Assembly: GCF_017921895.1 (NCBI RefSeq)
Contig: NZ_JAFIDN010000003.1
Location: forward strand, 372,001-436,000
Direction of reading: 5' to 3'
Length of the DNA: 64,000 nt
Source: Natronogracilivirga saccharolytica
Lineage (GTDB): Bacteria; Bacteroidota; Rhodothermia; Balneolales; Natronogracilivirgulaceae
Made by a program: the position numbers and the translations under genes. Under the pieces are notes generated by a model, which did no database searches, was not told the DNA's origin, and saw nothing but the letters and a program-made list of their open reading frames with translations. Shown here piece by piece: positions 1 to 64,000 of this stretch (positions are counted from its first letter, which is position 1; each line of letters begins with the position of its first letter).

Positions 1-2
1 GG

Positions 3-33
3 TTGACTCAATCTCTGTTGAACCATATGTTTT
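3..33 (+). promoter_or_regulatory. Possible promoter of the HAD phosphatase gene
   Basis: TTG at 3-5 lies 20 bases upstream of TATGTTTT (26-33), close to the Bacteroidota pattern TTTG-N19-21-TAnnTTTG. It ends about 27 bases before the ATG of the next gene. Both boxes have mismatches, so this is a weak call. Confidence 0.3.
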
Positions 34-60
34 TCCGCTTCAAACCGTTTTAAAATTACC

Positions 61-864
61 ATGGTACGATATTTTATTCTCGACATAGACGGATGCGTAA
101 CCATTCCGTTTCAAAGCCCCGACTGGACTGCCATCACACGAATTCGTGACCTGCAGCAGCAAAGCAAGTACGATGAACATGTCCCTGCGCTGAGTCTGTG
201 TACCGGGCGGCCGTTGCCCTATACCGAAGCAGTGGCCCAGTGGCTCGGCATTCGCAATACTATCATCTTTGAAAGCGGAGGCGGATTCTACCATCCGATT
301 ACCAATGAGCTTACCTGGTCACCTCACTTCAGCGATGAGATCCGCCGGAAGTCCCTGGAACTGCGTAAATGGTTTCAGGATGATGTGCTGTCCCGGTTTC
401 CCGGAGTGATGCTGGAATTCGCCAAGAAGACGGATGTCGGTATGGTGCACACAGACATCAATGAAATCAGGAAGGTGTATGACATCGCAGTGGAAAAAAT
501 CGCGGATGGGTATCCCGAATTCGAAGCACATTACACTGAAGTTTCGGTGAACATTATCGTTAAAGCGTGTAACAAAGCCTCGGGGTTGCAGTTTTTTGCA
601 GATGAACACGGCGTCACGGCCGATGAGATTGCTTACATCGGAGATTCTTCAGGGGATACCATGGCACTGGAATGGGCTGGAGCACCCTACGCACCGGCTA
701 ATGCAATCGAAGAAGTCCGGAAACGGGCCGATGTGATGAACGGTAAAGCGACCCGGGGTGTGTTGGAGGCCTATCAACAGATCATCGCCCGCAATATGAA
801 GAACATGTCCGGAAACAATGTCCCCGCTCAGCACAAGCAGAACACTGCCAGTGAGGATCAGTAA
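61..864 (+). CDS. HAD-superfamily phosphatase (Cof/SPP-like)
   Basis: This 267-residue cytosolic protein probably removes phosphate from a small phosphorylated metabolite. HAD motif I is DIDGC at residues 8-12, with the nucleophile and acid/base aspartates at 8 and 10, and motif IV is GDSSGDT near residue 194. The long insert between them fits the C2-capped Cof, sucrose-phosphatase and archaeal phosphoglycolate-phosphatase branch. The ATG directly precedes the motif I strand, so the start is secure. It converges on the DUF4175-type gene with a 14-base gap. The last 20 or so residues are polar and low in complexity. The substrate cannot be told from sequence; phosphoglycolate or a sugar phosphate are family-level guesses. 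Confidence 0.8.
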   Translation: MVRYFILDIDGCVTIPFQSPDWTAITRIRDLQQQSKYDEHVPALSLCTGRPLPYTEAVAQWLGIRNTIIFESGGGFYHPITNELTWSPHFSDEIRRKSLELRKWFQDDVLSRFPGVMLEFAKKTDVGMVHTDINEIRKVYDIAVEKIADGYPEFEAHYTEVSVNIIVKACNKASGLQFFADEHGVTADEIAYIGDSSGDTMALEWAGAPYAPANAIEEVRKRADVMNGKATRGVLEAYQQIIARNMKNMSGNNVPAQHKQNTASEDQ

Positions 865-878
865 TAAAACTCCCAAGC

Positions 879-3800
879 TCAGTTTTCGGACCTGATGCCG
901 GGCTCATCCATCTGTTCCTCCATCAGTTGAAAGTAGCGTTCAATCAATCGCTGATAGTCGTCACGGAAACGGGAGAAATCGCTTGATTCTGCTCCTGAGC
1001 GGATCTCTTCCCTGAGTTCCTCCATGGTCATTTCAGGAATCTCCTGTTCATCGTAATCTTCTGCCGTTTCACCAAGACGCTCCTCCTCATCTTCATCCCG
1101 CCGGTGTACCGACTCCTCGACCTCAAGCATGCGTGACAGAATATTGTGCTGCCTCTCGACCATCAGGTCATCCGTGGAGCCGCCGCGCATATCATTGATG
1201 GCATCTTCCATTTCTTCGGAAAGGCGCTCCATTTCGCTCATCAGGCGGTCACCTTCCAGGCCACCGCGCCGCTGAAGTTCCCGCATTTGCTCTCTTATCT
1301 GATTCTGCTGTCGTGCCATCTGGTCGAGACGCTCCATGTGATCCCTGGTAAGCCGCTCGCCTGCAATATCATTGATGAAATCCTGAATCTGTTCGTTCAA
1401 CTGCTGCTGTTCCTCAGACATGCCCTGCATCTGCTCCATCATCTGCTGCATGCTCATGGCACCTTCTCCGCCGCCGTTGCTCATGTCGTTAAGCTGATCG
1501 AGCAGATCGGCAACCATGGTGCCAATCTCATTCAGGCCGCCAAGTGACAGGCGTTCCTGTGACGTCGACCTTGACCGGTCACGGTCAATGAGATAATCGA
1601 CAGCTCTGTCCATATGGCGCTGAATCTCCCGTTTGCGGTCATTGATTTTGTTGGAAAACTGGGGGATTTCAGCGGAAACCTGATACAGCGAATCCGTGAG
1701 CATATTAAACTGGCCGTTGATGTTGCGCTGCCGGCGGGCCTGCTCGATAAATCCCGGACTGTTGGAAGTCAGGTCGGATGTCCGCCTGAGCACATCTTCC
1801 TGCTCTTCAGACAGCAGAATGACAGACTCCAGTATGTATTTCAGGGCCTGCATGTTGATGTCGATGGTCTGCTGCTGCATGCTTTCCCTCATACCGGACA
1901 TGGTCTGGGCCATCTGGTCCATTTGCCGGCTCATGTCCTGCTGATCCTGCTGCATTTGTGACGGATCAGCCTGGTCATCCTGCATGTCCATGATATTCTG
2001 CTCCAGCTGCTGATCCAGATCTTCCATCTGCCGGCCGATTTCCTCGCTCATTTCCTGAATCCGCTCCTGTTGCCTTTTCGGACTGCTTTCGGGCATTTTC
2101 TCGATCTTGTCTGACAACTCCTTCATCTGCTCGCGGATTTGCTCCTGCTGATTTATCTGCTCCGGGCCATACTCCTCAGATTCCGATAGCTCTGACTCTC
2201 GCTGGCTGAGATCCTCAAAAAGTTTGGACATCCGGTCAAGATCCGCATCAAGACGAAGCGACTTGAAAAGCTCGAGGGTTCGCTCGAGTCGCTCCCGGTA
2301 CTTTTCCTCGCTGAACTCGATATTGTCAATTTGTTCACGCAGCTGGCTTTGGTCGAAATTGCCCAGGTTTTCCTGCATCTCTTCAAGCAGTTTCAGGATC
2401 TCCGGATCATCGATCTCATCCATCAGCTGCTGCAGCTCCCTGTATCGCTCAACCGTTTCGTCCGACATCATGTCCTGCTGTTCCATATCCCTCGTCAGTT
2501 CATCAAACTCGCGCTTGAGATCTTCCAGCTGCTGTTCGATGTCGCTGCGCTGATCACTGATATCTTCAAGCATCTGGGACTGCTCCCACTCATCATCCGG
2601 ATTGGTCCGGATTTCCTCGCGCAGCTGCTCAAGGTCATCCTGCATTCTCCGGTGTGATTGCTCAACCTCAGAAAACCGGTCCTCGAAATCCGACTCTTTT
2701 TCATCCTGTTCAAAGAACCGGGAAGCCAGTGACGGTATCTCTATCACGTGGGTTGATGAACGCGAGGTCTGGTATCCGCTGATCTCGTTGTTGTCGGTTA
2801 CCTCTACCCAGTATTCCAGCCGGTCCATGGGGCCAAGTCCCATATCGCTGACATCCCAGTCGAACTCAGCCATTCCGCTCGTGTTCTCAGGTACGCCAAG
2901 GTCGATGCTGCCTTCAACCGGCTTGTCAACAAACGCCTTGTGCAGGCGATAGTTCAGTTCCGATCCGGTAAAACCGAAGTCATCTTCATATTCGTAAAGC
3001 AGCGGCACCATATCGCCGACAAAATCTTCCACTCGTGATTCCGGGCTCAGGATCTCGACGCGCGGTGCCTGGTCTTCAATCACGGACAGGCGGAAACGGA
3101 AAGGGTTGCTGTTGCGCAGTCCGTATTCATCCTCCATGGCAAAATGAAAACGTTCATCTGATTCGGCTGTGAGCCCGGCCGTCATCAGCGTATCGGGGGA
3201 GACAGATAGAGTATCCCCGCTGTTTTCAGCAATGAGGGAAATACTGCTAAGCGGTTTGTTTTTTCGCGTGGTTATGCTGATTTCGGATCCCTTGACGGTT
3301 TCAACCCGGTTAAACGGATAGGAGTGGGTTTCACTGTCCATGCCGGTGTACTCCGGCGGATGAGTGGTCACTTTGAAATCCTGGAGACGGGGAAGCAGTT
3401 CGACCCGTACGTTTTTCCGCTCGCTGCGGAACCCGTCCATATCCACAAAATATTCGCTGTCTTCAAAAAGGTCGGTTTCCCTGGAAACGAAGCTGCCGTC
3501 ATCGCCGCGGGTCATGCCCTGGAGCCGGGATTCGCTTTCCTGTCCGGACCGGATTCCCATGCGCACCTGCTCCGGCACGTCTCCGTCAAAACGAACCGAA
3601 ACCTGGAATGAGGAACCCTGTTCGATGGTGGTATCGCCGGGAGTAATGGTAAACTCGTAGGGTATGGGCGGCTGATAACTGGCCCAGAAGGTGCTGCTTC
3701 GGTAAAGTGCGTCACTGAACAGAAAGATTGCACCCAGAAAGATCAGGGCGGATGATGCTGAAATCGTCAGTGACCACCGGAAATATCGGGAGACCGGGTG

Positions 3801-4235
3801 GGTGTGCAGGTATGCATTCAGCCGTTCGTCCGGATTCTGTCCGGTAATCTGCTGAAGATTTTGCTGAATAGCTGCATCAGTCAGCCCGGAGGTGCCTTCG
3901 TTGCTGCTGTTGATGATGTCCAGGGCATGGCGAAGGCCGGGCATGCCTGTCTCATCGGCTGTCTTCCGGTAAAACTTCTGAAATCCGGGAAGGTGCAGTT
4001 TTTGATGCAGCAGCCATCCCGCAGCTGCACCGGCACCCGCAACGGCAACCCAGCTGACAATTTTGGCCAGCGGTGGCAGATAAAAGGCCTGTTCAACAAT
4101 GAGGAACAAGATGAGCATCCCGATGGCTGCTGAAATGGCAGCAAGTCCTGCCGTCAGCCGGCGCCGTCTGCGAAGTACGCCGTGTACAGAGCGAAAAACG
4201 GCTTCAATTCTGGTAAGATCGGGATGTTGGGACAT
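879..4235 (-). CDS. DUF4175-type membrane-anchored coiled-coil protein
   Basis: This 1118-residue protein has hydrophobic helices near residues 29-52, 60-77 and 155-178. An apparently extracytoplasmic region of about 300 residues, rich in beta strands and Ig-like in texture, follows. From about residue 510 to the end it is almost entirely charged coiled coil rich in Glu, Gln, Met and Arg, with many repeats of the type MEQMQ or EQMREL. This layout matches the large DUF4175 proteins of Bacteroidota, whose function is unknown; a scaffold or envelope role is inference. It is encoded alone and reads away from the MBL-fold gene upstream, with a 107-base gap. The family call rests on architecture and remembered resemblance, not on a search. 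Confidence 0.6.
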   Translation of the reverse strand: MSQHPDLTRIEAVFRSVHGVLRRRRRLTAGLAAISAAIGMLILFLIVEQAFYLPPLAKIVSWVAVAGAGAAAGWLLHQKLHLPGFQKFYRKTADETGMPGLRHALDIINSSNEGTSGLTDAAIQQNLQQITGQNPDERLNAYLHTHPVSRYFRWSLTISASSALIFLGAIFLFSDALYRSSTFWASYQPPIPYEFTITPGDTTIEQGSSFQVSVRFDGDVPEQVRMGIRSGQESESRLQGMTRGDDGSFVSRETDLFEDSEYFVDMDGFRSERKNVRVELLPRLQDFKVTTHPPEYTGMDSETHSYPFNRVETVKGSEISITTRKNKPLSSISLIAENSGDTLSVSPDTLMTAGLTAESDERFHFAMEDEYGLRNSNPFRFRLSVIEDQAPRVEILSPESRVEDFVGDMVPLLYEYEDDFGFTGSELNYRLHKAFVDKPVEGSIDLGVPENTSGMAEFDWDVSDMGLGPMDRLEYWVEVTDNNEISGYQTSRSSTHVIEIPSLASRFFEQDEKESDFEDRFSEVEQSHRRMQDDLEQLREEIRTNPDDEWEQSQMLEDISDQRSDIEQQLEDLKREFDELTRDMEQQDMMSDETVERYRELQQLMDEIDDPEILKLLEEMQENLGNFDQSQLREQIDNIEFSEEKYRERLERTLELFKSLRLDADLDRMSKLFEDLSQRESELSESEEYGPEQINQQEQIREQMKELSDKIEKMPESSPKRQQERIQEMSEEIGRQMEDLDQQLEQNIMDMQDDQADPSQMQQDQQDMSRQMDQMAQTMSGMRESMQQQTIDINMQALKYILESVILLSEEQEDVLRRTSDLTSNSPGFIEQARRQRNINGQFNMLTDSLYQVSAEIPQFSNKINDRKREIQRHMDRAVDYLIDRDRSRSTSQERLSLGGLNEIGTMVADLLDQLNDMSNGGGEGAMSMQQMMEQMQGMSEEQQQLNEQIQDFINDIAGERLTRDHMERLDQMARQQNQIREQMRELQRRGGLEGDRLMSEMERLSEEMEDAINDMRGGSTDDLMVERQHNILSRMLEVEESVHRRDEDEEERLGETAEDYDEQEIPEMTMEELREEIRSGAESSDFSRFRDDYQRLIERYFQLMEEQMDEPGIRSEN

Positions 4236-4342
4236 GGCGTGATGCGTCGGTGTAAATCTTCTTCTAAGTTACGATTAAACCGTCATGTTAGTATATGGCA
4301 AAATGGTGCCGGAAAACTGCAGATGAGCGGGCCGTCAGGATG

Positions 4343-5218
4343 CTAAAGATCGTCAAGAGTCCCGCTCCAGCTAATCAGCGGCCGCGCCGGATCCTCGGAC
4401 AGTGTGATGATCTCATTATTCGGATCGTGTTCCAGATAGATAAGTGTTTCGTTTTCAATGCATCCGGAAAACACTTCCATTTTTTCTTCGAACGTCTGAA
4501 GCGGACGCACATCAAATGCCATCACCCACGCCTGGGGCAGGTGGGCCGTGCTTGGCAGCAGGTCGGCGGCAAAGATCAGCTCGCGGTTCCCGTCCGAAAT
4601 GATCGGCAGCTGCTGTCCGGATGAATGTCCGTGTACCACCCGTATCTTAAACCCCGGCTCGTAAACATGATCATCATCAATTTCCCGGATCATGCCCGAT
4701 TCAGACAGTGTGCCGATATTTTCAGGAAGGTAACTTGCACGTTCCCTGATGTTGGGGCTCAGTGCATTCTCCCACTGCTTTTTATGCACCCAGTGGCGCG
4801 CATTCGGGAAGGTCATTACAGGACGATTTTCCCCGTCAAGCGATACGGCACCACCGCAGTGATCGAAATGAAGGTGAGTGAAGATGACATCTGTTACATC
4901 CGAATAGGTGAAGCCCTGTTCAGACAAAGATCTGGCAAGGGAATACTTCGAGAAATCCAGATCGTAAATTTTCGAGAATTTTTTGTCAAACTTGTGACCT
5001 GTTCCGGAATCAATCAGATAAACCCTTCCGCTCGCTTCTGACTGAACAAGCAGGCTGCGCGAGGTCATCCGGATGCGGTTCTTTTCATCACAATCAAAAT
5101 AGCGGGACCACAGGGTCTTGGGTACAACACCAAACATGGCACCTCCGTCCATGCGAAAATGACCGGTCTCGATGGTGAACAGTCGGAAACTCCCGAAGGG
5201 TGAAGAGCTTTGGCTCAT
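4343..5218 (-). CDS. Metallo-beta-lactamase-fold hydrolase
   Basis: This 291-residue enzyme carries the dinuclear zinc motif HLHFDH at 115-120, followed by CGG. Further probable metal ligands are in HGHSSGQQ, in AADLLP and in the C-terminal EHDP. The N-terminal segment with DGGAMFGVVPKTLW is typical of a bacterial MBL subgroup related to quorum-quenching lactonases, although lactonase activity itself is not shown. There is no signal peptide, so it should be cytosolic. The gene lies between the DUF4175-type gene and a small merR gene on the same strand, about 85 bases downstream of the latter. The substrate may be a lactone, a thioester or a phosphodiester. Confidence 0.8.
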   Translation of the reverse strand: MSQSSSPFGSFRLFTIETGHFRMDGGAMFGVVPKTLWSRYFDCDEKNRIRMTSRSLLVQSEASGRVYLIDSGTGHKFDKKFSKIYDLDFSKYSLARSLSEQGFTYSDVTDVIFTHLHFDHCGGAVSLDGENRPVMTFPNARHWVHKKQWENALSPNIRERASYLPENIGTLSESGMIREIDDDHVYEPGFKIRVVHGHSSGQQLPIISDGNRELIFAADLLPSTAHLPQAWVMAFDVRPLQTFEEKMEVFSGCIENETLIYLEHDPNNEIITLSEDPARPLISWSGTLDDL

Positions 5219-5303
5219 AACAAAGTAATTTGGATGCAGATTTGGCAGATAGCCGGAACTGGCAGTCAGACGATGCTGTCAGTGAAACGGATCCGGTAGC
5301 CGG

Positions 5304-5645
5304 TCAGATTTTTTTCAGCAAATCTGCCAGAAAAACCCGCACGCGGCTCAGATCCTGTGTCAATTCAACAGGCAATGACCCGTAATCTTCCTTATCTTCA
5401 GGGGATCGTTGTTTCTTTTGGTCTCTGAGAACTTTCTGTGCCCCGGCGGTGGAAAACTTTTTTTGCTGGATAAGTTCCTTCAGAGTCAGGATCAGCTGAA
5501 TGTCATCCTCCTTGTAAACACGTTTGCCGGCCCGGTTTTTTGAGGGACTCAATTCGTTGAAAAGGCTCTCCCAGTATCTGAGTACATGAGGTTCCACTCC
5601 GGTCATCCGGGAAGTTTCGCCAATGGTGTAGTAGAGTTTTTTCAT
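5304..5645 (-). CDS. Small MerR-family transcriptional regulator
   Basis: This 113-residue protein starts with the MerR winged helix-turn-helix: YTIGETSRMTGVEPHVLRYW, then RVYKEDDIQLI, within residues 4-55. After it come only about 40 residues, with no effector domain and no cysteine cluster for metal sensing. It resembles the short MerR proteins common in Bacteroidota, whose signals are mostly unknown. The frame stays open 60 codons further upstream, but that part would be hydrophobic and overlap the divergent glycosyltransferase, so the ATG at 5645 is preferred. It is divergent from the GT2 gene with 56 bases between the starts, so it may control that gene or itself. Confidence 0.8.
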   Translation of the reverse strand: MKKLYYTIGETSRMTGVEPHVLRYWESLFNELSPSKNRAGKRVYKEDDIQLILTLKELIQQKKFSTAGAQKVLRDQKKQRSPEDKEDYGSLPVELTQDLSRVRVFLADLLKKI

Positions 5646-5701
5646 TTTTCGGATATTAACAGATATACAACTCAGATAATAATAATTTAAAACAACAAAG
5701 T

Positions 5702-6775
5702 TTGGTGAAAAATCAAAGCTCAGGGACAACAGGGAAAAAATCACGGGGAAATGCTGATGAAACAGCGGGTCCTGCAGATATTGATGTGAGTATTGTCGTT
5801 CCGTTGCTGAATGAAGAAGAATCACTGGATGAGCTGATCAGACGTATTGATCAGGCCATGTCGGGGCAATGGGAGCATGAGGTGATTCTGGTCGATGACG
5901 GCTCTACGGATGGCTCATGGGGAAAAATTTGCGAGCTCAGTGAAAACCATGCGCATATCCATGGCATTCGTTTCAGGCGGAATTACGGCAAGAGCCCTGC
6001 CCTGCAGCAGGGTTTCCGCAAAGCCCGCGGCCGGTATATCGCCACAATGGATGCTGATTTGCAGGATGATCCCGCTGAAGTACCGCAAATGATCAGCATG
6101 ATACGTGAGCGCAACCTGGATTTGGTTAGCGGCTGGAAAAAGGAGCGGCATGATCCCATCAGCAAAACCATACCGTCACGTTTTTTCAACTATGTAACAT
6201 CATTCACAACAGGCATCAGGCTTCATGATTTCAACTGCGGATTGAAAGTATACCGCAGCGAAGTGGTCAAGCATATCACACTGTATGGCGAGCTGCATCG
6301 CTACATTCCCTATCTGGCAAAAGAACAGGGCTTCAATCGTATTGATGAAAAAGTGGTCAAGCATCACCCCAGGGAGTTCGGCACCTCGAAATTCGGTCTC
6401 AACCGGTTTATACGCGGGTTTCTGGACCTGGTCACGCTGCTCTTTCTGGATAAGTACATGAAACGTCCCATGCATTTTTTTGGCGGGATCGGCACTCTGT
6501 TTCTGATTGTCGGCGGCGGGATCACAGTTTATCTCTCAATCATGCGCCTGTTTTTTGACATGTATCTTACCGGCCGGCCGCTGTTTCTGTTCGGAATGCT
6601 GTTCATGCTCCTCGGAATTCAGCTGTTTGCAATCGGTTTTCTGGGGGAGATGTTCAACCAGAACCGTTTCAGAACCCAGGGCGATCCTGTGAATATCAGA
6701 GCAACCACAGGGTTCGGTAATGTGCAGGAAAAGCATGCACAGCAAACAGAAAAGGGTGGGAAGCAGCATGAGTAA
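5702..6775 (+). CDS. GT2 glycosyltransferase, polyprenol-phosphate type, membrane-anchored
   Basis: This 357-residue family 2 glycosyltransferase resembles dolichyl- or undecaprenyl-phosphate sugar transferases (DPM1/ArnC group). The GT-A fold shows VSIVVPLLNEEESL near 29-43, DDGSTDGS at 65-72 and the metal-binding DAD at 117-119, followed by QDDP. Two C-terminal membrane helices lie near 256-280 and 292-318. It would move a sugar from a nucleotide donor to a lipid carrier at the inner face of the membrane. The start is TTG at 5702 or GTG at 5705; no ATG is available before the catalytic domain. Its last codons overlap the next gene, so the two are probably co-translated. The sugar is unknown. 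Confidence 0.85.
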   Translation: MVKNQSSGTTGKKSRGNADETAGPADIDVSIVVPLLNEEESLDELIRRIDQAMSGQWEHEVILVDDGSTDGSWGKICELSENHAHIHGIRFRRNYGKSPALQQGFRKARGRYIATMDADLQDDPAEVPQMISMIRERNLDLVSGWKKERHDPISKTIPSRFFNYVTSFTTGIRLHDFNCGLKVYRSEVVKHITLYGELHRYIPYLAKEQGFNRIDEKVVKHHPREFGTSKFGLNRFIRGFLDLVTLLFLDKYMKRPMHFFGGIGTLFLIVGGGITVYLSIMRLFFDMYLTGRPLFLFGMLFMLLGIQLFAIGFLGEMFNQNRFRTQGDPVNIRATTGFGNVQEKHAQQTEKGGKQHE

Positions 6776-7601
6776 AATTGCCTATGATCCCACTAAGGAT
6801 AAATTCGCCGCGTGGATCCGCCGATCCCGTTTTCTGCGGACCCTGTTTTTCCGGATTCTGGACCTGTTTTTTTTGAGGAGCTGGTATGTCCGCTCGGCAA
6901 TGCGCCGGACCTTCCGCCGCGGGTTCTCATCACGGAAAAGCTGGCAGATACTGGATGCCGGCAGCGGATTCGGCCAGTATGACCGGTTCATGCTCAAAGC
7001 CTTTCCGAATGCCCGGATTCACGCCATTGACATCAAGGATGACTACCTGGATGACTGCCGTTATTATTTTCAGAAAGATATCGAAGCCGGCAGAATCCAG
7101 TTCAGGAATGCGGACCTGGTTACCGATGATCTGCAGGCGGAGTCGTATGATTTGGCGTTGTGTGTTGATGTGCTTGAGCACATTGAGGAGGATGTCAAGG
7201 TCATGGGTAATATAAAAGACGCCCTGAAGCCCGGCGGCTTATTCATCATGCATTCCCCTTCTCATTACTCTGAAGAAGACGCCGGAGATGAAGATTTTTT
7301 TGTGGATGAGCACGCCCGTGCCGGTTATTCTAAAGAGGAGCTTGGCGAAAAGCTTGAAAAGGCAGGCCTGGAGCCGGTTTCCCTGCACTATTCATACGGG
7401 AAATGGGGACATCGCGCATGGGTGATGCTCATAAAAATTCCCATGCTGTGGTTTACCCGCTTCGGGATGTATACGCTGCTCTGGCTGCCGTTTTATTATC
7501 TGCTGACGCTGCTGCCCGGTGTCTTCATGATGTGGCTGGACTGCCGGAAAAATAACGAGCGGGGTACGGGTATCCTGGGTATTTCCCGCCGTCCGGAATA
7601 A
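6768..7601 (+). CDS. Class I SAM-dependent methyltransferase with C-terminal membrane segment
   Basis: This 277-residue protein has the SAM-binding glycine loop ILDAGSGFGQ at about 61-70 and LCVDVLEHI as the motif II strand. Acidic residues in the middle (IDIKDDY) would bind the ribose. Residues about 225-260 are strongly hydrophobic and probably attach the enzyme to the membrane. The start at 6768 overlaps the stop of the glycosyltransferase by 8 bases and has a purine-rich GGGTGGGAAG upstream; an earlier in-frame ATG exists but would extend far into that gene. Coupling to a polyprenol sugar transferase suggests a role in envelope glycolipid or isoprenoid chemistry. The substrate is not recognisable. 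Confidence 0.8.
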   Translation: MSKIAYDPTKDKFAAWIRRSRFLRTLFFRILDLFFLRSWYVRSAMRRTFRRGFSSRKSWQILDAGSGFGQYDRFMLKAFPNARIHAIDIKDDYLDDCRYYFQKDIEAGRIQFRNADLVTDDLQAESYDLALCVDVLEHIEEDVKVMGNIKDALKPGGLFIMHSPSHYSEEDAGDEDFFVDEHARAGYSKEELGEKLEKAGLEPVSLHYSYGKWGHRAWVMLIKIPMLWFTRFGMYTLLWLPFYYLLTLLPGVFMMWLDCRKNNERGTGILGISRRPE

Positions 7602-7636
7602 AAAAAAGTCCCGGCTTCCTTGGAAACCGGGACTTT
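7601..7636 (-). terminator. Terminator of the tRNA operon
   Basis: A 10-bp perfect stem (7605-7614 with 7627-7636, arms AAAGTCCCGG and CCGGGACTTT) is followed on the minus strand by a run of T. It lies just past the last tRNA and at the end of the convergent methyltransferase gene. On the plus strand the T run is short, so it mainly stops tRNA transcription. Confidence 0.75.
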
Positions 7637-7641
7637 CATGG

Positions 7642-7714
7642 TACCGCGTACGGGATTCGAACCCGTGCTACCGCCGTGAAAGGGCGGCGTCCTAGACCCC
7701 TAGACGAACGCGGC
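7642..7714 (-). tRNA. tRNA-Glu (TTC), copy 2
   Basis: A 73-base cloverleaf with anticodon stem CCGCC/GGCGG and loop CTTTCAC gives anticodon TTC. The T arm is GGGTTCGAATCCC. The acceptor stem ends in a G1-U72 wobble pair. CCA happens to follow in the DNA at 7639-7641, but the other copy lacks it. It differs from the other tRNA-Glu of this cluster only in the D loop. Confidence 0.95.
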
Positions 7715-7724
7715 GTAATATGTG

Positions 7725-7799
7725 GGAGCCCAATGGGATTTGAACCCACGGCCTCCAGGGCCACAACCTGGCGCTCTAACCAACTGAGCTATGGGCTCC
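7725..7799 (-). tRNA. tRNA-His (GTG)
   Basis: Anticodon loop TTGTGGC between stems CCAGG and CCTGG gives GTG. The extra 5' G at position -1, base 7799, pairs with C73, which is the identity mark of tRNA-His. The D arm is GCTCAG-type and the T arm GGGTTCAAATCCC. CCA is not encoded. The length is 75 bases including G-1. Confidence 0.95.
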
Positions 7800-7818
7800 G
7801 TAAAGATCGGTGGAAATG

Positions 7819-7891
7819 TACCGCGTACGGGATTCGAACCCGTGCTACCGCCGTGAAAGGGCGGCGTCCTAGGCCTCTAGACGAACGCGGC
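7819..7891 (-). tRNA. tRNA-Glu (TTC), copy 1
   Basis: A 73-base tRNA with anticodon TTC, near-identical to the copy at 7642-7714. The D loop reads TCTAGAGGCC here against TCTAGGGGTC there. The acceptor again has G1-U72 and CCA is not encoded. Confidence 0.95.
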
Positions 7892-7916
7892 AGCAGATTG
7901 TCTGGTACTGATACTG

Positions 7917-7987
7917 AGGCGACAGGCGGATTCGAACCGCCGTACGAGGTTTTGCAGACCTCTGCCTAGCCACTCGGCCATGTCGCC
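7917..7987 (-). tRNA. tRNA-Cys (GCA)
   Basis: The anticodon loop CTGCAAA between GAGGT and ACCTC gives GCA. The acceptor stem is GGCGACA/TGTCGCC with the discriminator U73 expected for cysteine. The length is 71 bases, without encoded CCA. Confidence 0.95.
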
Positions 7988-8002
7988 ATAATTGCGGTTG
8001 TG

Positions 8003-8076
8003 TACGCCCGACAGGACTCGAACCTGTAACCTACTGCTTAGAAGGCAGTTGCTCTATCCGGTTGAGCTACGGGCGC
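8003..8076 (-). tRNA. tRNA-Arg (TCT)
   Basis: The anticodon loop CTTCTAA between ACTGC and GCAGT gives TCT, which reads AGA and AGG. The acceptor GCGCCCG/CGGGCGT again shows a G1-U72 pair, and position 73 is A. The length is 74 bases and CCA is not encoded. Confidence 0.95.
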
Positions 8077-8159
8077 TTTCAGGATACATGAAAACACCTT
8101 GCACTGCCGGTGTAAACCAGTAACCGCAAAAGAGTAACGGTTACGATGTATCAGTGTTG

Positions 8160-8233
8160 TCGGGGCGACAGGATTTGAACCTGCGACCCTCTGCTCCCAA
8201 AGCAGATGCGCTACCGGACTGCGCTACGCCCCG
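8160..8233 (-). tRNA. tRNA-Pro (TGG)
   Basis: The anticodon loop TTTGGGA between TCTGC and GCAGA gives TGG. The acceptor is CGGGGCG/CGCCCCG with the C1-G72 pair usual for proline, and A73. It is the first gene of the cluster, about 130 bases after the predicted promoter. Confidence 0.95.
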
Positions 8234-8372
8234 TACAAATATCAACCGGATATGTTCCTGTTGCCTCGTACCGATCTTTTCACCATCACTAACTGAAAGA
8301 ACACCCTGAAGATGCAGCAGACATGAAATTTGCCCGTTTATAATGGGCAGATCGCTGCATTTGCAAAGACTA

Positions 8373-8403
8373 CAAATATAAGATAATTGCAAATCCAAAT
8401 CAA
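8373..8403 (-). promoter_or_regulatory. Promoter of the tRNA operon
   Basis: Read on the minus strand, TTGATT (8403-8398) is followed after 17 bases by TATATT (8380-8375), which extends to TATATTTG. It therefore fits both the E. coli sigma-70 pattern and the Bacteroidota TAnnTTTG box. It is the only such site upstream of the six tRNAs. Confidence 0.6.
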
Positions 8404-8491
8404 TGAATACATGAATCAAAATTTTCAGAACAGGAACAATTCAAATCTTCCGGCCAGTCATGAATACAGGATTTCCGGAAAAGCATGCCCT

Positions 8492-9517
8492 TTATTTATA
8501 AAAAGTTGACTCAAAAGCCTTTGCCTGCTTCCTGCCAAGAACGTGAATCAATACAGCCGCATGGATAAGGCCAATGCCATATCCGGTAAGCTGAACAACA
8601 CCGGCTGCAGGTGCCAGCAATGCCGCCGCAAGACTCCCTGTCCATCGCATAGCGTCAATAAAAAGTATCAGCAGCAAAATAAGGACCGGATAGAAGAAGG
8701 GACCACCTGCAAAAGGCAAAGAAACAACGGCAAAAATAAGATAGAGCACAAAAAGCGAGGGCAGCAGATGCAGCGCCTTCATGGTACCCGGATGCAGACG
8801 GTTCAGCACCACCCGGGCCATTCCGGAATTGTAGACCTGCTTGAAAAACTTTTTCAGGTCGGTTCTCCGCTTGTGATATACCCAGGCATCTTCAATAAGC
8901 ACAGAATGGCACCCGTTTTCCATAAGCCGCATGCTTAAATCAAGATCTTCACCAAAACGAAGCTCTGAAAATCCGCCCGTTTTATCGAAAGCCGCTTTCT
9001 TCACACCCATATTAAAGCTGCGGGGATAGTACCGGTCAAGCTGTTTTTTGCCGCCGCGAATGCCCCCGGTTGTCAGAAATGAGGTCATTGTATAATCAAT
9101 GGCCTTCTGTACGGGACTGAATGATGCCGCAGCACGGTCAGGTCCACCGAAAAAATCAGCTTCCTGTGATGAAAGCACCTGTTCAACCGTCTCGAAATAA
9201 TGTTCCGGGATCACGCAGTCCGAGTCGAAAAAAATAAGCCAGTCTCCCTTCGCTGATGCCGCACCTGTGTTTCTTGCCGCCGCAGGACCGGCATTTTCCC
9301 GGTACAGATACTGCACTTCCAGTACATCAGAATACTTGCTGCATACACGGTCCGACTTTTCCTTCGATCCGTCCTCAACAACAATGACTTCGAAATTGCC
9401 TGCCGCAGAATTATTTCCGGATTTCCGGCTTTTCAGGACGGACAGGCTTTCCATAAGCTCTTCCAGTTCATCCGGACGGTTGTAGACAGGAATAATTACA
9501 CTGAAACGGGTAGTCAT
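8492..9517 (-). CDS. GT2 glycosyltransferase with C-terminal membrane helices
   Basis: This 341-residue family 2 glycosyltransferase begins with FSVIIPVYNRPDELEELM and has EDGSKEKSD. The metal-binding DSD is in FFDSDCVIP, and GFSELRFGEDLDLSMRL is the acceptor-side ED motif. About 90 C-terminal residues are hydrophobic, with two or three helices, so the enzyme is held on the membrane with its catalytic part in the cytoplasm. The architecture is that of rhamnosyl- or glucosyl-transferase-like envelope enzymes. It lies alone, away from the other GT2 gene, across the tRNA cluster. The 160-base gap to the next gene upstream holds divergent starts. Donor and acceptor are unknown. Confidence 0.85.
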   Translation of the reverse strand: MTTRFSVIIPVYNRPDELEELMESLSVLKSRKSGNNSAAGNFEVIVVEDGSKEKSDRVCSKYSDVLEVQYLYRENAGPAAARNTGAASAKGDWLIFFDSDCVIPEHYFETVEQVLSSQEADFFGGPDRAAASFSPVQKAIDYTMTSFLTTGGIRGGKKQLDRYYPRSFNMGVKKAAFDKTGGFSELRFGEDLDLSMRLMENGCHSVLIEDAWVYHKRRTDLKKFFKQVYNSGMARVVLNRLHPGTMKALHLLPSLFVLYLIFAVVSLPFAGGPFFYPVLILLLILFIDAMRWTGSLAAALLAPAAGVVQLTGYGIGLIHAAVLIHVLGRKQAKAFESTFYK

Positions 9518-9677
9518 GTGCTGCTCATTGGATGTAGAGTATTGAACAATTATTGCAGCTTCAATGTTAGCAAATCATAATATGAATTGCTCAGTCATCT
9601 GCCGATTAACTTCTGGATTAGGTGACATTTTTTGTATTTTTATCTGTTTTTTCAATCACATATATACCGATCAGGAT

Positions 9678-10841
9678 ATGTCAGACGCTCGTTTTTTTTG
9701 CATGGCTCTCTTCTTGTGCGGCCTGGTGTCAGTTACGGCTGCCACCGCATACAGCCAGGATGTTTCATTCAGCTATTCACCCGGCACCGGAAATTTCGCT
9801 CCGGACCAGTTCAGAACGGACCTTTTTGATGACAGTGACGACCCGGGTTCCATGCGACTGCGGGAAGGGGAGCTGGTGTTCGGTGATGGCGCCAGCATGG
9901 TTTCAGGTTTCAATCAGATGGCATTAAGTGATGACAGAAGTTATGCCGGATTCCTGTTCAAGCAGGGGGGGAATGTCACCGTGGAAGTGTACCGGACCGA
10001 CGGGACGCTGCTGCACAGATTGTCTCAGCTGGTCGAGTATGACCCTGATGACCCGTCAGTTAAACTCTATATGCTGAACAACGGAAGTTTTATCTACAGG
10101 GATAATATCGCCGGTTTTACTTTTTTCGACGAAAGGGGAAAGGAAATCTTTGATGCCTACAACAGCACGGGCAGTCCTGACGGCGAATCCATTTCAGAAT
10201 TTGCACCAACTCCTTTTGGCAAAAAATCCGTCATGATCAATCCCAAAATCTATCAGGGAGACAATGTCAATTCGCGTGTCCGGCTGACCGGCAGAGACGG
10301 TGATGCCACGGAGCTGGCCCATTTTAATGATATGTCAATAGAAACGGTTGACTGGCATCAAAGCACCCGTCTCATGGTTGTGCACGGCCGTGATGAAAAT
10401 GACGGCAGCCACTACGGCAATGTTCTGTCATATCGCGGTAATCTTCTTCTTGAGGTTAATTACGACGATGATGAGATTGAAGAGCTTGTTCTGAGTGACT
10501 GCGGCCGGTATCTGACGGCGAGAACCACCGGACGCGCAATTGTACATCGCATATCAGACGGTGAACGGTTGGGAAGCGCCAGCTTTCGTCAGCGTATCCA
10601 GGCTGCCTCCTTCATGCCTGATGGTATGCTGGCGGTCATTACCGGTACGGATGACAACGGTCACCTGAAAAATCTCCGCGCACACATCATTGATGTGGAA
10701 GAAAGGACTGCGGCCAGGGAAGAAACAACTCTTGAAACCCATTCCAGTCCGCAGCTTTCTGTTCGTATGGAATATCTGGAGCCATCGGTTTACAGGCTTG
10801 CGGGGACCAGCAGGGAAATCATCATCCGTCACTCACTCTGA
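9678..10841 (+). CDS. Exported protein of unknown function, possible beta-propeller
   Basis: I do not recognise this 387-residue protein. The ATG at 9678 is chosen because a signal peptide follows at once: hydrophobic MALFLCGLVSVTAATA and a cleavage site near AYSQ, about residue 26. The longer frame upstream adds an unlikely 38 residues. The mature part has short repeated strands with YAGFLF, LTARTTG, ASFMPDGMLAV and similar patterns, as in WD40 or PQQ propellers, but no strict repeat. No catalytic motif is visible. It should be periplasmic or on the cell surface. Its neighbours (GT2 and clpC) are on the opposite strand, so it is a single-gene unit. Confidence 0.6.
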   Translation: MSDARFFCMALFLCGLVSVTAATAYSQDVSFSYSPGTGNFAPDQFRTDLFDDSDDPGSMRLREGELVFGDGASMVSGFNQMALSDDRSYAGFLFKQGGNVTVEVYRTDGTLLHRLSQLVEYDPDDPSVKLYMLNNGSFIYRDNIAGFTFFDERGKEIFDAYNSTGSPDGESISEFAPTPFGKKSVMINPKIYQGDNVNSRVRLTGRDGDATELAHFNDMSIETVDWHQSTRLMVVHGRDENDGSHYGNVLSYRGNLLLEVNYDDDEIEELVLSDCGRYLTARTTGRAIVHRISDGERLGSASFRQRIQAASFMPDGMLAVITGTDDNGHLKNLRAHIIDVEERTAAREETTLETHSSPQLSVRMEYLEPSVYRLAGTSREIIIRHSL

Positions 10842-11002
10842 ATCCGATACTCAGTCTGAACGGGAACGGTTTCATATAATTCACTATGTGAATCCCGCCA
10901 CCAACGCATTATGAAATGATTGGCGGATCAAAGCGATGCTGCAAGGCTCCGGAAAAACGAAAAACCTTGTACTTTCAACAACCCCGCTGCGTATCCGCTT
11001 GA

Positions 11003-13672
11003 CTAATTTTCGGAGTATTTTTCCGAAGTTTGTCCGCCTTTCGCGTCACCCTGCTGCGAAGGCCCCCCGTTTCCGGTACCTCCACCGTCTGAACTTGCCG
11101 CATCTGAGCTTTGCTGACTTTCCTTCTGCGACCCGGGGGAACTTCCGGTTTTATCGGATGACGTTTCAGGCGCTTTCCATTCAAACGCCAGTCCGTCCCT
11201 GGCCTTGTTCATCTTGATTTTGATCACAGACCCCTCGGCTTTCTCAGCACCGAGTATCTCTTCGGCAAGAGGATCCTCAACATAGCGCTGGATTGCCCTT
11301 TTGAGCGGCCGTGCACCAAATTTCTGGTCAAAGCCTTTGTCACTCAGAAACTCTTTTGCACCTTTGCTGATGTCGATCTTGTAGCCAAGGTTCCTGATCC
11401 GCACAAAGAGCTCTTCTGACATGTTGTCGATAATCCTGAAGATATCCTCTTTTTCAAGCGGCTTGAATACGATCACATCATCCACCCTGTTAAGGAATTC
11501 CGGATTGAAAACCTTGTTCAGTGCATCCTGGATCGTGGTTTTCATTTTGGCGTAATCAAACGTCGCTTCGGTATTGGAGAATCCGATTCCGCGTCCGAGA
11601 TTTTTTATATCCCTTGCTCCGATATTGGAAGTCATAATGATGATGGTATTGCGGAAATCCACTTTGCGGCCGAGGCTGTCGGTCAGTATGCCATCATCAA
11701 GCACCTGCAGCAGGAGGTTGAATACATCAGGATGTGCTTTTTCAATTTCATCAAGCAGTACCACACTGTACGGTTTGCGCCTGACTTTCTCGGTCAGGAT
11801 TCCGCCTTCTTCATATCCGACATAACCCGGAGGGGCACCAACAAGTCTGGAGACGGAAAATTTCTCCATGTATTCACTCATATCTACGCGGATGAGTGCA
11901 TCGGTACTGTCGAAAAGATACTTCGCCATTACTTTGGCAAGTTCTGTTTTTCCAACACCAGTGGGCCCGAGAAAGATAAATGAACCGATCGGGCGGAAGG
12001 GATCTTTCAGTCCGGCCCGGGTTCTCTGGATGGCCTTGCTCAGCTTGGTAATGGCCTCATCCTGTCCGATGACATTGTTGGACAGCTCTTCTTTCATCTT
12101 CAGAAGCTTCTGTCCCTCGCTTTGGGCAATTTTGTTCACAGGAATGCCGGTGATCATGGCAACAATGCTGGCAACATCCTCTTCATTAACATCATAGACA
12201 ATTTTTTCAGACTCTTTCTCCCATTCTCTCTGCGCACTTTCGAGTTCCTCCATGAGCCGCTTTTCCTTGTCACGAAGTCTGGCCGCATCTTCGAAGCGCT
12301 GTTTTTTGACCATATTGTTTTTTTCCGTGCTGGTCAGCTCAATTTCTTCCTCAAGCTTTATGATATGCTCGGGCACTGTGATGTTCGAAAGATGGACCCG
12401 CGCGCCGGCTTCATCGAGCGCATCAATGGCCTTGTCCGGCAAAAACCGGTCGGTTATGTAGCGGTCGGTGATGGTTACACAGGCTTTGATCGCCTCTTCA
12501 GAGTACCGCACGCTGTGGTGTTTCTCGTATTTGCTCTTGATCTGATTGAGAATGGTCATGGTTTCGTCCGGAGTTGTTGCATCAACCATGATTTTCTGGA
12601 ATCTCCGCTCAAGAGCCCCGTCTTTCTCTATATATTGCCGGTATTCATTGAGCGTGGTGGCTCCGATGGCCTGTACGTCTCCGCGGGCAAGTGCCGGTTT
12701 AAGCATATTGGAGGCATCAAGCGAACCGCTGGCACCACCGGCTCCGACAATCGTATGCAACTCATCTATGAAAAGGATGATGTCGGGCGTTTTTTCAAGT
12801 TCGCTCATCATCGCTTTCATACGCTCTTCGAACTGGCCGCGGTATTTTGTTCCGGCCACCAGTGCTGCAAGGTCAAGTGCCACAACCCGTTTGTCATACA
12901 ATACTCTCGACACTTTCCTTTTTATAATCCGCAGTGCAAGTCCTTCGGCTATCGCCGTTTTACCGACACCGGGTTCACCGATAAGCACAGGATTGTTTTT
13001 TTTCCGGCGGCTGAGCACTTGAGCGACTCGCTCAATTTCCTTTTCGCGACCGACAATCGGGTCGAGCTTGTCTTCTTCGGCAAGCTTGGTCAGATCGCGT
13101 CCGAAATTATCAAGAACGGGGGTTTTTGTTTTTTCCATTTTTCTTTCTCTTGCGCTGCCTGAGGATGATTTTGGATTTCGCGATGACGGAGTTTCGCTGG
13201 AACTTGTATGTGACGATTCTGACGATTTTGGTGCCTGTCCTGATACAATGAGATCCAGGTCTTCACGAACCGCATCGTATGTGATATTGAACTGCTGCAG
13301 GATTTGTGCAGCGATGTTTTCATCATCCCGTAAAAGGGATAGCAATAAATGTTCTGTGCCGATGGTGTCGCTCTTGTAGAGCTTGGCTTCCAGATAGGTG
13401 ATCCGCAATACCTTCTCGGCCTGCTTTGTCAGGGGGATATTCCCCACAGTAACCGCAGCACCGGTTCCGCGGATGGTTTCTTCGATGGTCTTTTTCAGTT
13501 TGTAAAGATCACACCGGAGGTTCTTTAGTATTTTGATTGCAACACCATCGCCGAGGCGCAATATGCCCAGAATCAGATGTTCGGTGCCAATGTAGTCATG
13601 CCCCAGCCGCAAAGCTTCTTCACGACTGAACTGGATGACATCCCGCACTCGGTTTGAAAAATTCCCTTCCAT
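11003..13672 (-). CDS. clpC: ClpC-type AAA+ unfoldase of the Clp protease
   Basis: This 889-residue protein unfolds substrates for ClpP using ATP. In order it has two Clp-N repeats (about 1-75 and 80-145), a Ser-rich linker, AAA module 1 with Walker A GEPGVGKT near 232-239, a UVR-type coiled middle domain ([12 protein letters not shown]), and AAA module 2 with Walker A GPTGVGKT and the ClpC D2 domain. The UVR segment separates it from ClpA and ClpB. The last 55 or so residues form a low-complexity Ser/Gly/Gln/Asp tail not needed for the fold. It follows gpmI on the same strand, but a terminator lies between, so it probably has its own promoter; clpP is not in the window. Confidence 0.93.
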
Positions 13673-13732
13673 ACAAAAAATTCAGATTCTGTTTTATGAT
13701 TACCGGGCAACGCCCTTGCGTCCTACAAAAAC

Positions 13733-13783
13733 CACAAAAGCCCTGCATGCGTTCGAATCAACTAACGAATCTATACAGGGCTT
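13733..13783 (-). terminator. Terminator of gpmI
   Basis: Arms AAGCCCTG and CAGGGCTT (13738-13745 and 13776-13783) form an 8-bp stem with a 30-base loop. On the minus strand the stem is followed by a T-rich stretch. It lies between the end of gpmI and the start of clpC, both on that strand. Confidence 0.6.
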
Positions 13784-13835
13784 AGTGTAAATGCAAGTAC
13801 CGTTATGTGCGCCGGGTGATGCTTTTCAGGAGATG

Positions 13836-15347
13836 TCAGATCAGTGCCTTGCCGTCCATTTCTTCCGGTTGGGAGATGCCCATCAGTTTCAGCAGCGATG
13901 GTGCCACATCAGCCAGTATTCCGTCCCTGGCCGATGTTACCTCCGGAGCGTTGATCACTATGAAGGGAACCCGGGCAGTAGTATGTGCCGTATGTGGGCT
14001 CCCGTCGCTTTCTTTCATCTTGTCCGCATTTCCGTGATCAGAAATTACAATAATTTTGTAGTCCTGTTCGGTTGCCGCATTGACTACCTTCTCGAGGCAC
14101 TGATCAATGGTCTCAACGGCTTTGACCGTAGCATCAAAATCACCGGTATGACCAACCATGTCCGGATTTGCATAATTCAGAATGATCATATCGTAAGAGT
14201 CATCCTGAATGATTTTGACAAGCTCATCGGTAAGTTCGGGGGCACTCATTTCAGGCTGATGATCGTATGTCGGCACTTTCGGACTCGGAATCATCTTCCG
14301 GTCTTCCCCTTCGTTGGGTTCCTCAACACCCCCGTTGAAGAAGTAGGTCACGTGCGGATATTTTTCTGTTTCGGCTATTCTGAGTTGACGTAACCCATGG
14401 TGTGCAATGACCTCACCGAGTGTGTTGGTCATTGAAAGGGGAGGATAGGCGACATGGACATTGGTGTAGCGCTTGTCATACTGGGTAAAGCAGACATAGT
14501 GCAGATTCAGGTCTTTTTCGACCGGAAATCCGTCAAACCCGCTGTCTGTAAGGGCAGAGGTGATCTGACGGGCGCGATCACCGCGAATGTTGTAGAAAAC
14601 AACAGGGTCATCCTTTTCAAGCCGGGATGATGCCGAGTCATCGAGAAGTATCGGTTTGATAAACTCGTCCGTCACCCCTTCATCATACGAGGCCTGAACG
14701 GCTTTGGCCGGATCACTCTCTTTTACTCCTTCTCCATGGACGAGAAGATCATAGGCAAGTTTTGTACGCTCCCAGCGTCTGTCACGGTCCATGGCGTAGT
14801 ACCGTCCCACAATGGAAGCAAGTTTGCCACCGCCAATCTCCGCGGCTTTTTCCTGAAACTGTCTGATATAGTTGAGACCGCCGTGCGGGGAGGTGTCCCT
14901 GCCATCCATGAATGCGTGCACGTAAATTTTTTCAATATTCTGCTGCCTGAAGAATTTCAGCAATGCAAAAACATGATCGTTGTGACTGTGCACGCCGCCG
15001 TCAGAAAACAGGCCCATGATATGAACCTTTCCTGCCTTCCTGGCTTTTTCGGCTGCCTCAAGCAATGCCTTGTTTTCAAAAAAGCCTCCGTCGGAAATGT
15101 CTTTGTTAACCCTGGTTAATTCCTGCCAGACAATGCGTCCGGCACCGATGTTGAGATGCCCGACCTCAGAGTTGCCGAACTGTCCATCGGGAAGTCCGAC
15201 ATCCATACCGGATGCACTCAGGGTTGAATTGGGTTTGCTTTCAAGAAGCTTGTCGACAAACGGGGTATTGGCTTTTTTAATGGCGCTTACAGAATCATCA
15301 TCCGGGATTCCGTAACCATCAAGAATTGCAAGAAGAGCTTTGGCCAT
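13836..15347 (-). CDS. gpmI: 2,3-bisphosphoglycerate-independent phosphoglycerate mutase
   Basis: This 503-residue enzyme interconverts 3- and 2-phosphoglycerate in glycolysis with two manganese ions. It has the alkaline-phosphatase fold: metal-binding Asp10 in AILDGYG, the phosphoserine Ser60 in GNSEVGHLNIGAG, then the phosphotransferase lid with HAFMDGRDTSP and GRYYAMDRD. Late metal ligands are in NYANPDMVGHTG and ISDHGNADKM. The length is normal for the family and the start is fixed by the first strand. It is cytosolic. Upstream on the same strand is rpsT, with about 95 bases between them, and a terminator follows. Confidence 0.97.
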   Translation of the reverse strand: MAKALLAILDGYGIPDDDSVSAIKKANTPFVDKLLESKPNSTLSASGMDVGLPDGQFGNSEVGHLNIGAGRIVWQELTRVNKDISDGGFFENKALLEAAEKARKAGKVHIMGLFSDGGVHSHNDHVFALLKFFRQQNIEKIYVHAFMDGRDTSPHGGLNYIRQFQEKAAEIGGGKLASIVGRYYAMDRDRRWERTKLAYDLLVHGEGVKESDPAKAVQASYDEGVTDEFIKPILLDDSASSRLEKDDPVVFYNIRGDRARQITSALTDSGFDGFPVEKDLNLHYVCFTQYDKRYTNVHVAYPPLSMTNTLGEVIAHHGLRQLRIAETEKYPHVTYFFNGGVEEPNEGEDRKMIPSPKVPTYDHQPEMSAPELTDELVKIIQDDSYDMIILNYANPDMVGHTGDFDATVKAVETIDQCLEKVVNAATEQDYKIIVISDHGNADKMKESDGSPHTAHTTARVPFIVINAPEVTSARDGILADVAPSLLKLMGISQPEEMDGKALI

Positions 15348-15442
15348 GGATAAAATAGTGTTTGGCCGTCAGTAATCCGGCCCTGCCGGTCCTGCAGCAT
15401 GTACCGGATGACGGAATGAATAAGAAATGGTACTACCTGTTG

Positions 15443-15694
15443 TTACAGGCTGTTGACGTGCCGGACGATGCGTGATTTCCGGTTGGCTGCCGTATTCTTG
15501 TGGATAAGTCCCTTGCAGGCCAGTCTGTCAATGTAGGATACAGCGTCATTCAGGAGGGGCTCCGCCTGTTCCTTTTTGTCTGTTTCCAGAACTTTACGGG
15601 TCAGTGTGCGCATTCTGGATCGTTTTTCACGATTCGCCAGACGACGTTTGGCAGACTGGCGAACACGTTTTTCTGCTGATTTGTGTTGAGGCAT
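15443..15694 (-). CDS. rpsT: 30S ribosomal protein S20
   Basis: This 83-residue, strongly basic, helical protein binds the 5' domain of 16S rRNA. The N-terminal KSAEKRVRQSAKRRLANR and the C-terminal GLIHKNTAANRKSRIVRHV, close to the S20 signature, are clear. Length and charge are normal. It is transcribed away from cmk from a promoter-like site about 55 bases upstream, and no other ribosomal gene is nearby, as is usual for rpsT. Confidence 0.95.
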   Translation of the reverse strand: MPQHKSAEKRVRQSAKRRLANREKRSRMRTLTRKVLETDKKEQAEPLLNDAVSYIDRLACKGLIHKNTAANRKSRIVRHVNSL

Positions 15695-15748
15695 ATTTGC
15701 TTAGAAAATCATTCTTGGTTTCAGTTTGATTATTTTCAATACAGAATC

Positions 15749-15780
15749 CAAATTTATCATAATATCGATCTTTATACAAG
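15749..15780 (-). promoter_or_regulatory. Promoter of rpsT
   Basis: On the minus strand CTTG (15780-15777) precedes TAAATTTG (15756-15749) by 20 bases, which matches the Bacteroidota box TAnnTTTG. Read as sigma-70 it is TTGTAT-N17-TAAATT. The leader to the rpsT start would be about 50 bases. Confidence 0.5.
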
Positions 15781-15865
15781 AAATTTTTGCAAAGAAAGAA
15801 GATAAGGCATAAATTTCCCCACATTTTCAGTTCTATTACCAAACCGGATGTAATCTGATTAATCC

Positions 15866-16537
15866 TTGATCATAGTTATTGATGGTCCGGCCGGAGCCGG
15901 AAAAAGTACTACGGCAAAAGAAGTCGCCCGACGCACAGAAAGTGACTACGTCGACAGCGGAGCTGTATACCGCGGGTTTACGTATCTTTTTATGATCAAT
16001 GATTTTGATAAGTCCCGTTTGACTGAAGCGCTGAAAAATCATGACCTGCACTTTGATTTTCATATAGATAATGTGCGGGTGACTCATGGTGACAAGGATA
16101 TAACGCAGACAATACGGTCAGCGGAAATCAATAATCGCGTAAGTGAAGTTGCGGCAATGCCTGAAGTCAGAGATGAGGTCCGCCGAATTCTCCGCGAGAT
16201 TTCCGGGGACAGGAAAAGAGGTGTTGTACTGGAAGGCCGTGACCTGGGAACCGTTGTGTTTCCGGACGCCGATTACAAGTTTTTTCTTACCGCGGCTCCG
16301 GAAGCCAGGGCTCGCAGAAGATTTGACGAGCAGACCCGTGCCGGGGCGGACACAAGCCTCGAGCAGGTACGTGAAAACGTTGAAAAGCGGGACAGAATCG
16401 ACTCAACACGCGACATCGACCCGCTGAAAAAGGCGGATGATGCTGTTGAAATTGATTCGACGTACCTGACTTTTGAAGAACAAGTAGCAAGAATTACCGA
16501 CTTTGTACGTAGTATGCGTACGGAGAATAATTCCTGA
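15866..16537 (+). CDS. cmk: Cytidylate kinase
   Basis: This 223-residue kinase phosphorylates CMP and dCMP with ATP in pyrimidine salvage. The P-loop GPAGAGKST is at residues 7-15, followed by DSGAVYRG (the CMP-binding region) and VLEGRDLGTVVFPDADYKFF with the family GRD motif. RRFDEQTRAG lies in the lid. The start is TTG at 15866, because a stop codon lies just upstream and the P-loop strand begins at once. No good Shine-Dalgarno is seen. It precedes rpsA by 138 bases on the same strand, and the cmk-rpsA order is conserved widely among bacteria. Confidence 0.95.
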   Translation: MIIVIDGPAGAGKSTTAKEVARRTESDYVDSGAVYRGFTYLFMINDFDKSRLTEALKNHDLHFDFHIDNVRVTHGDKDITQTIRSAEINNRVSEVAAMPEVRDEVRRILREISGDRKRGVVLEGRDLGTVVFPDADYKFFLTAAPEARARRRFDEQTRAGADTSLEQVRENVEKRDRIDSTRDIDPLKKADDAVEIDSTYLTFEEQVARITDFVRSMRTENNS

Positions 16538-16570
16538 AAATCAATATGTTGCAAACAGCGGCAATTGATG

Positions 16571-16648
16571 GTTTCAGGAGGAACAGAATCAAAACTATAA
16601 CTGAAACATAAACCTTAATCCCCTGATAGCGTGCAGTTTTGTATCAGG
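16571..16648 (+). promoter_or_regulatory. rpsA leader with two inverted repeats
   Basis: In the 138 bases before rpsA, GTTTCAG (16571-16577) can pair with CTGAAAC (16601-16607) and CCTGATA (16622-16628) with TATCAGG (16642-16648). S1 is known to repress its own mRNA in E. coli through a structured leader. That these stems serve this purpose is inference. Confidence 0.35.
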
Positions 16649-16675
16649 CGGCTCACAGAAATACAGGATATCTAA

Positions 16676-18703
16676 ATGACCGATGAAGTAAAAAAAGAAC
16701 TCGAAAACGAGGAAAAGGCAAATAGCCAGACTGAAGCAAATCAGTCCGATGAAAGTGCTGATCAGAAAACAGAAGCACAGGATCAGGAGAATACATCTGA
16801 AGAAGCAGCAGGCATGAACAGTCAGTCTGCCGGCAGTCAAGAAGCGGCTGGTCAGGATGCCGCGGCAGAACAAGCCGTCGCAGAAGTGGATGAAAGTTCC
16901 ATCCCTGCTTTCAAAGGTGAAGTTGGCGACAAGGTATACAAGCTCGAGGAGCTTGAAGAAGCCTCTGAAGAGTATGATGACGACCAGTACAATCAGATGG
17001 TCAGCATGTACGAGGGAACGCTTACCGCCTTCACGGAAAAAGAAATTGTAACCGGACGTATTCTCACTTTCGATGACAAGTATGTCATTGTTGATATCGG
17101 ATTTAAATCCGAGGGCATTGTTCCCGTTAACGAGTTCAAAAATCCTGAAGAACTTAAAGTCGGAGATGAAGTAGAGGTTTTTCTTGATAAAGTCGAAGAC
17201 CGTGACGGTCAGCTCGTACTTTCACGCCGGAAAGCCGACTCACTTCGTGTATGGCAGGATATTGAAGAGGCGCACAACAGCGAGAAAATTATCGAAGGTT
17301 ATATCAAACGACGTATCAAAGGTGGTATGGTCGTTGATATCCACGGAATTGACGCCTTCCTTCCAGGCTCACAAATTGATGTGCGCCCGGTTCGCGATTT
17401 TGATGCCTATGTCGGCAAAACCATGGAATTCATGGTGGTCAAACTGAATATGTCCAGTGAAAATGTCGTTGTCTCACACCGTGCTCTTGTCGAATCCGAT
17501 CTGGAAGAGCAGCGCGAGCAGATCCTGGCCAGCATGGAGCCCGGTCAGATTCTGGAAGGTGTGGTCAAAAACATCACAGACTTTGGTGTCTTTATTGATC
17601 TCGGCGGTGTTGACGGCCTTCTTCACATCACGGACCTTTCCTGGGGACGCGTTGAGCATCCATCAGAAATCGTTCGGCTTGATCAGCGCCTGAATGTGGT
17701 TGTTCTGGAGTTTGATGAGGAGCGGAAGCGAATTTCACTTGGACTCAAGCAGCTTCAGCCGCATCCGTGGGATGAGATTGATGACAAGTATCCGGAAAAA
17801 ATTCATGTTCAGGGTAAAGTCGTCTCCATTGCGGATTACGGAGCCTTTATTGAGCTCGAAAAAGGTGTTGAAGGTCTTGTCCACATCAGTGAAATGTCAT
17901 GGACCCAGCACATAAAGCATCCGTCACAGCTGGTTGAAAAGAATCAGGTGATAGAGTGCGTCGTTCTGAATATAAACAAGGATGAACGCAAAGTTTCGCT
18001 TGGTGTCAAGCAGCTTCAGTCAGACCCCTGGGAGGACTTGCTTGAGCGGTATCCTGTCGGATCAAAACACAAGGGCGTTGTCCGGAACCTCACCAACTTT
18101 GGCGTATTCGTCGAACTGGAGCCCGGCATAGACGGACTTGTACACATATCCGATATGAGCTGGACCGGCAAGGTTAACCATCCGAGTGAGATTGTCAACA
18201 AAGGTGATGAACTTGAAGTAGTCATTCTTTCGGTTGATTTCGACAATCGCCGTATTTCGCTTGGACACAAGCAGATTGAAGATAACCCCTGGGAAAAGTA
18301 TGCTGTTGAGTATGCTGTTGGCAACGAAACAGAAGGAAAGGTGAGCAAGATAACGGACCGTGGGGTCTTTGTTACACTGCCGCTTGGTGTGGATGCTTTC
18401 ATGCCGGCCAGGGAAGCTGAGCACGGCGACAATCTCTCAGAATCCTACAAGGAAGATGATGAGATAAAAGTTGTTGTCATTGAATTTGATGAGAACAACA
18501 AAAGTATTGTCGTGAGCCAGAACAAAATCGGCAAAATGGACAAAAAGAAAGAGACTGCGGCAAAAACAAAGCAGAAAGAGCAGGAAGCTGCCGCAGGTTC
18601 AGCCTCGGGTGCGCTCACCCTCGGTGAAATGTCCGGCTTGCAGGATTTGAAAGAGAAGCTTCAGAAAAAAGAAGATGACAACGATAAGAAAGATGGCAAG
18701 TAA
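16676..18703 (+). CDS. rpsA: 30S ribosomal protein S1
   Basis: This 675-residue protein holds mRNA on the 30S subunit. Six S1/OB domains run from about residue 110 to 625; recurring marks are GVFIDLGGVDGLLHITDLSW, GAFIELEKGVEGLVHISEMSW and GVFVELEPGIDGLVHISDMSW in the central domains, each followed by RISLGLKQLQ or a variant. The first 80 residues are an acidic Glu/Gln/Ala/Ser-rich extension that E. coli S1 lacks, and the C-terminus is a Lys/Glu-rich tail. It follows cmk, its usual partner, and ends at a strong terminator. The ATG at 16676 is kept because the acidic region is continuous from it. Confidence 0.96.
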   Translation: MTDEVKKELENEEKANSQTEANQSDESADQKTEAQDQENTSEEAAGMNSQSAGSQEAAGQDAAAEQAVAEVDESSIPAFKGEVGDKVYKLEELEEASEEYDDDQYNQMVSMYEGTLTAFTEKEIVTGRILTFDDKYVIVDIGFKSEGIVPVNEFKNPEELKVGDEVEVFLDKVEDRDGQLVLSRRKADSLRVWQDIEEAHNSEKIIEGYIKRRIKGGMVVDIHGIDAFLPGSQIDVRPVRDFDAYVGKTMEFMVVKLNMSSENVVVSHRALVESDLEEQREQILASMEPGQILEGVVKNITDFGVFIDLGGVDGLLHITDLSWGRVEHPSEIVRLDQRLNVVVLEFDEERKRISLGLKQLQPHPWDEIDDKYPEKIHVQGKVVSIADYGAFIELEKGVEGLVHISEMSWTQHIKHPSQLVEKNQVIECVVLNINKDERKVSLGVKQLQSDPWEDLLERYPVGSKHKGVVRNLTNFGVFVELEPGIDGLVHISDMSWTGKVNHPSEIVNKGDELEVVILSVDFDNRRISLGHKQIEDNPWEKYAVEYAVGNETEGKVSKITDRGVFVTLPLGVDAFMPAREAEHGDNLSESYKEDDEIKVVVIEFDENNKSIVVSQNKIGKMDKKKETAAKTKQKEQEAAAGSASGALTLGEMSGLQDLKEKLQKKEDDNDKKDGK

Positions 18704-18741
18704 TCAGTAATTACTTGTTTGTTTTTTCTATGTTTAATATG

Positions 18742-18788
18742 AAAGGAGGTATAAATTGCGTTAGCGCCTTATACCTCCTTTTTTTTTA
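18742..18788 (+). terminator. Strong terminator of rpsA
   Basis: A 13-bp perfect stem (18742-18754 with 18769-18781) encloses a 14-base loop that holds a further small GCG/CGC stem. A run of about ten T follows. It ends only about 20 bases before the nadA start codon. Confidence 0.85.
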
Positions 18789-18806
18789 CAACACTGCTGA
18801 AAGGTT

Positions 18807-19847
18807 ATGAGTGATTATACTACAGTACCACAGAATGCACAACAAACTCTTGAACAGCTCAAGAATAAGCTTAAGGGTATTGTGCCGGAAACAGAGTTGG
18901 TTATCAAAGCTGAAATAGCTTATGAAATCAACCGGTTGAAAAGAGAGAAAAATGCGGTCATTCTTGGCCATAATTATATGGAACCGGCTCTTTTTTACAG
19001 TATCCCGGATCATGTCGGGGATTCACTCGGCCTTGCCCGGATTGCCGCGGAAACCGATGCAGAACGTATTGTATTCTGCGGTGTACGGTTTATGGCGGAA
19101 ACCGCAAAGATTCTCAATCCGGAAAGAATGGTGCTGCTGCCTGCCAGGGTTGCCGGATGCTCGCTGGCGGAAAGTATAACTGCTGAGGATGTAAAAAAAC
19201 TGAAGGAAAAATATCCCGGTGTTCCTGTTGTTACCTACATCAATACCTATGCCGATGTAAAAGCGGAAACAGATGTTTGCTGCACCTCAAGCAACGCAGC
19301 TGACATTGTCCGGAAACTGGACTCTGACTCCGTCATCTGTCTTCCCGATGAGTTTCTGGCAAAAAATATTGCAAGAGAAACAGGAAAAAATGTGATTTAC
19401 CCCGGCAGCGAGCGAACCGGTAATGACGATATGGTCATATGGGACGGGCGATGCGAGGTGCACGATAAATTTACTGTTGAAGATATTGAAAATGCACGCA
19501 GACAATTTCCCGATACTGTTGTTGTGGCTCATCCGGAGTGTCCGCCCGAAGTTGTACAGGCGGCAGATTACAGCGGATCAACTACTGCCATGACGCGATT
19601 TGTGAGGGAGTCTGATGCGGAACGTTTTCTCATTCTTACCGAATGCGCAATGGGGGATAACATCGCGGCTGAAAACCCTGAAAAGGAAATGCTGCGCATG
19701 TGCAGCATTCGGTGCCCGCATATGAACGAAATAACATTGCAGGATACACTGGTTTCACTCAGAGAAGACAAATATCAGATTGAGGTGCCGGAAGACATCC
19801 GGCTCAGGGCCAAACGAAGCCTTGACCGGATGCTTGAGTTAAGCTGA
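18807..19847 (+). CDS. nadA: Quinolinate synthase
   Basis: This 346-residue enzyme condenses iminoaspartate with dihydroxyacetone phosphate to quinolinate in de novo NAD synthesis. It needs a 4Fe-4S cluster; the likely ligands are Cys118 (RVAGCSLAE), Cys216 (WDGRCEVHD) and Cys303 (CSIRCPHM). Substrate-binding motifs GHNYMEP and TYINTYADVKA are present. Length and start are normal. nadB and nadC are not in the window. The start lies about 20 bases after the rpsA terminator, with AAAGG as a modest ribosome site, so its promoter is unclear: either readthrough or a site I cannot see. Confidence 0.96.
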   Translation: MSDYTTVPQNAQQTLEQLKNKLKGIVPETELVIKAEIAYEINRLKREKNAVILGHNYMEPALFYSIPDHVGDSLGLARIAAETDAERIVFCGVRFMAETAKILNPERMVLLPARVAGCSLAESITAEDVKKLKEKYPGVPVVTYINTYADVKAETDVCCTSSNAADIVRKLDSDSVICLPDEFLAKNIARETGKNVIYPGSERTGNDDMVIWDGRCEVHDKFTVEDIENARRQFPDTVVVAHPECPPEVVQAADYSGSTTAMTRFVRESDAERFLILTECAMGDNIAAENPEKEMLRMCSIRCPHMNEITLQDTLVSLREDKYQIEVPEDIRLRAKRSLDRMLELS

Positions 19848-19884
19848 CCAGCTTAACTCTTTGAATTCACTTTGTATAACATAA

Positions 19885-19920
19885 AAAAAGCCTTCAGGTA
19901 ATTTTGAAGGCTTTTTTTTG
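19885..19920. terminator. Bidirectional terminator between nadA and the small-protein gene
   Basis: Arms AAAAGCCTTCA and TGAAGGCTTTT form an A/T-flanked stem with A and T runs on both sides. It serves nadA on the plus strand and the convergent 83-residue gene on the minus strand. Confidence 0.8.
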
Positions 19921-19949
19921 TAATGATGATAATACAGGTGTGAAAAAAT

Positions 19950-20201
19950 CTATTTTTCCTTGTAGAAAAATACTTTTCCGTTTACCGTATCTTTGCCGCT
20001 TTTGATTTTTGCACCGGTTTCTCTGTTGTATGTGTATACAACATTTCTCATGGAATTTAACTCTTTGTCGTTGCTGTAGGTAACTTCAAGAGCATCACCA
20101 CCTGGTTCAAGCTTGTTCAAAGCTTCAATTAACGGCCGGAATTTTGAAGAGCTTTTTTTTGTGACTCGCACATCAGTTCTGGGAACAAATTTTAGTTTCA
20201 T
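19950..20201 (-). CDS. Small basic protein of unknown function
   Basis: I do not recognise this 83-residue protein, but it looks like a real gene. It has its own promoter-like site and a terminator 30 bases past the stop, and no other gene in the gap. It is basic, with RTDVRVTKKSSSKFRPLIEALNKL near residues 8-31 and RNVVYTYNRETGAKIKSGKDT near 52-72. There is no signal peptide, membrane helix or cysteine. The pattern of a short helix flanked by strands would suit a nucleic-acid-binding or phage-toxin-like fold, but that is a guess. Confidence 0.55.
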   Translation of the reverse strand: MKLKFVPRTDVRVTKKSSSKFRPLIEALNKLEPGGDALEVTYSNDKELNSMRNVVYTYNRETGAKIKSGKDTVNGKVFFYKEK

Positions 20202-20236
20202 TTTTTTTCTTTAGGTTGATGCATTGTATGTACATA

Positions 20237-20266
20237 AAACTAACTACAACTTTACATAAATGTCAA
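20237..20266 (-). promoter_or_regulatory. Possible promoter of the small-protein gene
   Basis: On the minus strand TTGACA (20266-20261) is followed after 18 bases by TAGTTT (20242-20237), extending to TAGTTTTA. The -35 is perfect and the -10 imperfect. It lies about 36 bases upstream of the start codon. Confidence 0.45.
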
Positions 20267-20285
20267 CGTCGGAATATAAATTATA

Positions 20286-21287
20286 TTATGGTACCTGAAT
20301 GTGTGACAGTATAGATTCAATGATATCCTCTGTTTGAATTTCCTCTGCCTCAGCTTCATATGTTAAAACTATACGATGACGAAGAATATCATAGGCAACA
20401 GCCCTTACATCCTCCGGTGTAACATATGCTCTGTGTTGTATAAAAGCATGTGCGCGGGCAGCAAGATTCAAGTTAATCGTCCCTCTGGGTGATGCCCCGT
20501 ATTCAACCAAACCCTGTATTTTTTTTATACCATATTTTGCAGAACTGCGGGTGGCCATTACAATATTGACAATATACTGCTCAACTTTTTTGTCTATGTA
20601 TATTTCGTTTATTGTATTTCTGGCTTCAAGAATGGTTTGAGGATGTACTACCGCTTTTGGTGTTTCCTTTTTAGTTGTCCGGGCCATTCGTCTCATGATT
20701 TCCATCTCTTCCGACTCTGACGGATAATCAATTTTGATCTTCATCATAAAACGGTCCACCTGGGCCTCGGGCAGCGGGTAGGTGCCTTCCTGTTCAACCG
20801 GGTTCTGTGTTGCCAGAACAAGGAAAGGGTCGTCAAGCGGGAAGGTGCGTTCACCAATGGTGACCTGGCGCTCCTGCATGGCCTCCAGAAGCGCACTCTG
20901 TACCTTCGCAGGTGAGCGGTTGATTTCATCTGCAAGTATGATATTCGAGAATACTGGTCCCTTTTTGACAGTAAATTCACCCGTTCTCTGATTGAAAATC
21001 AAGGTACCCACAAGGTCGGCAGGAAGCAGATCCGGAGTGAACTGTATGCGTTGAAAGCCCGTATTGATAGCTTTGGCAAGGCTTGAAATCGTTAGCGTCT
21101 TTGCAAGGCCGGGAACACCCTCCAGCAAGACATGGCCGTCAGAAAGCAGGCCAATAATAAGCCTGCTGATCATCTGTTTCTGCCCGATGATGACCCGGTC
21201 CAGCTCTTCGGTGATGTCATCAATAAACAAACTGGATTCTCTGACCTTTTCAGTCATTTCCTGTATGTCAGGACCTTTTAATATCAT
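20286..21287 (-). CDS. MoxR-family AAA+ ATPase
   Basis: This 333-residue AAA+ ATPase has Walker A GVPGLAKT at 57-64, Walker B and the sensor region ILADEINRSPAKVQSALLEAMQE, and VLATQNPVEQEGTYPLPEAQ with the arginine finger region DRF downstream. The C-terminal lid contains GASPRG and RHRIVLTYEAEAE. Such ATPases act as chaperones that insert cofactors or mature partner complexes, usually with VWA-domain proteins. No VWA, DUF58 or bat gene is adjacent. It is divergent from nuoJ with about 240 bases between them, so a part in complex I assembly is possible but unproven. Confidence 0.9.
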   Translation of the reverse strand: MILKGPDIQEMTEKVRESSLFIDDITEELDRVIIGQKQMISRLIIGLLSDGHVLLEGVPGLAKTLTISSLAKAINTGFQRIQFTPDLLPADLVGTLIFNQRTGEFTVKKGPVFSNIILADEINRSPAKVQSALLEAMQERQVTIGERTFPLDDPFLVLATQNPVEQEGTYPLPEAQVDRFMMKIKIDYPSESEEMEIMRRMARTTKKETPKAVVHPQTILEARNTINEIYIDKKVEQYIVNIVMATRSSAKYGIKKIQGLVEYGASPRGTINLNLAARAHAFIQHRAYVTPEDVRAVAYDILRHRIVLTYEAEAEEIQTEDIIESILSHIQVP

Positions 21288-21470
21288 GTGACTCCATTGG
21301 TTTTGTTTTGTCCGAATTCTGCCGGCCGGTAAAAAAGCTGAACAAAAATCATATTTTTCTTAAATTCATGCCCGAATTTACTAAAAAAAATCAGCTATTA
21401 TAAAACGACTCCTGCCTTGTCACAGCACCGGTACTTTTTCACAGAAGTCGTTAAGAATTGATAGTTCTTC

Positions 21471-21501
21471 TTGAAGACACAGAGATTTTTAGGTACCTTG
21501 T
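21471..21501 (+). promoter_or_regulatory. Possible promoter of the nuoJKLM-pcd-nuoN operon
   Basis: TTG (21471-21473) and TACCTTGT (21494-21501) are 20 bases apart. This is a loose match to TTTG-N20-TAnnTTTG about 27 bases before the nuoJ start codon. Confidence 0.35.
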
Positions 21502-21527
21502 TGCACATTTTCAAAATGCGATAATTC

Positions 21528-22049
21528 ATGGAATCTTACATATTTGTCCTGTTTGCAACACTGGCAGTAGCAGCAGCCATTGGCATGATCACAAGCAGGG
21601 ATACCGTTAACAGCGCCCTTTTTCTGGTCCTGAATCTGATTTCAGTTGCCGGGATCTTCCTCTTGCTGAAAGCACAGTTTCTTGCCGTTGTTCAGGTGCT
21701 GGTTTATGGCGGTGCAATTATGGTGCTTTTTCTGTTTGTCATCATGCTGCTGAATCTCTCAGATGAGGAAAATCTGCTTTCACGCCTCAGTGTCAAATAT
21801 ATCCTGGCCTTTTTTCTGGGGGTAATCGTGCTTGCCCAGCTTTTATACGCGATTTCCAGCTACACAGGGACTCTCCCCGATGTATCCGCGGAAATCGTTC
21901 AGATTGGTACAGTGGAGAGCATCGGCGATGCTCTTTTCAACATATATATTCTGCCTGTACTTGTAACCGCAATGCTGCTTACAGCCGCAGTTGTCGGCGC
22001 ATTGCTCCTTGCTCAACGTAAACTTAGCGATAAGAAGCCAAATGATTGA
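21528..22049 (+). CDS. nuoJ: NADH-quinone oxidoreductase subunit J
   Basis: This 173-residue membrane subunit of complex I has five hydrophobic helices. The third holds the family motif [20 protein letters not shown], with the pi-bulge region linked to coupling of proton transfer. [18 protein letters not shown] precedes it. It is the first gene of the operon; genes for the peripheral arm and nuoH are not upstream, where a MoxR gene faces away. It overlaps nuoK by 8 bases. The length fits the family. Confidence 0.95.
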
Positions 22050-22344
22050 ATTGGACTGGTACCTCGGTCTGTCTGCTGTCTTGTTCACCATCGGTGTCAT
22101 TGGTGTTCTGACCAGGAAAAATGCGATCGTGATTTTCATGTGTGCCGAACTGATGCTCAATTCGGTTAATCTTACACTTGTGTCTTTCAGTACGCAGCTG
22201 GCCGATGTCCACGGGCAGATACTGGTTTTTTTCGCACTCTGTATTGCCGCTGCTGAAGCAGCTGTAGGACTGGCCATTATCATCGCCATATACCGTAACA
22301 ACCTCACCGTTGACGTGTCCCGGATAAATCTCCTGCGATGGTAA
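22042..22344 (+). CDS. nuoK: NADH-quinone oxidoreductase subunit K
   Basis: This 100-residue subunit, exactly the usual NuoK size, has three membrane helices. The second carries the conserved Glu of [16 protein letters not shown] and the third the conserved Glu of [17 protein letters not shown], both part of the proton path. An upstream in-frame ATG at 21991 would add 17 odd residues inside nuoJ, so 22042 is preferred and gives an ATG/stop overlap typical of coupled translation. A 73-base gap separates it from nuoL. Confidence 0.95.
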
Positions 22345-22417
22345 CCTCACAACGTTCTGTTAACTATGATCATCCTGATGACGATGGTTCATTCAAAACC
22401 GGTAACACTGTAATTTC

Positions 22418-24439
22418 ATGAGCGCATATGTTCATTTAGTACCCTGGATTGTTCTCATTCCGCTTGCAGGTTTCCTGATAAACGGGTTGATGGGACTTGC
22501 CTCCGAATCATTCCGGAATAAAAAATCCCTTATCGGCGGAATTGGTACACTCGCAGTTTTTATTCCCTTTCTGATGGCGGTCTGGCTGCTGATTGCAATG
22601 CAGTCTGACAGCGAAGCTGCATCGATAAGTCTTTTCACCTGGATTGAAGCCGGCAATTTTACGACAGATATCGGCTATCGGCTTGACCAGCTTTCGCTTG
22701 TCATGACACTGGTAGTAACAGGTGTAGGTGCGCTTATTCACTTTTATTCAATCGGCTACATGGCCGATGATGAAGGGTTCTGGAAGTTTTTTGCATTCCT
22801 GAATCTCTTCATTTTTGCGATGCTTAATCTCGTTCTTGCCGATAACATGCTGCTGCTGTTCCTCGGCTGGGAAGGTGTCGGACTTTGCTCCTATCTGCTG
22901 ATCGGTTACTGGTATACCGATATGGCAAAATCCGATGCCGCGAAAAAGGCATTTCTGTACAACAGAGTAGGCGATTTTGCCTTCCTCATTGCCATGTTCA
23001 TGATCTTTCAGGTGATCGGATCTCTGCGTTTTGAAGATATTCTTGCCGGAACGGGCCTGTTCACTGCAGATCAGGTGTTTATCATCGGTCTGCTCATACT
23101 GATCGGTGCAACCGGGAAAAGCGCGCAGATACCGTTGTTTGTCTGGCTTCCGGATGCCATGGCCGGTCCCACCTCGGTATCCGCACTGATCCACGCGGCA
23201 ACCATGGTGACATCAGGAATTTACGTCATTTCCAGAATGTCGCCGTTCTTCATGATCTCTGCCGAACTGATGCTCTTTGTGGCTGTGATAGGAGCGTTTA
23301 CCGCTATCATCGCCGCTACCATCGCCCTTACCAAGTACGATATCAAAACCGTTCTTGCCTATTCCACCGTCTCTCAGCTGGGCTTCATGTTCCTGGCACT
23401 TGGCTCGGGCGCCTATATAGCGGCCATGTTCCATGTGGTTACCCATGCGTTCTTCAAAGCCTGTCTGTTTCTTGGTTCCGGATCGGTTATTCATGCCATG
23501 CATCATGTTGAGCACAAACTGCATGACCAGGGGAAGGATGTGCATTTCGATCCCCAGGATATGCGGTATATGGGAGGGCTCAAAGACTATCTGCCCTCCA
23601 CATATAAAACCTTCCTTATTGCGACCATCGCCATTGCAGGCATCCCGCCGCTCGCGGGATTCTTTTCAAAGGACCAGATTCTGATGATGACATTCAATGC
23701 CGGAATGGGAGAGTACGGCGCAGTATACTTCGGGCTTTGGGGGATAGGTGTTGTCACGGCATTCCTGACCGCATTTTACATGTTCCGCCTTACATTCGGA
23801 ACATTTCACGGCTCTTTCCGGCTGCCCGAGAAATTCGAACAGGCGCGCGGATCCGCCTCTTATCTCCATGAAAGCCCGTTTACGATGACATCGGTGCTCT
23901 GGGCTCTTGCCGGACTCTCCATCGTCGGCGGATTCATCGGCATTCCCAACTTCGTTGTGGCAACGTTCACCGGGACATCCGCGGATGTGAACATCATCGG
24001 CAGGTGGCTGGATATCGTCACACTTGAAACCGAACTTGTACTTTCCAAAGAAGTAGAGTGGGTGCTTCTGTTCGGAGCCATCATTGTTGCACTGGTCGCC
24101 GTATTTCTGGCCTTCAGGATGTACGGAGAAGGCCAGCTGGAGGTTTCTGACAAACGCATCTCCAAAAGACTTGGCGCTCTGTATCAGGTATGGGACGAGA
24201 AATACAAATTCGATGAAATCTACGAAGGAGGTATCGTCCGTCCGACAGTACGCTTTTCCGACCGCTTTCTTGCCGTTTTCGATATGAAAGCCATTGACGG
24301 GTTTGTCAACTTTGTTGCCGCACTGGTTCGCTTTTTCGGAAGCGTGTTCCGCTATTTCCAGACCGGACTGGTTCAGACCTACGCCTTCGGTATTGTTCTG
24401 GGCGTCATCCTGGTTGTCTATATGTTGCTGTTTCGATAA
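22418..24439 (+). CDS. nuoL: NADH-quinone oxidoreductase subunit L
   Basis: This 673-residue antiporter-like subunit is the distal proton pump of the membrane arm. Marks are NLVLADNMLLLFLGWEGVGL with the key Glu, GATGKSAQIPLFVWLPDAM with the key Lys, PTSVSALIHAATMV and TKYDIKTVLAYSTVSQLGFM. The C-terminal part includes the amphipathic lateral helix region and a final hydrophobic helix ending VILVVYMLLFR. The length is on the long side of normal for NuoL. It is followed after 18 bases by nuoM. Confidence 0.96.
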   Translation: MSAYVHLVPWIVLIPLAGFLINGLMGLASESFRNKKSLIGGIGTLAVFIPFLMAVWLLIAMQSDSEAASISLFTWIEAGNFTTDIGYRLDQLSLVMTLVVTGVGALIHFYSIGYMADDEGFWKFFAFLNLFIFAMLNLVLADNMLLLFLGWEGVGLCSYLLIGYWYTDMAKSDAAKKAFLYNRVGDFAFLIAMFMIFQVIGSLRFEDILAGTGLFTADQVFIIGLLILIGATGKSAQIPLFVWLPDAMAGPTSVSALIHAATMVTSGIYVISRMSPFFMISAELMLFVAVIGAFTAIIAATIALTKYDIKTVLAYSTVSQLGFMFLALGSGAYIAAMFHVVTHAFFKACLFLGSGSVIHAMHHVEHKLHDQGKDVHFDPQDMRYMGGLKDYLPSTYKTFLIATIAIAGIPPLAGFFSKDQILMMTFNAGMGEYGAVYFGLWGIGVVTAFLTAFYMFRLTFGTFHGSFRLPEKFEQARGSASYLHESPFTMTSVLWALAGLSIVGGFIGIPNFVVATFTGTSADVNIIGRWLDIVTLETELVLSKEVEWVLLFGAIIVALVAVFLAFRMYGEGQLEVSDKRISKRLGALYQVWDEKYKFDEIYEGGIVRPTVRFSDRFLAVFDMKAIDGFVNFVAALVRFFGSVFRYFQTGLVQTYAFGIVLGVILVVYMLLFR

Positions 24440-24457
24440 CAAATTTATCCTGAATAG

Positions 24458-26083
24458 ATGGAATTACTGCTAAATATTGTCATTTATCTGCCGCTGTTCG
24501 GTGCGCTGCTCCTTTTGGTTATACGGAAGGATGAATGGGTCAGGTGGACCAGCCTTTTCATCACATCAGCAGCTTTTGTGCTTTCCTTACCGCTTCTTCT
24601 GAATTTTGACATATCGGCAACCGGATCAGCGCAGTATCTGACCGTCTCTGAACCCCTGCTCGGGGACTGGGATGTGAAATACATGATGGGACTCGACGGG
24701 CTGAGCATGCTTCTGTTCATGCTGACTACATTCATGGCTCCGATAGTTGTACTTTCTTCCTGGACGTCCATCACAAAACATGTCGCCGGGTTTTACTCCA
24801 TGCTGCTGATATTGCAGACCGGCTCGCTCGGTGTCTTCGCGGCACTTGACCTGTTCATGTTTTACATATTCTTTGAGCTTACCCAAATCCCCATGTTCTT
24901 CCTTATCGGGATATGGGGCGGCAAAGACCGCATTTATGCTACGGTCAAGTTTTTCATCTATACACTGGTCGGATGGCTGCTCATGCTCGTGGCTCTCATA
25001 TATACAGGGTATGCCGCTGGAAACATGGTTAACGACGGCGTTTTTACCACCGACTGGCGCCTGCTGACCGACCCTGCATTCCAGCTTGGCCTGGTTGAAC
25101 AAACCTGGCTGTTCCTTGCATTTGGTTTCGCCTTTTGCATCAAAGTGCCCATATTTCCGTTTCACAGCTGGCTTCCGCTTGCGCACACCGAAGCTCCGAC
25201 CGCCGGTTCTGTGGTTCTGGCGGCCATTGCTTTGAAAATGGGGACTTATGCTGTACTTCGTTACCTGATTCCTCTCTTCCCTAACGCCGCTATCGCCTTT
25301 GCTCCCATGTTTGCCGTCCTGGGTGTTATCGGAATTATTTACGGTGCGCTCGTGGCGATGGTTCAACGGGACGTGAAAAAACTGGTGGCGTATTCATCCA
25401 TCAGTCACCTCGGATTTGTAGTGCTTGGTATGTTTGCATTCAACACGACCGGTGCCCAGGGTGCGATTATTCAGATGGTCAATCACGGACTGTCAACCGG
25501 GGCGTTATTTATTATTGTGGGGATGATTTATGAGCGCCGCCATACCAGGATGATTGCCGACTTCGGCGGTATTGCAAAAAAAATGCCCGTGTTTACAGTA
25601 ATGTTCATGATGGCTACGCTGGCATCCATAGGACTGCCCGGCCTGAACGGTTTTGTGGGAGAATTCCTGATTCTCGTCGGTACATTCCAGTCTGAAACTC
25701 TTGGTTCCTACTGGTATGCCATAATCGGAGCGCTGGGCGTGATTCTGGCAGCTGCTTATATGCTCTGGATGTTCCAGCGTGTTATGTTCGGACCAATTAC
25801 CAACAAAGAAAATGAGAAGCTCACGGATATCAATGCCAGGGAAATCGGACTTCTGGTACCCATCATGATTTTTATCGTATGGATAGGTATCCGGCCCGGA
25901 GATTTCACAAAGTACTCGGAAGCAGAAGTGACCCACATGATTGAGGATACACAGAACCGTGCAGAAGTCATCGCTCAAAATGCATCCGCTGAAAACATTC
26001 CCGGATGGGCTGCCAAACTGTATGACATTACCCCGCAGCTTGCTTCCAAAACCGATAACGATCAAAAGGAGAATGAGTTATGA
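24458..26083 (+). CDS. nuoM: NADH-quinone oxidoreductase subunit M
   Basis: This 541-residue middle antiporter-like subunit has 14 predicted helices. The motifs FYIFFELTQIPMFFLIGIWG (key Glu), CIKVPIFPFHSWLPLAHTEA (key Lys), PTAGSVVLAAIALKMGTY and VAYSSISHLGFVVLG identify it. The ~50-residue C-terminal tail after the last helix is polar and cytosolic. Its stop overlaps the start of the dehydratase gene as ATGA, so translation of the two is probably coupled. Confidence 0.96.
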   Translation: MELLLNIVIYLPLFGALLLLVIRKDEWVRWTSLFITSAAFVLSLPLLLNFDISATGSAQYLTVSEPLLGDWDVKYMMGLDGLSMLLFMLTTFMAPIVVLSSWTSITKHVAGFYSMLLILQTGSLGVFAALDLFMFYIFFELTQIPMFFLIGIWGGKDRIYATVKFFIYTLVGWLLMLVALIYTGYAAGNMVNDGVFTTDWRLLTDPAFQLGLVEQTWLFLAFGFAFCIKVPIFPFHSWLPLAHTEAPTAGSVVLAAIALKMGTYAVLRYLIPLFPNAAIAFAPMFAVLGVIGIIYGALVAMVQRDVKKLVAYSSISHLGFVVLGMFAFNTTGAQGAIIQMVNHGLSTGALFIIVGMIYERRHTRMIADFGGIAKKMPVFTVMFMMATLASIGLPGLNGFVGEFLILVGTFQSETLGSYWYAIIGALGVILAAAYMLWMFQRVMFGPITNKENEKLTDINAREIGLLVPIMIFIVWIGIRPGDFTKYSEAEVTHMIEDTQNRAEVIAQNASAENIPGWAAKLYDITPQLASKTDNDQKENEL

Positions 26084-26361
26084 GCAAGGAACTGGACAAG
26101 GCACAGCTTGAACAGGAACTAAAAAATCTTGACGGCTGGTCAGTTGAAGATGACAAGCTGACCAAACAATTTTCATTTTCGGACTTCAGGGAAGCCATGT
26201 CATTCATGGTAAGGGTGGCTTTCGAAGCCGAAGAATTGGGACACCATCCCGAATTGTTCAATGTCTACAAGGATGTCCGCATTCAGCTTGCCACGCATGA
26301 TGCCGGCGGCAAGATTACAAACAAGGATACCGAACTGGCCAAACGTATCGACGCTATCTAA
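26080..26361 (+). CDS. phhB: Pterin-4a-carbinolamine dehydratase
   Basis: This 93-residue protein dehydrates 4a-hydroxytetrahydrobiopterin, formed by aromatic amino acid hydroxylases, so that the pterin can be reduced again. The active-site block GHHPELFNVYKDVRIQLATHDAGG (positions about 50-73) holds the paired histidines, the tyrosine and the THxxGG motif of the family. The C-terminus TELAKRIDAI is also typical. It overlaps nuoM by 4 bases, has AAAAGGAG upstream, and ends 9 bases before nuoN. A place inside the complex I operon is unusual. In some bacteria these proteins have other roles, and a link to the membrane arm is possible. Confidence 0.92.
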   Translation: MSKELDKAQLEQELKNLDGWSVEDDKLTKQFSFSDFREAMSFMVRVAFEAEELGHHPELFNVYKDVRIQLATHDAGGKITNKDTELAKRIDAI

Positions 26362-26370
26362 ACAGAATAC

Positions 26371-27801
26371 ATGGAATCAGCAAACGAACTATTGACCATA
26401 CTGCCTGCAATTATTGTCGGGACGGGCGCGCTACTGGTAATGATGCTGGATGCATTCACCGGTAATGCCCGTCAGGCTTTTGTTGTAACCGTAATCTTCT
26501 CATTTGCCGCTCTTGTTGCATCGGTGTTTGATCTTTTTGGTCCTTCCGGTGAAGCATTCATGGGTCTGACCACCTATGGCGGAACGGCTGCGTTCGGTAC
26601 CGTTCTGGTTATGACAGGAACCCTGTTTTCACTTCTGCTGACCAGGGACTATCTTGAGCAGACCGGCAGTCATATTGCTGAAGTCTATTCCATGATCCTG
26701 TTTGCTTCCTTCGGGATGCTGATACTGGTTATATCCAATAACCTCGTAACACTTTTCCTTGGCATCGAAATGATGTCAATTTCTTTGTATGTCCTTGCGG
26801 GACTGGTAAAGAACGAGAAAAAAAGCATCGAAGCAGCACTGAAATACTTCCTGCTTGGAGCCTTTACTACCGGTTTTCTCCTCTACGGAATCGCACTTCT
26901 TTACGGGGCATCGGGATCTACCTTCCTTGTCGACATAGCAGCCACCGAAGAAAAAGGAATGATCTACTGGGCCGGAGTGGCAATGCTTCTGGTCGGCTTT
27001 TTCTTCAAAGTATCTGCCGTACCGTTCCATATGTGGACTCCCGATGTTTATCAGGGCGCTCCGACAACCATTACAGCCTACATGGCTACCGCATCCAAAG
27101 CCGCTGCATTTGTCGCATTCATCCTGGTATTGAACCGTGCGCTCCCTGAAGCGCGGGCTGAATGGGCGGATGTGATGTGGGTTTTCGCCGTCCTCACCAT
27201 GGTAATCGGTAATATACTGGCCCTGGTACAGGACAACGTCAAACGCATGCTGGCCTACTCATCTATAGCCCACGCCGGATATATCATGATAGGCCTGGCT
27301 GCCGGAACCGATGCTGCATACAGCGCTGTGCTGTTCTATCTCTTTGCCTATACCCTCATGAATGTCGGAGCTTTTGGTATTGTAGCCTTCTATGAATGGC
27401 ACAAAGGTTTTGACTTTACCGAGATAAAAAATTATTCCGGTCTGGGATATCAGCAGCCGGTGATGGGCGTCATGATGGCCATATTCCTGTTTTCCATGGT
27501 TGGAATTCCGCCATTTGCCGGTTTCATCGGGAAATACAGGGTTTTTGCCGCTGCTGTAGATGAGGGTTTGATAGGTCTGGTCATTATTGGCGTCCTTGCA
27601 AGTGCAGCCAGTGTCTACTACTATCTGCGACCGCTCGTACATCTCTACATGAAAGAAAACGAATCCGGCATCTCTCTGATTCGGCCCGGTTTTATGTATT
27701 CCGGAGCTCTGCTGGTCCTTGCTGCGCTTACCCTTTATTTTGGAATTCAGCCCGGAGGACTCGTTGAACTTCTGGGTTCATTCAAGGGCCTTCCGTATTG
27801 A
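26371..27801 (+). CDS. nuoN: NADH-quinone oxidoreductase subunit N
   Basis: This 476-residue antiporter-like subunit is closest to NuoK in the arm. It shows LFLGIEMMSISLYVLAGLVK (key Glu), EAALKYFLLGAFTTGFLLYG, FKVSAVPFHMWTPDVYQGAP (key Lys) and RMLAYSSIAHAGYIMIGLAAG. Fourteen helices fit the pattern. It is the last gene of the operon. No clear terminator follows before the rpsF promoter except the G+C-rich hairpin at 27907-27927, which may serve both. Confidence 0.96.
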   Translation: MESANELLTILPAIIVGTGALLVMMLDAFTGNARQAFVVTVIFSFAALVASVFDLFGPSGEAFMGLTTYGGTAAFGTVLVMTGTLFSLLLTRDYLEQTGSHIAEVYSMILFASFGMLILVISNNLVTLFLGIEMMSISLYVLAGLVKNEKKSIEAALKYFLLGAFTTGFLLYGIALLYGASGSTFLVDIAATEEKGMIYWAGVAMLLVGFFFKVSAVPFHMWTPDVYQGAPTTITAYMATASKAAAFVAFILVLNRALPEARAEWADVMWVFAVLTMVIGNILALVQDNVKRMLAYSSIAHAGYIMIGLAAGTDAAYSAVLFYLFAYTLMNVGAFGIVAFYEWHKGFDFTEIKNYSGLGYQQPVMGVMMAIFLFSMVGIPPFAGFIGKYRVFAAAVDEGLIGLVIIGVLASAASVYYYLRPLVHLYMKENESGISLIRPGFMYSGALLVLAALTLYFGIQPGGLVELLGSFKGLPY

Positions 27802-27866
27802 TGAAGTAATTGTGACGGACCGGAGTTATATTCATCCGGATGACTGCATCAGTGAATTGCGGGTAT

Positions 27867-27898
27867 TTTGCAAAAAGCTGATATTATTGGTATATTTG
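27867..27898 (+). promoter_or_regulatory. Promoter of rpsF-rpsR-rplI
   Basis: TTTG (27867-27870) and TATATTTG (27891-27898) are 20 bases apart, an exact match to the Bacteroidota pattern TTTG-N19-21-TAnnTTTG. Read as sigma-70 it is TTTGCA-N18-TATATT. Transcripts would start near 27905, just before the hairpin. Confidence 0.65.
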
Positions 27899-27906
27899 CG
27901 CCGCCT

Positions 27907-27935
27907 GCCGCCGGAGACACCGGCGGCTGTTTTTT
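27907..27935 (+). terminator. G+C-rich hairpin and T run in the rpsF leader
   Basis: GCCGCCGG (27907-27914) pairs with CCGGCGGC (27920-27927) around a loop AGACA and is followed by TGTTTTTT. It looks like an intrinsic terminator. Because it lies right after the predicted rpsF start, it could end nuo transcripts, attenuate rpsF, or both. ACCGAAGG follows before the ATG. Confidence 0.55.
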
Positions 27936-27953
27936 AAAACAACCGAAGGTAAT

Positions 27954-28322
27954 ATGAAAACAAATTTTTATGAAGCAACCTTTATCATCAATCCTGTACT
28001 TGAAGAGGATCAGGTGAATGAGGTAAAAGAAGACTTTGAAACGTTCCTGAAAGAAAATGGAGCTGAAATCGATGAAATCGACGAGTGGGGTATCAAGAGG
28101 CTCGCCTACGAAATCGATGGTAAAAACAGCGGGTATTACATCAACGCATATTTCAATGCCCCGGTAACGATTATAAATGATCTCGAACGTTATTTCCGGC
28201 TGCAGGAAAATATTATCAGGCATCTCATCCTCAAGTATGACAACAAGATGCTGAAGCACAGAGAGCTCCAGAAAAAAGGGAAACTTCCCGTCGTTTTTTC
28301 TGAGACTGCTGAAGAGGAATAG
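27954..28322 (+). CDS. rpsF: 30S ribosomal protein S6
   Basis: This 122-residue protein binds the central domain of 16S rRNA with S18. It has the expected FYEATFIINPVL first strand, WGIKRLAYEIDGKNSGYYI and the helix with LERYFRLQENIIRHLILKYD. The C-terminus is charged and ends in EEE; the family has variable acidic tails there. It is the first gene of the rpsF-rpsR-rplI operon. There is no ssb or priB between rpsF and rpsR, as in Bacteroidota. Confidence 0.95.
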   Translation: MKTNFYEATFIINPVLEEDQVNEVKEDFETFLKENGAEIDEIDEWGIKRLAYEIDGKNSGYYINAYFNAPVTIINDLERYFRLQENIIRHLILKYDNKMLKHRELQKKGKLPVVFSETAEEE

Positions 28323-28359
28323 ATATCTGCCACCTGTATAAATTGAAAAAAACAATATT

Positions 28360-28611
28360 ATGTTAAAAAATCCTGCACATCCCAAAAAAGGCAACCTCAA
28401 GGAAAAAGAATGCAAATTCACCAAAGCCGGGGTTGTATACATAGATTATAAAGACGTGGATACCCTTGTGAAATTCGTAAACGATCAGGGCAAAATCCTC
28501 CCACGCCGCGTAACCGGCACCAGCGCCAAATATCAGCGGCAGCTCTCACTGGCCATCAAAAGGGCCCGCCACCTCGGACTGCTTCCATTTGTCGCCGAAA
28601 ATCTCAGATAA
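28360..28611 (+). CDS. rpsR: 30S ribosomal protein S18
   Basis: This 83-residue basic protein has the S18 core [29 protein letters not shown] (positions about 25-53) and [20 protein letters not shown]. Only one cysteine is left (KECKF), so it is a zinc-free form. It lies 37 bases after rpsF, its binding partner on the platform of the 30S subunit, and 23 bases before rplI. Confidence 0.96.
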
Positions 28612-28634
28612 ACACATTTCCAGGAGTTAAATCA

Positions 28635-29084
28635 ATGCAAGTAATTCTCAAACAGGATGTCGAAAAACTGGGTTTGGCCGGTGAGGTTGTTGAGGTCAAA
28701 GACGGTTACGGACGCAACTACCTGATACCGACCGGCAAGGCTGTACTTGCCACCGAAAGTGCCAAAAAAGCCGTTGACAATCAGCTCAAAAAAGTCCTCG
28801 AGCAACGTGCCCAGGATCTTGAAAAATCAAAGGAAACAGCAGAAGAGCTGCAGAACACCAATGTCACCATCGCTGTCAAAGCCGGCGAAGAAGGAAAAAT
28901 CTTTGGTACCGTTACCAATGTACATATCGCCGATGCGCTCAAAGACAAAGGGTTTGATGTCGACCGGCGCAAGATTCAGATTGACCAGGATGTCAGGCAG
29001 CTGGGTGAATACACTGCGACAATCAACCTGCATGAACAGGTCAATGCAACATTGACTTTCTGGGTTGTAAAAGCACAGGATTGA
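28635..29084 (+). CDS. rplI: 50S ribosomal protein L9
   Basis: This 149-residue protein has the N-terminal rRNA-binding domain with the signature QVILKQDVEKLGLAGEVVEV and GYGRNYLIPTGKA. A long connecting helix (about 42-75) and the C-terminal domain with GKIFGTVTNVHIADAL follow. The length is typical. A CAGGAG ribosome site precedes the start. It ends the operon, followed by a terminator. Confidence 0.96.
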   Translation: MQVILKQDVEKLGLAGEVVEVKDGYGRNYLIPTGKAVLATESAKKAVDNQLKKVLEQRAQDLEKSKETAEELQNTNVTIAVKAGEEGKIFGTVTNVHIADALKDKGFDVDRRKIQIDQDVRQLGEYTATINLHEQVNATLTFWVVKAQD

Positions 29085-29124
29085 CGGCTTCCGAAAGACT
29101 ATCGGCTGTCATTCCATCGTTTTG

Positions 29125-29163
29125 AAAAGGAAATGCAGGTTACCCTGTGTTTCCTTTTTTTTT
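29125..29163 (+). terminator. Terminator of rpsF-rpsR-rplI
   Basis: AAAAGGAAA (29125-29133) pairs with TTTCCTTTT (29150-29158), with an inner CAGG/CCTG stem, followed by T. It ends 22 bases before the TTG start of the next gene. Confidence 0.75.
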
Positions 29164-29184
29164 ACCGGGTAATTATTCGGTCTT

Positions 29185-32100
29185 TTGATTATACGAACTG
29201 CCTTTCTGATCCTTTTGGTCTGCCATTGCCTCAGTACTCAGCTGCTGGCTCAGGTGTCCATTGAAAACAGAAGCAGCGTTGCGATTGCTGAAGAAGATTC
29301 GGTTTTTCAGCTCGACGAGTGGATTCTGCCTGAAACGTTTCGTGTGCGCGCAGATACACTTGAGCTGCCGGAAGATCAATGGACGCTTAATCCGGCCACC
29401 GGAACCTGGACCTGGAACCGCGACGCTCAGTACCGCAGCCGGTTCGACTCCCTTTTTTTTCACTATGAATTCTGGCCGATAGACCTTCCGCCGACCATAG
29501 CCGCAAGGGAACGGGTGCAGCTGGATACCGTTGATGCCGAAGAGGAGCCCGATGGTCCTGTCGAGGTTACCCGCCGCCCTCTCAGGCAGCAGGACCTGTT
29601 TGGTGATACGGATCTGCAACGAAGCGGGAGTCTGCGCCGCGGTGTCGTCGTAGGAACTAATCAGGACCTCTCGCTGGAAAGCGGACTTAACTTTGACATC
29701 AGCGGCCGGATTACCGATGATCTCGAAGTCATCGCGTCACTGACCGATCGCAGCACCCCCATCCAGCCGGACGGAACCACTCAGACGCTGCGTGAGTTTG
29801 ATCAGGTTTACATCCGACTGATGCACGAAGCAGGCACTCTTCAGATGGGTGATGTGGATATGCAGCTTGATCAGAGCAATTTTGCCGCCATCGACCGTCG
29901 GCTGCAGGGTGTAGACATCGAGGCCGCCCTCGACCCTTATGGCAACTATAAGGGTTCTGCAGCGGTTGTCCGGGGCCAGTACCGGGAAATGCAGTTCAGC
30001 GGTGAAGATGGCGTCCAGGGACCGTACCGGCTTACCGGAGGAGATAACGAAGACTTTATTATCGTTCTCGCCGGATCAGAAAGAGTGTACATTGACGGAG
30101 AGAGAATGGTCAGAGGTGAGGAAAATGACTATGTCATTGACTATGGCCTCGGTGAGATTACCTTTACCTCCAACCGCATCATTACAGACCATACACGAAT
30201 AACCGTAGATTTTCAATATCTGAGAGATGCCTATACCCGTACCGTGCTGGCTGCCGAGGCGGAATACGATCAGTTGCTGAACAACCGCGTCTCTTTCGGG
30301 GCAACGGTCATCCGGGAAGCCGATAATGTCAACCTCAGCACGCAAACATTTCTTTCCGAATCAGAACGGGATGTCCTCCGCGATGCAGGTGATGATCCCG
30401 AAAGAGCTGTGATCAGCGGTGCTGATTCTGTCGGATTCCGCCGCGATGCCGATTTTCTGCTCTACAGTAAAGTTGACACTGTGTTTGAAGGAGAAACGTA
30501 CCGGGTATTTGAGCATATTCCCGGAGACTCATCGGGGGTGTACCGGGTTCAGTTCAGCAGGGTGCCTGACGGGGAGGGAGACTACCGGAGGGTTGGGAGG
30601 GCGGCTAACGGAATTTTGTATGAATGGGCCGGCCCGGGAATGGGTAATTACATGCCCGAACGGCGACTCTCCAGGCCGATCGAGCAAAACATGGTGGCGC
30701 TGCGCAGCCGTGTCCGCGCATCCCGGCACCTGGATCTCTACGGCGAGTGGGCCGGGAGTTCATTCGATCAGAACCGGTTGTCTCCGATTGACAATGAAGA
30801 TAACCAGGATATGAGTTTTCTGGGTGGCATGGAACTCAGACCGTATCAGACACGGTTCGGCAAGCTCTCGCTTGATGTCAGGGGTCGTTATGAAGGAGAA
30901 AACTTCGCCTATTTTGACCGGGTGCGGGAAGTGGAGTTCGACAGGCGCTGGAATATTTCCGAGCTGGAAAAAGCCCGTGAAATCAGACTGGAAGGAAATG
31001 CAGGACTGGCGCCGTCCGATCAGACGGAAATACTGGCAGGTGCCGGACATATCGAGCGGGGTGGTTTCGATGGTACCCGCGGTGACCTGCGCATTCAGTC
31101 TGCAGAAGAAGGTCTGCCCGGAGTTGATTATCGTATTGAACTGGTTGACAGTGAGGACCGGCATTTAAATGAAAAAGGGTCGTGGCTGCGGCAGCGGGGC
31201 CAGGCAGATTACGAAATACCGTTGCCGTTTGGCTCCATCCAGCCTGAAATAATGTTTGAACAGGAGGAACGCATACAGAAAAACATACCGGCTGATACAC
31301 TCCTTCCAACGTCATTTCGGTTTACAGAAGTCGGGCCCGGTTTGTTTTTCCAGGTTTCGGATGAGCTCAGGATCGGCGGATCGGTTCGTTACAGAAAAGA
31401 CAGGGGTGTTTTGGACGGGGAGTTAACAAGCGAATCATCCGGGGTCACGCAGCGGTACGTATTAAACTTCCGCCGCGGGAACCTGTTTCAGACAGAAAAC
31501 ACACTCGGGCTCAGAGAACGCAGATTTGAAGATGCATTCAGACTGGAGCAGCAAAGAATGGACAGCCGGGGAGTCCTGGTGCGGTCGGTTACGGATTACC
31601 GCCCGTGGAACCGTCTGATAGAAACGCAGTTCCTGTACAATGCCAATACCGAGAGACGCCCGCTGCTACAGGAGGCTTTTGTTGAAGTAGGGCCGGAGCT
31701 TGGTCAGTATGTGTGGATAGATCTCAATGATGACGGTGTGCAGCAAGTCGATGAATTTTTTCCGGAGCAGAGTCCCAATGAAGGTACGTTCATCAAGCAG
31801 CTGGTTCCTTCCGATGAGCTGTTTCCGGTAATTGCTCTGCGGGCACGGTGGCGGACTGTCATCGACCCGTCGAGGATAATTGACTCCTATGACGCGCAAT
31901 ATTCCGATTTGCTCAATTTTCTGGCGGGCATCAGATGGCAGTCAATTATTGACATTAATGAGGAGAACCGCACCGAGCAGCTGGAGGATATTTACCTGCT
32001 GCGTCTGAACGAATTCAGGGATGACTCCCTGACCATCAGCGGCAGGCTTTATATTGAACAGGATGTGGAATTCTTCCGGAACCACACGCGCCGGGAACTC

Positions 32101-32691
32101 AGACTTACTGCCGACAGATTGTTGTCGCAGAACCAGCAGGCATCGGGCATCGAAAAACGGGAAGTGGCAAATCTTCAGCTGCGGGCAGGTTTGCGTCTCA
32201 CAAGGCGCTATCGCACGACACTGCAGGCGGTGCTGCTAAGGAGTGACAATGAAAGTGAAACATTTGCTTCCCGAAATTATCAGATATCCGGGGCAGAGCT
32301 CAGGCCAAGACTGGACATAAGGTGGACTTCATCGGTTCAGACGGGGATCTCTGCTGCTTATCTGAATAAAACTGATAATTTCCCTGACGAAGCAGCAAGA
32401 GTAACAGGGTATACGGGCGCCATAGATTCCAGGATTACTTTGGGAAGAAGGGTTCAGTCAACTCTCAGACTGGAGCGCAGGGATTATGAACTTGAAGGCG
32501 GGCCATCAACCAGCCTTGGGGAGTTTGAGCTGACCGACGGTGCAGGTCTGGGGCAGACGTGGTCGTGGTCTGTTCAGTCCGATTACCGGATAAGTGATTT
32601 TTTAAGAGCCAGTCTGCAATATGACGGACGTACTCTTGTGGACAGACCGGCTATTCAGACACTCAGGTTTACAGTTAATGCTGTTTTTTAA
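29185..32691 (+). CDS. Large outer-membrane beta-barrel protein
   Basis: This 1168-residue protein starts at a TTG and has a signal peptide (RTAFLILLVCHCLSTQLLAQ, cleavage about 23). The following ~150 residues are a soluble region. The rest alternates strands with aromatic ends and finishes LQTLRFTVNAVF-like with a terminal Phe, as expected for a barrel inserted by BamA. Residues about 265-330 contain RGQYREMQFSGEDGVQGPYR, VYIDGERMVRG and NDYVIDYGLGEITFTSNRII. The DY.IDY.GEI.FT pattern resembles one in SprA-like and other giant surface proteins of the FCB group. No TonB plug is seen. It could be a translocon or a structural surface protein. The start lies close after the rplI terminator. Confidence 0.6.
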   Translation: MIIRTAFLILLVCHCLSTQLLAQVSIENRSSVAIAEEDSVFQLDEWILPETFRVRADTLELPEDQWTLNPATGTWTWNRDAQYRSRFDSLFFHYEFWPIDLPPTIAARERVQLDTVDAEEEPDGPVEVTRRPLRQQDLFGDTDLQRSGSLRRGVVVGTNQDLSLESGLNFDISGRITDDLEVIASLTDRSTPIQPDGTTQTLREFDQVYIRLMHEAGTLQMGDVDMQLDQSNFAAIDRRLQGVDIEAALDPYGNYKGSAAVVRGQYREMQFSGEDGVQGPYRLTGGDNEDFIIVLAGSERVYIDGERMVRGEENDYVIDYGLGEITFTSNRIITDHTRITVDFQYLRDAYTRTVLAAEAEYDQLLNNRVSFGATVIREADNVNLSTQTFLSESERDVLRDAGDDPERAVISGADSVGFRRDADFLLYSKVDTVFEGETYRVFEHIPGDSSGVYRVQFSRVPDGEGDYRRVGRAANGILYEWAGPGMGNYMPERRLSRPIEQNMVALRSRVRASRHLDLYGEWAGSSFDQNRLSPIDNEDNQDMSFLGGMELRPYQTRFGKLSLDVRGRYEGENFAYFDRVREVEFDRRWNISELEKAREIRLEGNAGLAPSDQTEILAGAGHIERGGFDGTRGDLRIQSAEEGLPGVDYRIELVDSEDRHLNEKGSWLRQRGQADYEIPLPFGSIQPEIMFEQEERIQKNIPADTLLPTSFRFTEVGPGLFFQVSDELRIGGSVRYRKDRGVLDGELTSESSGVTQRYVLNFRRGNLFQTENTLGLRERRFEDAFRLEQQRMDSRGVLVRSVTDYRPWNRLIETQFLYNANTERRPLLQEAFVEVGPELGQYVWIDLNDDGVQQVDEFFPEQSPNEGTFIKQLVPSDELFPVIALRARWRTVIDPSRIIDSYDAQYSDLLNFLAGIRWQSIIDINEENRTEQLEDIYLLRLNEFRDDSLTISGRLYIEQDVEFFRNHTRRELRLTADRLLSQNQQASGIEKREVANLQLRAGLRLTRRYRTTLQAVLLRSDNESETFASRNYQISGAELRPRLDIRWTSSVQTGISAAYLNKTDNFPDEAARVTGYTGAIDSRITLGRRVQSTLRLERRDYELEGGPSTSLGEFELTDGAGLGQTWSWSVQSDYRISDFLRASLQYDGRTLVDRPAIQTLRFTVNAVF

Positions 32692-32861
32692 CATAAAATT
32701 TCCCTCAGGAGAGTTTTTTTACATGAAAATGCGCGGTGCTGAATAATTTGATTCTGAATGCACGCGTTTAGGATAGACTTGTATACCAAGTGACCGGCAA
32801 CTTTCTGCAGTCTTATTATTAAAACCGGCAGATTCCGTATTGCCCGAATAGTTATAATTGA

Positions 32862-32879
32862 AAATATATCGATATATTT
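32862..32879. promoter_or_regulatory. 18-bp perfect palindrome, possible operator
   Basis: AAATATATC is followed directly by its inverse GATATATTT. It lies about 63 bases upstream of the exbB -35 box, a fair distance for an activator or an upstream repressor site. A/T-rich palindromes also arise by chance. Confidence 0.4.
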
Positions 32880-32941
32880 ACTCTTGCAGCAAACAGACAG
32901 TTTTGATATCGGCAGCTGTCAAAAAACAGCTGTATCATGTT

Positions 32942-32970
32942 TTGACATTTGATTCAAAATAGTCTATAAT
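32942..32970 (+). promoter_or_regulatory. Consensus sigma-70 promoter of the exb operon
   Basis: TTGACA (32942-32947) and TATAAT (32965-32970) are separated by exactly 17 bases: a perfect match to the E. coli-type consensus. The leader to the exbB ATG would be about 52 bases, with GGAG before the start. Confidence 0.75.
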
Positions 32971-33028
32971 CTGCTTATTGTGAATTGTCTTATAGAAAAC
33001 AACATTTGAGAAAAAATCGGAGAATCGT

Positions 33029-33787
33029 ATGACCCTCTCGTTTAGTGCATTGCTTTTCCAGGGAGCTCTGGAAGAAGGCTTATTCAACATGCTTGTCGGA
33101 TATTTCAATGAAGGTGGCCCGTTTATGTGGCCCGTGCTCATTGCCCTGATCCTTGGACTTGCAATTTTTCTTGAGCGATTGATCACGCTCAACAGAGCAG
33201 ACATCAATACGCGAAAATTTATCCTCGACGTCAAAGAGGCATTGCAGGAAGGTGGTATTCAATCTGCTGAAGAACTGTGCTCCTCAACTCGCGGACCGGT
33301 AGCATCCGTATTTCAGGCCGGCCTGCTGAGAGCCGATGAAGGTATCGATGCCGCTGAAAAGGCGATTCAGTCTTATGGCTCCATCGAAATGAGCTTTCTT
33401 GAAAGAGGACTTGTCTGGCTTTCTCTGTTTATTGCCATTGCACCCATGCTCGGATTTACCGGAACGGTTATCGGTATGATTCAGGCGTTTGATGCCATTG
33501 AGGCTGCCGGTGATATTTCACCAAGTCTTGTTGCCGGTGGTATTAAGGTGGCGCTTTTGACCACAGCCTCCGGACTGATTGCTGGTATTATTCTACAGGT
33601 CGGATACAACTATTGTGTTTCCAAAATCGACCGGCTTGTAGTGGATATGGAAGAAAGCTCCATTGTTCTTGTTGATTCCATCGCACTGCTTCAGCAAGGA
33701 AAGCAGATTATTTCCGAAGAAGAGCGCGCAGAGCGCAATGCTGGCAGCAAGGATGATGATTCATCCAGCGAAGAATCCGCTTCCTAA
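33029..33787 (+). CDS. exbB: MotA/TolQ/ExbB proton-channel protein
   Basis: This 252-residue inner-membrane protein is part of the motor that turns the proton gradient into force on TonB or a TolA-like link. The N-terminal helix (about 30-52, MWPVLIALILGLAIFLERLI) is followed by a cytoplasmic loop and two more helices with GLVWLSLFIAIAPMLGFTGTVIGMI and VALLTTASGLIAGIILQVG, the conserved ExbB pair. The C-terminus is an acidic Ser-rich tail. It begins a four-gene operon with a consensus promoter. ExbB or TolQ cannot be told apart with certainty; two ExbD genes without Pal or TolB favour ExbB. Confidence 0.9.
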   Translation: MTLSFSALLFQGALEEGLFNMLVGYFNEGGPFMWPVLIALILGLAIFLERLITLNRADINTRKFILDVKEALQEGGIQSAEELCSSTRGPVASVFQAGLLRADEGIDAAEKAIQSYGSIEMSFLERGLVWLSLFIAIAPMLGFTGTVIGMIQAFDAIEAAGDISPSLVAGGIKVALLTTASGLIAGIILQVGYNYCVSKIDRLVVDMEESSIVLVDSIALLQQGKQIISEEERAERNAGSKDDDSSSEESAS

Positions 33788-33814
33788 CCACTCATTTTCA
33801 ATTTATTATCCGTT

Positions 33815-34084
33815 ATGTACGTACCCATAGCAATCGGAGTAATGCTGACATTGATCGCCATCGGATTTCTCTCGATGGTGGGCTTTGGCATCAAGAATAT
33901 CATCCAGGGGAAACAGGATGCGACCAAGATCCTTATCTATGTTGTCCCTGCGGTAATATTCGGTATATCATACCTGATTTCCGGAGCCGTTACTGATGCA
34001 GCAATACTGACCATGTTGATCACCATGGCACTTCTTGCCGTTATGCTGGTGGTCACAGGTCTTCGCACCACATTTAAATTCTGA
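33815..34084 (+). CDS. Small three-helix membrane protein of the exb operon
   Basis: I do not recognise this 89-residue protein as a named family. It has three membrane helices (about 3-24, 37-58, 62-84), short charged loops (QGKQDATK) and no catalytic residue. It lies 27 bases after exbB and 11 bases before exbD, so it is co-expressed with the motor, and it may stabilise or modulate the complex. I recall small membrane proteins in this place in other Bacteroidota, but have not checked it. Confidence 0.65.
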   Translation: MYVPIAIGVMLTLIAIGFLSMVGFGIKNIIQGKQDATKILIYVVPAVIFGISYLISGAVTDAAILTMLITMALLAVMLVVTGLRTTFKF

Positions 34085-34095
34085 AGAATCCAGAT

Positions 34096-34653
34096 ATGCA
34101 ATTAAAAAAACGTTCTCGTGAAGAAGCGGAAGTGCCTCAGGCAGGGATGGCGGATATCGCCTTCCTGCTGCTGATTTTCTTCCTCGTTGTCACGACTATT
34201 GACGTTGATACCGGTATCGGTATGCAGTTGCCACCTCCTCCTGATCCGGACGAAGAGCCGCCTCCCATTCGCGAGCGGAATCTTATGAACATTCTCGTGA
34301 ATGCCAGAGGACAGATTCTGATCAATGAAGAGCAGGCCAGTCTGCACGAAGTACAGCAGCTGGTCATGGATTTCGTTGACAATCAAAACCGGGCTCAGGA
34401 TCCGGAACTTGCAGAAGATCCAAGGTCGGCAATTGTATCTATCAAAACCGACAGGCAAACACCATATGAAATCTACATCGACATGCTCGATGAAGTGATC
34501 GGAGCCTACCGGCAGCTGCGGGATGAAGCAGCGCAAAGGGAGTTCGGTGTATCCTATCGCGATTACAGCAACCGTGTAGAACGCGAAGACAACGTAATTC
34601 GTGAAATGTATCCGCAGAATATCTCTCTTGCTGAACCGGATCCGGGATCTTAA
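34096..34653 (+). CDS. exbD: ExbD/TolR-family biopolymer transport protein, first copy
   Basis: This 185-residue protein has one membrane helix (about 20-37, IAFLLLIFFLVVTTID) with the essential Asp in GMADIAFLLLIFF, which relays protons in the motor. The periplasmic part includes a Pro-rich PPPPDPDEEPPP segment and an ExbD-like domain with SIKTDRQTPYEIYIDMLDEVIGAYRQLRDEA. It is longer than usual, with a C-terminal extension of about 45 acidic residues. It follows exbB and the small protein and is followed by a second ExbD. Confidence 0.9.
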   Translation: MQLKKRSREEAEVPQAGMADIAFLLLIFFLVVTTIDVDTGIGMQLPPPPDPDEEPPPIRERNLMNILVNARGQILINEEQASLHEVQQLVMDFVDNQNRAQDPELAEDPRSAIVSIKTDRQTPYEIYIDMLDEVIGAYRQLRDEAAQREFGVSYRDYSNRVEREDNVIREMYPQNISLAEPDPGS

Positions 34654-34670
34654 ATACTATTGTCACAACT

Positions 34671-35132
34671 ATGTCAAAATTCCAAAAAAAGCAGGCAAAT
34701 ACGAAACAGCAGGTTCCTACGGCAGCCATGCCTGATATCATCTTCATGTTGTTGATATTCTTCATGGTTGTTACCGTACTCCGTGAAGTGGAACTGCAGG
34801 TTCGTGTGGATTTCACCCGTGCTGACAATATCGAGACCATTGAGCAGAAGCGTCTCGTCAGCTATATTTACATAGGACCCGAAATCCTCGGAGGAGGACA
34901 GTACGGCGATACCAGAGTGCAGATTGATGATGCACTGATTGATGATATTCACTCCATCCGGCGATTGATGTACGACAAGCTCCAGGAGGAGCCCCGTCTT
35001 ATTGTTTCTCTAAGGGTGGATCAGCAGTCAGAGATGGGTATCGTCAGTGATGTCCAGGAAGAACTTCGTGAAGCCGGGACACTGAGGATCAACTACTCCA
35101 CACTGCGCGGAGATGAGGCCGTAGCAATGTAA
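34671..35132 (+). CDS. exbD: ExbD/TolR-family biopolymer transport protein, second copy
   Basis: This 153-residue paralogue has the membrane Asp in AMPDIIFMLLIFFMVVTVL and the periplasmic domain ending RVDQQSEMGIVSDVQEELREAGTLRINYST. It begins 18 bases after the first exbD. A pair of ExbD proteins is frequent in Bacteroidota and may allow mixed dimers inside the ExbB pentamer; which receptor or link each serves is unknown. A perfect terminator follows. Confidence 0.9.
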   Translation: MSKFQKKQANTKQQVPTAAMPDIIFMLLIFFMVVTVLREVELQVRVDFTRADNIETIEQKRLVSYIYIGPEILGGGQYGDTRVQIDDALIDDIHSIRRLMYDKLQEEPRLIVSLRVDQQSEMGIVSDVQEELREAGTLRINYSTLRGDEAVAM

Positions 35133-35192
35133 CCTCAAGCAGATTACTCAGGGTTGTAGATTACCGCTTCCTGATGTTATCTTTATAAGACT

Positions 35193-35223
35193 GGCAATCC
35201 GGTTATCCGGATTGCCTTTTTTT
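35193..35223 (+). terminator. Terminator of the exb operon
   Basis: GGCAATCCGG (35193-35202) pairs perfectly with CCGGATTGCC (35207-35216) around a TTAT loop and is followed by seven T. Confidence 0.9.
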
Positions 35224-35311
35224 ATTTCTGGCAACCGGTTTGTGTTTTGGTTTAAAACCGAAACGTATGGTTAACAACCACAGCAAATGTTATAAATTTA
35301 TCGTCTAATTC

Positions 35312-36337
35312 ATGGCAAACGAGACAGGTCAAAACATATCAGATATCGGAAGAAATGGTCTGATTCAGGAAATATCCAAAAGCTCTGCATTTCGCACAGA
35401 AAAGGTCACCAGGGGCATCGGTGATGATGCTGCTGTCATCAGCACGAGTGATACTGAATATTCACTGATTACGAGCGAAACTTTTGTAGAGGGGGTCGAG
35501 TTTGATCTCACCTTTATGCCGTTCCATCAGATAGGGGCCAAAGTAATATCCGCTGCGGTCAGCGATATATATGCGATGAACGGAACCCCGGTTGCTGTAC
35601 TTGTAAATCTCGCCATTCCCAACAGGGTTACTGTTGATATGGTGCAGGAGTTGTACAAGGGGATAGGCATGGCATGTTCAGACTACGAATGCCAGCTCAG
35701 TGGCGGCGATCTCACCGGGTCACATAATGCCCTGGTAATCTCTGTTACCGCATTCGGTGAAGTCGGTAAAAACAACATCGTATACAACAAGGGGGCGTCT
35801 GAAGTTGATGCCATATGCGTAACCGGCGATCTGGGAAGTGCTCTGGCAGGTCTTAAAATTCTTCTCAGGGAAAAAAAACACTGGCAGGAATCTGACGATC
35901 CTGTCATGCAGCCCGATCTTACCCCCTGGGATTATGTGGTAAAAAAACAACTTGTGCCGGTAGCAAGAAAAGATATCATCGGGAAATTCAGTGAGCTGAA
36001 CATTAAACCCGCTGCCATGATCGACATCAGCCAGGGATTGCTTCCTGATCTGCAGCGCCTGATGAAAGAGTCTGAAAAAGGGGCTTATATCTACCAGTCA
36101 GCAATACCCATTGATCTGCAAACCAGAGATGTGGCCAACGAAATGAAAGAAGATGTTGATAAATACGCTATGTTTGGAGGAGAAGACTTTGAACTTCTGT
36201 TTACAGCACCTCAGAAAATGGTTGACAAACTGACGGATTCTTTCAAAGATATTACCATTATTGGTAAGGTCACGGATAAATCCGGTATAACGGAAATGCA
36301 ATCAGCTGAAGGTGACGTCATAACTTTCGAACACTAA
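35312..36337 (+). CDS. thiL: Thiamine-monophosphate kinase
   Basis: This 341-residue enzyme phosphorylates thiamine monophosphate with ATP to thiamine diphosphate, the cofactor needed by the 2-oxoglutarate dehydrogenase downstream. ThiL marks are GIGDDAAVI near 34-42, TSETFVEGVEFDL, KVISAAVSDIYAMNGTP, LSGGDLTGS and CVTGDLGSALAGL, with MFGGEDFELLF near the end. There is no TPP riboswitch-like sequence that I can recognise in the 180-base gap upstream. ftsH follows on the same strand after 65 bases. Confidence 0.93.
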   Translation: MANETGQNISDIGRNGLIQEISKSSAFRTEKVTRGIGDDAAVISTSDTEYSLITSETFVEGVEFDLTFMPFHQIGAKVISAAVSDIYAMNGTPVAVLVNLAIPNRVTVDMVQELYKGIGMACSDYECQLSGGDLTGSHNALVISVTAFGEVGKNNIVYNKGASEVDAICVTGDLGSALAGLKILLREKKHWQESDDPVMQPDLTPWDYVVKKQLVPVARKDIIGKFSELNIKPAAMIDISQGLLPDLQRLMKESEKGAYIYQSAIPIDLQTRDVANEMKEDVDKYAMFGGEDFELLFTAPQKMVDKLTDSFKDITIIGKVTDKSGITEMQSAEGDVITFEH

Positions 36338-36353
36338 CTGCCTTTTGCCTTCA

Positions 36354-36375
36354 TTCCGGAATAATCATTCCGGAA
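36354..36375. repeat. Hairpin of two TTCCGGAA palindromes before ftsH
   Basis: TTCCGGAAT (36354-36362) and ATTCCGGAA (36367-36375) pair perfectly around four bases. No T run follows, so it is not a standard terminator. It may be an operator or end a leader. Confidence 0.45.
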
Positions 36376-36402
36376 CTGGTATACTGACAGCATAATTGCG
36401 TA

Positions 36403-38367
36403 ATGACTGAAAACAAAGACCCATCCGGCACGCAGGATAAGTCCCGAAGAAAAAAAGGGAAAGGCTCCGGCTTCCCCATATGGGTTTATATCATCCTGTT
36501 TCTGCTGTTGCTTGCCATTCCCTATCTGTCCATTTTTCCTGACGGGGTCAAGTCAATAACGTATAGCACCTTTCTTAAACAGGTGCAGGACGGGCATGTA
36601 GAAAGTGTAACCATTATCGACGGGACAACAATCGAAGGTTACTACAAGGCGGATTCGGTTGAAGAAGGACATATTTCCTATGAGATCTCAGAAAGTCCTT
36701 TCTCGGATGCACCGTTATGGTTTTCAGATGACGATGATCCTGACAAATATCCCTTTACGCTCACCATGATAGAAGGCGATGAAATTCGTGCCATCCTCGA
36801 TGAGCACGGAGTCGCCTATGATGCAAAAGTAAGTGACAACTGGTTCAGCAATGTCTTCATCTGGTTTATTCCGCTTATGCTGATCATTGCATTGTGGATA
36901 TTCATATTCAGAAGAATGAATCCGGGCTCACAGATGATGAATTTCGGAAAAAACAAAGCATCCCTCTATGATCATCAGAGTGACCAGAAAATTACTTTTA
37001 AAGAAGTCGCAGGCCTCCAGGAAGCAAAAGAGGAAGTAGAAGAAATTGTGGCGTTTCTCAAGGATCCGGCAAAATTTACCAAGCTTGGCGGCAATATACC
37101 CAAAGGCGTACTGCTCGTAGGTCCGCCCGGAACCGGGAAAACCATGATTGGAAAAGCCACGGCCGGAGAGGCGGATGTGCCGTTCTTCAGTCTGAGCGGA
37201 TCCGATTTTGTTGAGATGTTTGTTGGTGTCGGAGCCTCCCGGGTAAGAGATCTTTTCAAGCAGGCAAAAGAACAGGCGCCCTGCATAATATTCATCGATG
37301 AGATAGACGCCATCGGCCGCAGCCGGGGTAAAAATCAAATGTCCGGATCCAATGATGAACGGGAAAACACACTGAATCAGCTCTTGTCAGAGATGGATGG
37401 TTTCAACACCGGAAAAGGGGTTATCATTATGGCTGCAACCAACAGACCTGATGTTCTGGACTCCGCATTGATGCGCCCGGGCCGGTTTGACCGCCAGATA
37501 CTGATTGACAAACCGGATCTGAATGGCCGTATCGAGATCCTGGACGTCCATACTAAAAAACTTACAGTATCGGATAATGTAGATTTTCAGCTGCTTGCAT
37601 CGCAGACACCCGGATTCGCCGGTGCCGAACTGGCCAATCTGTGCAACGAAGCGGCCTTGCTTGCATCCAGAAGAAATAAAGAACACATTGAAATGGGTGA
37701 CTTTCAGGATGCTATTGAACGTGTGGTTGCAGGGCTTGAAAAAAAGAACAAGATCATTAGTCCGGCAGAGCGTGAAATCATTGCATACCATGAAGCAGGA
37801 CACGCCATAGCCGGATGGTTTCTGGAGCACACCGATCCTGTACTCAAGGTAAGTATTGTTCCCAGGGGATTTGCCGCTCTCGGATATACGCTGCAGACAC
37901 CGCTGGAAGACCGGTTTTTAATGACCACCGGTGAACTGGATGATAAAATATGCGCCTTGCTTGGCGGTCGTGTCTCTGAAGAAATAGTTTTCGGGAAAAT
38001 TTCCACCGGTGCAAGAAACGATCTGGAGCGAATTACCCAACTGGCTTATGCCATGGTCACCGAATACGGGATGAGTGATGAACTGGGGCATATATCGTAT
38101 AATGATATGTCCGGTGATACTGCTCCCGGATTTGGCAAAAAGTATTCGGATATCACTGCCCAGAAAATCGACCAGGCGGTTCAGTCGATTATCAACCGGA
38201 ACTATTCAAGAACCAGAAATTTGCTGCAGGAAAAGAAAAAGCAGCTGATTTCGCTTGCCAATGCTTTGCTGGAGAAAGAGATTCTCGATTCGGATGATCT
38301 TGCAGAACTGCTCGGAAAACGTCCGGCTGACAAAGATGAGAATGCCGGCGGATCAAGACCGGGATGA
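36403..38367 (+). CDS. ftsH: ATP-dependent zinc metalloprotease FtsH
   Basis: This 654-residue membrane AAA+ protease degrades misfolded membrane proteins and short-lived regulators. Two helices (about 27-46 and 150-170) flank a periplasmic domain. The AAA module has Walker A GPPGTGKT at 240-247, Walker [12 protein letters not shown] and the SRH with [18 protein letters not shown]. The zinc site is HEAGH near 463-467, with a third acidic ligand in the later DLERITQLA region. The N-terminal 20 residues are polar and Lys-rich. Length and start are normal. It stands after thiL and before the PTPS gene, apparently as its own unit. Confidence 0.97.
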
Positions 38368-38482
38368 AAAAATAAAAGGAACGTGATAGTATAGCCAAAG
38401 GAACCGTTTGATTATGTTTTGCGTTGTCTTAAACTCACTGACCTGATACAACAACAATAATCCTGTCACGTAAATTATAACC

Positions 38483-38917
38483 GTGATCTACGTTACCCGG
38501 AAAGAACATTTTACCGCTGCACACCGGCTTCATAACCCGGAAAAAAGTGACGAATGGAACAGAGAGACATTCGGACCGTGCAATCATCCCAACTGGCATG
38601 GCCACAATTACGTCATCGAAGTGACCGTTGCCGGGGAGCCGGATCCGGATACCGGATACGTTGTTGATCTTGGCAAGCTGAAACATACCATACACAATCG
38701 CGTTTTAAATAAGTGCGACCACAAAAACCTGAATCTGGACGTTGATTTTCTGAAAGGTGTGATTCCATCTGCAGAAAATCTTGCAAGGTGTTTCTTCTTT
38801 GAACTTAAAGAAGATGTAAACGAGATCACTTATGACGGGCAATTGTATGCCGTCAGACTCTACGAAACAGAAAGAAACATCGCAGAATACCGGGAAGACG
38901 GAACAACACTTACATAA
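38483..38917 (+). CDS. 6-pyruvoyl-tetrahydropterin synthase family protein
   Basis: This 144-residue enzyme converts 7,8-dihydroneopterin triphosphate to 6-pyruvoyl-tetrahydropterin, or to 6-carboxy-tetrahydropterin in the QueD branch. Zinc ligands are His14, His39 and His41; the catalytic Cys33 lies in GPCNHPNWHGHNY with five residues between Cys and HGH, as in animal PTPS and unlike the three-residue spacing of E. coli QueD. That favours a true PTPS role in a tetrahydrobiopterin pathway. YETERNIAEY gives the C-terminal Glu. It ends 3 bases before folE2, which makes its substrate. QueD activity cannot be excluded. Confidence 0.88.
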   Translation: MIYVTRKEHFTAAHRLHNPEKSDEWNRETFGPCNHPNWHGHNYVIEVTVAGEPDPDTGYVVDLGKLKHTIHNRVLNKCDHKNLNLDVDFLKGVIPSAENLARCFFFELKEDVNEITYDGQLYAVRLYETERNIAEYREDGTTLT

Positions 38918-38920
38918 GTT

Positions 38921-39820
38921 ATGCATACAAACGGTTTAAAAAGATTCTACGATCCGACGTTTACGATTACGGATGCATATAAAAACACACTTCCGGACCT
39001 GCAAAACGGTCCGGCCTCACTGATTGAAGGGGCTAATGTGCCCATTCAGCAAGTAGGCATTTCCAATTTTCGCCTTCCGCTTCGATATGAACTGGAAGAC
39101 GGTTCTGTAATGACGCTGGAAACGTCAGTGGACGGCTATGTCAGTCTTGATGCCGGCAAAAAGGGCATCAATATGAGTCGTATCATCAGAACGTTCTACG
39201 ATTTCAAGGAAGAAGTCATGAATCAGGATGTTCTGGAGTACATTCTCAGGGCATATCGTGAAAACCTTGAAAGCAAGGAAAGTTATCTTCACCTCAAGGT
39301 AAATTTTCCCATGATTCAGGAAAGTCTCAGGTCTGATCTTAGCGGATATCAGTACTATCCGCTTTCAATAGAAGGCCATATGGATAGCATCGGCAAAATG
39401 CGCATGTTCATGCACCTGGATTTTGAGTACAGCAGCGCCTGCCCCTGCTCATACGAGCTTGCCGAGCACGCGCGCAAAACCCGGGATGTCGCCGCCATTT
39501 CCCACAGTCAGCGAAGTATTGCCAATGTATCAGTGGAGTGCAGTGAGCTGGCATCTCCCGAAAAACTGATCAGAACACTGCGTGAGGCATTGAAAACCGA
39601 GACGCAGGTAATGGTGAAAAGAGAAGATGAGCAGGCATTTGCAGAGCTGAACGGAGCGTATCAGAAATTTGTGGAAGATGCTGCACGGCTGATATATGAA
39701 CATCTCGACAAGCAGGATGAGATTGTCGATTTTGTTGTGCGGTGTGCGCATCTGGAAAGCCTTCACAGCCATGACGCCGTCAGCCGGATTTGTAAAGGGG
39801 TCCCCGGCGGTCTGCGATAA
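38921..39820 (+). CDS. folE2: GTP cyclohydrolase FolE2 (type IB)
   Basis: This 299-residue enzyme opens GTP to 7,8-dihydroneopterin triphosphate, the first step to folate, tetrahydrobiopterin and queuosine. FolE2 works with other metals when zinc is scarce, unlike FolE. The block KMRMFMHLDFEYSSACPCSYEL (positions 159-180) contains the metal-binding and catalytic Cys174, and HSQRSIANVSVE the late motif. Other marks are GISNFRLPLRYELEDG and GINMSRIIR. It is tightly coupled to the PTPS gene, so the two probably form a pterin operon. The downstream gene is convergent. Confidence 0.95.
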   Translation: MHTNGLKRFYDPTFTITDAYKNTLPDLQNGPASLIEGANVPIQQVGISNFRLPLRYELEDGSVMTLETSVDGYVSLDAGKKGINMSRIIRTFYDFKEEVMNQDVLEYILRAYRENLESKESYLHLKVNFPMIQESLRSDLSGYQYYPLSIEGHMDSIGKMRMFMHLDFEYSSACPCSYELAEHARKTRDVAAISHSQRSIANVSVECSELASPEKLIRTLREALKTETQVMVKREDEQAFAELNGAYQKFVEDAARLIYEHLDKQDEIVDFVVRCAHLESLHSHDAVSRICKGVPGGLR

Positions 39821-39943
39821 ACCTGGGGTATTATCCATTCCAGGTCCAGTCCAATACGAATTCTGTGAAACGCAGATTAAGCGCACCGTCAGGACAGATG
39901 TGACAAACGAGAACATGCTGCCCTGACGACGGAAGACTGAGGT

Positions 39944-42900
39944 TTATACTTCCTCCTCGATATCTACAGGAATCCCAAGGCCTTCTTTCACAAGCAGTTC
40001 CTGCTCGGCGGCGTGAATCTGTGCGGAACCGGTAGCAGGTGATGCCGAGGCAACTCTTCCGGCATACTCCAGCTTTTGTTTGTCATGCAGCATACTGCGC
40101 ATACGGGGTTCCATGTACTGCCAACCTCCCATGTTTTGGGGCTCTTCCTGGCACCAGACGATCTGTTCTGTATTCTTGTACCGATCCAGGATTTTGGATA
40201 TGCTTTCGTCAGGGAACGGATAAAACTGCTCTATACGTACAATAGCTACATTATCCGGCTTTTCTTTTTGGCGCATATCCTCAAGATCGTAATACACTTT
40301 TCCTGAGCAGAACACAAGACGTTTTGTCTTGCCGGAATCATCAGTGTTTTCGTCAGGTATGACTTCGTGAAACCTGCCTTCGGCAAGCTCTTCAATACTT
40401 GCCACAACCTTCGGATGTCTGAGCAGACTTTTCGGACTCATGATTACAAGTGGTTTTTTGTCCACTCTTAATGCCTGCCGTCTCAGCAGATGAAAATATT
40501 GTGCCGGTGTAGTACAGTTGGCAACCTGAATATTGTTGTCTGCACAGAGCTGGAGGAACCGCTCCAGACGGGCCGATGAGTGCTCCGGCCCCTGTCCTTC
40601 ATAAGCGTGTGGAAGCAACAGTACGATACCGCTCTTCTGCCGCCATTTGGATTCACTCGCTGCAATGTACTGATCAATTATGATCTGAGCTCCGTTATTG
40701 AAATCTCCGAACTGGGCTTCCCAGAGTACGAGCGCTTCCGGACGAAGAGAGCTGTAGCCAAACTCAAATCCCATTACAGCAAATTCACTCAATAAGCTGT
40801 TGTAGACTTTATAATTGGCCTGGTCTTCGTCGATGTTGTTGAGGGGTACAAAGTTCTGTTCTTTGCTTGTCCCGTGCAGAACGGAATGGCGATGAGAAAA
40901 CGTCCCCCGCTCGGAATCCTGCCCTGTCAGCCGGACAGGTTGTTTTTCGACCAGCAGACTGCCGAAAGCCAGGGCCTCGGCAAATCCCCAGTCGATTTTT
41001 TTCTGGTTTTTTTCAACAATTTCGCTGCGTTTGGCCAGAATTCTCAACAGCTTGGGATTTGCGTCAAAGTCCTGCGGAAGCGTGTTTAGCTTGTAGCCGA
41101 TCTTCTTTAGCTTGTCAATATCATAACGCGTATCTGGCAGATTCTGAGACCATTCTTTTTCCGTTTTGTCCTTTCTCTTCAGCTGTTTCCAGGTGAACTT
41201 GCCGGGACTTTGGGCCTTCTTTGCATCCTTGAACGCAGCTTCAAGCAGCTCATCAAACTCATCGAAAATTTGCTGTGTCTCTTTCCGGGTCAGCTCGTTT
41301 CGCTTCACAAGTTCACGGGTATACAGTTGACGCACACTCGGATGAGTGTCAATTTCTTTGTAGAGTCCGGGTTGTGTAAATGCCGGCTCATCTCCTTCGT
41401 TATGGCCGTGCTTGCGATAGCAGATAAGATCGATGACCACATCCTTGCCAAACTTTTGCCGGTAATCCAGTGCAAGTTTGATACTTTGAATAGCCGCCTC
41501 GGGTTCATCACCGTTCACATGGAAGATGGGAGCAAGAATCATCTTCGCCAGATCCGCGGCGTATTCGGTTGACCTTCCGTCTTTCGGCAGTGTTGTGAAT
41601 CCGATCTGGTTGTTGATGATAAGGTGGATGGTTCCTCCTGTTCGGAACCCTTCAAGCTGAGACATATTCAGTGTCTCGGCAACAACACCCTGACCCGCAA
41701 ATGCGGCATCCCCGTGAATGAGCAGAGGAATGACTTTCTTTCCGGCATCCTCCGTTTTCATCTTATCCTGAATGGCACGCGCAGCTCCCTCCACAACGGG
41801 ATTAACCGATTCAAGATGGCTGGGGTTGGGCATCAGAAGCATGTTGATTTCGTGATTATTCCCGGCCTTGTGAACTCCTGTAGTTCCAAGATGGTATTTA
41901 ACATCACCGGTACCCATGGCACTCTCGGGATCAATATTACCCTCAAACTCGGCAAATACCTTTTTATAGGACTTGTTCAGGGTATTTACAAGAACATTCA
42001 GCCGGCCGCGATGGGCCATGCCAAGAACCAGGTCCGATACTTCATAAGTAGCTGCCCGTTCTAGCAGGTAGTCAAGCATCGGGATCAGCGAGTCAGCGCC
42101 TTCCAGGGAAAATCGCTTGTGTCCGATGTACTTCTTGTGCAGGAACTCTTCAAAGGCACTGGCCTGATTGAGCTTCAGGAGGATCCTGCGCTTCTCCTCC
42201 TTGCTCAGACCCGGATCGTTCGTTGAGGACTCCATCGTATCACGCAGCCAGGACCGTTCGTCAATGTCAAGAATGTGCGTGTATTCAGCGCCAATATAAC
42301 CGCAGTACGTTTTTCGCAGAATGTCTATAATATTGCGAAGCGTGGTAACCTTGTCAGAGCCGGCCAGGTAAGGTACATAGAACTTACGGTCAAGATCCCA
42401 CATCGTCAGCCCGTGGTAATGGAAGTCAAGCTCCGGGTTGTATCCGGTTCCGAACTGAAGGGGGTTGAGCTCTGCCATAACATGCCCGTGCCTGCGATAA
42501 CGGTCCACAAGCCTGCTTACCGCAACTGCCTTTTTATCGGACTCGATATTGTCGCTGCCATCAAGGAATCCGGAATATTGGTCAACGCCAAACGGTATGG
42601 GCTCGTAGGGAATGTCGAGCTCTTCAAAAATGGATTCAAAAAAGTCGGTCGGACCGGCGAGAAATTCCTGAATGCGTGCCAGAAACGAGCCGGATTCTGC
42701 ACCCTGGATAATCCTGTGGTCGTACGTGCAGGTGACATTCATGACCCGGCTGATGCCGAGGTGGCTCAGCAGATCCTGGGACATTGACTGGAATTCGGCC
42801 GGATAATTCATTGCTCCGGTTGCTATGATGGCCCCCTGGCCTTTCATCAGACGCGGCATTGATGCGACAGTACCAATGGTTCCCGGATTGGTGATGGAAA

Positions 42901-43705
42901 TGGTGGTGTTTTCGAAATCTTCAACCTCGACTTCGTTGTTTCTGGCCCGGTCGATGAGATTGTTGAAGGCATTTAGAAATTCCGGGAATGAGAGTTTGTC
43001 AACGTCCTTGATGTTCGGCACAAGGAGACTGCGGGAGCCGTCTCTGTTTGGCAGGTCAATGGCAATTCCGAGGTTAACACTTTTCGGTATGACCCTGGCC
43101 GGTTTGTTGTCTTTCTCGCCGTAATGATGGTTGAGCTGGGGGTACTCTTTCAGGGCTCTTACGATAGCCCACGCAATAAAGTGAGTCAGTGATGCCTTGG
43201 GTTCAAGACGTTTTTCCAGGTAGCTGTTGATGATCCGCCGGTCTTCCATGAGCATTTTCACAGGAATGACACGCTGGGAAGTGGCCGTCGGCACTTCAAG
43301 GCTCTCATCCATGTTGGCGGCAATTTTTCCGGCAACTCCCTTTAGCAGCTTGACATCAGCCTGTTCGGTTTCCCGGTCTTCAGGCTCTTTTGTAACTTCC
43401 TTTTCGGACTTCTTCTTTTTTGCTTTGCTTACATCAGGGGCGCCCCGGCCTTCTTTAGTGTCCGGCTTTTTCTTTTCAGGTGCCTTTTTTTTATGCTTGT
43501 CTTCTGGAGGGGCCTCCATTTTTTCCGCCGGAAGAGTTGCCGTGTCAGTGTCCTCTGCCACGTCGGTCCCGCTCGCTCCGTTGCCCATTTCATCAAAATA
43601 TCTTCGCCAGTAGTCCGGGACGGATTCCGGGTTTTCGAGATACTGTTCGTATAACTCTTCAACGAGAGCTGCGTTTGGTCCGAATTGTGCTTCTAATTTC
43701 TTCAA
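39944..43705 (-). CDS. Single-chain 2-oxoglutarate dehydrogenase, E2-core fused to E1 (OdhA/Kgd type)
   Basis: This 1253-residue protein carries two activities. Residues 1-45 are the E1-type start (EQYLENPESVPDYWRRYFDEM), 46-120 a Lys/Glu/Pro linker, about 125-370 a dihydrolipoyl succinyltransferase catalytic domain with the active-site motif TYDHRIIQGAESGSFL near 322, and 380-1253 a thiamine-dependent E1 with the TPP site GDAAFAGQG to NNQIGF near 660-700. No lipoyl domain is seen. The order matches mycobacterial Kgd and corynebacterial OdhA, where E1 works with the lipoyl domain of another E2. It would feed the TCA cycle. It is one frame throughout, not an artefact, and is divergent from pepF. 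Confidence 0.93.
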   Translation of the reverse strand: MKKLEAQFGPNAALVEELYEQYLENPESVPDYWRRYFDEMGNGASGTDVAEDTDTATLPAEKMEAPPEDKHKKKAPEKKKPDTKEGRGAPDVSKAKKKKSEKEVTKEPEDRETEQADVKLLKGVAGKIAANMDESLEVPTATSQRVIPVKMLMEDRRIINSYLEKRLEPKASLTHFIAWAIVRALKEYPQLNHHYGEKDNKPARVIPKSVNLGIAIDLPNRDGSRSLLVPNIKDVDKLSFPEFLNAFNNLIDRARNNEVEVEDFENTTISITNPGTIGTVASMPRLMKGQGAIIATGAMNYPAEFQSMSQDLLSHLGISRVMNVTCTYDHRIIQGAESGSFLARIQEFLAGPTDFFESIFEELDIPYEPIPFGVDQYSGFLDGSDNIESDKKAVAVSRLVDRYRRHGHVMAELNPLQFGTGYNPELDFHYHGLTMWDLDRKFYVPYLAGSDKVTTLRNIIDILRKTYCGYIGAEYTHILDIDERSWLRDTMESSTNDPGLSKEEKRRILLKLNQASAFEEFLHKKYIGHKRFSLEGADSLIPMLDYLLERAATYEVSDLVLGMAHRGRLNVLVNTLNKSYKKVFAEFEGNIDPESAMGTGDVKYHLGTTGVHKAGNNHEINMLLMPNPSHLESVNPVVEGAARAIQDKMKTEDAGKKVIPLLIHGDAAFAGQGVVAETLNMSQLEGFRTGGTIHLIINNQIGFTTLPKDGRSTEYAADLAKMILAPIFHVNGDEPEAAIQSIKLALDYRQKFGKDVVIDLICYRKHGHNEGDEPAFTQPGLYKEIDTHPSVRQLYTRELVKRNELTRKETQQIFDEFDELLEAAFKDAKKAQSPGKFTWKQLKRKDKTEKEWSQNLPDTRYDIDKLKKIGYKLNTLPQDFDANPKLLRILAKRSEIVEKNQKKIDWGFAEALAFGSLLVEKQPVRLTGQDSERGTFSHRHSVLHGTSKEQNFVPLNNIDEDQANYKVYNSLLSEFAVMGFEFGYSSLRPEALVLWEAQFGDFNNGAQIIIDQYIAASESKWRQKSGIVLLLPHAYEGQGPEHSSARLERFLQLCADNNIQVANCTTPAQYFHLLRRQALRVDKKPLVIMSPKSLLRHPKVVASIEELAEGRFHEVIPDENTDDSGKTKRLVFCSGKVYYDLEDMRQKEKPDNVAIVRIEQFYPFPDESISKILDRYKNTEQIVWCQEEPQNMGGWQYMEPRMRSMLHDKQKLEYAGRVASASPATGSAQIHAAEQELLVKEGLGIPVDIEEEV

Positions 43706-43926
43706 AATCAGAAAATTTGATGTACCGGTGGATAAAATTATGCCGTAAGGAAAATGATCAGCTTAATGTATCAGGATGAAATTCATTACGCCAGTTAAAA
43801 ATAACGAAACAGAAGGGGAAAACGTTTTGATTTCGAAAAAAAATGAGCGTTAAATAGTTTCTCCGGATATACTTCCTCCCCGTTTTTTTTCTTATACTTT
43901 CCCATTCAACAAAACCAGATTTATTT

Positions 43927-45732
43927 ATGGCTGATAGTAAAAAAACCGGTGCTGAAAACATTCGTTGGGATTTGTCAGATCTTTACAAGGGACTGGATGA
44001 CCCGGCGTTTTCATCCGACCGTGAAAAAGCACTGGAGCTTGCCGGCACATTTGCCGGAAAATACCGGAACCGTGTGGCGAAACTTACACCTGCGCAGTTT
44101 GCCGAAGCACTGGAAGAGTACTCCGAAATCATCGAGCTGATGAGCCGTATCGGTTCTTTTGCCTATCTGAGCTGGACGACCAACACCGAAGACCCCGCAC
44201 TCGGAAAAGCCGTACAGGAGGCCAACGAGCTGTCATCAGAATTGTCACAAAAGGTCGTCTTCTTCACACTGGAGTGGCTGAGCCTCGATGAAGATACGGC
44301 AAAGCAGTGGATTGACAGTGAAGAACTCTCGTTTTACCGGCATTATCTTGAAACTTCGCGTCTGGACAAGCCCCATACCCTTGAAGAAAAAGAGGAGAAC
44401 ATTCTCACCGCCAAGTCTGTGACAGGTTCCAGGGCCTGGGTCCGGTTTTTTGACGAAACACTCGGAGCTTCCCGCTTTGATTTTGAAGGAAATCAGCTTA
44501 CGGAGACGGAGATTTTAAGTAAAATGCACGATCCCGATCGTGATGTCCGCCGTAAAGCTGCCCGGGTTTTTACCGACGGTCTCAAGAAAATGAGCCACCC
44601 GCTGACCTATGTATTCAATACGCTGCTGGCAGACAAGCACACAAATGACCGGCTGCGAAATTATCCGCACTGGCTCAGGGCACGAAATTTGTCCAACGAG
44701 ATATCGGACGAAAGTGTGACCTCTCTGGTCGATTCGGTTACCGCCCGGTATCCGCTCGTGCACAGGTTTTATGAGCTGAAAAAGAAGCTGCTGAACCTGG
44801 ATGAAATGAAAGAATATGACCGGTACGCACCCGTTCTGAAAAATCAGGAACGCATCGGCTGGAATGAGGCCAGAGACATTGTGCTCGAAGCATATAATGA
44901 GTTTCATCCGGAGATGGGCAACATCGCACGTCGTTTCTTTGACGAAGAATGGATTGATGCGGCTATTGTTCCCGGAAAACGGGGAGGAGCGTATTCCGCA
45001 TCAACAACACCGTCAGTGCACCCTTATGTCTTCATGAACTACGACGGCAAAATCCGTGACGTACAGACCCTGGCACACGAGCTCGGGCACGGTGTCCACC
45101 AGCATCTTTCCCGCTCTCAGGGTGTGCTGCAGTCAGGAACACCGCTCACAACGGCCGAAACAGCCTCTGTATTTGGTGAAATGCTCGTTTTTCAGAAGCT
45201 GCTCTCCTCGCTTGACAGTCCCGTGGAGAAAATGGCGCTGCTGACCGGTAAGATTGACGATACCATCGCAACGGTATTCCGTCAGATATCCATGAACCGG
45301 TTTGAAGACCGAATCCATAATGCCCGGCGCAATGAAGGCGAGCTGACTGCCGGCCGGTTTTCCGAATTGTGGATGGAGACGCAGCGGCCGGTTTACGGGG
45401 ACTCGGTCACGCTTACCGATGACTACAGTATGTGGTGGAGCTATATCCCGCATTTTGTTCATACACCGGGATATGTATACGCCTATGCATTCGGAGAACT
45501 GCTTGTCCTGGCTTTGTATCAGGAATATCAGAACTCGGACAACGATTTCAATCAAAAATACATGAAGATGCTGGAAAAGGGCGGGTCCGACTGGCCTCAC
45601 CGGCTTACGGCCGGACTTGGTGTAAATATTAACGAACGGGCATTCTGGGAGCGGGGATTGACCGCCATCGCATCCATGGTGGATGAAGCGGAGTCATTAC
45701 TGCCTGAACTCGATCTGCCACTGAAAGGATGA
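43927..45732 (+). CDS. pepF: Oligoendopeptidase F (M3 metallopeptidase)
   Basis: This 601-residue cytosolic peptidase cleaves short peptides. The HEXXH zinc site is HELGHGVHQHLS near residues 382-393, and the third ligand Glu is in TTAETASVFGEML. The preceding GKRGGAYSASTTPSVHPYVFMNY is a typical M3 substrate-side block. The length is normal for PepF. There is no signal peptide. The next gene starts 17 bases after it, so an operon of pepF with the GAF-domain gene and deoB is likely. Confidence 0.95.
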   Translation: MADSKKTGAENIRWDLSDLYKGLDDPAFSSDREKALELAGTFAGKYRNRVAKLTPAQFAEALEEYSEIIELMSRIGSFAYLSWTTNTEDPALGKAVQEANELSSELSQKVVFFTLEWLSLDEDTAKQWIDSEELSFYRHYLETSRLDKPHTLEEKEENILTAKSVTGSRAWVRFFDETLGASRFDFEGNQLTETEILSKMHDPDRDVRRKAARVFTDGLKKMSHPLTYVFNTLLADKHTNDRLRNYPHWLRARNLSNEISDESVTSLVDSVTARYPLVHRFYELKKKLLNLDEMKEYDRYAPVLKNQERIGWNEARDIVLEAYNEFHPEMGNIARRFFDEEWIDAAIVPGKRGGAYSASTTPSVHPYVFMNYDGKIRDVQTLAHELGHGVHQHLSRSQGVLQSGTPLTTAETASVFGEMLVFQKLLSSLDSPVEKMALLTGKIDDTIATVFRQISMNRFEDRIHNARRNEGELTAGRFSELWMETQRPVYGDSVTLTDDYSMWWSYIPHFVHTPGYVYAYAFGELLVLALYQEYQNSDNDFNQKYMKMLEKGGSDWPHRLTAGLGVNINERAFWERGLTAIASMVDEAESLLPELDLPLKG

Positions 45733-45748
45733 TAGTGATTATAAACAG

Positions 45749-47233
45749 ATGCCAATGAGCCTTACATATTCCGAAAACAGAGAAAAGGAGAACCTGCAGA
45801 ATTTCAAAAAGGTGATACGCGATATGATTCTGCTGCTGCGTAATTCCCTGCAGGCAGAAACCGTTTCGCTGCACTGGATCAACCATCGCCGGGATATTGT
45901 AGTGCTGGAAAATTACGCGACGAATCTGAAAAATGTCGTTTATCAGGACCGCGTAAGAAGGAATGAGCATTTTCTGGGAAATTTCGATACGATTAAGTCG
46001 ATAACCCGTCTGCAGCGTGATGTCCATTTTGACGGAAAGCAGCTGGATCACTACACTTCCACGGTTCCGGTATCCTATGTATACCTGATTCCGCTGGTCT
46101 ACAATGCCGACACCCTTGCTATTACATCCGTTGAATCGGGGGCGAAATCAGAATTGAACATGTCAGATGAAGAAAGTGTTACAGCTTATCAGAAAGCACT
46201 TGGCAGACTGCTCCATAACTACCAGGAGCTGAATGACCTGTCACATCAGCAGTCGGAATGGACAGAGTATGATGACGATGTAGACCGTTTTTCCAGACTG
46301 GATCAGCCCTTTGAGCTTGCATCCGAATTAACCGAGCAGCTTCAGAAGTATGCCGGCAGCAACGGAGGGGTTATGCTGCTTGCAAGGGGACTCAAATCCT
46401 GGAATTCGGTGCTTTATTCGGCAGCTTCAAAATTTCCTCCTCCTGTTGGTCTGACGGTGCAGGAGGGAACCATTTCCGATCAGGCGTTGAAAAGTGGCGA
46501 ACCCGTTTATTACACGCATGTTAACGCCAATCCCAAGCGAATCTCATATCAGGAGCCGTTATGCAAGGGCGCTACACTGGCAGTCCCGGTCATGCACAGG
46601 CAAAGAAGGCAGCTTCTTGCCCTTGTGTACAGCGAAGATTTACTTGTTTTCACCGAAGCTGTTAAACACAAAATCACCAATCTTTGCCGGGTTGCCGGTT
46701 TAAAACTGGAAGCATTGTTTCCTGATCTTGGTGTCGAAGAAGATGTATTTGCAAATAAAATTTCCTGCTACACATCCGATTTGTACAAAGGCGCCCTGAA
46801 TGTCATCAGGAAACACCAGGATAATTATGATGTGCCCATGAAAACCTGGGTGGGGATGTTTGCCATCAGCAATATTTCCACCCTGAGAACAAGGTATCGG
46901 CCGGATGATTTGCTGCAACTGCAAAAAATGGTGCTTTCTGCTGCCAGGCCGCAAAAATTCGGCTGTTCCGGCATTATCGGCGAATACAGTGATTATGTGT
47001 ATTCGTTCATTCTTCAGTCAACGGATGAGTCGGCTTTTGACTCATGGATACAGGCAGTTCAGAAAGAGTTTCAGCATCCGGTGAGCTTTGCGGATGATCA
47101 GAAAATTGAAATACTGCTGCGGACAGGATTCACGGAATTAAAACGCGGGATGGATCCCGAATCGGCCATTCAAAACTCCAGAAAGGCCATGAATGAGGCT
47201 GTTAAGCAGCAAAAATTTCTTTCGGAGGTATGA
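45749..47233 (+). CDS. GAF-GAF protein with degenerate GGDEF-like C-terminus
   Basis: I read this 494-residue protein as two GAF-like sensor domains (about 20-160 and 180-325), separated by a charged linker, and a C-terminal domain of about 150 residues. The last one ends in GFTELKRGMDPESAIQNSRKAMNEA, which looks like the final helices of a diguanylate cyclase, but no GGDEF or usable active-site motif is present. It would be a cytosolic sensor that binds a ligand or partner and has lost catalysis. There is no helix-turn-helix, kinase or receiver domain. It sits between pepF and deoB, with 1 base before deoB, so co-expression is likely. Confidence 0.6.
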   Translation: MPMSLTYSENREKENLQNFKKVIRDMILLLRNSLQAETVSLHWINHRRDIVVLENYATNLKNVVYQDRVRRNEHFLGNFDTIKSITRLQRDVHFDGKQLDHYTSTVPVSYVYLIPLVYNADTLAITSVESGAKSELNMSDEESVTAYQKALGRLLHNYQELNDLSHQQSEWTEYDDDVDRFSRLDQPFELASELTEQLQKYAGSNGGVMLLARGLKSWNSVLYSAASKFPPPVGLTVQEGTISDQALKSGEPVYYTHVNANPKRISYQEPLCKGATLAVPVMHRQRRQLLALVYSEDLLVFTEAVKHKITNLCRVAGLKLEALFPDLGVEEDVFANKISCYTSDLYKGALNVIRKHQDNYDVPMKTWVGMFAISNISTLRTRYRPDDLLQLQKMVLSAARPQKFGCSGIIGEYSDYVYSFILQSTDESAFDSWIQAVQKEFQHPVSFADDQKIEILLRTGFTELKRGMDPESAIQNSRKAMNEAVKQQKFLSEV

Positions 47234-47234
47234 C

Positions 47235-48410
47235 ATGGGAAGCTGTTACCTGATTATTATCGATGGTCTGGGAGTTGGTGCACAGGAGGATGCGCATTTA
47301 TATGGTGATGCCGGAAGCAATACCCTGGGCCATGTTGTTGCCCGGAGCAGATGTCGATTGCCGGAATTTGAGCGAATGGGTTTGGGGAATATTATCCCCC
47401 TCGATACAGTGGCCCCGGTCTGGGAACCGCTTGCTGCATTCGGTAAGATGAGGGAGGCGTCTTCCGGTAAAGATTCCACTACCGGACACTGGGAGATCGC
47501 CGGACTTCAGCTTGAAAGACCATTTCCAACCTATGAAAACGGGTTTCCGGATGATGTGATTGAAAATTTCTGCTCACTTACAGGTCTTGGTGGTGTACTT
47601 GCAAATAAACCGGCTTCCGGAACTGCAGTTATTGAGGAGTACGGAGAAGAGCATCAGAAAACCGGACTTCCCATTGTCTATACATCGGCTGACAGTGTGT
47701 TTCAAATAGCATGCGATGTTGATACGGTTCCGCTCGAAACCCTCTATGATTGGTGTGAAATAGCTCGGAAAAAGGTAATGGTGGATGAACATGCTGTAGG
47801 ACGGGTGATTGCAAGACCCTTTGCCGGCAAACCGGGTTCATTCAGGCGTTTGTCTGACCAGCGGCATGACTATTCGCTGAAACCTTTCGAACCGTTTCTG
47901 CCCGGCTATCTGCAGGAAAAGGGGATTGAGACATGGTCCGTTGGAAAAGTGATCGACCTGTTTGCTGAATGCGGTTTTGATCACTCCCGAAGAACCAAAA
48001 GCAATGCTGAAGGAATTGAGCTACTGCTTGAAGTGATGGAACTGAACAACCGGGGATTCGTTTTTGTAAATCTTATTGAAACGGATCAAAACTTTGGACA
48101 CCGTAATGACATCGAAGGTTTTGCGCAAGCTCTCGAGGAAATCGACAGGGAAGTTCCGCGTATACTTAAAAAGCTTAAACCGGATGATCTGCTTATCATA
48201 ACAGGGGATCATGGAAACGATCCGGCGATGCCCAGTACGGACCATTCGCGGGAATTCACACCCCTGCTGATATATCCGGGAAATAAAGCAACAACTATGG
48301 AGCTGCCAATCCGGAATAGTTTTTCAGACATCGCAGTCTCCGTTTGTGATTTCTATGGCCTTGAAAATCCGTTTCCGGGTAAATCCTTTCTAAATAAGCA
48401 GCATATTTAA
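47235..48410 (+). CDS. deoB: Phosphopentomutase
   Basis: This 391-residue enzyme interconverts ribose (or deoxyribose) 1- and 5-phosphate in nucleoside salvage. It has the alkaline-phosphatase fold: YLIIIDGLGVGAQED with metal-binding Asp10, the phospho-acceptor Thr in KDSTTGHWEIAG, and late ligands in ETDQNFGHRND and TGDHGNDPAMPSTDHSRE. The frame opens 14 codons further up, but the ATG at 47235 has GGAGGT seven bases before it and the previous stop just in front, so it is preferred. It is the last gene of the pepF-GAF-deoB run. Confidence 0.93.
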   Translation: MGSCYLIIIDGLGVGAQEDAHLYGDAGSNTLGHVVARSRCRLPEFERMGLGNIIPLDTVAPVWEPLAAFGKMREASSGKDSTTGHWEIAGLQLERPFPTYENGFPDDVIENFCSLTGLGGVLANKPASGTAVIEEYGEEHQKTGLPIVYTSADSVFQIACDVDTVPLETLYDWCEIARKKVMVDEHAVGRVIARPFAGKPGSFRRLSDQRHDYSLKPFEPFLPGYLQEKGIETWSVGKVIDLFAECGFDHSRRTKSNAEGIELLLEVMELNNRGFVFVNLIETDQNFGHRNDIEGFAQALEEIDREVPRILKKLKPDDLLIITGDHGNDPAMPSTDHSREFTPLLIYPGNKATTMELPIRNSFSDIAVSVCDFYGLENPFPGKSFLNKQHI

Positions 48411-48648
48411 AATATTTACCCGGTTGCCGCATTTGACAGATAACATCCGTAAATTTGATTCGTTTTTTTGTGAGAAAGAGCAATCATATCATTCCTTCAG
48501 ACCTGAAGTTGTATTTGCGTGCCCGGAGCATGTATTTCCCGTTTTCAGATCGGGCAGAAATCTGATCATAAAGATTGTATATTGATGCAACCGGTATGAT
48601 CTGTACAGCGTAATAGTAATATGAACGTAAACCAAACCAGTTTTTCAA

Positions 48649-49530
48649 GTGGCTAAGAAGAAAAAAGAACCCAAAAATCCAAGTCCCAGCGGAATTTCAA
48701 CAAGAGAATCCCAATCACTCGATCGCTATTTGCAGGAGATTGGCAAGGTGAATCTTATCACTCCTGATGAAGAAGTTGAATTGGCGAAAAAGATTCAGGC
48801 GGGTGACCAGCAGGCCCTTGAAAGGTTGACCAAGGCAAACCTGCGATTTGTTGTTTCCGTTGCCAAACAGTATCAGAACCAGGGGCTGTCGCTTGGTGAC
48901 CTCATCAATGAAGGCAATCTCGGCCTGATCAAGGCTGCCAAAAGATTTGACGAAACCCGGGGGTTCAAGTTCATATCGTATGCGGTATGGTGGATTCGCC
49001 AGTCAATTCTTCAGGCACTCGCCGAGCAGAGCCGGATTGTCAGGCTGCCGCTCAACAGAGTGGGTGCGCTTAACAAAATCGGTAAAGAGTTGTCCAAGCT
49101 GGAACAGGAATATGAGCGGATCCCGTCTGCTGCCGAACTGGCTGAAAGTCTGGAAATGACCGTTTCCGAAGTTTCTGATACGTTGAAAATTTCAGGCCGG
49201 CACCTGTCCGTTGACGCCCCGTTTGCCCAGGGTGAAGACAACAGGCTGCTGGATGTTCTCGAAAACGAAGAAACACCCGACCCTGATAATGATTTGATGG
49301 GTGAATCCCTGAAAGTGGAAATTGAGCGGGCATTGTCAAAACTTTCCAAAAGGGAAGCCGAAGTTATACGCCTGTATTTCGGGATCGGCCGCGAACATTC
49401 GCTGACTCTTGAAGAGATCGGAGAACGATTTGACCTGACAAGAGAACGCGTGCGTCAGATAAAAGAAAAAGCACTCAGAAAACTGCGACATCACAACAGA
49501 AGTCTGGCACTACGGGTATATCTCGGCTAA
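48649..49530 (+). CDS. rpoD: Primary sigma-70 factor of Bacteroidota type
   Basis: This 293-residue sigma factor directs RNA polymerase to housekeeping promoters. Region 1.1 is missing; region 1.2 is [20 protein letters not shown], region 2 has [36 protein letters not shown] and the -10 helix [17 protein letters not shown]. Region 3 has [20 protein letters not shown] and region 4.2 [20 protein letters not shown]. The short form is that of the main sigma factor in Bacteroidota, with which the TAnnTTTG boxes in this window agree. The start is GTG at 48649, directly before a Lys-rich N-terminus, without a Shine-Dalgarno. Confidence 0.94.
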
Positions 49531-49613
49531 CCTGCTGGGTGAGCTGCAATAATATATTCTGAGCAGGCATAACATACTTAAGTCACTGTCCTATTCCGCG
49601 AATAATTAATGAA

Positions 49614-49639
49614 CTTTTTACGGGCTGAATCGTAAAAAG
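49614..49639. terminator. Hairpin downstream of rpoD
   Basis: CTTTTTACG (49614-49622) and CGTAAAAAG (49631-49639) are perfect complements with an 8-base loop. No T run follows on either strand, so termination is uncertain. The surrounding gap 49531-49809 holds no gene that I can see. Confidence 0.35.
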
Positions 49640-49809
49640 ATGTAGAAGAGAACCAAAAATCCATAAATAATGGTATATTAGGTACAGGCAGACTCTCATG
49701 TGTAATTACAATAAATAGCACTGGCAGCAGGATCAGGAACGAATCCAGACAAAATAAAAGTTTTATAAGCAGACACCGCTACACAGGCAGACAATTCAAG
49801 GAGGCCATC

Positions 49810-50886
49810 ATGGCACGAATTAACAACATACCCATAGCAATGCTCGCAGCTGCCTTTTTGCTGACCGGATGCTATACCCAGGTCCAGGTAGTAGATGAGC
49901 GCCCTTCCCGCGCCCATACGGACAGATATGAGGAACAACGGGAAAAACCCATTAGCGACCAGGATCTTTATGATATGGGTTATGAAGATGCCTTGCATGA
50001 CATTGACCTGTACTATCGTGACTTTGACCGGTATCGCTGGTCATCCAGATACGGATTAGGTTATCACCATCCGGCACACAGGCCTGCCAGCAGAGTAAGT
50101 TTCGGGTTTTCCTATCACTATGGATATCATCCGCATGCATTCAGACACAGCTATTTCTATGACAGCTGGGCATGGGCCCATCATGGATGGTACGGTCCTG
50201 CTCATTATCATTACAGCTGGTATGGTCCCGGCAGATATCATCGTTACCCGGCATACGGATGGGGCCCGGGTGTCTATTACGGACCCAACTACTTTATTAC
50301 CTATAATTACCGCAACATAACCGGTGTATCGAGCAGCAGAGTTTACACCTCCCGGGGAACCAGCGTTACGGGTACAAGAGCCAATGCTGTAGCCAGAGAT
50401 GCCTCCAGAGCATCTGTTACCAGAAGTTCATCTGCAACACGGTCAACAGTGAACCGTACAGGTACTTCGAATGTAACCCGGAGCAGCAATGTCACCAGGT
50501 CAACCAGCGGATCCTCCAATGTCAGAAGTGAACGCGGAACTACGGTCACCCGGTCCAGCACTGCAACAAGCCGAAGCAGCGGCACGGTTAACCGCAGCAG
50601 CTCCACAAGCCGAAGCAGCGGCACGGTTAATCGCAGCAGTTCCTCCAGCCGAAGCAGCGGTTCGGTCAGCCGGAGCAGTTCTTCGAGCAGAAGCAGTGGC
50701 TCGGTCAGCCGGAGCAGCTCTTCGAGCAGAAGCAGTGGCTCGGTCAGCCGGAGCAGCTCTTCCAGCAGAAGCAGTGGCTCCGTAAGTCGAAGCAGTTCGT
50801 CAAACAGAAGCAGCGGTTCAGTCAGCCGGAGCAGTTCCTCCAGCCGGAGCAGCAGCGGAAGTACTTCACGTAACAGAAACGACTGA
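49810..50886 (+). CDS. Surface lipoprotein with Tyr/His-rich core and Ser-Arg repeat tail
   Basis: This 358-residue protein is a lipoprotein: the signal peptide ends in the lipobox LLTGC with Cys21. After a charged segment (25-80), residues about 85-170 are rich in Tyr, His, Trp and Gly (YHYSWYGPGRYHRYP). Residues about 195-355 are nearly all Ser, Arg, Thr and Gly, with seven units of a 13-residue repeat of the form SGSVSRSSSSSRS. The tail is disordered and very basic. It might stick to polysaccharide, nucleic acid or polyphosphate, but nothing proves it. AAGGAGG-like purines precede the ATG. It is a single gene with a terminator. Confidence 0.65.
   Translation: MARINNIPIAMLAAAFLLTGCYTQVQVVDERPSRAHTDRYEEQREKPISDQDLYDMGYEDALHDIDLYYRDFDRYRWSSRYGLGYHHPAHRPASRVSFGFSYHYGYHPHAFRHSYFYDSWAWAHHGWYGPAHYHYSWYGPGRYHRYPAYGWGPGVYYGPNYFITYNYRNITGVSSSRVYTSRGTSVTGTRANAVARDASRASVTRSSSATRSTVNRTGTSNVTRSSNVTRSTSGSSNVRSERGTTVTRSSTATSRSSGTVNRSSSTSRSSGTVNRSSSSSRSSGSVSRSSSSSRSSGSVSRSSSSSRSSGSVSRSSSSSRSSGSVSRSSSSNRSSGSVSRSSSSSRSSSGSTSRNRND
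50581..50853 (+). repeat. Seven in-frame 39-bp tandem repeats
   Basis: Units begin at 50581, 50620, 50659, 50698, 50737, 50776 and 50815. The first two encode SGTVNR and the last five SGSVSR. They differ mainly at third codon positions, and those at 50698 and 50737 are almost identical, so copying is recent in part. Since 39 is a multiple of three, gain or loss keeps the frame. Confidence 0.9.
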
Positions 50887-50936
50887 CATTACTTTTTTCA
50901 ATAGCATCGTAAATCTGATGCAGAAGAATCATTTCT

Positions 50937-50983
50937 AAAGCGCGGACATTGCCTCAAATCAGCAACTGTGCCGCGCTTTTTTT
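50937..50983 (+). terminator. Terminator of the repeat-lipoprotein gene
   Basis: AAAGCGCGG (50937-50945) pairs with CCGCGCTTT (50971-50979) across a 25-base loop, followed by T. Confidence 0.6.
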
Positions 50984-51052
50984 ACAGGGATATCATTTAT
51001 GGCACGCAGTTCGTTTTGTCATCTACAGAACCATATTGAAAATTCACTATCT

Positions 51053-52612
51053 ATGAAAAATCAAGGCCCCGCTCTCAGATTAATCATTACCATGCTGATC
51101 ATATCCTTTTCAGGACTGACCGGCATTCAGGCGCAATACAGCATGGATGCATTGCGGCTCTCGAAGCAGATGCCAGGTCAGGATGCTCACAGCATCGCCC
51201 TGGGCAGCTCATCAGTTTCTCAACTCCAGGGATTTGGCTCTTACCTTAATAATCCGGCCGTTGCTGCCAAATTTCCGGAAAGTAATTTCTCTGTCGGACT
51301 CGGAGTCAGAAATATCGAGCAGCAGTCGACATATCTTGGAGAGCAGAGCACATTTGATGACAATCAGACCGGTATAACTCATATAGGATTTTCGTACAAT
51401 GTTCCGACCGAAGTGGGAAGTCTGGTATTCGGAGGTGGTTATGTACAGACAGCGGATTACAATTCGGCATTTACCATAGATGCTTTCAACGATTTTACGT
51501 CACGTACATATCAGTTTCTGACCGACTACACAAGCGACATAGCTTTCAATACATTTGCTATTGATGATCATAACAATCAGCTGGAATCTGTTTTTGAATT
51601 TGGCGGTTTTCAGGGTGTTGATCAATTTGCAGAAACAACACGCCGTGGTCAGGCTGGTGAGTACAGCCTCTTCATGGCAACAGAATTTCAGGAGGACTTC
51701 TTTCTTGGCCTGACAGTGGGCATACCGGTTTCCAGATCCAAGTTTGAACAGGTTTTCATAGAAGATACTCCCCGGGACAGGTCCGGACAGAGAGTCTATA
51801 CCGGTGAGCAGAACTCAGGAACCTACAATATTGACCGGGTCTTTTTTGAGGAGAAAATCAATGTAGATGCCGTAGGTCTGAATGCCCGGCTTGGTTTGCT
51901 GTATACGGGTCTGGGCTTTCTGGATATCGGAGGAAGCTATACTACTGCAACACGATGGAATGTAGAGGAAACATTTGATGCATTTGTTCAGACACGCTTT
52001 CAGGATGTTGTTACACTGGACGGTCAGGTCATTGTCGATGAGGATGATAACACGTTTGGACCGCAGTTGAGTGATGAAATCAACGGTGAATTTTCGTACA
52101 GCGCAACCTCTCCGGCGCGGATCAAAGTGGGTGCTGCCACCAAAAACCTTCCTCTGGCCGATCTTTCCTTTTCCGCAGAACGGGTGAACTTCAGCAGTAT
52201 CAGACTCAGGGATTTTGACTCAGAAGAAAGAGAAACCCAGATTGAAGAAAACAATTTCATCAGCGAGAACTTCAAAGATGTCTGGAACTTCAGCGCAGGA
52301 GTTACATTTACCGGGATTCAAGGCATTCAGCCGCGCCTGGGCTGGTCGCTCCTGAGCAACCCTGTCGGCTATATTGCAGAAAACGACCGCCAGTATATCA
52401 GTGCCGGACTGGGAATAGGAGTCAACCAGGGCATGTCAATTGATATTGCCCTGCAGTACGGACTCTGGGAAACTACAGAAGACCTGTACTTTGTGGATGA
52501 AGAAACCGGAATCATCGAAGATGACTTCGGAGCACCTGTGACTTTTATTGAAACGGCCGATCAGGAAGTCGACCGTTTTCATGCAACGGTCGGAATTAAT
52601 CTCCGCTTCTGA
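51053..52612 (+). CDS. FadL/OmpP1-like outer-membrane protein
   Basis: This 519-residue protein has a signal peptide (LRLIITMLIISFSGLTGIQA, cleavage before QYSMD) and a mature part typical of a beta-barrel, with alternating polar and aromatic residues and a final HATVGINLRF ending in Phe. The early GSSSVSQLQGFGSYLNNPAVAAKFPESNFSVGLG (positions about 50-85) resembles the N-terminal SxxxNPA segment of the OmpP1/FadL/TodX family, which passes hydrophobic compounds through the outer membrane. The cargo is unknown. The ATG at 51053 is preferred because the signal peptide begins there; an upstream ATG at 50999 adds 18 residues. The Usp gene converges on it. Confidence 0.7.
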   Translation: MKNQGPALRLIITMLIISFSGLTGIQAQYSMDALRLSKQMPGQDAHSIALGSSSVSQLQGFGSYLNNPAVAAKFPESNFSVGLGVRNIEQQSTYLGEQSTFDDNQTGITHIGFSYNVPTEVGSLVFGGGYVQTADYNSAFTIDAFNDFTSRTYQFLTDYTSDIAFNTFAIDDHNNQLESVFEFGGFQGVDQFAETTRRGQAGEYSLFMATEFQEDFFLGLTVGIPVSRSKFEQVFIEDTPRDRSGQRVYTGEQNSGTYNIDRVFFEEKINVDAVGLNARLGLLYTGLGFLDIGGSYTTATRWNVEETFDAFVQTRFQDVVTLDGQVIVDEDDNTFGPQLSDEINGEFSYSATSPARIKVGAATKNLPLADLSFSAERVNFSSIRLRDFDSEERETQIEENNFISENFKDVWNFSAGVTFTGIQGIQPRLGWSLLSNPVGYIAENDRQYISAGLGIGVNQGMSIDIALQYGLWETTEDLYFVDEETGIIEDDFGAPVTFIETADQEVDRFHATVGINLRF

Positions 52613-52625
52613 GAAACATTCTGAT

Positions 52626-53546
52626 TTAAAGATTTCGGTAATCAAAGTGAATCTTTTTGGCTTTTTCGGCACTGATTCCCTGAGGATTCACGGTAAAGAC
52701 CGCATTGTCGACTGTGCGAACCACATATGATGCTGTGCTTCCCATCATCAGGTATTCCAGACCGCTTCTTCCAACAGATGACATGAAGATCAGATTATAA
52801 TTCTTTTCCTTTGCAAGTTTGCAAATTTCAGCCTGCGGCTTGCGGTTTCCGGAGATTACACGGGGAGTTACCTGGTCCCGGATATCCTTGAAATGCTTGT
52901 CGGCAAGGTCATTAATTTGCTGCTCCCGCTCGCTTGCTGTTTTCTCAGCAGCCTTGGCATCAAAAAACTGTTCTATACTCACAATATGGACCAGATCAAT
53001 TTTGCCGCCGGTTTTCTCAGCCAGGCTGAGGGCAAAAGGAAAGACTTGATAGGAGTTTTCCGAGAAATCCGTAGTCAGAAGTATAGAGGCAAGATCACCC
53101 ATCTCCGATTTGTCCGTGACGGTAATCATCGGTTTGTTGCACATGCGCAGCACCTTTTCAGTCACCGAACCCATGACAAACCTGCTGAAACCGGTGCGGC
53201 CGTGTGTACTCATGATGACCAGGTCAAAGTCCTTTGCATTGTATGTAATTGCACGGGCAGGATTGCCAACATCCAGAAGCGGTTCATTCAGAAACTCATC
53301 AGTCACATATTTCAAGGCCGTTTCATTTAGGCGCTGACGCAGAACATTTTCGATCTGACCGTATTTTTCATGGGGAGTGATACCTGAACCCACATAATAA
53401 AAACCATCAAGATCAGTGACAGGTATATAGGCATGAAATGGTGTTACCGTCCCATCGAAAGTCCGGGCATAAAGCGCTGCTGCTTTGAGTGCATGCTCAC
53501 TCAGTTCAGAAAAATCTACCGGAACCAGTATTTTAATATGTTTCAT
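52626..53546 (-). CDS. Tandem universal stress protein (UspA-like)
   Basis: This 306-residue protein has two UspA domains (about 1-145 and 155-290). The first shows ILVPVDFSE and the ATP-binding loop HGRTGFSRFVMGSVTEKV; the second shows LLTTDFSENS and GRSGLEYLMMGSTASYVV. Both keep the G-2x-G-9x-GS pattern, so both may bind ATP. Such proteins accumulate under stress or starvation; the exact task is unknown. A strong GGGGGAG ribosome site lies before the start. It is a monocistronic gene between the FadL-like gene (convergent) and the DUF432-mscS pair (divergent, 207 bases). Confidence 0.93.
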   Translation of the reverse strand: MKHIKILVPVDFSELSEHALKAAALYARTFDGTVTPFHAYIPVTDLDGFYYVGSGITPHEKYGQIENVLRQRLNETALKYVTDEFLNEPLLDVGNPARAITYNAKDFDLVIMSTHGRTGFSRFVMGSVTEKVLRMCNKPMITVTDKSEMGDLASILLTTDFSENSYQVFPFALSLAEKTGGKIDLVHIVSIEQFFDAKAAEKTASEREQQINDLADKHFKDIRDQVTPRVISGNRKPQAEICKLAKEKNYNLIFMSSVGRSGLEYLMMGSTASYVVRTVDNAVFTVNPQGISAEKAKKIHFDYRNL

Positions 53547-53753
53547 GACAGCTCCCCCATATCATAGTTGATGGTAATGCTTCCTGTACTGAAATGTAAC
53601 ATTCAAAAGGCAATATGTACACACCTAAAAGGAATATTGCAGAGCCGGTTATGCGATATCCGGAAAGAAGACTTTGGTTATGAATGAATTGCAACTTGCC
53701 GATTATCTGTTAATGCACTAACATAAACACTTCCAAATTCTAATCCGACCATT

Positions 53754-54530
53754 ATGAGTGGAAACCCCTGGAGTGAGATAATCTTAAAAGATGATGAGAT
53801 CTCGGCTCACCGTATCGGCCCGCTTACCGTCTATCTGAAAAAAGTGCTCAATGAGCTTTGGATTGGCAGCGCCCGCGATGACAAGAACGACGGCGATCCG
53901 CTCCCATTGCCGGAAAAGCCGGACTGGAACCGGCTGGCGCTTCCTGAAGAATTCAGCACATTCAGCCTGACGCCGGTATTTCCCGATCGCCCCGTAGTTG
54001 CTGACAGTGAATTTCATTACCGTATTCTCAAAAATTCCGGAGCCAGAATCTATACGCGTATCCCCGCTTTCGTACGGATTGTTCCTGCTGACAAACCGGA
54101 TCTGGTGCTTGCAGAAATTCCCACTGTAATACTTTCGGAGACATGGTTCGGGATTTTTACCGAAGGTGAATTGTCATATGCCTTGTCAACAACAGCAAGA
54201 AGAAAGCTTGTGCAGGAAATGTATGAACCGCATATGGTTATTTGCCCCGTTCAAATCGAGAACAAAAGCGATGAAGATCTGCGGTTTGAAAAGCTCTGTC
54301 TTCGTGTAGAACGGTTGTCGGTTTACATAAATGACGGGGTTCTCTGGGCTGATGAAACATCCGTAATGTATAACGGCAGAGAGATTAACAGTGATGTCAA
54401 AACGACCGGCACCATTCCGCCGGAGGCCGGAGGCGGAGCTATAATCACATCTCCGAGAGAAACGGTTAAATCAACGGTTGCTACAAGGACATTTAAACTG
54501 CTCAAAGAGCTGCATTTTCCCGGATTTTGA
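53754..54530 (+). CDS. DUF432-like cytosolic protein upstream of mscS
   Basis: This 258-residue protein resembles the DUF432 family, which lacks a known function and is often found beside mscS-type genes. Family-like segments are the middle EIPTVILSETWFGIFTEGELSYALSTTARRK (positions about 118-148), HMVICPVQIENKSDEDLRFEKLCLRV and the C-terminal STVATRTFKLLKELHFPGF. It has no signal peptide or membrane helix. It ends 29 bases before mscS, so the two are probably co-transcribed and may act together on osmotic or tension stress. The family call is from memory and the function is unknown. Confidence 0.6.
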   Translation: MSGNPWSEIILKDDEISAHRIGPLTVYLKKVLNELWIGSARDDKNDGDPLPLPEKPDWNRLALPEEFSTFSLTPVFPDRPVVADSEFHYRILKNSGARIYTRIPAFVRIVPADKPDLVLAEIPTVILSETWFGIFTEGELSYALSTTARRKLVQEMYEPHMVICPVQIENKSDEDLRFEKLCLRVERLSVYINDGVLWADETSVMYNGREINSDVKTTGTIPPEAGGGAIITSPRETVKSTVATRTFKLLKELHFPGF

Positions 54531-54559
54531 TGGAAACCATTAACAAGGGTACATAGCGC

Positions 54560-55453
54560 ATGGAAACATTATGGGGTCTTTTTGAAAGTTATATTACCGA
54601 AGACCGGCTATTTCAGCTGATCAGAATAGCCGTTATTCTGATTGCCGGTTTTCCATTGCTCGCACTGGTCAGACGTGCAATCGTCAGATATGTCTCCGGT
54701 AACTATAGGCCGCACTATGGTATGCTGGCAGGCAAATTGTTTTTTTACACGGGAACCACACTTCTGGTCATTACTGTACTCCACGAAATTGGCTTCGGAC
54801 TTGCACCATTGCTCGGGGCTGCCGGCATTCTGGGTATCGCAATCGGATTTGCTTCCCAGACCAGCGTTTCCAACGTCATAAGCGGTGTCTTTTTGCTTGC
54901 GGAAAAATCTTTCCAGGTTGGTGATGTTGTCAGTGTGAGCGGAAATGTCGGTATCGTACTTTCCATTGATACCCTTTCAGTTAAAATCAGAATGTTTGAC
55001 AACCGGTATCTGCGCGTACCCAATGAGTCCATGGTCAAATCGGAATTCATCAATTTAACCCGGTTTCCCATCCGCAGAGTTGACTGCCGCATATCCGTCG
55101 CGTACAAGGAAGACCTGAACCGGGTCAGTGAGGTTCTTTTTGATGTAGCAAAAAAACTGCCATACTCCCTGGAGGAACCGCCTCCTCTGCTGATTTTTGA
55201 CCAGTTCGGCAATTCTTCAATTGATTTGCTCTTTGTCGCATGGACAACCAGGGAAAACTTCCTCAAATTGCGAAATGGTCTGAATATGGGTATAAAGGAA
55301 CGCTTCGACAAAGAGGGCATCGAAATACCATTCCCGCACGTTTCCGTTTATGCCGGTTCTGCTACCAGTCCGCTTCCGGTTGACATCCTTTCAGGCAACT
55401 CCGAACTGATTACGGAGCCTGCAGGAAAACCATCCCTCCCGAAGAAGGACTGA
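54560..55453 (+). CDS. mscS: MscS-family mechanosensitive channel
   Basis: This 297-residue channel opens on membrane tension and releases solutes after osmotic downshock. Three helices lie near 17-35, 55-78 and 84-115; the pore helix has GAAGILGIAIGFASQTSVSNVISGVFLL with the Gly/Ala packing of MscS. The cytoplasmic beta domain has GDVVSVSGNVGIVLSIDTLSVKIRM, VPNESMVKSEFINLT and the C-terminal alpha/beta part. It ends in a short polar tail. It is paired with the DUF432-like gene. The exact length is normal for MscS. Confidence 0.93.
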   Translation: METLWGLFESYITEDRLFQLIRIAVILIAGFPLLALVRRAIVRYVSGNYRPHYGMLAGKLFFYTGTTLLVITVLHEIGFGLAPLLGAAGILGIAIGFASQTSVSNVISGVFLLAEKSFQVGDVVSVSGNVGIVLSIDTLSVKIRMFDNRYLRVPNESMVKSEFINLTRFPIRRVDCRISVAYKEDLNRVSEVLFDVAKKLPYSLEEPPPLLIFDQFGNSSIDLLFVAWTTRENFLKLRNGLNMGIKERFDKEGIEIPFPHVSVYAGSATSPLPVDILSGNSELITEPAGKPSLPKKD

Positions 55454-55516
55454 CTCAGTGCCGGAAAGCGTGAATCGGGGATGATTACAGGTGCAATCGG
55501 ATTAAACCGGCAGGGC

Positions 55517-55551
55517 ACTCTTTTACTCTTGTTTTTTATCCGTTAAAAGAG
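55517..55551 (+). terminator. Inverted repeat after mscS, possible terminator
   Basis: CTCTTTTA (55517-55524) and TAAAAGAG (55544-55551) are complementary, with a T-rich loop. No T run follows the stem, so it may not terminate. Confidence 0.3.
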
Positions 55552-55576
55552 GGTGCAAGTTTTTACATGCAACAAT

Positions 55577-55600
55577 CTTGCATTTGTGTCCAAATGCAAG
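55577..55600. promoter_or_regulatory. 24-bp perfect inverted repeat, probable operator of the receptor operon
   Basis: CTTGCATTTG (55577-55586) and CAAATGCAAG (55591-55600) are perfect inverse complements with TGTC between. Six TGCAA/TTGCA half sites occur between 55492 and 55609. The repeat covers the -35 and the spacer of the predicted promoter, the usual place for a repressor, for instance of the Fur/Zur type. Confidence 0.6.
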
Positions 55601-55606
55601 TAAATT
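55578..55606 (+). promoter_or_regulatory. Predicted promoter of the lipoprotein-receptor operon
   Basis: TTGCAT (55578-55583) is followed after exactly 17 bases by TAAATT (55601-55606). It coincides with the inverted repeat and lies about 70 bases before the first ATG. Confidence 0.5.
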
Positions 55607-55675
55607 GCATTTATTCGTTGTTCCGGGCCAGCTGGGCCTGCGAAAAAGTAAAAAAAAAACTTAATTAAAGGCACT

Positions 55676-55735
55676 ATGACTTTTTTCAAAACTTCCCGAT
55701 TGTTTATGACTTTTTTCAAAACTTCCCGATTGTTT
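55676..55735 (+). repeat. Perfect 30-bp tandem duplication at a gene start
   Basis: Bases 55676-55705 and 55706-55735 are identical. Each copy encodes MTFFKTSRLF and begins with ATG, and a third ATG follows at 55736. The gene thus has three in-frame starts. Confidence 0.95.
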
Positions 55736-56437
55736 ATGTTCCTGTTCGGCATTGCTTTTATAGTTTCGTCCTGCGATGACAACGATAATGATGATCCGAT
55801 GTATCCGGAACCGGCAGGGTTTTCTATACAGATTGACGGTGTCGATTTTGTGATTTATGAAGATGGCAGTTATACATACAATCCTGAGGGTGTAACCCCT
55901 GAGTATGAGTACAATAACAGGGTCATGCTCAGTATGGTACATGAGGGCGGTAATCTGGTGGACACCAGGGAAACCCGTCCGGACAGCCCCCGGTACTACT
56001 CACCAGTGGTGCAAATACGGTTTCATGATGCCCAGGGTAATCATATTCCCTATCCGGAAGAACGGGACAGCGAAGGCGAGATAAATCCGGACGGTCAATA
56101 TCGGCTTGAATACGATTGGGTTGACCCGGTAGAGGACCGTAAAGCCAATATCGAGCAGCATGGTGGTGACGGCTCGTGGGGATTTCACATCCGGGCAGAT
56201 CAGCCGGGTGAAACCGGCATCGTCTTCAGCGTTTACCGGTGTGAAGATGTTGCTGATATCGTAAGTTTGGGATTTTCCGATGATCCCAACGACCCGCAAC
56301 GCACAGAACGTGAATGCAATGTTGCCGAAGAGCAGGTCTTTGAAGCCAGTGCCCCGCTCATGATTTATGTCGATGATGAGTATGAAGGCATTGAGGAAGG
56401 CCGTTATCCGCATGAACGCCATTTTCGTATCCGCTAA
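55676..56437 (+). CDS. Lipoprotein of unknown function, first of a pair
   Basis: This 253-residue protein has a signal peptide and lipobox IVSSC at about residue 33. The mature part contains FSIQIDGVDFVIYEDGSYTYNPEGV, PVVQIRFHDAQGNHIPYPEE and GEINPDGQYRLEYDWVDP. It shares with the next gene the pattern DG.....Y....PDG, a beta-rich core and GEINPDG/GERNPDGEW. A later stretch SWGFHIRADQPGETGIVFSVY resembles the second protein's TWVFKMEARHHGRADMRINLF. It is probably an outer-membrane-linked partner of the receptor two genes on. The 30-bp duplication leaves ATG at 55676 or 55706 as the start; I give the longer. Confidence 0.6.
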   Translation: MTFFKTSRLFMTFFKTSRLFMFLFGIAFIVSSCDDNDNDDPMYPEPAGFSIQIDGVDFVIYEDGSYTYNPEGVTPEYEYNNRVMLSMVHEGGNLVDTRETRPDSPRYYSPVVQIRFHDAQGNHIPYPEERDSEGEINPDGQYRLEYDWVDPVEDRKANIEQHGGDGSWGFHIRADQPGETGIVFSVYRCEDVADIVSLGFSDDPNDPQRTERECNVAEEQVFEASAPLMIYVDDEYEGIEEGRYPHERHFRIR

Positions 56438-56496
56438 ATCAGAACCCGCAAAAACAACCTCAAAATAAAAGCAGTTCTGAATAGTTTTCTGTTAAT

Positions 56497-57108
56497 ATGA
56501 GTAAACTGAAATCACTTATAATCATTACCTTCTCAGCCTTGCTGGTGACATTGTCATTGCAGGGCTGTGAGGACAATCCTGTGGACTCTGAAGGCGGAGA
56601 CCATGCGCCGGCAGTTGGTTTTGAATTGGAAATGGACGGCGATGTGCTGGTATCCTATTTCCTTCGTCAGTATGAATTCGATCCGGATGGTGTATTCGAA
56701 GATAATATCGTCCTTGATGAAGAAATAGCTGTTGGCGGCAAAGTTGTATTCCGCGAAGCAGATCTTGACCCTGAAACAGGTCATACGCCACAGATGAAAG
56801 TGCATTATCTGGATGAGAACCGGGATCGGATTTCTCTGCCGGAGTATTATGCTGACGGTGAAAGAAATCCCGACGGTGAATGGTATCTTGAATTTGAATA
56901 TTTTGAGGCCGGCAGCCGTAACACACGCCTCTCTCCGGAAGACCGCCCTTTCCAGGCCGTTTATGACAAGACGGACGGACAAACCTGGGTATTCAAAATG
57001 GAAGCCAGGCATCACGGACGGGCCGATATGCGAATCAATCTGTTTCACCTTGATCATACCGACATGACCCCGATACCGCTTCCTGTTTATTTTGATCTGG
57101 AGTCATAG
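56497..57108 (+). CDS. Lipoprotein of unknown function, second of a pair
   Basis: This 203-residue protein has lipobox LSLQGC with Cys at about 24. Its core VGFELEMDGDVLVSYFLRQYEFDPDGV is the counterpart of the first protein's, followed by PQMKVHYLDENRDRISLPEYYADGERNPDGEWYLEFEYFE. The end has HHGRADMRINLFHLDHTDM with several histidines that could bind metal. It is about 50 residues shorter than the first. It overlaps none of its neighbours, lies 59 bases after the first and just before the receptor gene, and is probably co-transcribed. The function may be capture of the receptor's ligand on the surface or in the periplasm, but this is inference. Confidence 0.6.
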   Translation: MSKLKSLIIITFSALLVTLSLQGCEDNPVDSEGGDHAPAVGFELEMDGDVLVSYFLRQYEFDPDGVFEDNIVLDEEIAVGGKVVFREADLDPETGHTPQMKVHYLDENRDRISLPEYYADGERNPDGEWYLEFEYFEAGSRNTRLSPEDRPFQAVYDKTDGQTWVFKMEARHHGRADMRINLFHLDHTDMTPIPLPVYFDLES

Positions 57109-57124
57109 TGGATTTTCCTTCCCG

Positions 57125-59509
57125 ATGCCAACCATGAGTACTGCTGTTTTTTCCCGCACGCTGATTACCTCCGCATTTTTTCTGTTTATTGCAGTTCATG
57201 CCGGGTTTGCTTCCGGTATGACAGAGGACCATTCTGCAGGTAGTGCCGGTTCGGCAGTGTCTGACGCGGGAATCCTGAAAGGATATGTCCATGACAGCGA
57301 AACCGGGGACCCCGTCGTGCTTGCCTCCGTCTATATTCCCGATCTCGACCGGGGAAGCGTCAGCCATGATGAGGGAGATTTCATCATCCGGAATATTCCC
57401 GAAGGTGAGTACAGAATCCGGTTTCAGCACGTTGGATACGAGTCCACATCCAAAAATGTAACGATCACAAGGGATGATACCACCCGGGTTTCGGTTTCAA
57501 TGCGCCCGTCTGTTTTTCGGTCGTCGGAAGTGGAAATTGTGGCCAGGCATGCTGCAGAGGAGGATGATATCACCACATATGTCGAACGAACCGTCACCGG
57601 CCGCCATCTGCGTCAGCAGCTGGGCCGTACACTTGCAGAGACACTTGAAGATGAACCCGGCATGGCGCAGCGGTCAATGGGACCTGCACCTGCCAGACCC
57701 GTGTTGCGTGGCCTTGGTGGTGACCGCCTTTTAATACTTGAGGATGGCGGCAGGACCGGAGATTTGTCCGCCACTGCATCCGACCATGCGCTTTCGATCG
57801 ACCCGATGACCGCCGAGCACATCGAACTGATTCGCGGTCCGTCTGCGATAGTTCATGGCTCCAATACCATGGGCGGCGTCATCAATGTGCGTAGAGGTCA
57901 GATTCCGTTTGATCATCCCGATCATATCCACTGGAGCGGTAGTCTGCAGGGAGAATCCGTCAACAGGGGAATGTCAGGCGGCTTTCGGGCTTTTGGACCG
58001 GTAGACACCAGCCTGCCGTTTTCCGGCCGGAGCTTGTCTTTCACCGACCGTATGGCATTCAGGTTTGATTTTTCGGGGCGGCACACGTCCGATATGGATA
58101 CCCCTGCAGGTTCCCTTGTCAATACCGATATTACCACGCTCAATGCGTCGCTGGGGCTGAGCTACATCGACGACTGGGGTGTTATCGGATTTTCCGGCAA
58201 TATTCTTGATTCAAAATATGGTGTGCCCGGGGGAGAGGGAATTGCCGAAGCACATCCAAACGGAGTCGACATTGAGATGTTCCGCCGGTATCTTGACGGA
58301 AGAGCGCGGTTTAATTTTTCGGACAGCTGGGCCAGAAGACTGGATGTGAGATGGAATTACTCCTACTACTTCCACAGGGAACTTGAAAAGCCGGATGACC
58401 CGGATATTCCGCAGCCGGTTGGTGCGGAATTCGGAGTGCTGACCAATAACATCCGCATGGATCTGCACCATCGTAACATGCTGTTTTTTGAAAAAGGGTT
58501 GGTTGGAGTTTGGGCGGAACATCGTGATTACGCATCGGGGGGCATGACCTTTACTCCGGAAACCATAGAGCGTTCCGTAGCCGGATACCTGTTTCAGGAG
58601 CGGGATTTCCGGTCCTTCAACCTGCAGATTGCACTGCGGTATGACTACAGGCACTTGTCGCCTGAAGAGGCAGAATCCATCTTTCTTGACCATGACATAA
58701 CCAGCAGGGAATTTCATGGCGCATCCGGGTCTGTCATGGGCTCATGGAATATCACTTCCAACCTGAAACTGGGTTCTACGATCACCAGAACGCATCGTTC
58801 CCCTATCATTGAAGAACTCTATTCGGAAGGTCCGCATCTGGCGAATTTTTCATACGAGATCGGTAATCCTGCACTTACCAGGGAAAAAGGCTGGGGGAGT
58901 GAGGTGTTCGTGCGATGGAACAGAGAGCGGATGCGTGCCAGCATGGCAATTTACCGAAATCAGATGGACAACTACATATTTCCCCAGGACACGGGGGAAC
59001 AAAGTCCCCGACGCGATGATCTGAATGTATTTCAGTATACGGAAAACAAAGTTCTGATGACCGGGGCCGAGCTGAATTACGAGTTGCTGTTGAACCGCAG
59101 TTTAACAACCGGAGGTACGGTCAGTTATGTCAGAGGAGATTTTATTGACGATGGTGAATCGTTTCCTTTTCTGGTTACAGAAGAACGTGAAAATGCGGTG
59201 CCTCTGATGCCGCCCCTGAACAGCCGGCTGTATCTGGAATACAGCCTGGGTTCACTGAAAATCGGCGGTGCCGCAAGGCTGGCAACACGGCAATCACGGA
59301 CGGACGAATTTGAAGAGCCCACTGATGAGTATGCTGTTTTTGACTTGTATGCTCAGTACCACTTCAGCAGAGCAGGGGCATTGCATACATTTTCTTTTAC
59401 TGTGGAAAACCTGGCCAACTCAGAGTACCGAAATCACCTTTCCCGGATCAAGTCAGTCATGCCTGAGCCCGGGCGAAACGTGAAAATGCTTTACAGGGTG
59501 TATTTTTAA
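57125..59509 (+). CDS. TonB-dependent receptor, ZnuD-like
   Basis: This receptor of about 794 residues takes up a ligand through the outer membrane with energy from TonB/ExbB/ExbD. A signal peptide (to about 30) precedes a carboxypeptidase-regulatory-like domain (GILKGYVHDSETGDPVVLASVYI, about 50-125) and a plug with PVLRGLGGDRLLILEDGGRTGDLSATASDHALSIDP. That block, with EHIELIRGPSAIVHGSNTMGGVINV, resembles the ZnuD zinc receptors of Neisseria (GDMS, DHA, VD motifs). The 22-strand barrel ends in NVKMLYRVYF with a terminal Phe. The start is 57125 or 57134; an upstream ATG overlaps the lipoprotein gene. The metal is a guess. Confidence 0.8.
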   Translation: MPTMSTAVFSRTLITSAFFLFIAVHAGFASGMTEDHSAGSAGSAVSDAGILKGYVHDSETGDPVVLASVYIPDLDRGSVSHDEGDFIIRNIPEGEYRIRFQHVGYESTSKNVTITRDDTTRVSVSMRPSVFRSSEVEIVARHAAEEDDITTYVERTVTGRHLRQQLGRTLAETLEDEPGMAQRSMGPAPARPVLRGLGGDRLLILEDGGRTGDLSATASDHALSIDPMTAEHIELIRGPSAIVHGSNTMGGVINVRRGQIPFDHPDHIHWSGSLQGESVNRGMSGGFRAFGPVDTSLPFSGRSLSFTDRMAFRFDFSGRHTSDMDTPAGSLVNTDITTLNASLGLSYIDDWGVIGFSGNILDSKYGVPGGEGIAEAHPNGVDIEMFRRYLDGRARFNFSDSWARRLDVRWNYSYYFHRELEKPDDPDIPQPVGAEFGVLTNNIRMDLHHRNMLFFEKGLVGVWAEHRDYASGGMTFTPETIERSVAGYLFQERDFRSFNLQIALRYDYRHLSPEEAESIFLDHDITSREFHGASGSVMGSWNITSNLKLGSTITRTHRSPIIEELYSEGPHLANFSYEIGNPALTREKGWGSEVFVRWNRERMRASMAIYRNQMDNYIFPQDTGEQSPRRDDLNVFQYTENKVLMTGAELNYELLLNRSLTTGGTVSYVRGDFIDDGESFPFLVTEERENAVPLMPPLNSRLYLEYSLGSLKIGGAARLATRQSRTDEFEEPTDEYAVFDLYAQYHFSRAGALHTFSFTVENLANSEYRNHLSRIKSVMPEPGRNVKMLYRVYF

Positions 59510-59519
59510 ACACCATTTA

Positions 59520-60254
59520 TCAACTGCTTCCGTTTTTTTCTTCCTTGTCCTTATGCAGCATCTCATCAAGGAGGTGATTGATGCCCAGCACTTTCTCTAC
59601 ATTCAGCACAAATGCAATTCCCTTGCCGGGCTTGTCCAGTTCACCGGTTTTAACAATGGATTCCAGTACCTTGTCGGTGATTTTTTGAGGGACAAGTATC
59701 AGGACAACCTCTTTTTCAGGTTCAATATTGAAAGAGAACAACTTTCCGTGTTCATGAATGCCAGTGCCTCTGCCGGTCATGATGGTTCCGCCGGCAGCGC
59801 CGGCTTTGCGGGCTGCAGTGATGATTTCCTCGCAAAAGCCTTTGTTGACGATTGAGACTATGAGCTCGAATTGTGCAGTTTCATCCATCGATTTGAGTGG
59901 TTGATCAGTAGGTTTGTCTTTTTTCTTGTGCAAGTGAACAGCTCCGGTAAAACTGGTAATATCCAGTATAAAAGCAACGCCGTTTCCCGACTTGCCCATT
60001 TTTACACTTTTGCTGATGATGCCCAGAACCTCCTCGGCGTGTTCATCGGAAACGACAGTAAAAATCACATCTTTCTCCGGCTCCAGGGGGATGCCCCAAA
60101 AAGTTTTACACTTTTCTATTCCGGCGCCCTGGCCGTGAATGATGGTAGCCCCCTCTGCCCGTTTTCGCTTGGAGGCCTTCACCACAACCGAGGTTTTGTC
60201 ACGGTTGACTATGCTGATAATTAGCTTTTGGCAGTGCTTAAGAAGGTCAATCAT
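59520..60254 (-). CDS. Tandem PII-like signalling protein
   Basis: This 244-residue protein has two PII-like (GlnB-fold) domains in one chain, about 1-110 and 125-235. Each shows IVN...  then a Gly-rich switch: EGATIIHGQGAGIEK and GGTIMTGRGTGIHEH, followed by the family strand (EPEKDVIFTVVSDE, EPEKEVVLILVPQK). The classical T-loop tyrosine is absent. Such proteins bind nucleotides or small metabolites and gate a partner. The ATG at 60254 overlaps the stop of the DUF1538 gene by 8 bases (ATGATTGA) and is preferred to the one at 60287. Its operon with two DUF1538 genes suggests it regulates them. Confidence 0.8.
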   Translation of the reverse strand: MIDLLKHCQKLIISIVNRDKTSVVVKASKRKRAEGATIIHGQGAGIEKCKTFWGIPLEPEKDVIFTVVSDEHAEEVLGIISKSVKMGKSGNGVAFILDITSFTGAVHLHKKKDKPTDQPLKSMDETAQFELIVSIVNKGFCEEIITAARKAGAAGGTIMTGRGTGIHEHGKLFSFNIEPEKEVVLILVPQKITDKVLESIVKTGELDKPGKGIAFVLNVEKVLGINHLLDEMLHKDKEEKNGSS

Positions 60255-60975
60255 CTCTTTTTTCTTTCCATGCGTAAAGAAGCCCAAGGGTAAGAACGGA
60301 AATTATCGGCGCCAGGGCAACCAAAGCAATCATTCCGAAACTGTCCGTCATCGGGTCACGATCGGGCAGCACTTCTCCAACTCCAAGTGCTACCGCCATT
60401 ATAAACGTAACAGTCATCGGTCCTGTTGCGACACCGCCGGCATCAAATGCAACAGAAGTAAACGTAGGTGAGGTAAAGTGCATCATGGTCAGAGCTATTG
60501 CATAACCGGGCAGAATCAGCCAGATGATCGGTATGCCGATCAGCAGACGCAGCATGGCAAGTGCGATAGACAACCCTACTCCGATACATAATGTGTACAG
60601 CAAAACTTTTTTCGGGATATACCCGCCAGATACTTTATCCACCTCATGATTCAGGATCCGGATTGCCGGTTCCGCAATGGTAGCTACAAACCCCAGTAAA
60701 AAGCCTATGGGGACCAGCACCCAGCGGGCATTTTTCGAGCCCAGCACTTCACCCATCATCGTACCTGCGGGTTCAAATCCGACATGAACTCCCTGGAGAA
60801 ACAGTGTCAGGCCGATAAAAGCCAGTACGATTCCTTTGATAATATCGGTAACCTTTTTCAGCGGCAGATGCAGAAATGTAAACTGGGCTATCAGAAAAAA
60901 TATTACAAGCGGTACAAGGGCAAAGACCACTTCTACAATAACATCCGTAAATCCGCTGAATATGGTGATATTCAT
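60247..60975 (-). CDS. DUF1538 membrane protein, second of a pair
   Basis: This 242-residue inner-membrane protein has about seven helices. The signature SVAFDAGGVATGPMTVTFIM (about 176-195) recurs in both copies of the pair, as does FLLGFVATIAEPAIRIL. Known members of DUF1538 are of unknown function; conserved Asp/Gly in a helix break suggest a transport or channel-like site. It starts 4 bases after the first copy ends and overlaps the PII-like gene. In many bacteria the family is encoded as one longer chain with two such halves, so here the halves are separate proteins. Confidence 0.8.
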   Translation of the reverse strand: MNITIFSGFTDVIVEVVFALVPLVIFFLIAQFTFLHLPLKKVTDIIKGIVLAFIGLTLFLQGVHVGFEPAGTMMGEVLGSKNARWVLVPIGFLLGFVATIAEPAIRILNHEVDKVSGGYIPKKVLLYTLCIGVGLSIALAMLRLLIGIPIIWLILPGYAIALTMMHFTSPTFTSVAFDAGGVATGPMTVTFIMAVALGVGEVLPDRDPMTDSFGMIALVALAPIISVLTLGLLYAWKEKRDD

Positions 60976-60979
60976 TTTA

Positions 60980-61672
60980 TCAGCCGTATATGATTCCGAG
61001 TATCAGCACTGCCAGTACCGGTCCGATGGATGCCAGTGCCACAAGGCCAAAACCATTGTCCGTAGTTTTTCTTCCCCCAAGCACCGCAGCCACACCAATC
61101 CCGTAGGCAAGGATAAAGGGTACCGCAAGGGGACCCGTAGTGACACCACCGGCATCAAATGAAATGGAAATAAATTGCTCAGGTACGAATATGGCCAGAA
61201 TAAAAATCAACAGATATCCCCCCATGAGCAGGTACTTTATCGGGATATCAAATATGATACGCATGATTGCAAGTCCCACAAATATCGCCAGTCCAAGGGC
61301 AACGGTGTAGATCAGCAGATGGCGGTTTACCTCACCGTCCGAAACGGTATCAACATAATTTGCAAGAACGCGTACATCAGGTTCAGCGACGGTTACCACA
61401 AATCCAAGTAAAAAACTTATCAATATGATTATCCATACCTTTCCGATCTGAGGCAGAGCGGATCCGATCATCTCCCCGATGGGAAGCAGCCCGATATGCA
61501 CCCCCAGCAGAAAGAAGATCAATCCTGCTGAAACCATCACTGCCCCAACGATGAACTGCAGAAAGTCTTCCATGGGCAGCCATATGATGGTGAACTGCAG
61601 GATAATCACAATCACCGTAACAGGTATGACTGCCTGAACGACCTCTGTTATTGTTTCACGAACATTTTGCAT
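60980..61672 (-). CDS. DUF1538 membrane protein, first of a pair
   Basis: This 230-residue membrane protein is the homologue of the next gene, with ISISFDAGGVTTGPLAVPFIL and SFLLGFVVTVAEPDVRVLANY matching position by position. It has about seven helices and no signal peptide cleavage. It is the first gene of the DUF1538-DUF1538-PII operon. The 85-base gap to recG holds no clear promoter box. Function and substrate are unknown; a sensory PII partner implies a regulated flow of a metabolite or ion. Confidence 0.8.
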   Translation of the reverse strand: MQNVRETITEVVQAVIPVTVIVIILQFTIIWLPMEDFLQFIVGAVMVSAGLIFFLLGVHIGLLPIGEMIGSALPQIGKVWIIILISFLLGFVVTVAEPDVRVLANYVDTVSDGEVNRHLLIYTVALGLAIFVGLAIMRIIFDIPIKYLLMGGYLLIFILAIFVPEQFISISFDAGGVTTGPLAVPFILAYGIGVAAVLGGRKTTDNGFGLVALASIGPVLAVLILGIIYG

Positions 61673-61757
61673 CGGGTACTTGTAGTTGGATCATGTACAA
61701 ACTTCAGGGAGATACTGCATGACGTCTGTAGTAACATTGGGATGCCTCCCAAACATT

Positions 61758-63833
61758 TCAACTCATCTGGAAAAACTTTTTTTTCTTTTCAAGGTAAGGC
61801 AGAAATGCTTTTTTCAAAGCGGATAATTCAGGGTGATCCAGTTCGGGGTCCTGCTCCAGCAGTTCAAACGCCATGTTTTTGGCCTGTTCAAGCAAATACT
61901 GATCCGTGAGGATATCCGCATGCCTGAATTCCGGCAGACCGCTTTGCCGGGTCCCCAGGAAGTCGCCCGGCCCGCGAAGCTTGAGATCGGCTTCGGCAAT
62001 TTTGAACCCGTCAGTGGTCTCCTCCATCGTACCCAGGCGGCTTCTGGCTTCCTTGCTTTGTTTGACATCGGTCATCAGCAGACAGTAGCTTTGCCTGGCC
62101 CCGCGTCCAATCCGTCCGCGGAGCTGGTGCAGCTGCGATAATCCGAACCTCTCGGAATGCTCCACGACCATGACCGAAGCATTCGGGACATTAACCCCAA
62201 CTTCGATGACCGTGGTTGATACCAGGATCTGAATCCTGTTTTCCTTGAAATCACGCATCACCTGCTCTTTCTCATCTGCTGACATGCGTCCGTGGAGCAA
62301 GCCGGCCCTGCTGCCGGGAAACTCCACCCGGATCTGATCGTAGCCTTCAGTGGCATTTTTCAAATCCATGGCTTCCGACTCTTCGATAAGCGGATACACG
62401 ATATAAACCTGCCCGCCGTCACCGAGCTGCTCTTTCAGAAAATCATGTACTTTCTTACGGTTCTTTTCAGAAACGACCCGCGTTTTTACCGGCTTCCGGC
62501 CGGGAGGCAGATCCCGGATGACCGAAAGATCGAGATCGCTGTACAGTGTCATGGCAAGGGAGCGGGGGATGGGGGTTGCAGACATGACCAGGATGTGAGG
62601 GTTTTCACCTTTTTCCCGCAATTGTGCGCGCTGGGATACGCCGAAGCGGTGCTGTTCGTCGATGACAGCCATGCCGAGTCTGTGGAAACGGATATTCTCC
62701 TGGATAATGGCATGCGTACCGACAACGATATGCGCTGTTCCTCCGCTGATGTCCGACTGGATGTCGTAGCGAAGTGCTTTTTTCTGATTTCCCGTAAGCA
62801 GACGAATGGTTATACCCAGCGGCTGCAGCCATTCGGACAATGAGTGGTAGTGCTGTTCTGCGAGAATTTCCGTTGGCGCCATCATCACAGCCTGGTAACC
62901 GCTGTCAACGGCCATGAGAAGCGCTCCGATGGCAACGACCGTCTTCCCGGATCCGACATCGCCCTGCAGCAGGCGGTTCATCTGATTGCCTGACCGGATA
63001 TCCCTTTTTACGTCACCCAGTGCTTTTTTTTGTCCGTCCGTCAGTTCAAAAGGGAGCACTTGATTGAAAAAGCGACTGGTGAACGGCCTGGATTCTGACA
63101 TCACGGGGCCCAATGCCTTGTCAAATACCTCTTTTTTCAGAGTGACCACACTGAGTTCAAACAGGAAAAGTTCTTCAAACTTGAACCGTTCCAGAGCAAT
63201 GGAGTGCTGTTCAGGGGTTTCGGGAGAGTGAATATGGCGGAAGGCGACAGATCTTTCAGGGTATCCCAGTTTGCGGAGCAATCCGGGTGGCAGGAACTCT
63301 CCGGGCTTCAGCCGCTCAAGTGCTGCAAGTGCCCATTTTCTGAGGAGGCCTGATGTGATATAGGTATTTTTAAAAAACTTATTCCCGGGATAAACCGGCA
63401 TGATGCCGGTAAAAGATTGTCCGGAAGTATCCTCGTTGACCGAGAGCTGCTCGGTTTCAGGGTGAGCCATGGAAAGAAAACGGCCATAACGCTTGACGGT
63501 ACCAAAAAAGGCATAGAACTGCCCCTTTTTAACAGATTTTCTGAAATAGGATATACCCTTGAACCAGACTCCCTTTATGCGCCCGGATTCATCCTGAAGA
63601 ATTGCCTCAAATCTTTTCTTTCTGCCGAAGCCGCTTTCGGTTGTCTCGACTATCCGGCCCATCACAGTGACTTTTTCACCGATGCCTTTCAGATTTGCAA
63701 CAGGCAGCACTGTTCTGCGGTCGAGGTAGTTTCTGGGGAAAAACCTGAGCAGGTCCATAGGTGTGTGCACCCCGGTTTCTTCAAGTGCTTTTTGTCGGGC
63801 CGGACTGATTCCAGGAATTTCGGTAATCTTCAA
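61758..63833 (-). CDS. recG: ATP-dependent DNA helicase RecG
   Basis: This 691-residue helicase drives branch migration of stalled forks. It begins with the wedge domain (GISPARQKALEETGVHTPMDLLRFFP and an OB fold with GRIVETTESGFGRKKRFEAI), then the helicase domains with Walker A GDVGSGKT near 291-298, DEQHRFG near 389 and VIEVGVNVPNASVMVVEHSERFGLSQLHQLRGR. The RecG-specific C-terminal LRGPGDFLGTRQSGLPEFR is intact. Length and start are normal. It is on the same strand as the DUF1538 operon and upstream of it. Confidence 0.97.
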   Translation of the reverse strand: MKITEIPGISPARQKALEETGVHTPMDLLRFFPRNYLDRRTVLPVANLKGIGEKVTVMGRIVETTESGFGRKKRFEAILQDESGRIKGVWFKGISYFRKSVKKGQFYAFFGTVKRYGRFLSMAHPETEQLSVNEDTSGQSFTGIMPVYPGNKFFKNTYITSGLLRKWALAALERLKPGEFLPPGLLRKLGYPERSVAFRHIHSPETPEQHSIALERFKFEELFLFELSVVTLKKEVFDKALGPVMSESRPFTSRFFNQVLPFELTDGQKKALGDVKRDIRSGNQMNRLLQGDVGSGKTVVAIGALLMAVDSGYQAVMMAPTEILAEQHYHSLSEWLQPLGITIRLLTGNQKKALRYDIQSDISGGTAHIVVGTHAIIQENIRFHRLGMAVIDEQHRFGVSQRAQLREKGENPHILVMSATPIPRSLAMTLYSDLDLSVIRDLPPGRKPVKTRVVSEKNRKKVHDFLKEQLGDGGQVYIVYPLIEESEAMDLKNATEGYDQIRVEFPGSRAGLLHGRMSADEKEQVMRDFKENRIQILVSTTVIEVGVNVPNASVMVVEHSERFGLSQLHQLRGRIGRGARQSYCLLMTDVKQSKEARSRLGTMEETTDGFKIAEADLKLRGPGDFLGTRQSGLPEFRHADILTDQYLLEQAKNMAFELLEQDPELDHPELSALKKAFLPYLEKKKKFFQMS

Positions 63834-63952
63834 TTGGTATAGTGGTATATATCAGTTGTTGTTTTTTGGGGTGCCAAATTGCTGTCATGCGGGGCCTGGT
63901 GGGCAGCCGGAGAAACAATTCGTGATATTCCGGATGATTATTGTCTTTAGTA

Positions 63953-63985
63953 TTTGCATTGAGTGGTAATGATTCCCTATATTTG
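63953..63985 (+). promoter_or_regulatory. Promoter-like site at the right edge
   Basis: TTTG (63953-63956) and TATATTTG (63978-63985) are 21 bases apart, an exact match to TTTG-N19-21-TAnnTTTG. It points out of the window, away from recG, to a gene that is not visible here. Confidence 0.55.
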
Positions 63986-64000
63986 CAAACTCTTTAACAT

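Follow-up and report, generated by a model that had tools for sequence, protein, structure and literature searches.

A probable Zur-repressed zinc-uptake operon with a duplicated, putatively metal-capturing lipoprotein in the Balneolales bacterium Natronogracilivirga saccharolytica

Introduction

According to the accessible portions of a review on Zur (PMC6103462), Zur targets include the promoter of the regulator itself (autoregulation), COG0523/ZigA genes and TonB receptors, and the ZigA/COG0523 GTPase is described as a standard target in these portions and in those of a second source (PMC2770081). The same portions of the review mention no Bacteroidota regulon, and the literature that we searched yielded neither a Zur box containing TTGCAAC nor a paper on zinc in Balneolota. 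An operon of Natronogracilivirga saccharolytica, located in a 64-kb stretch of DNA that was analyzed as a whole (hereafter, the window), invites comparison with these regulons. What they have in common is a Fur-family regulator and a 7-1-7-type palindromic box, found in the promoter of that regulator as well as at COG0523/ZigA genes and TonB receptors; the core of the box, TTGCAAC-N3-GTTGCAA, is different.

The closest described receptor is ZnuD, which is likewise TonB-dependent; the receptor described here differs from it in carrying an N-terminal CarboxypepD_reg-like domain and in having two lipoprotein partners. ZrgA, described in the accessible parts of PMC9817125 as an accessory protein of zinc acquisition under Zur, offers a further parallel, but the two lipoproteins are likened to it by role only. 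Taken together, the comparisons reported below make it quite likely that the locus is a Zur-repressed zinc-uptake operon in which a metal-capture lipoprotein has been duplicated and split.

Results

Operon layout and receptor

The first-pass annotation had described two related lipoprotein genes and a receptor gene running in one direction, and this arrangement was borne out by the open reading frames, Pfam and hhalign. The genes follow one another in this order:

55676-56437, + strand: lipoprotein 1 (clade A), with the EQH and WxFH motifs kept and HxDHxD gone
56497-57108, + strand: lipoprotein 2 (clade B), with an N-terminal His and an LFHLDHTD motif kept, lacking EQH and WxFH
57134-59509, + strand: ZnuD-like TonB-dependent receptor with an N-terminal CarboxypepD_reg-like domain, from Pfam, NCBIfam and PDB matches

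A perfect in-frame 30-bp tandem duplication at 55676-55735, in which ATGACTTTTTTCAAAACTTCCCGATTGTTT occurs twice, doubles the first ten codons of lipoprotein 1. Because of this duplication, the gene may instead start at 55706 or 55736. The relative in L029 has a single copy of the 30-bp unit.

In Pfam, the receptor matched TonB_dep_Rec_b-barrel (1.4e-31), CarbopepD_reg_2 and Plug, with both the plug and the barrel domain (PF07715 and PF00593) above the cut-off. A PDB sequence search returned ZnuD as the closest solved structure (4rdr, E 2.9e-30), and ZnuD was also the top NCBIfam model (NF038289, 1.9e-50), with a score of 172.3 bits that lies far below the model's cut-off of 950. The earlier proposal of a metal-uptake unit is supported by the proximity to ZnuD and by the Zur-type boxes described below, with zinc as the putative metal. 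Tail-to-tail behind the receptor, positions 59520-61672 encode a double P-II-like protein and two DUF1538 membrane proteins; the same neighbors are found near the receptor at four other loci (L039, L040, L230 and L235).

A lipoprotein pair derived from a single partner

The two lipoproteins are homologous to each other. An HMM-HMM comparison, as suggested in the first-pass annotation, linked them in hhalign with a probability of 99.4% over 174 columns, and lipoprotein 2 used as a query retrieved lipoprotein 1 with an E value of 1.3e-9 and 30% identity. They had been called unrecognized, and indeed neither matched a Pfam or NCBIfam model at the cut-off. Searches of the PDB by sequence and by fold gave no convincing relative; in the fold searches, lipoprotein 2 gave only weak matches to beta-sandwiches, and lipoprotein 1 gave no match that could be used. 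Both structure models are strand-rich, with mean pLDDT values of 81.9 and 78.4.

Wherever the contig reaches far enough, the lipoprotein pair lies next to the receptor on its upstream side, and the idea that such lipoproteins occur mainly away from receptors is therefore contradicted by the genes examined. A class-wide search revealed a simpler arrangement as well, in which a single lipoprotein lies directly upstream of a related receptor (15/15 loci). Long and short single lipoproteins each make up one side of a well-supported branch (98/93 and 100/99, respectively), as do lipoprotein 1 and its relatives (clade A, 100/99) and lipoprotein 2 and its relatives (clade B, 100/99). The branching order of A versus B is left undecided by the tree, with a support of just 83/52.

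The distribution of conserved His/Asp motifs, which were chosen after the alignment had been seen, differs among these groups. The full set (N-terminal His, EQH, WxFH and HxDHxD) is present in all nine long single lipoproteins, and H-x-D-H-x-D is kept in 14/14 of the short ones. Within clade A, HxDHxD is found in 0/17 sequences, EQH or ENH in 16/17 and WxFH in 16/17. Clade B (n = 20) has HxDHxD in every complete sequence and the N-terminal His in 19, with EQH in 0/20 and WxFH in 5/20. As judged from the alignment, lipoprotein 1 has thus lost H-x-D-H-x-D, and lipoprotein 2 has lost EQH and usually WxFH. The homology and the clade support fit the single duplication that had been proposed for the two genes, accompanied by complementary motif loss. 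Since each lipoprotein has lost a different half of the conserved His/Asp motifs, which would bind metal, the pattern suggests that the two proteins work as a pair.

Alternatively, the lipoproteins may have diverged to independent roles through neofunctionalization, with no common site and no joint action. This explanation is quite plausible, if short of probable. It would account for an insertion with two conserved cysteines that replaces the lost H-x-D-H-x-D in lipoprotein 1, and for the operon of one relative (L181), in which the clade B gene is present and the clade A gene was not detected. Independent roles are harder to reconcile with the retention of the genes as an adjacent pair at nearly all loci and with motif losses that are complementary across 17 clade A and 20 clade B sequences.

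Other small proteins accompany related loci. At seven of them, a His/Cys protein of about 100-120 aa with a GRAPP-like end lies just upstream of the single lipoprotein; two copies of it were scanned and gave no Pfam match. Elsewhere (L152, L154 and L159-L162), a different small lipoprotein of the CFNFDSLSHND type, also with no Pfam match, stands beside another TonB receptor behind Zur-type boxes.

Two palindromic boxes over the promoter

Upstream of the genes, the first-pass annotation had reported a 24-bp inverted repeat, six TGCAA-type half sites and a promoter-like sequence, all of which are present as described:

55565-55585, strand not given: box 1, Zur-type, ACATGCAACAATCTTGCATTT, one mismatch, covering the -35-like hexamer; 20.2 bits
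55592-55612, strand not given: box 2, Zur-type, AAATGCAAGTAAATTGCATTT, a perfect 8-5-8 palindrome covering the -10-like hexamer; 20.8 bits
55577-55600, strand not given: 24-bp perfect inverted repeat, CTTGCATTTG-TGTC-CAAATGCAAG, made up of the facing halves of the two boxes
55578-55606, + strand: promoter-like TTGCAT-N17-TAAATT (hexamers at 55578-55583 and 55601-55606), a consensus match only

The six TGCAA/TTGCA half sites start at 55492, 55554, 55568, 55578, 55595 and 55605, the last ending at 55609. Four of them make up two larger palindromes that had been overlooked, namely boxes 1 and 2, which are 21-bp palindromes of the form AAATGCAA-N5-TTGCATTT placed 27 bp apart. In the output of a repeat finder, the half sites appear as direct copies of 19 nt with the same 27-bp spacing, and a whole-genome pattern search returned box 2 as the sole perfect match to AAATGCAA-N5-TTGCATTT. 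Upstream of many homologous operons, one to three palindromes occur at a spacing of about 27-32 bp.

The regulator and its box in relatives

The genome contains two Fur-family genes. The second (G000:C8:110067-110498) is followed by merC (MerC PF03203, 4.2e-20) and directly preceded by TTGCAACTGAGTTGCAC; this palindrome, at C8:110516-110536, is of the same class as those at 55565-55612. From 60 related genomes, we retrieved 30 loci with an orthologue of this Fur-family gene. TTGCAAC-N3-GTTGCA lies upstream of the orthologue in 30/30, and TGCAA-N5-TTGCA is mismatch-free in 29/30, with the box 32-80 bases before the start. Exact TTGCAACNNNGTTGCAW occurs at 47 places in the 60 genomes, compared with one for the reversed control.

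Away from the regulator, the box precedes COG0523 GTPases (L156, L158, L160-L162, L164, L166) and merC (L163, L167, L168) and is found near TonB receptors (L152, L154, L160-L162); at a few such places in the 60 relatives, the target is not evident. The COG0523 GTPase matched the ZigA model with an E value of 2.6e-166 (553 bits against a cut-off of 600). In a sample across the phylum, the box was again present at Zur-like genes (L191, L202, L207, L214), receptors (L195-L198) and merC (L193, L202, L207), together with many further places that have no evident meaning.

Sequence alone does not assign the regulator to Zur, Fur or PerR. Its best NCBIfam models, PerR (1.4e-11), Fur and Zur (1.0e-9), stayed well under their cut-offs, and the Zur family model PRK11639 scored 38.3 bits against a cut-off of 167, slightly behind the PerR model. 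Nevertheless, the product of this gene is most likely Zur, because relatives carry this box in front of ZigA-type GTPases, TonB receptors and merC.

A different signal would be involved if the boxes served a Fur-family regulator that responds to peroxide, iron or manganese, with heme, a siderophore or some other compound as the cargo of the receptor. The ranking of PerR above Zur in NCBIfam and the match of the receptor to a heme-receptor model (152.6 bits, under the cut-off) lend this explanation some weight. We nonetheless regard it as unlikely, given that ZigA-type GTPases and merC stand under the same box in relatives, that ZnuD is the best match of the receptor in both NCBIfam and the PDB, and that another Fur-family gene, a stronger one, is present in the genome. 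With Zur as the probable regulator, the earlier view of the operator can be upheld in part: it differs from the classical boxes of Fur and Zur, as had been claimed, but it does not fall outside the Zur system, as it resembles the box of the lineage's own putative Zur.

The window was scanned with a matrix derived from 29 zur promoters, all from other genomes. Box 2 ranked first and box 1 second, and the third match reached 4.8 bits; the maxima in 20 shuffles of the window were 4.1-16.5 bits, so that both boxes exceed what chance yields. Both boxes, at 20-21 bits, are weaker than the regulator's own box, at 27 bits. Among relatives, many of which are represented by incomplete metagenome genomes, a strong box lies upstream of the receptor operon in 13/20 cases in the families in which close Zur orthologues are present (f1, f4 and f5) and in 1/11 cases in family f3, in which they are mostly absent (Fisher p 0.007, indicative only, since the rows are related). 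The matrix scan found no strong box at the other 7/20 receptor operons of the Zur-bearing families, nor at the cobW-family loci of the Natronogracilivirga saccharolytica genome.

The genome contains further near-matches, which we set aside as weak or as orphans: C1:52659 lies upstream of a LacI-type gene (13.4 bits), C14:7433 lies within an open reading frame (14.3 bits), and C2:463988 and C14:37720 score 15.6 and 5.9 bits, respectively. A near-perfect Zur-type box with no evident target (G000:C17:5794-5810, 23.1 bits) lies on a contig whose genes include plasmid- or phage-like ones.

The 24-bp repeat as a product of adjacent boxes

The first-pass annotation had taken the 24-bp repeat for the operator. 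A search upstream of homologous operons gave a divided result: the repeat is missing from all other fetched receptor operons, whereas its component TGCAA-N5-TTGCA palindromes recur. Even the 83%-identical L029 operon retains the flanking boxes and has no 24-bp repeat. That the repeat is the operator of an unrelated repressor is highly improbable, despite its perfection and its position over the -35 and spacer, since it has no second copy in the genome and is fully accounted for by the right half of box 1 and the left half of box 2; it was dropped as a candidate operator.

Discussion

The proposed mechanism combines zinc-dependent repression with shared capture of the metal. When zinc is plentiful, the putative Zur would bind both 21-bp palindromes over the -35 and -10 hexamers and block transcription. 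Under zinc starvation, these sites would be freed, allowing production of the two presumed outer-membrane lipoproteins and the ZnuD-like receptor. The ancestral state may have been a single receptor-partner lipoprotein with all of the conserved His/Asp motifs, of which complementary parts were kept after a tandem duplication. The two present-day proteins would together capture zinc or a zinc complex at the cell surface and pass it to the receptor. A more specific version of this proposal, in which they are the obligatory parts of one composite zinc-capture unit at the receptor, derived from an ancestor that used two motif sets to bind zinc and was duplicated once and split, under a Zur box that we did not find in the literature searched, is offered tentatively, and we would sooner doubt it than expect it.

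The comparisons provide a usable candidate Zur box for Balneolales and, with thinner sampling, for other Bacteroidota, thereby filling a place for which the accessible portions of the Zur review (PMC6103462) give no regulon. They also define a family of receptor-partner lipoproteins that has no Pfam or NCBIfam model. The coexistence of one-protein and two-protein versions constitutes a natural experiment on the role of such partners in putative zinc uptake. One single lipoprotein (L228:5423-6283) has an extra His/Asp-rich C-terminal half, an arrangement that looks like a fusion of two domains into one chain.
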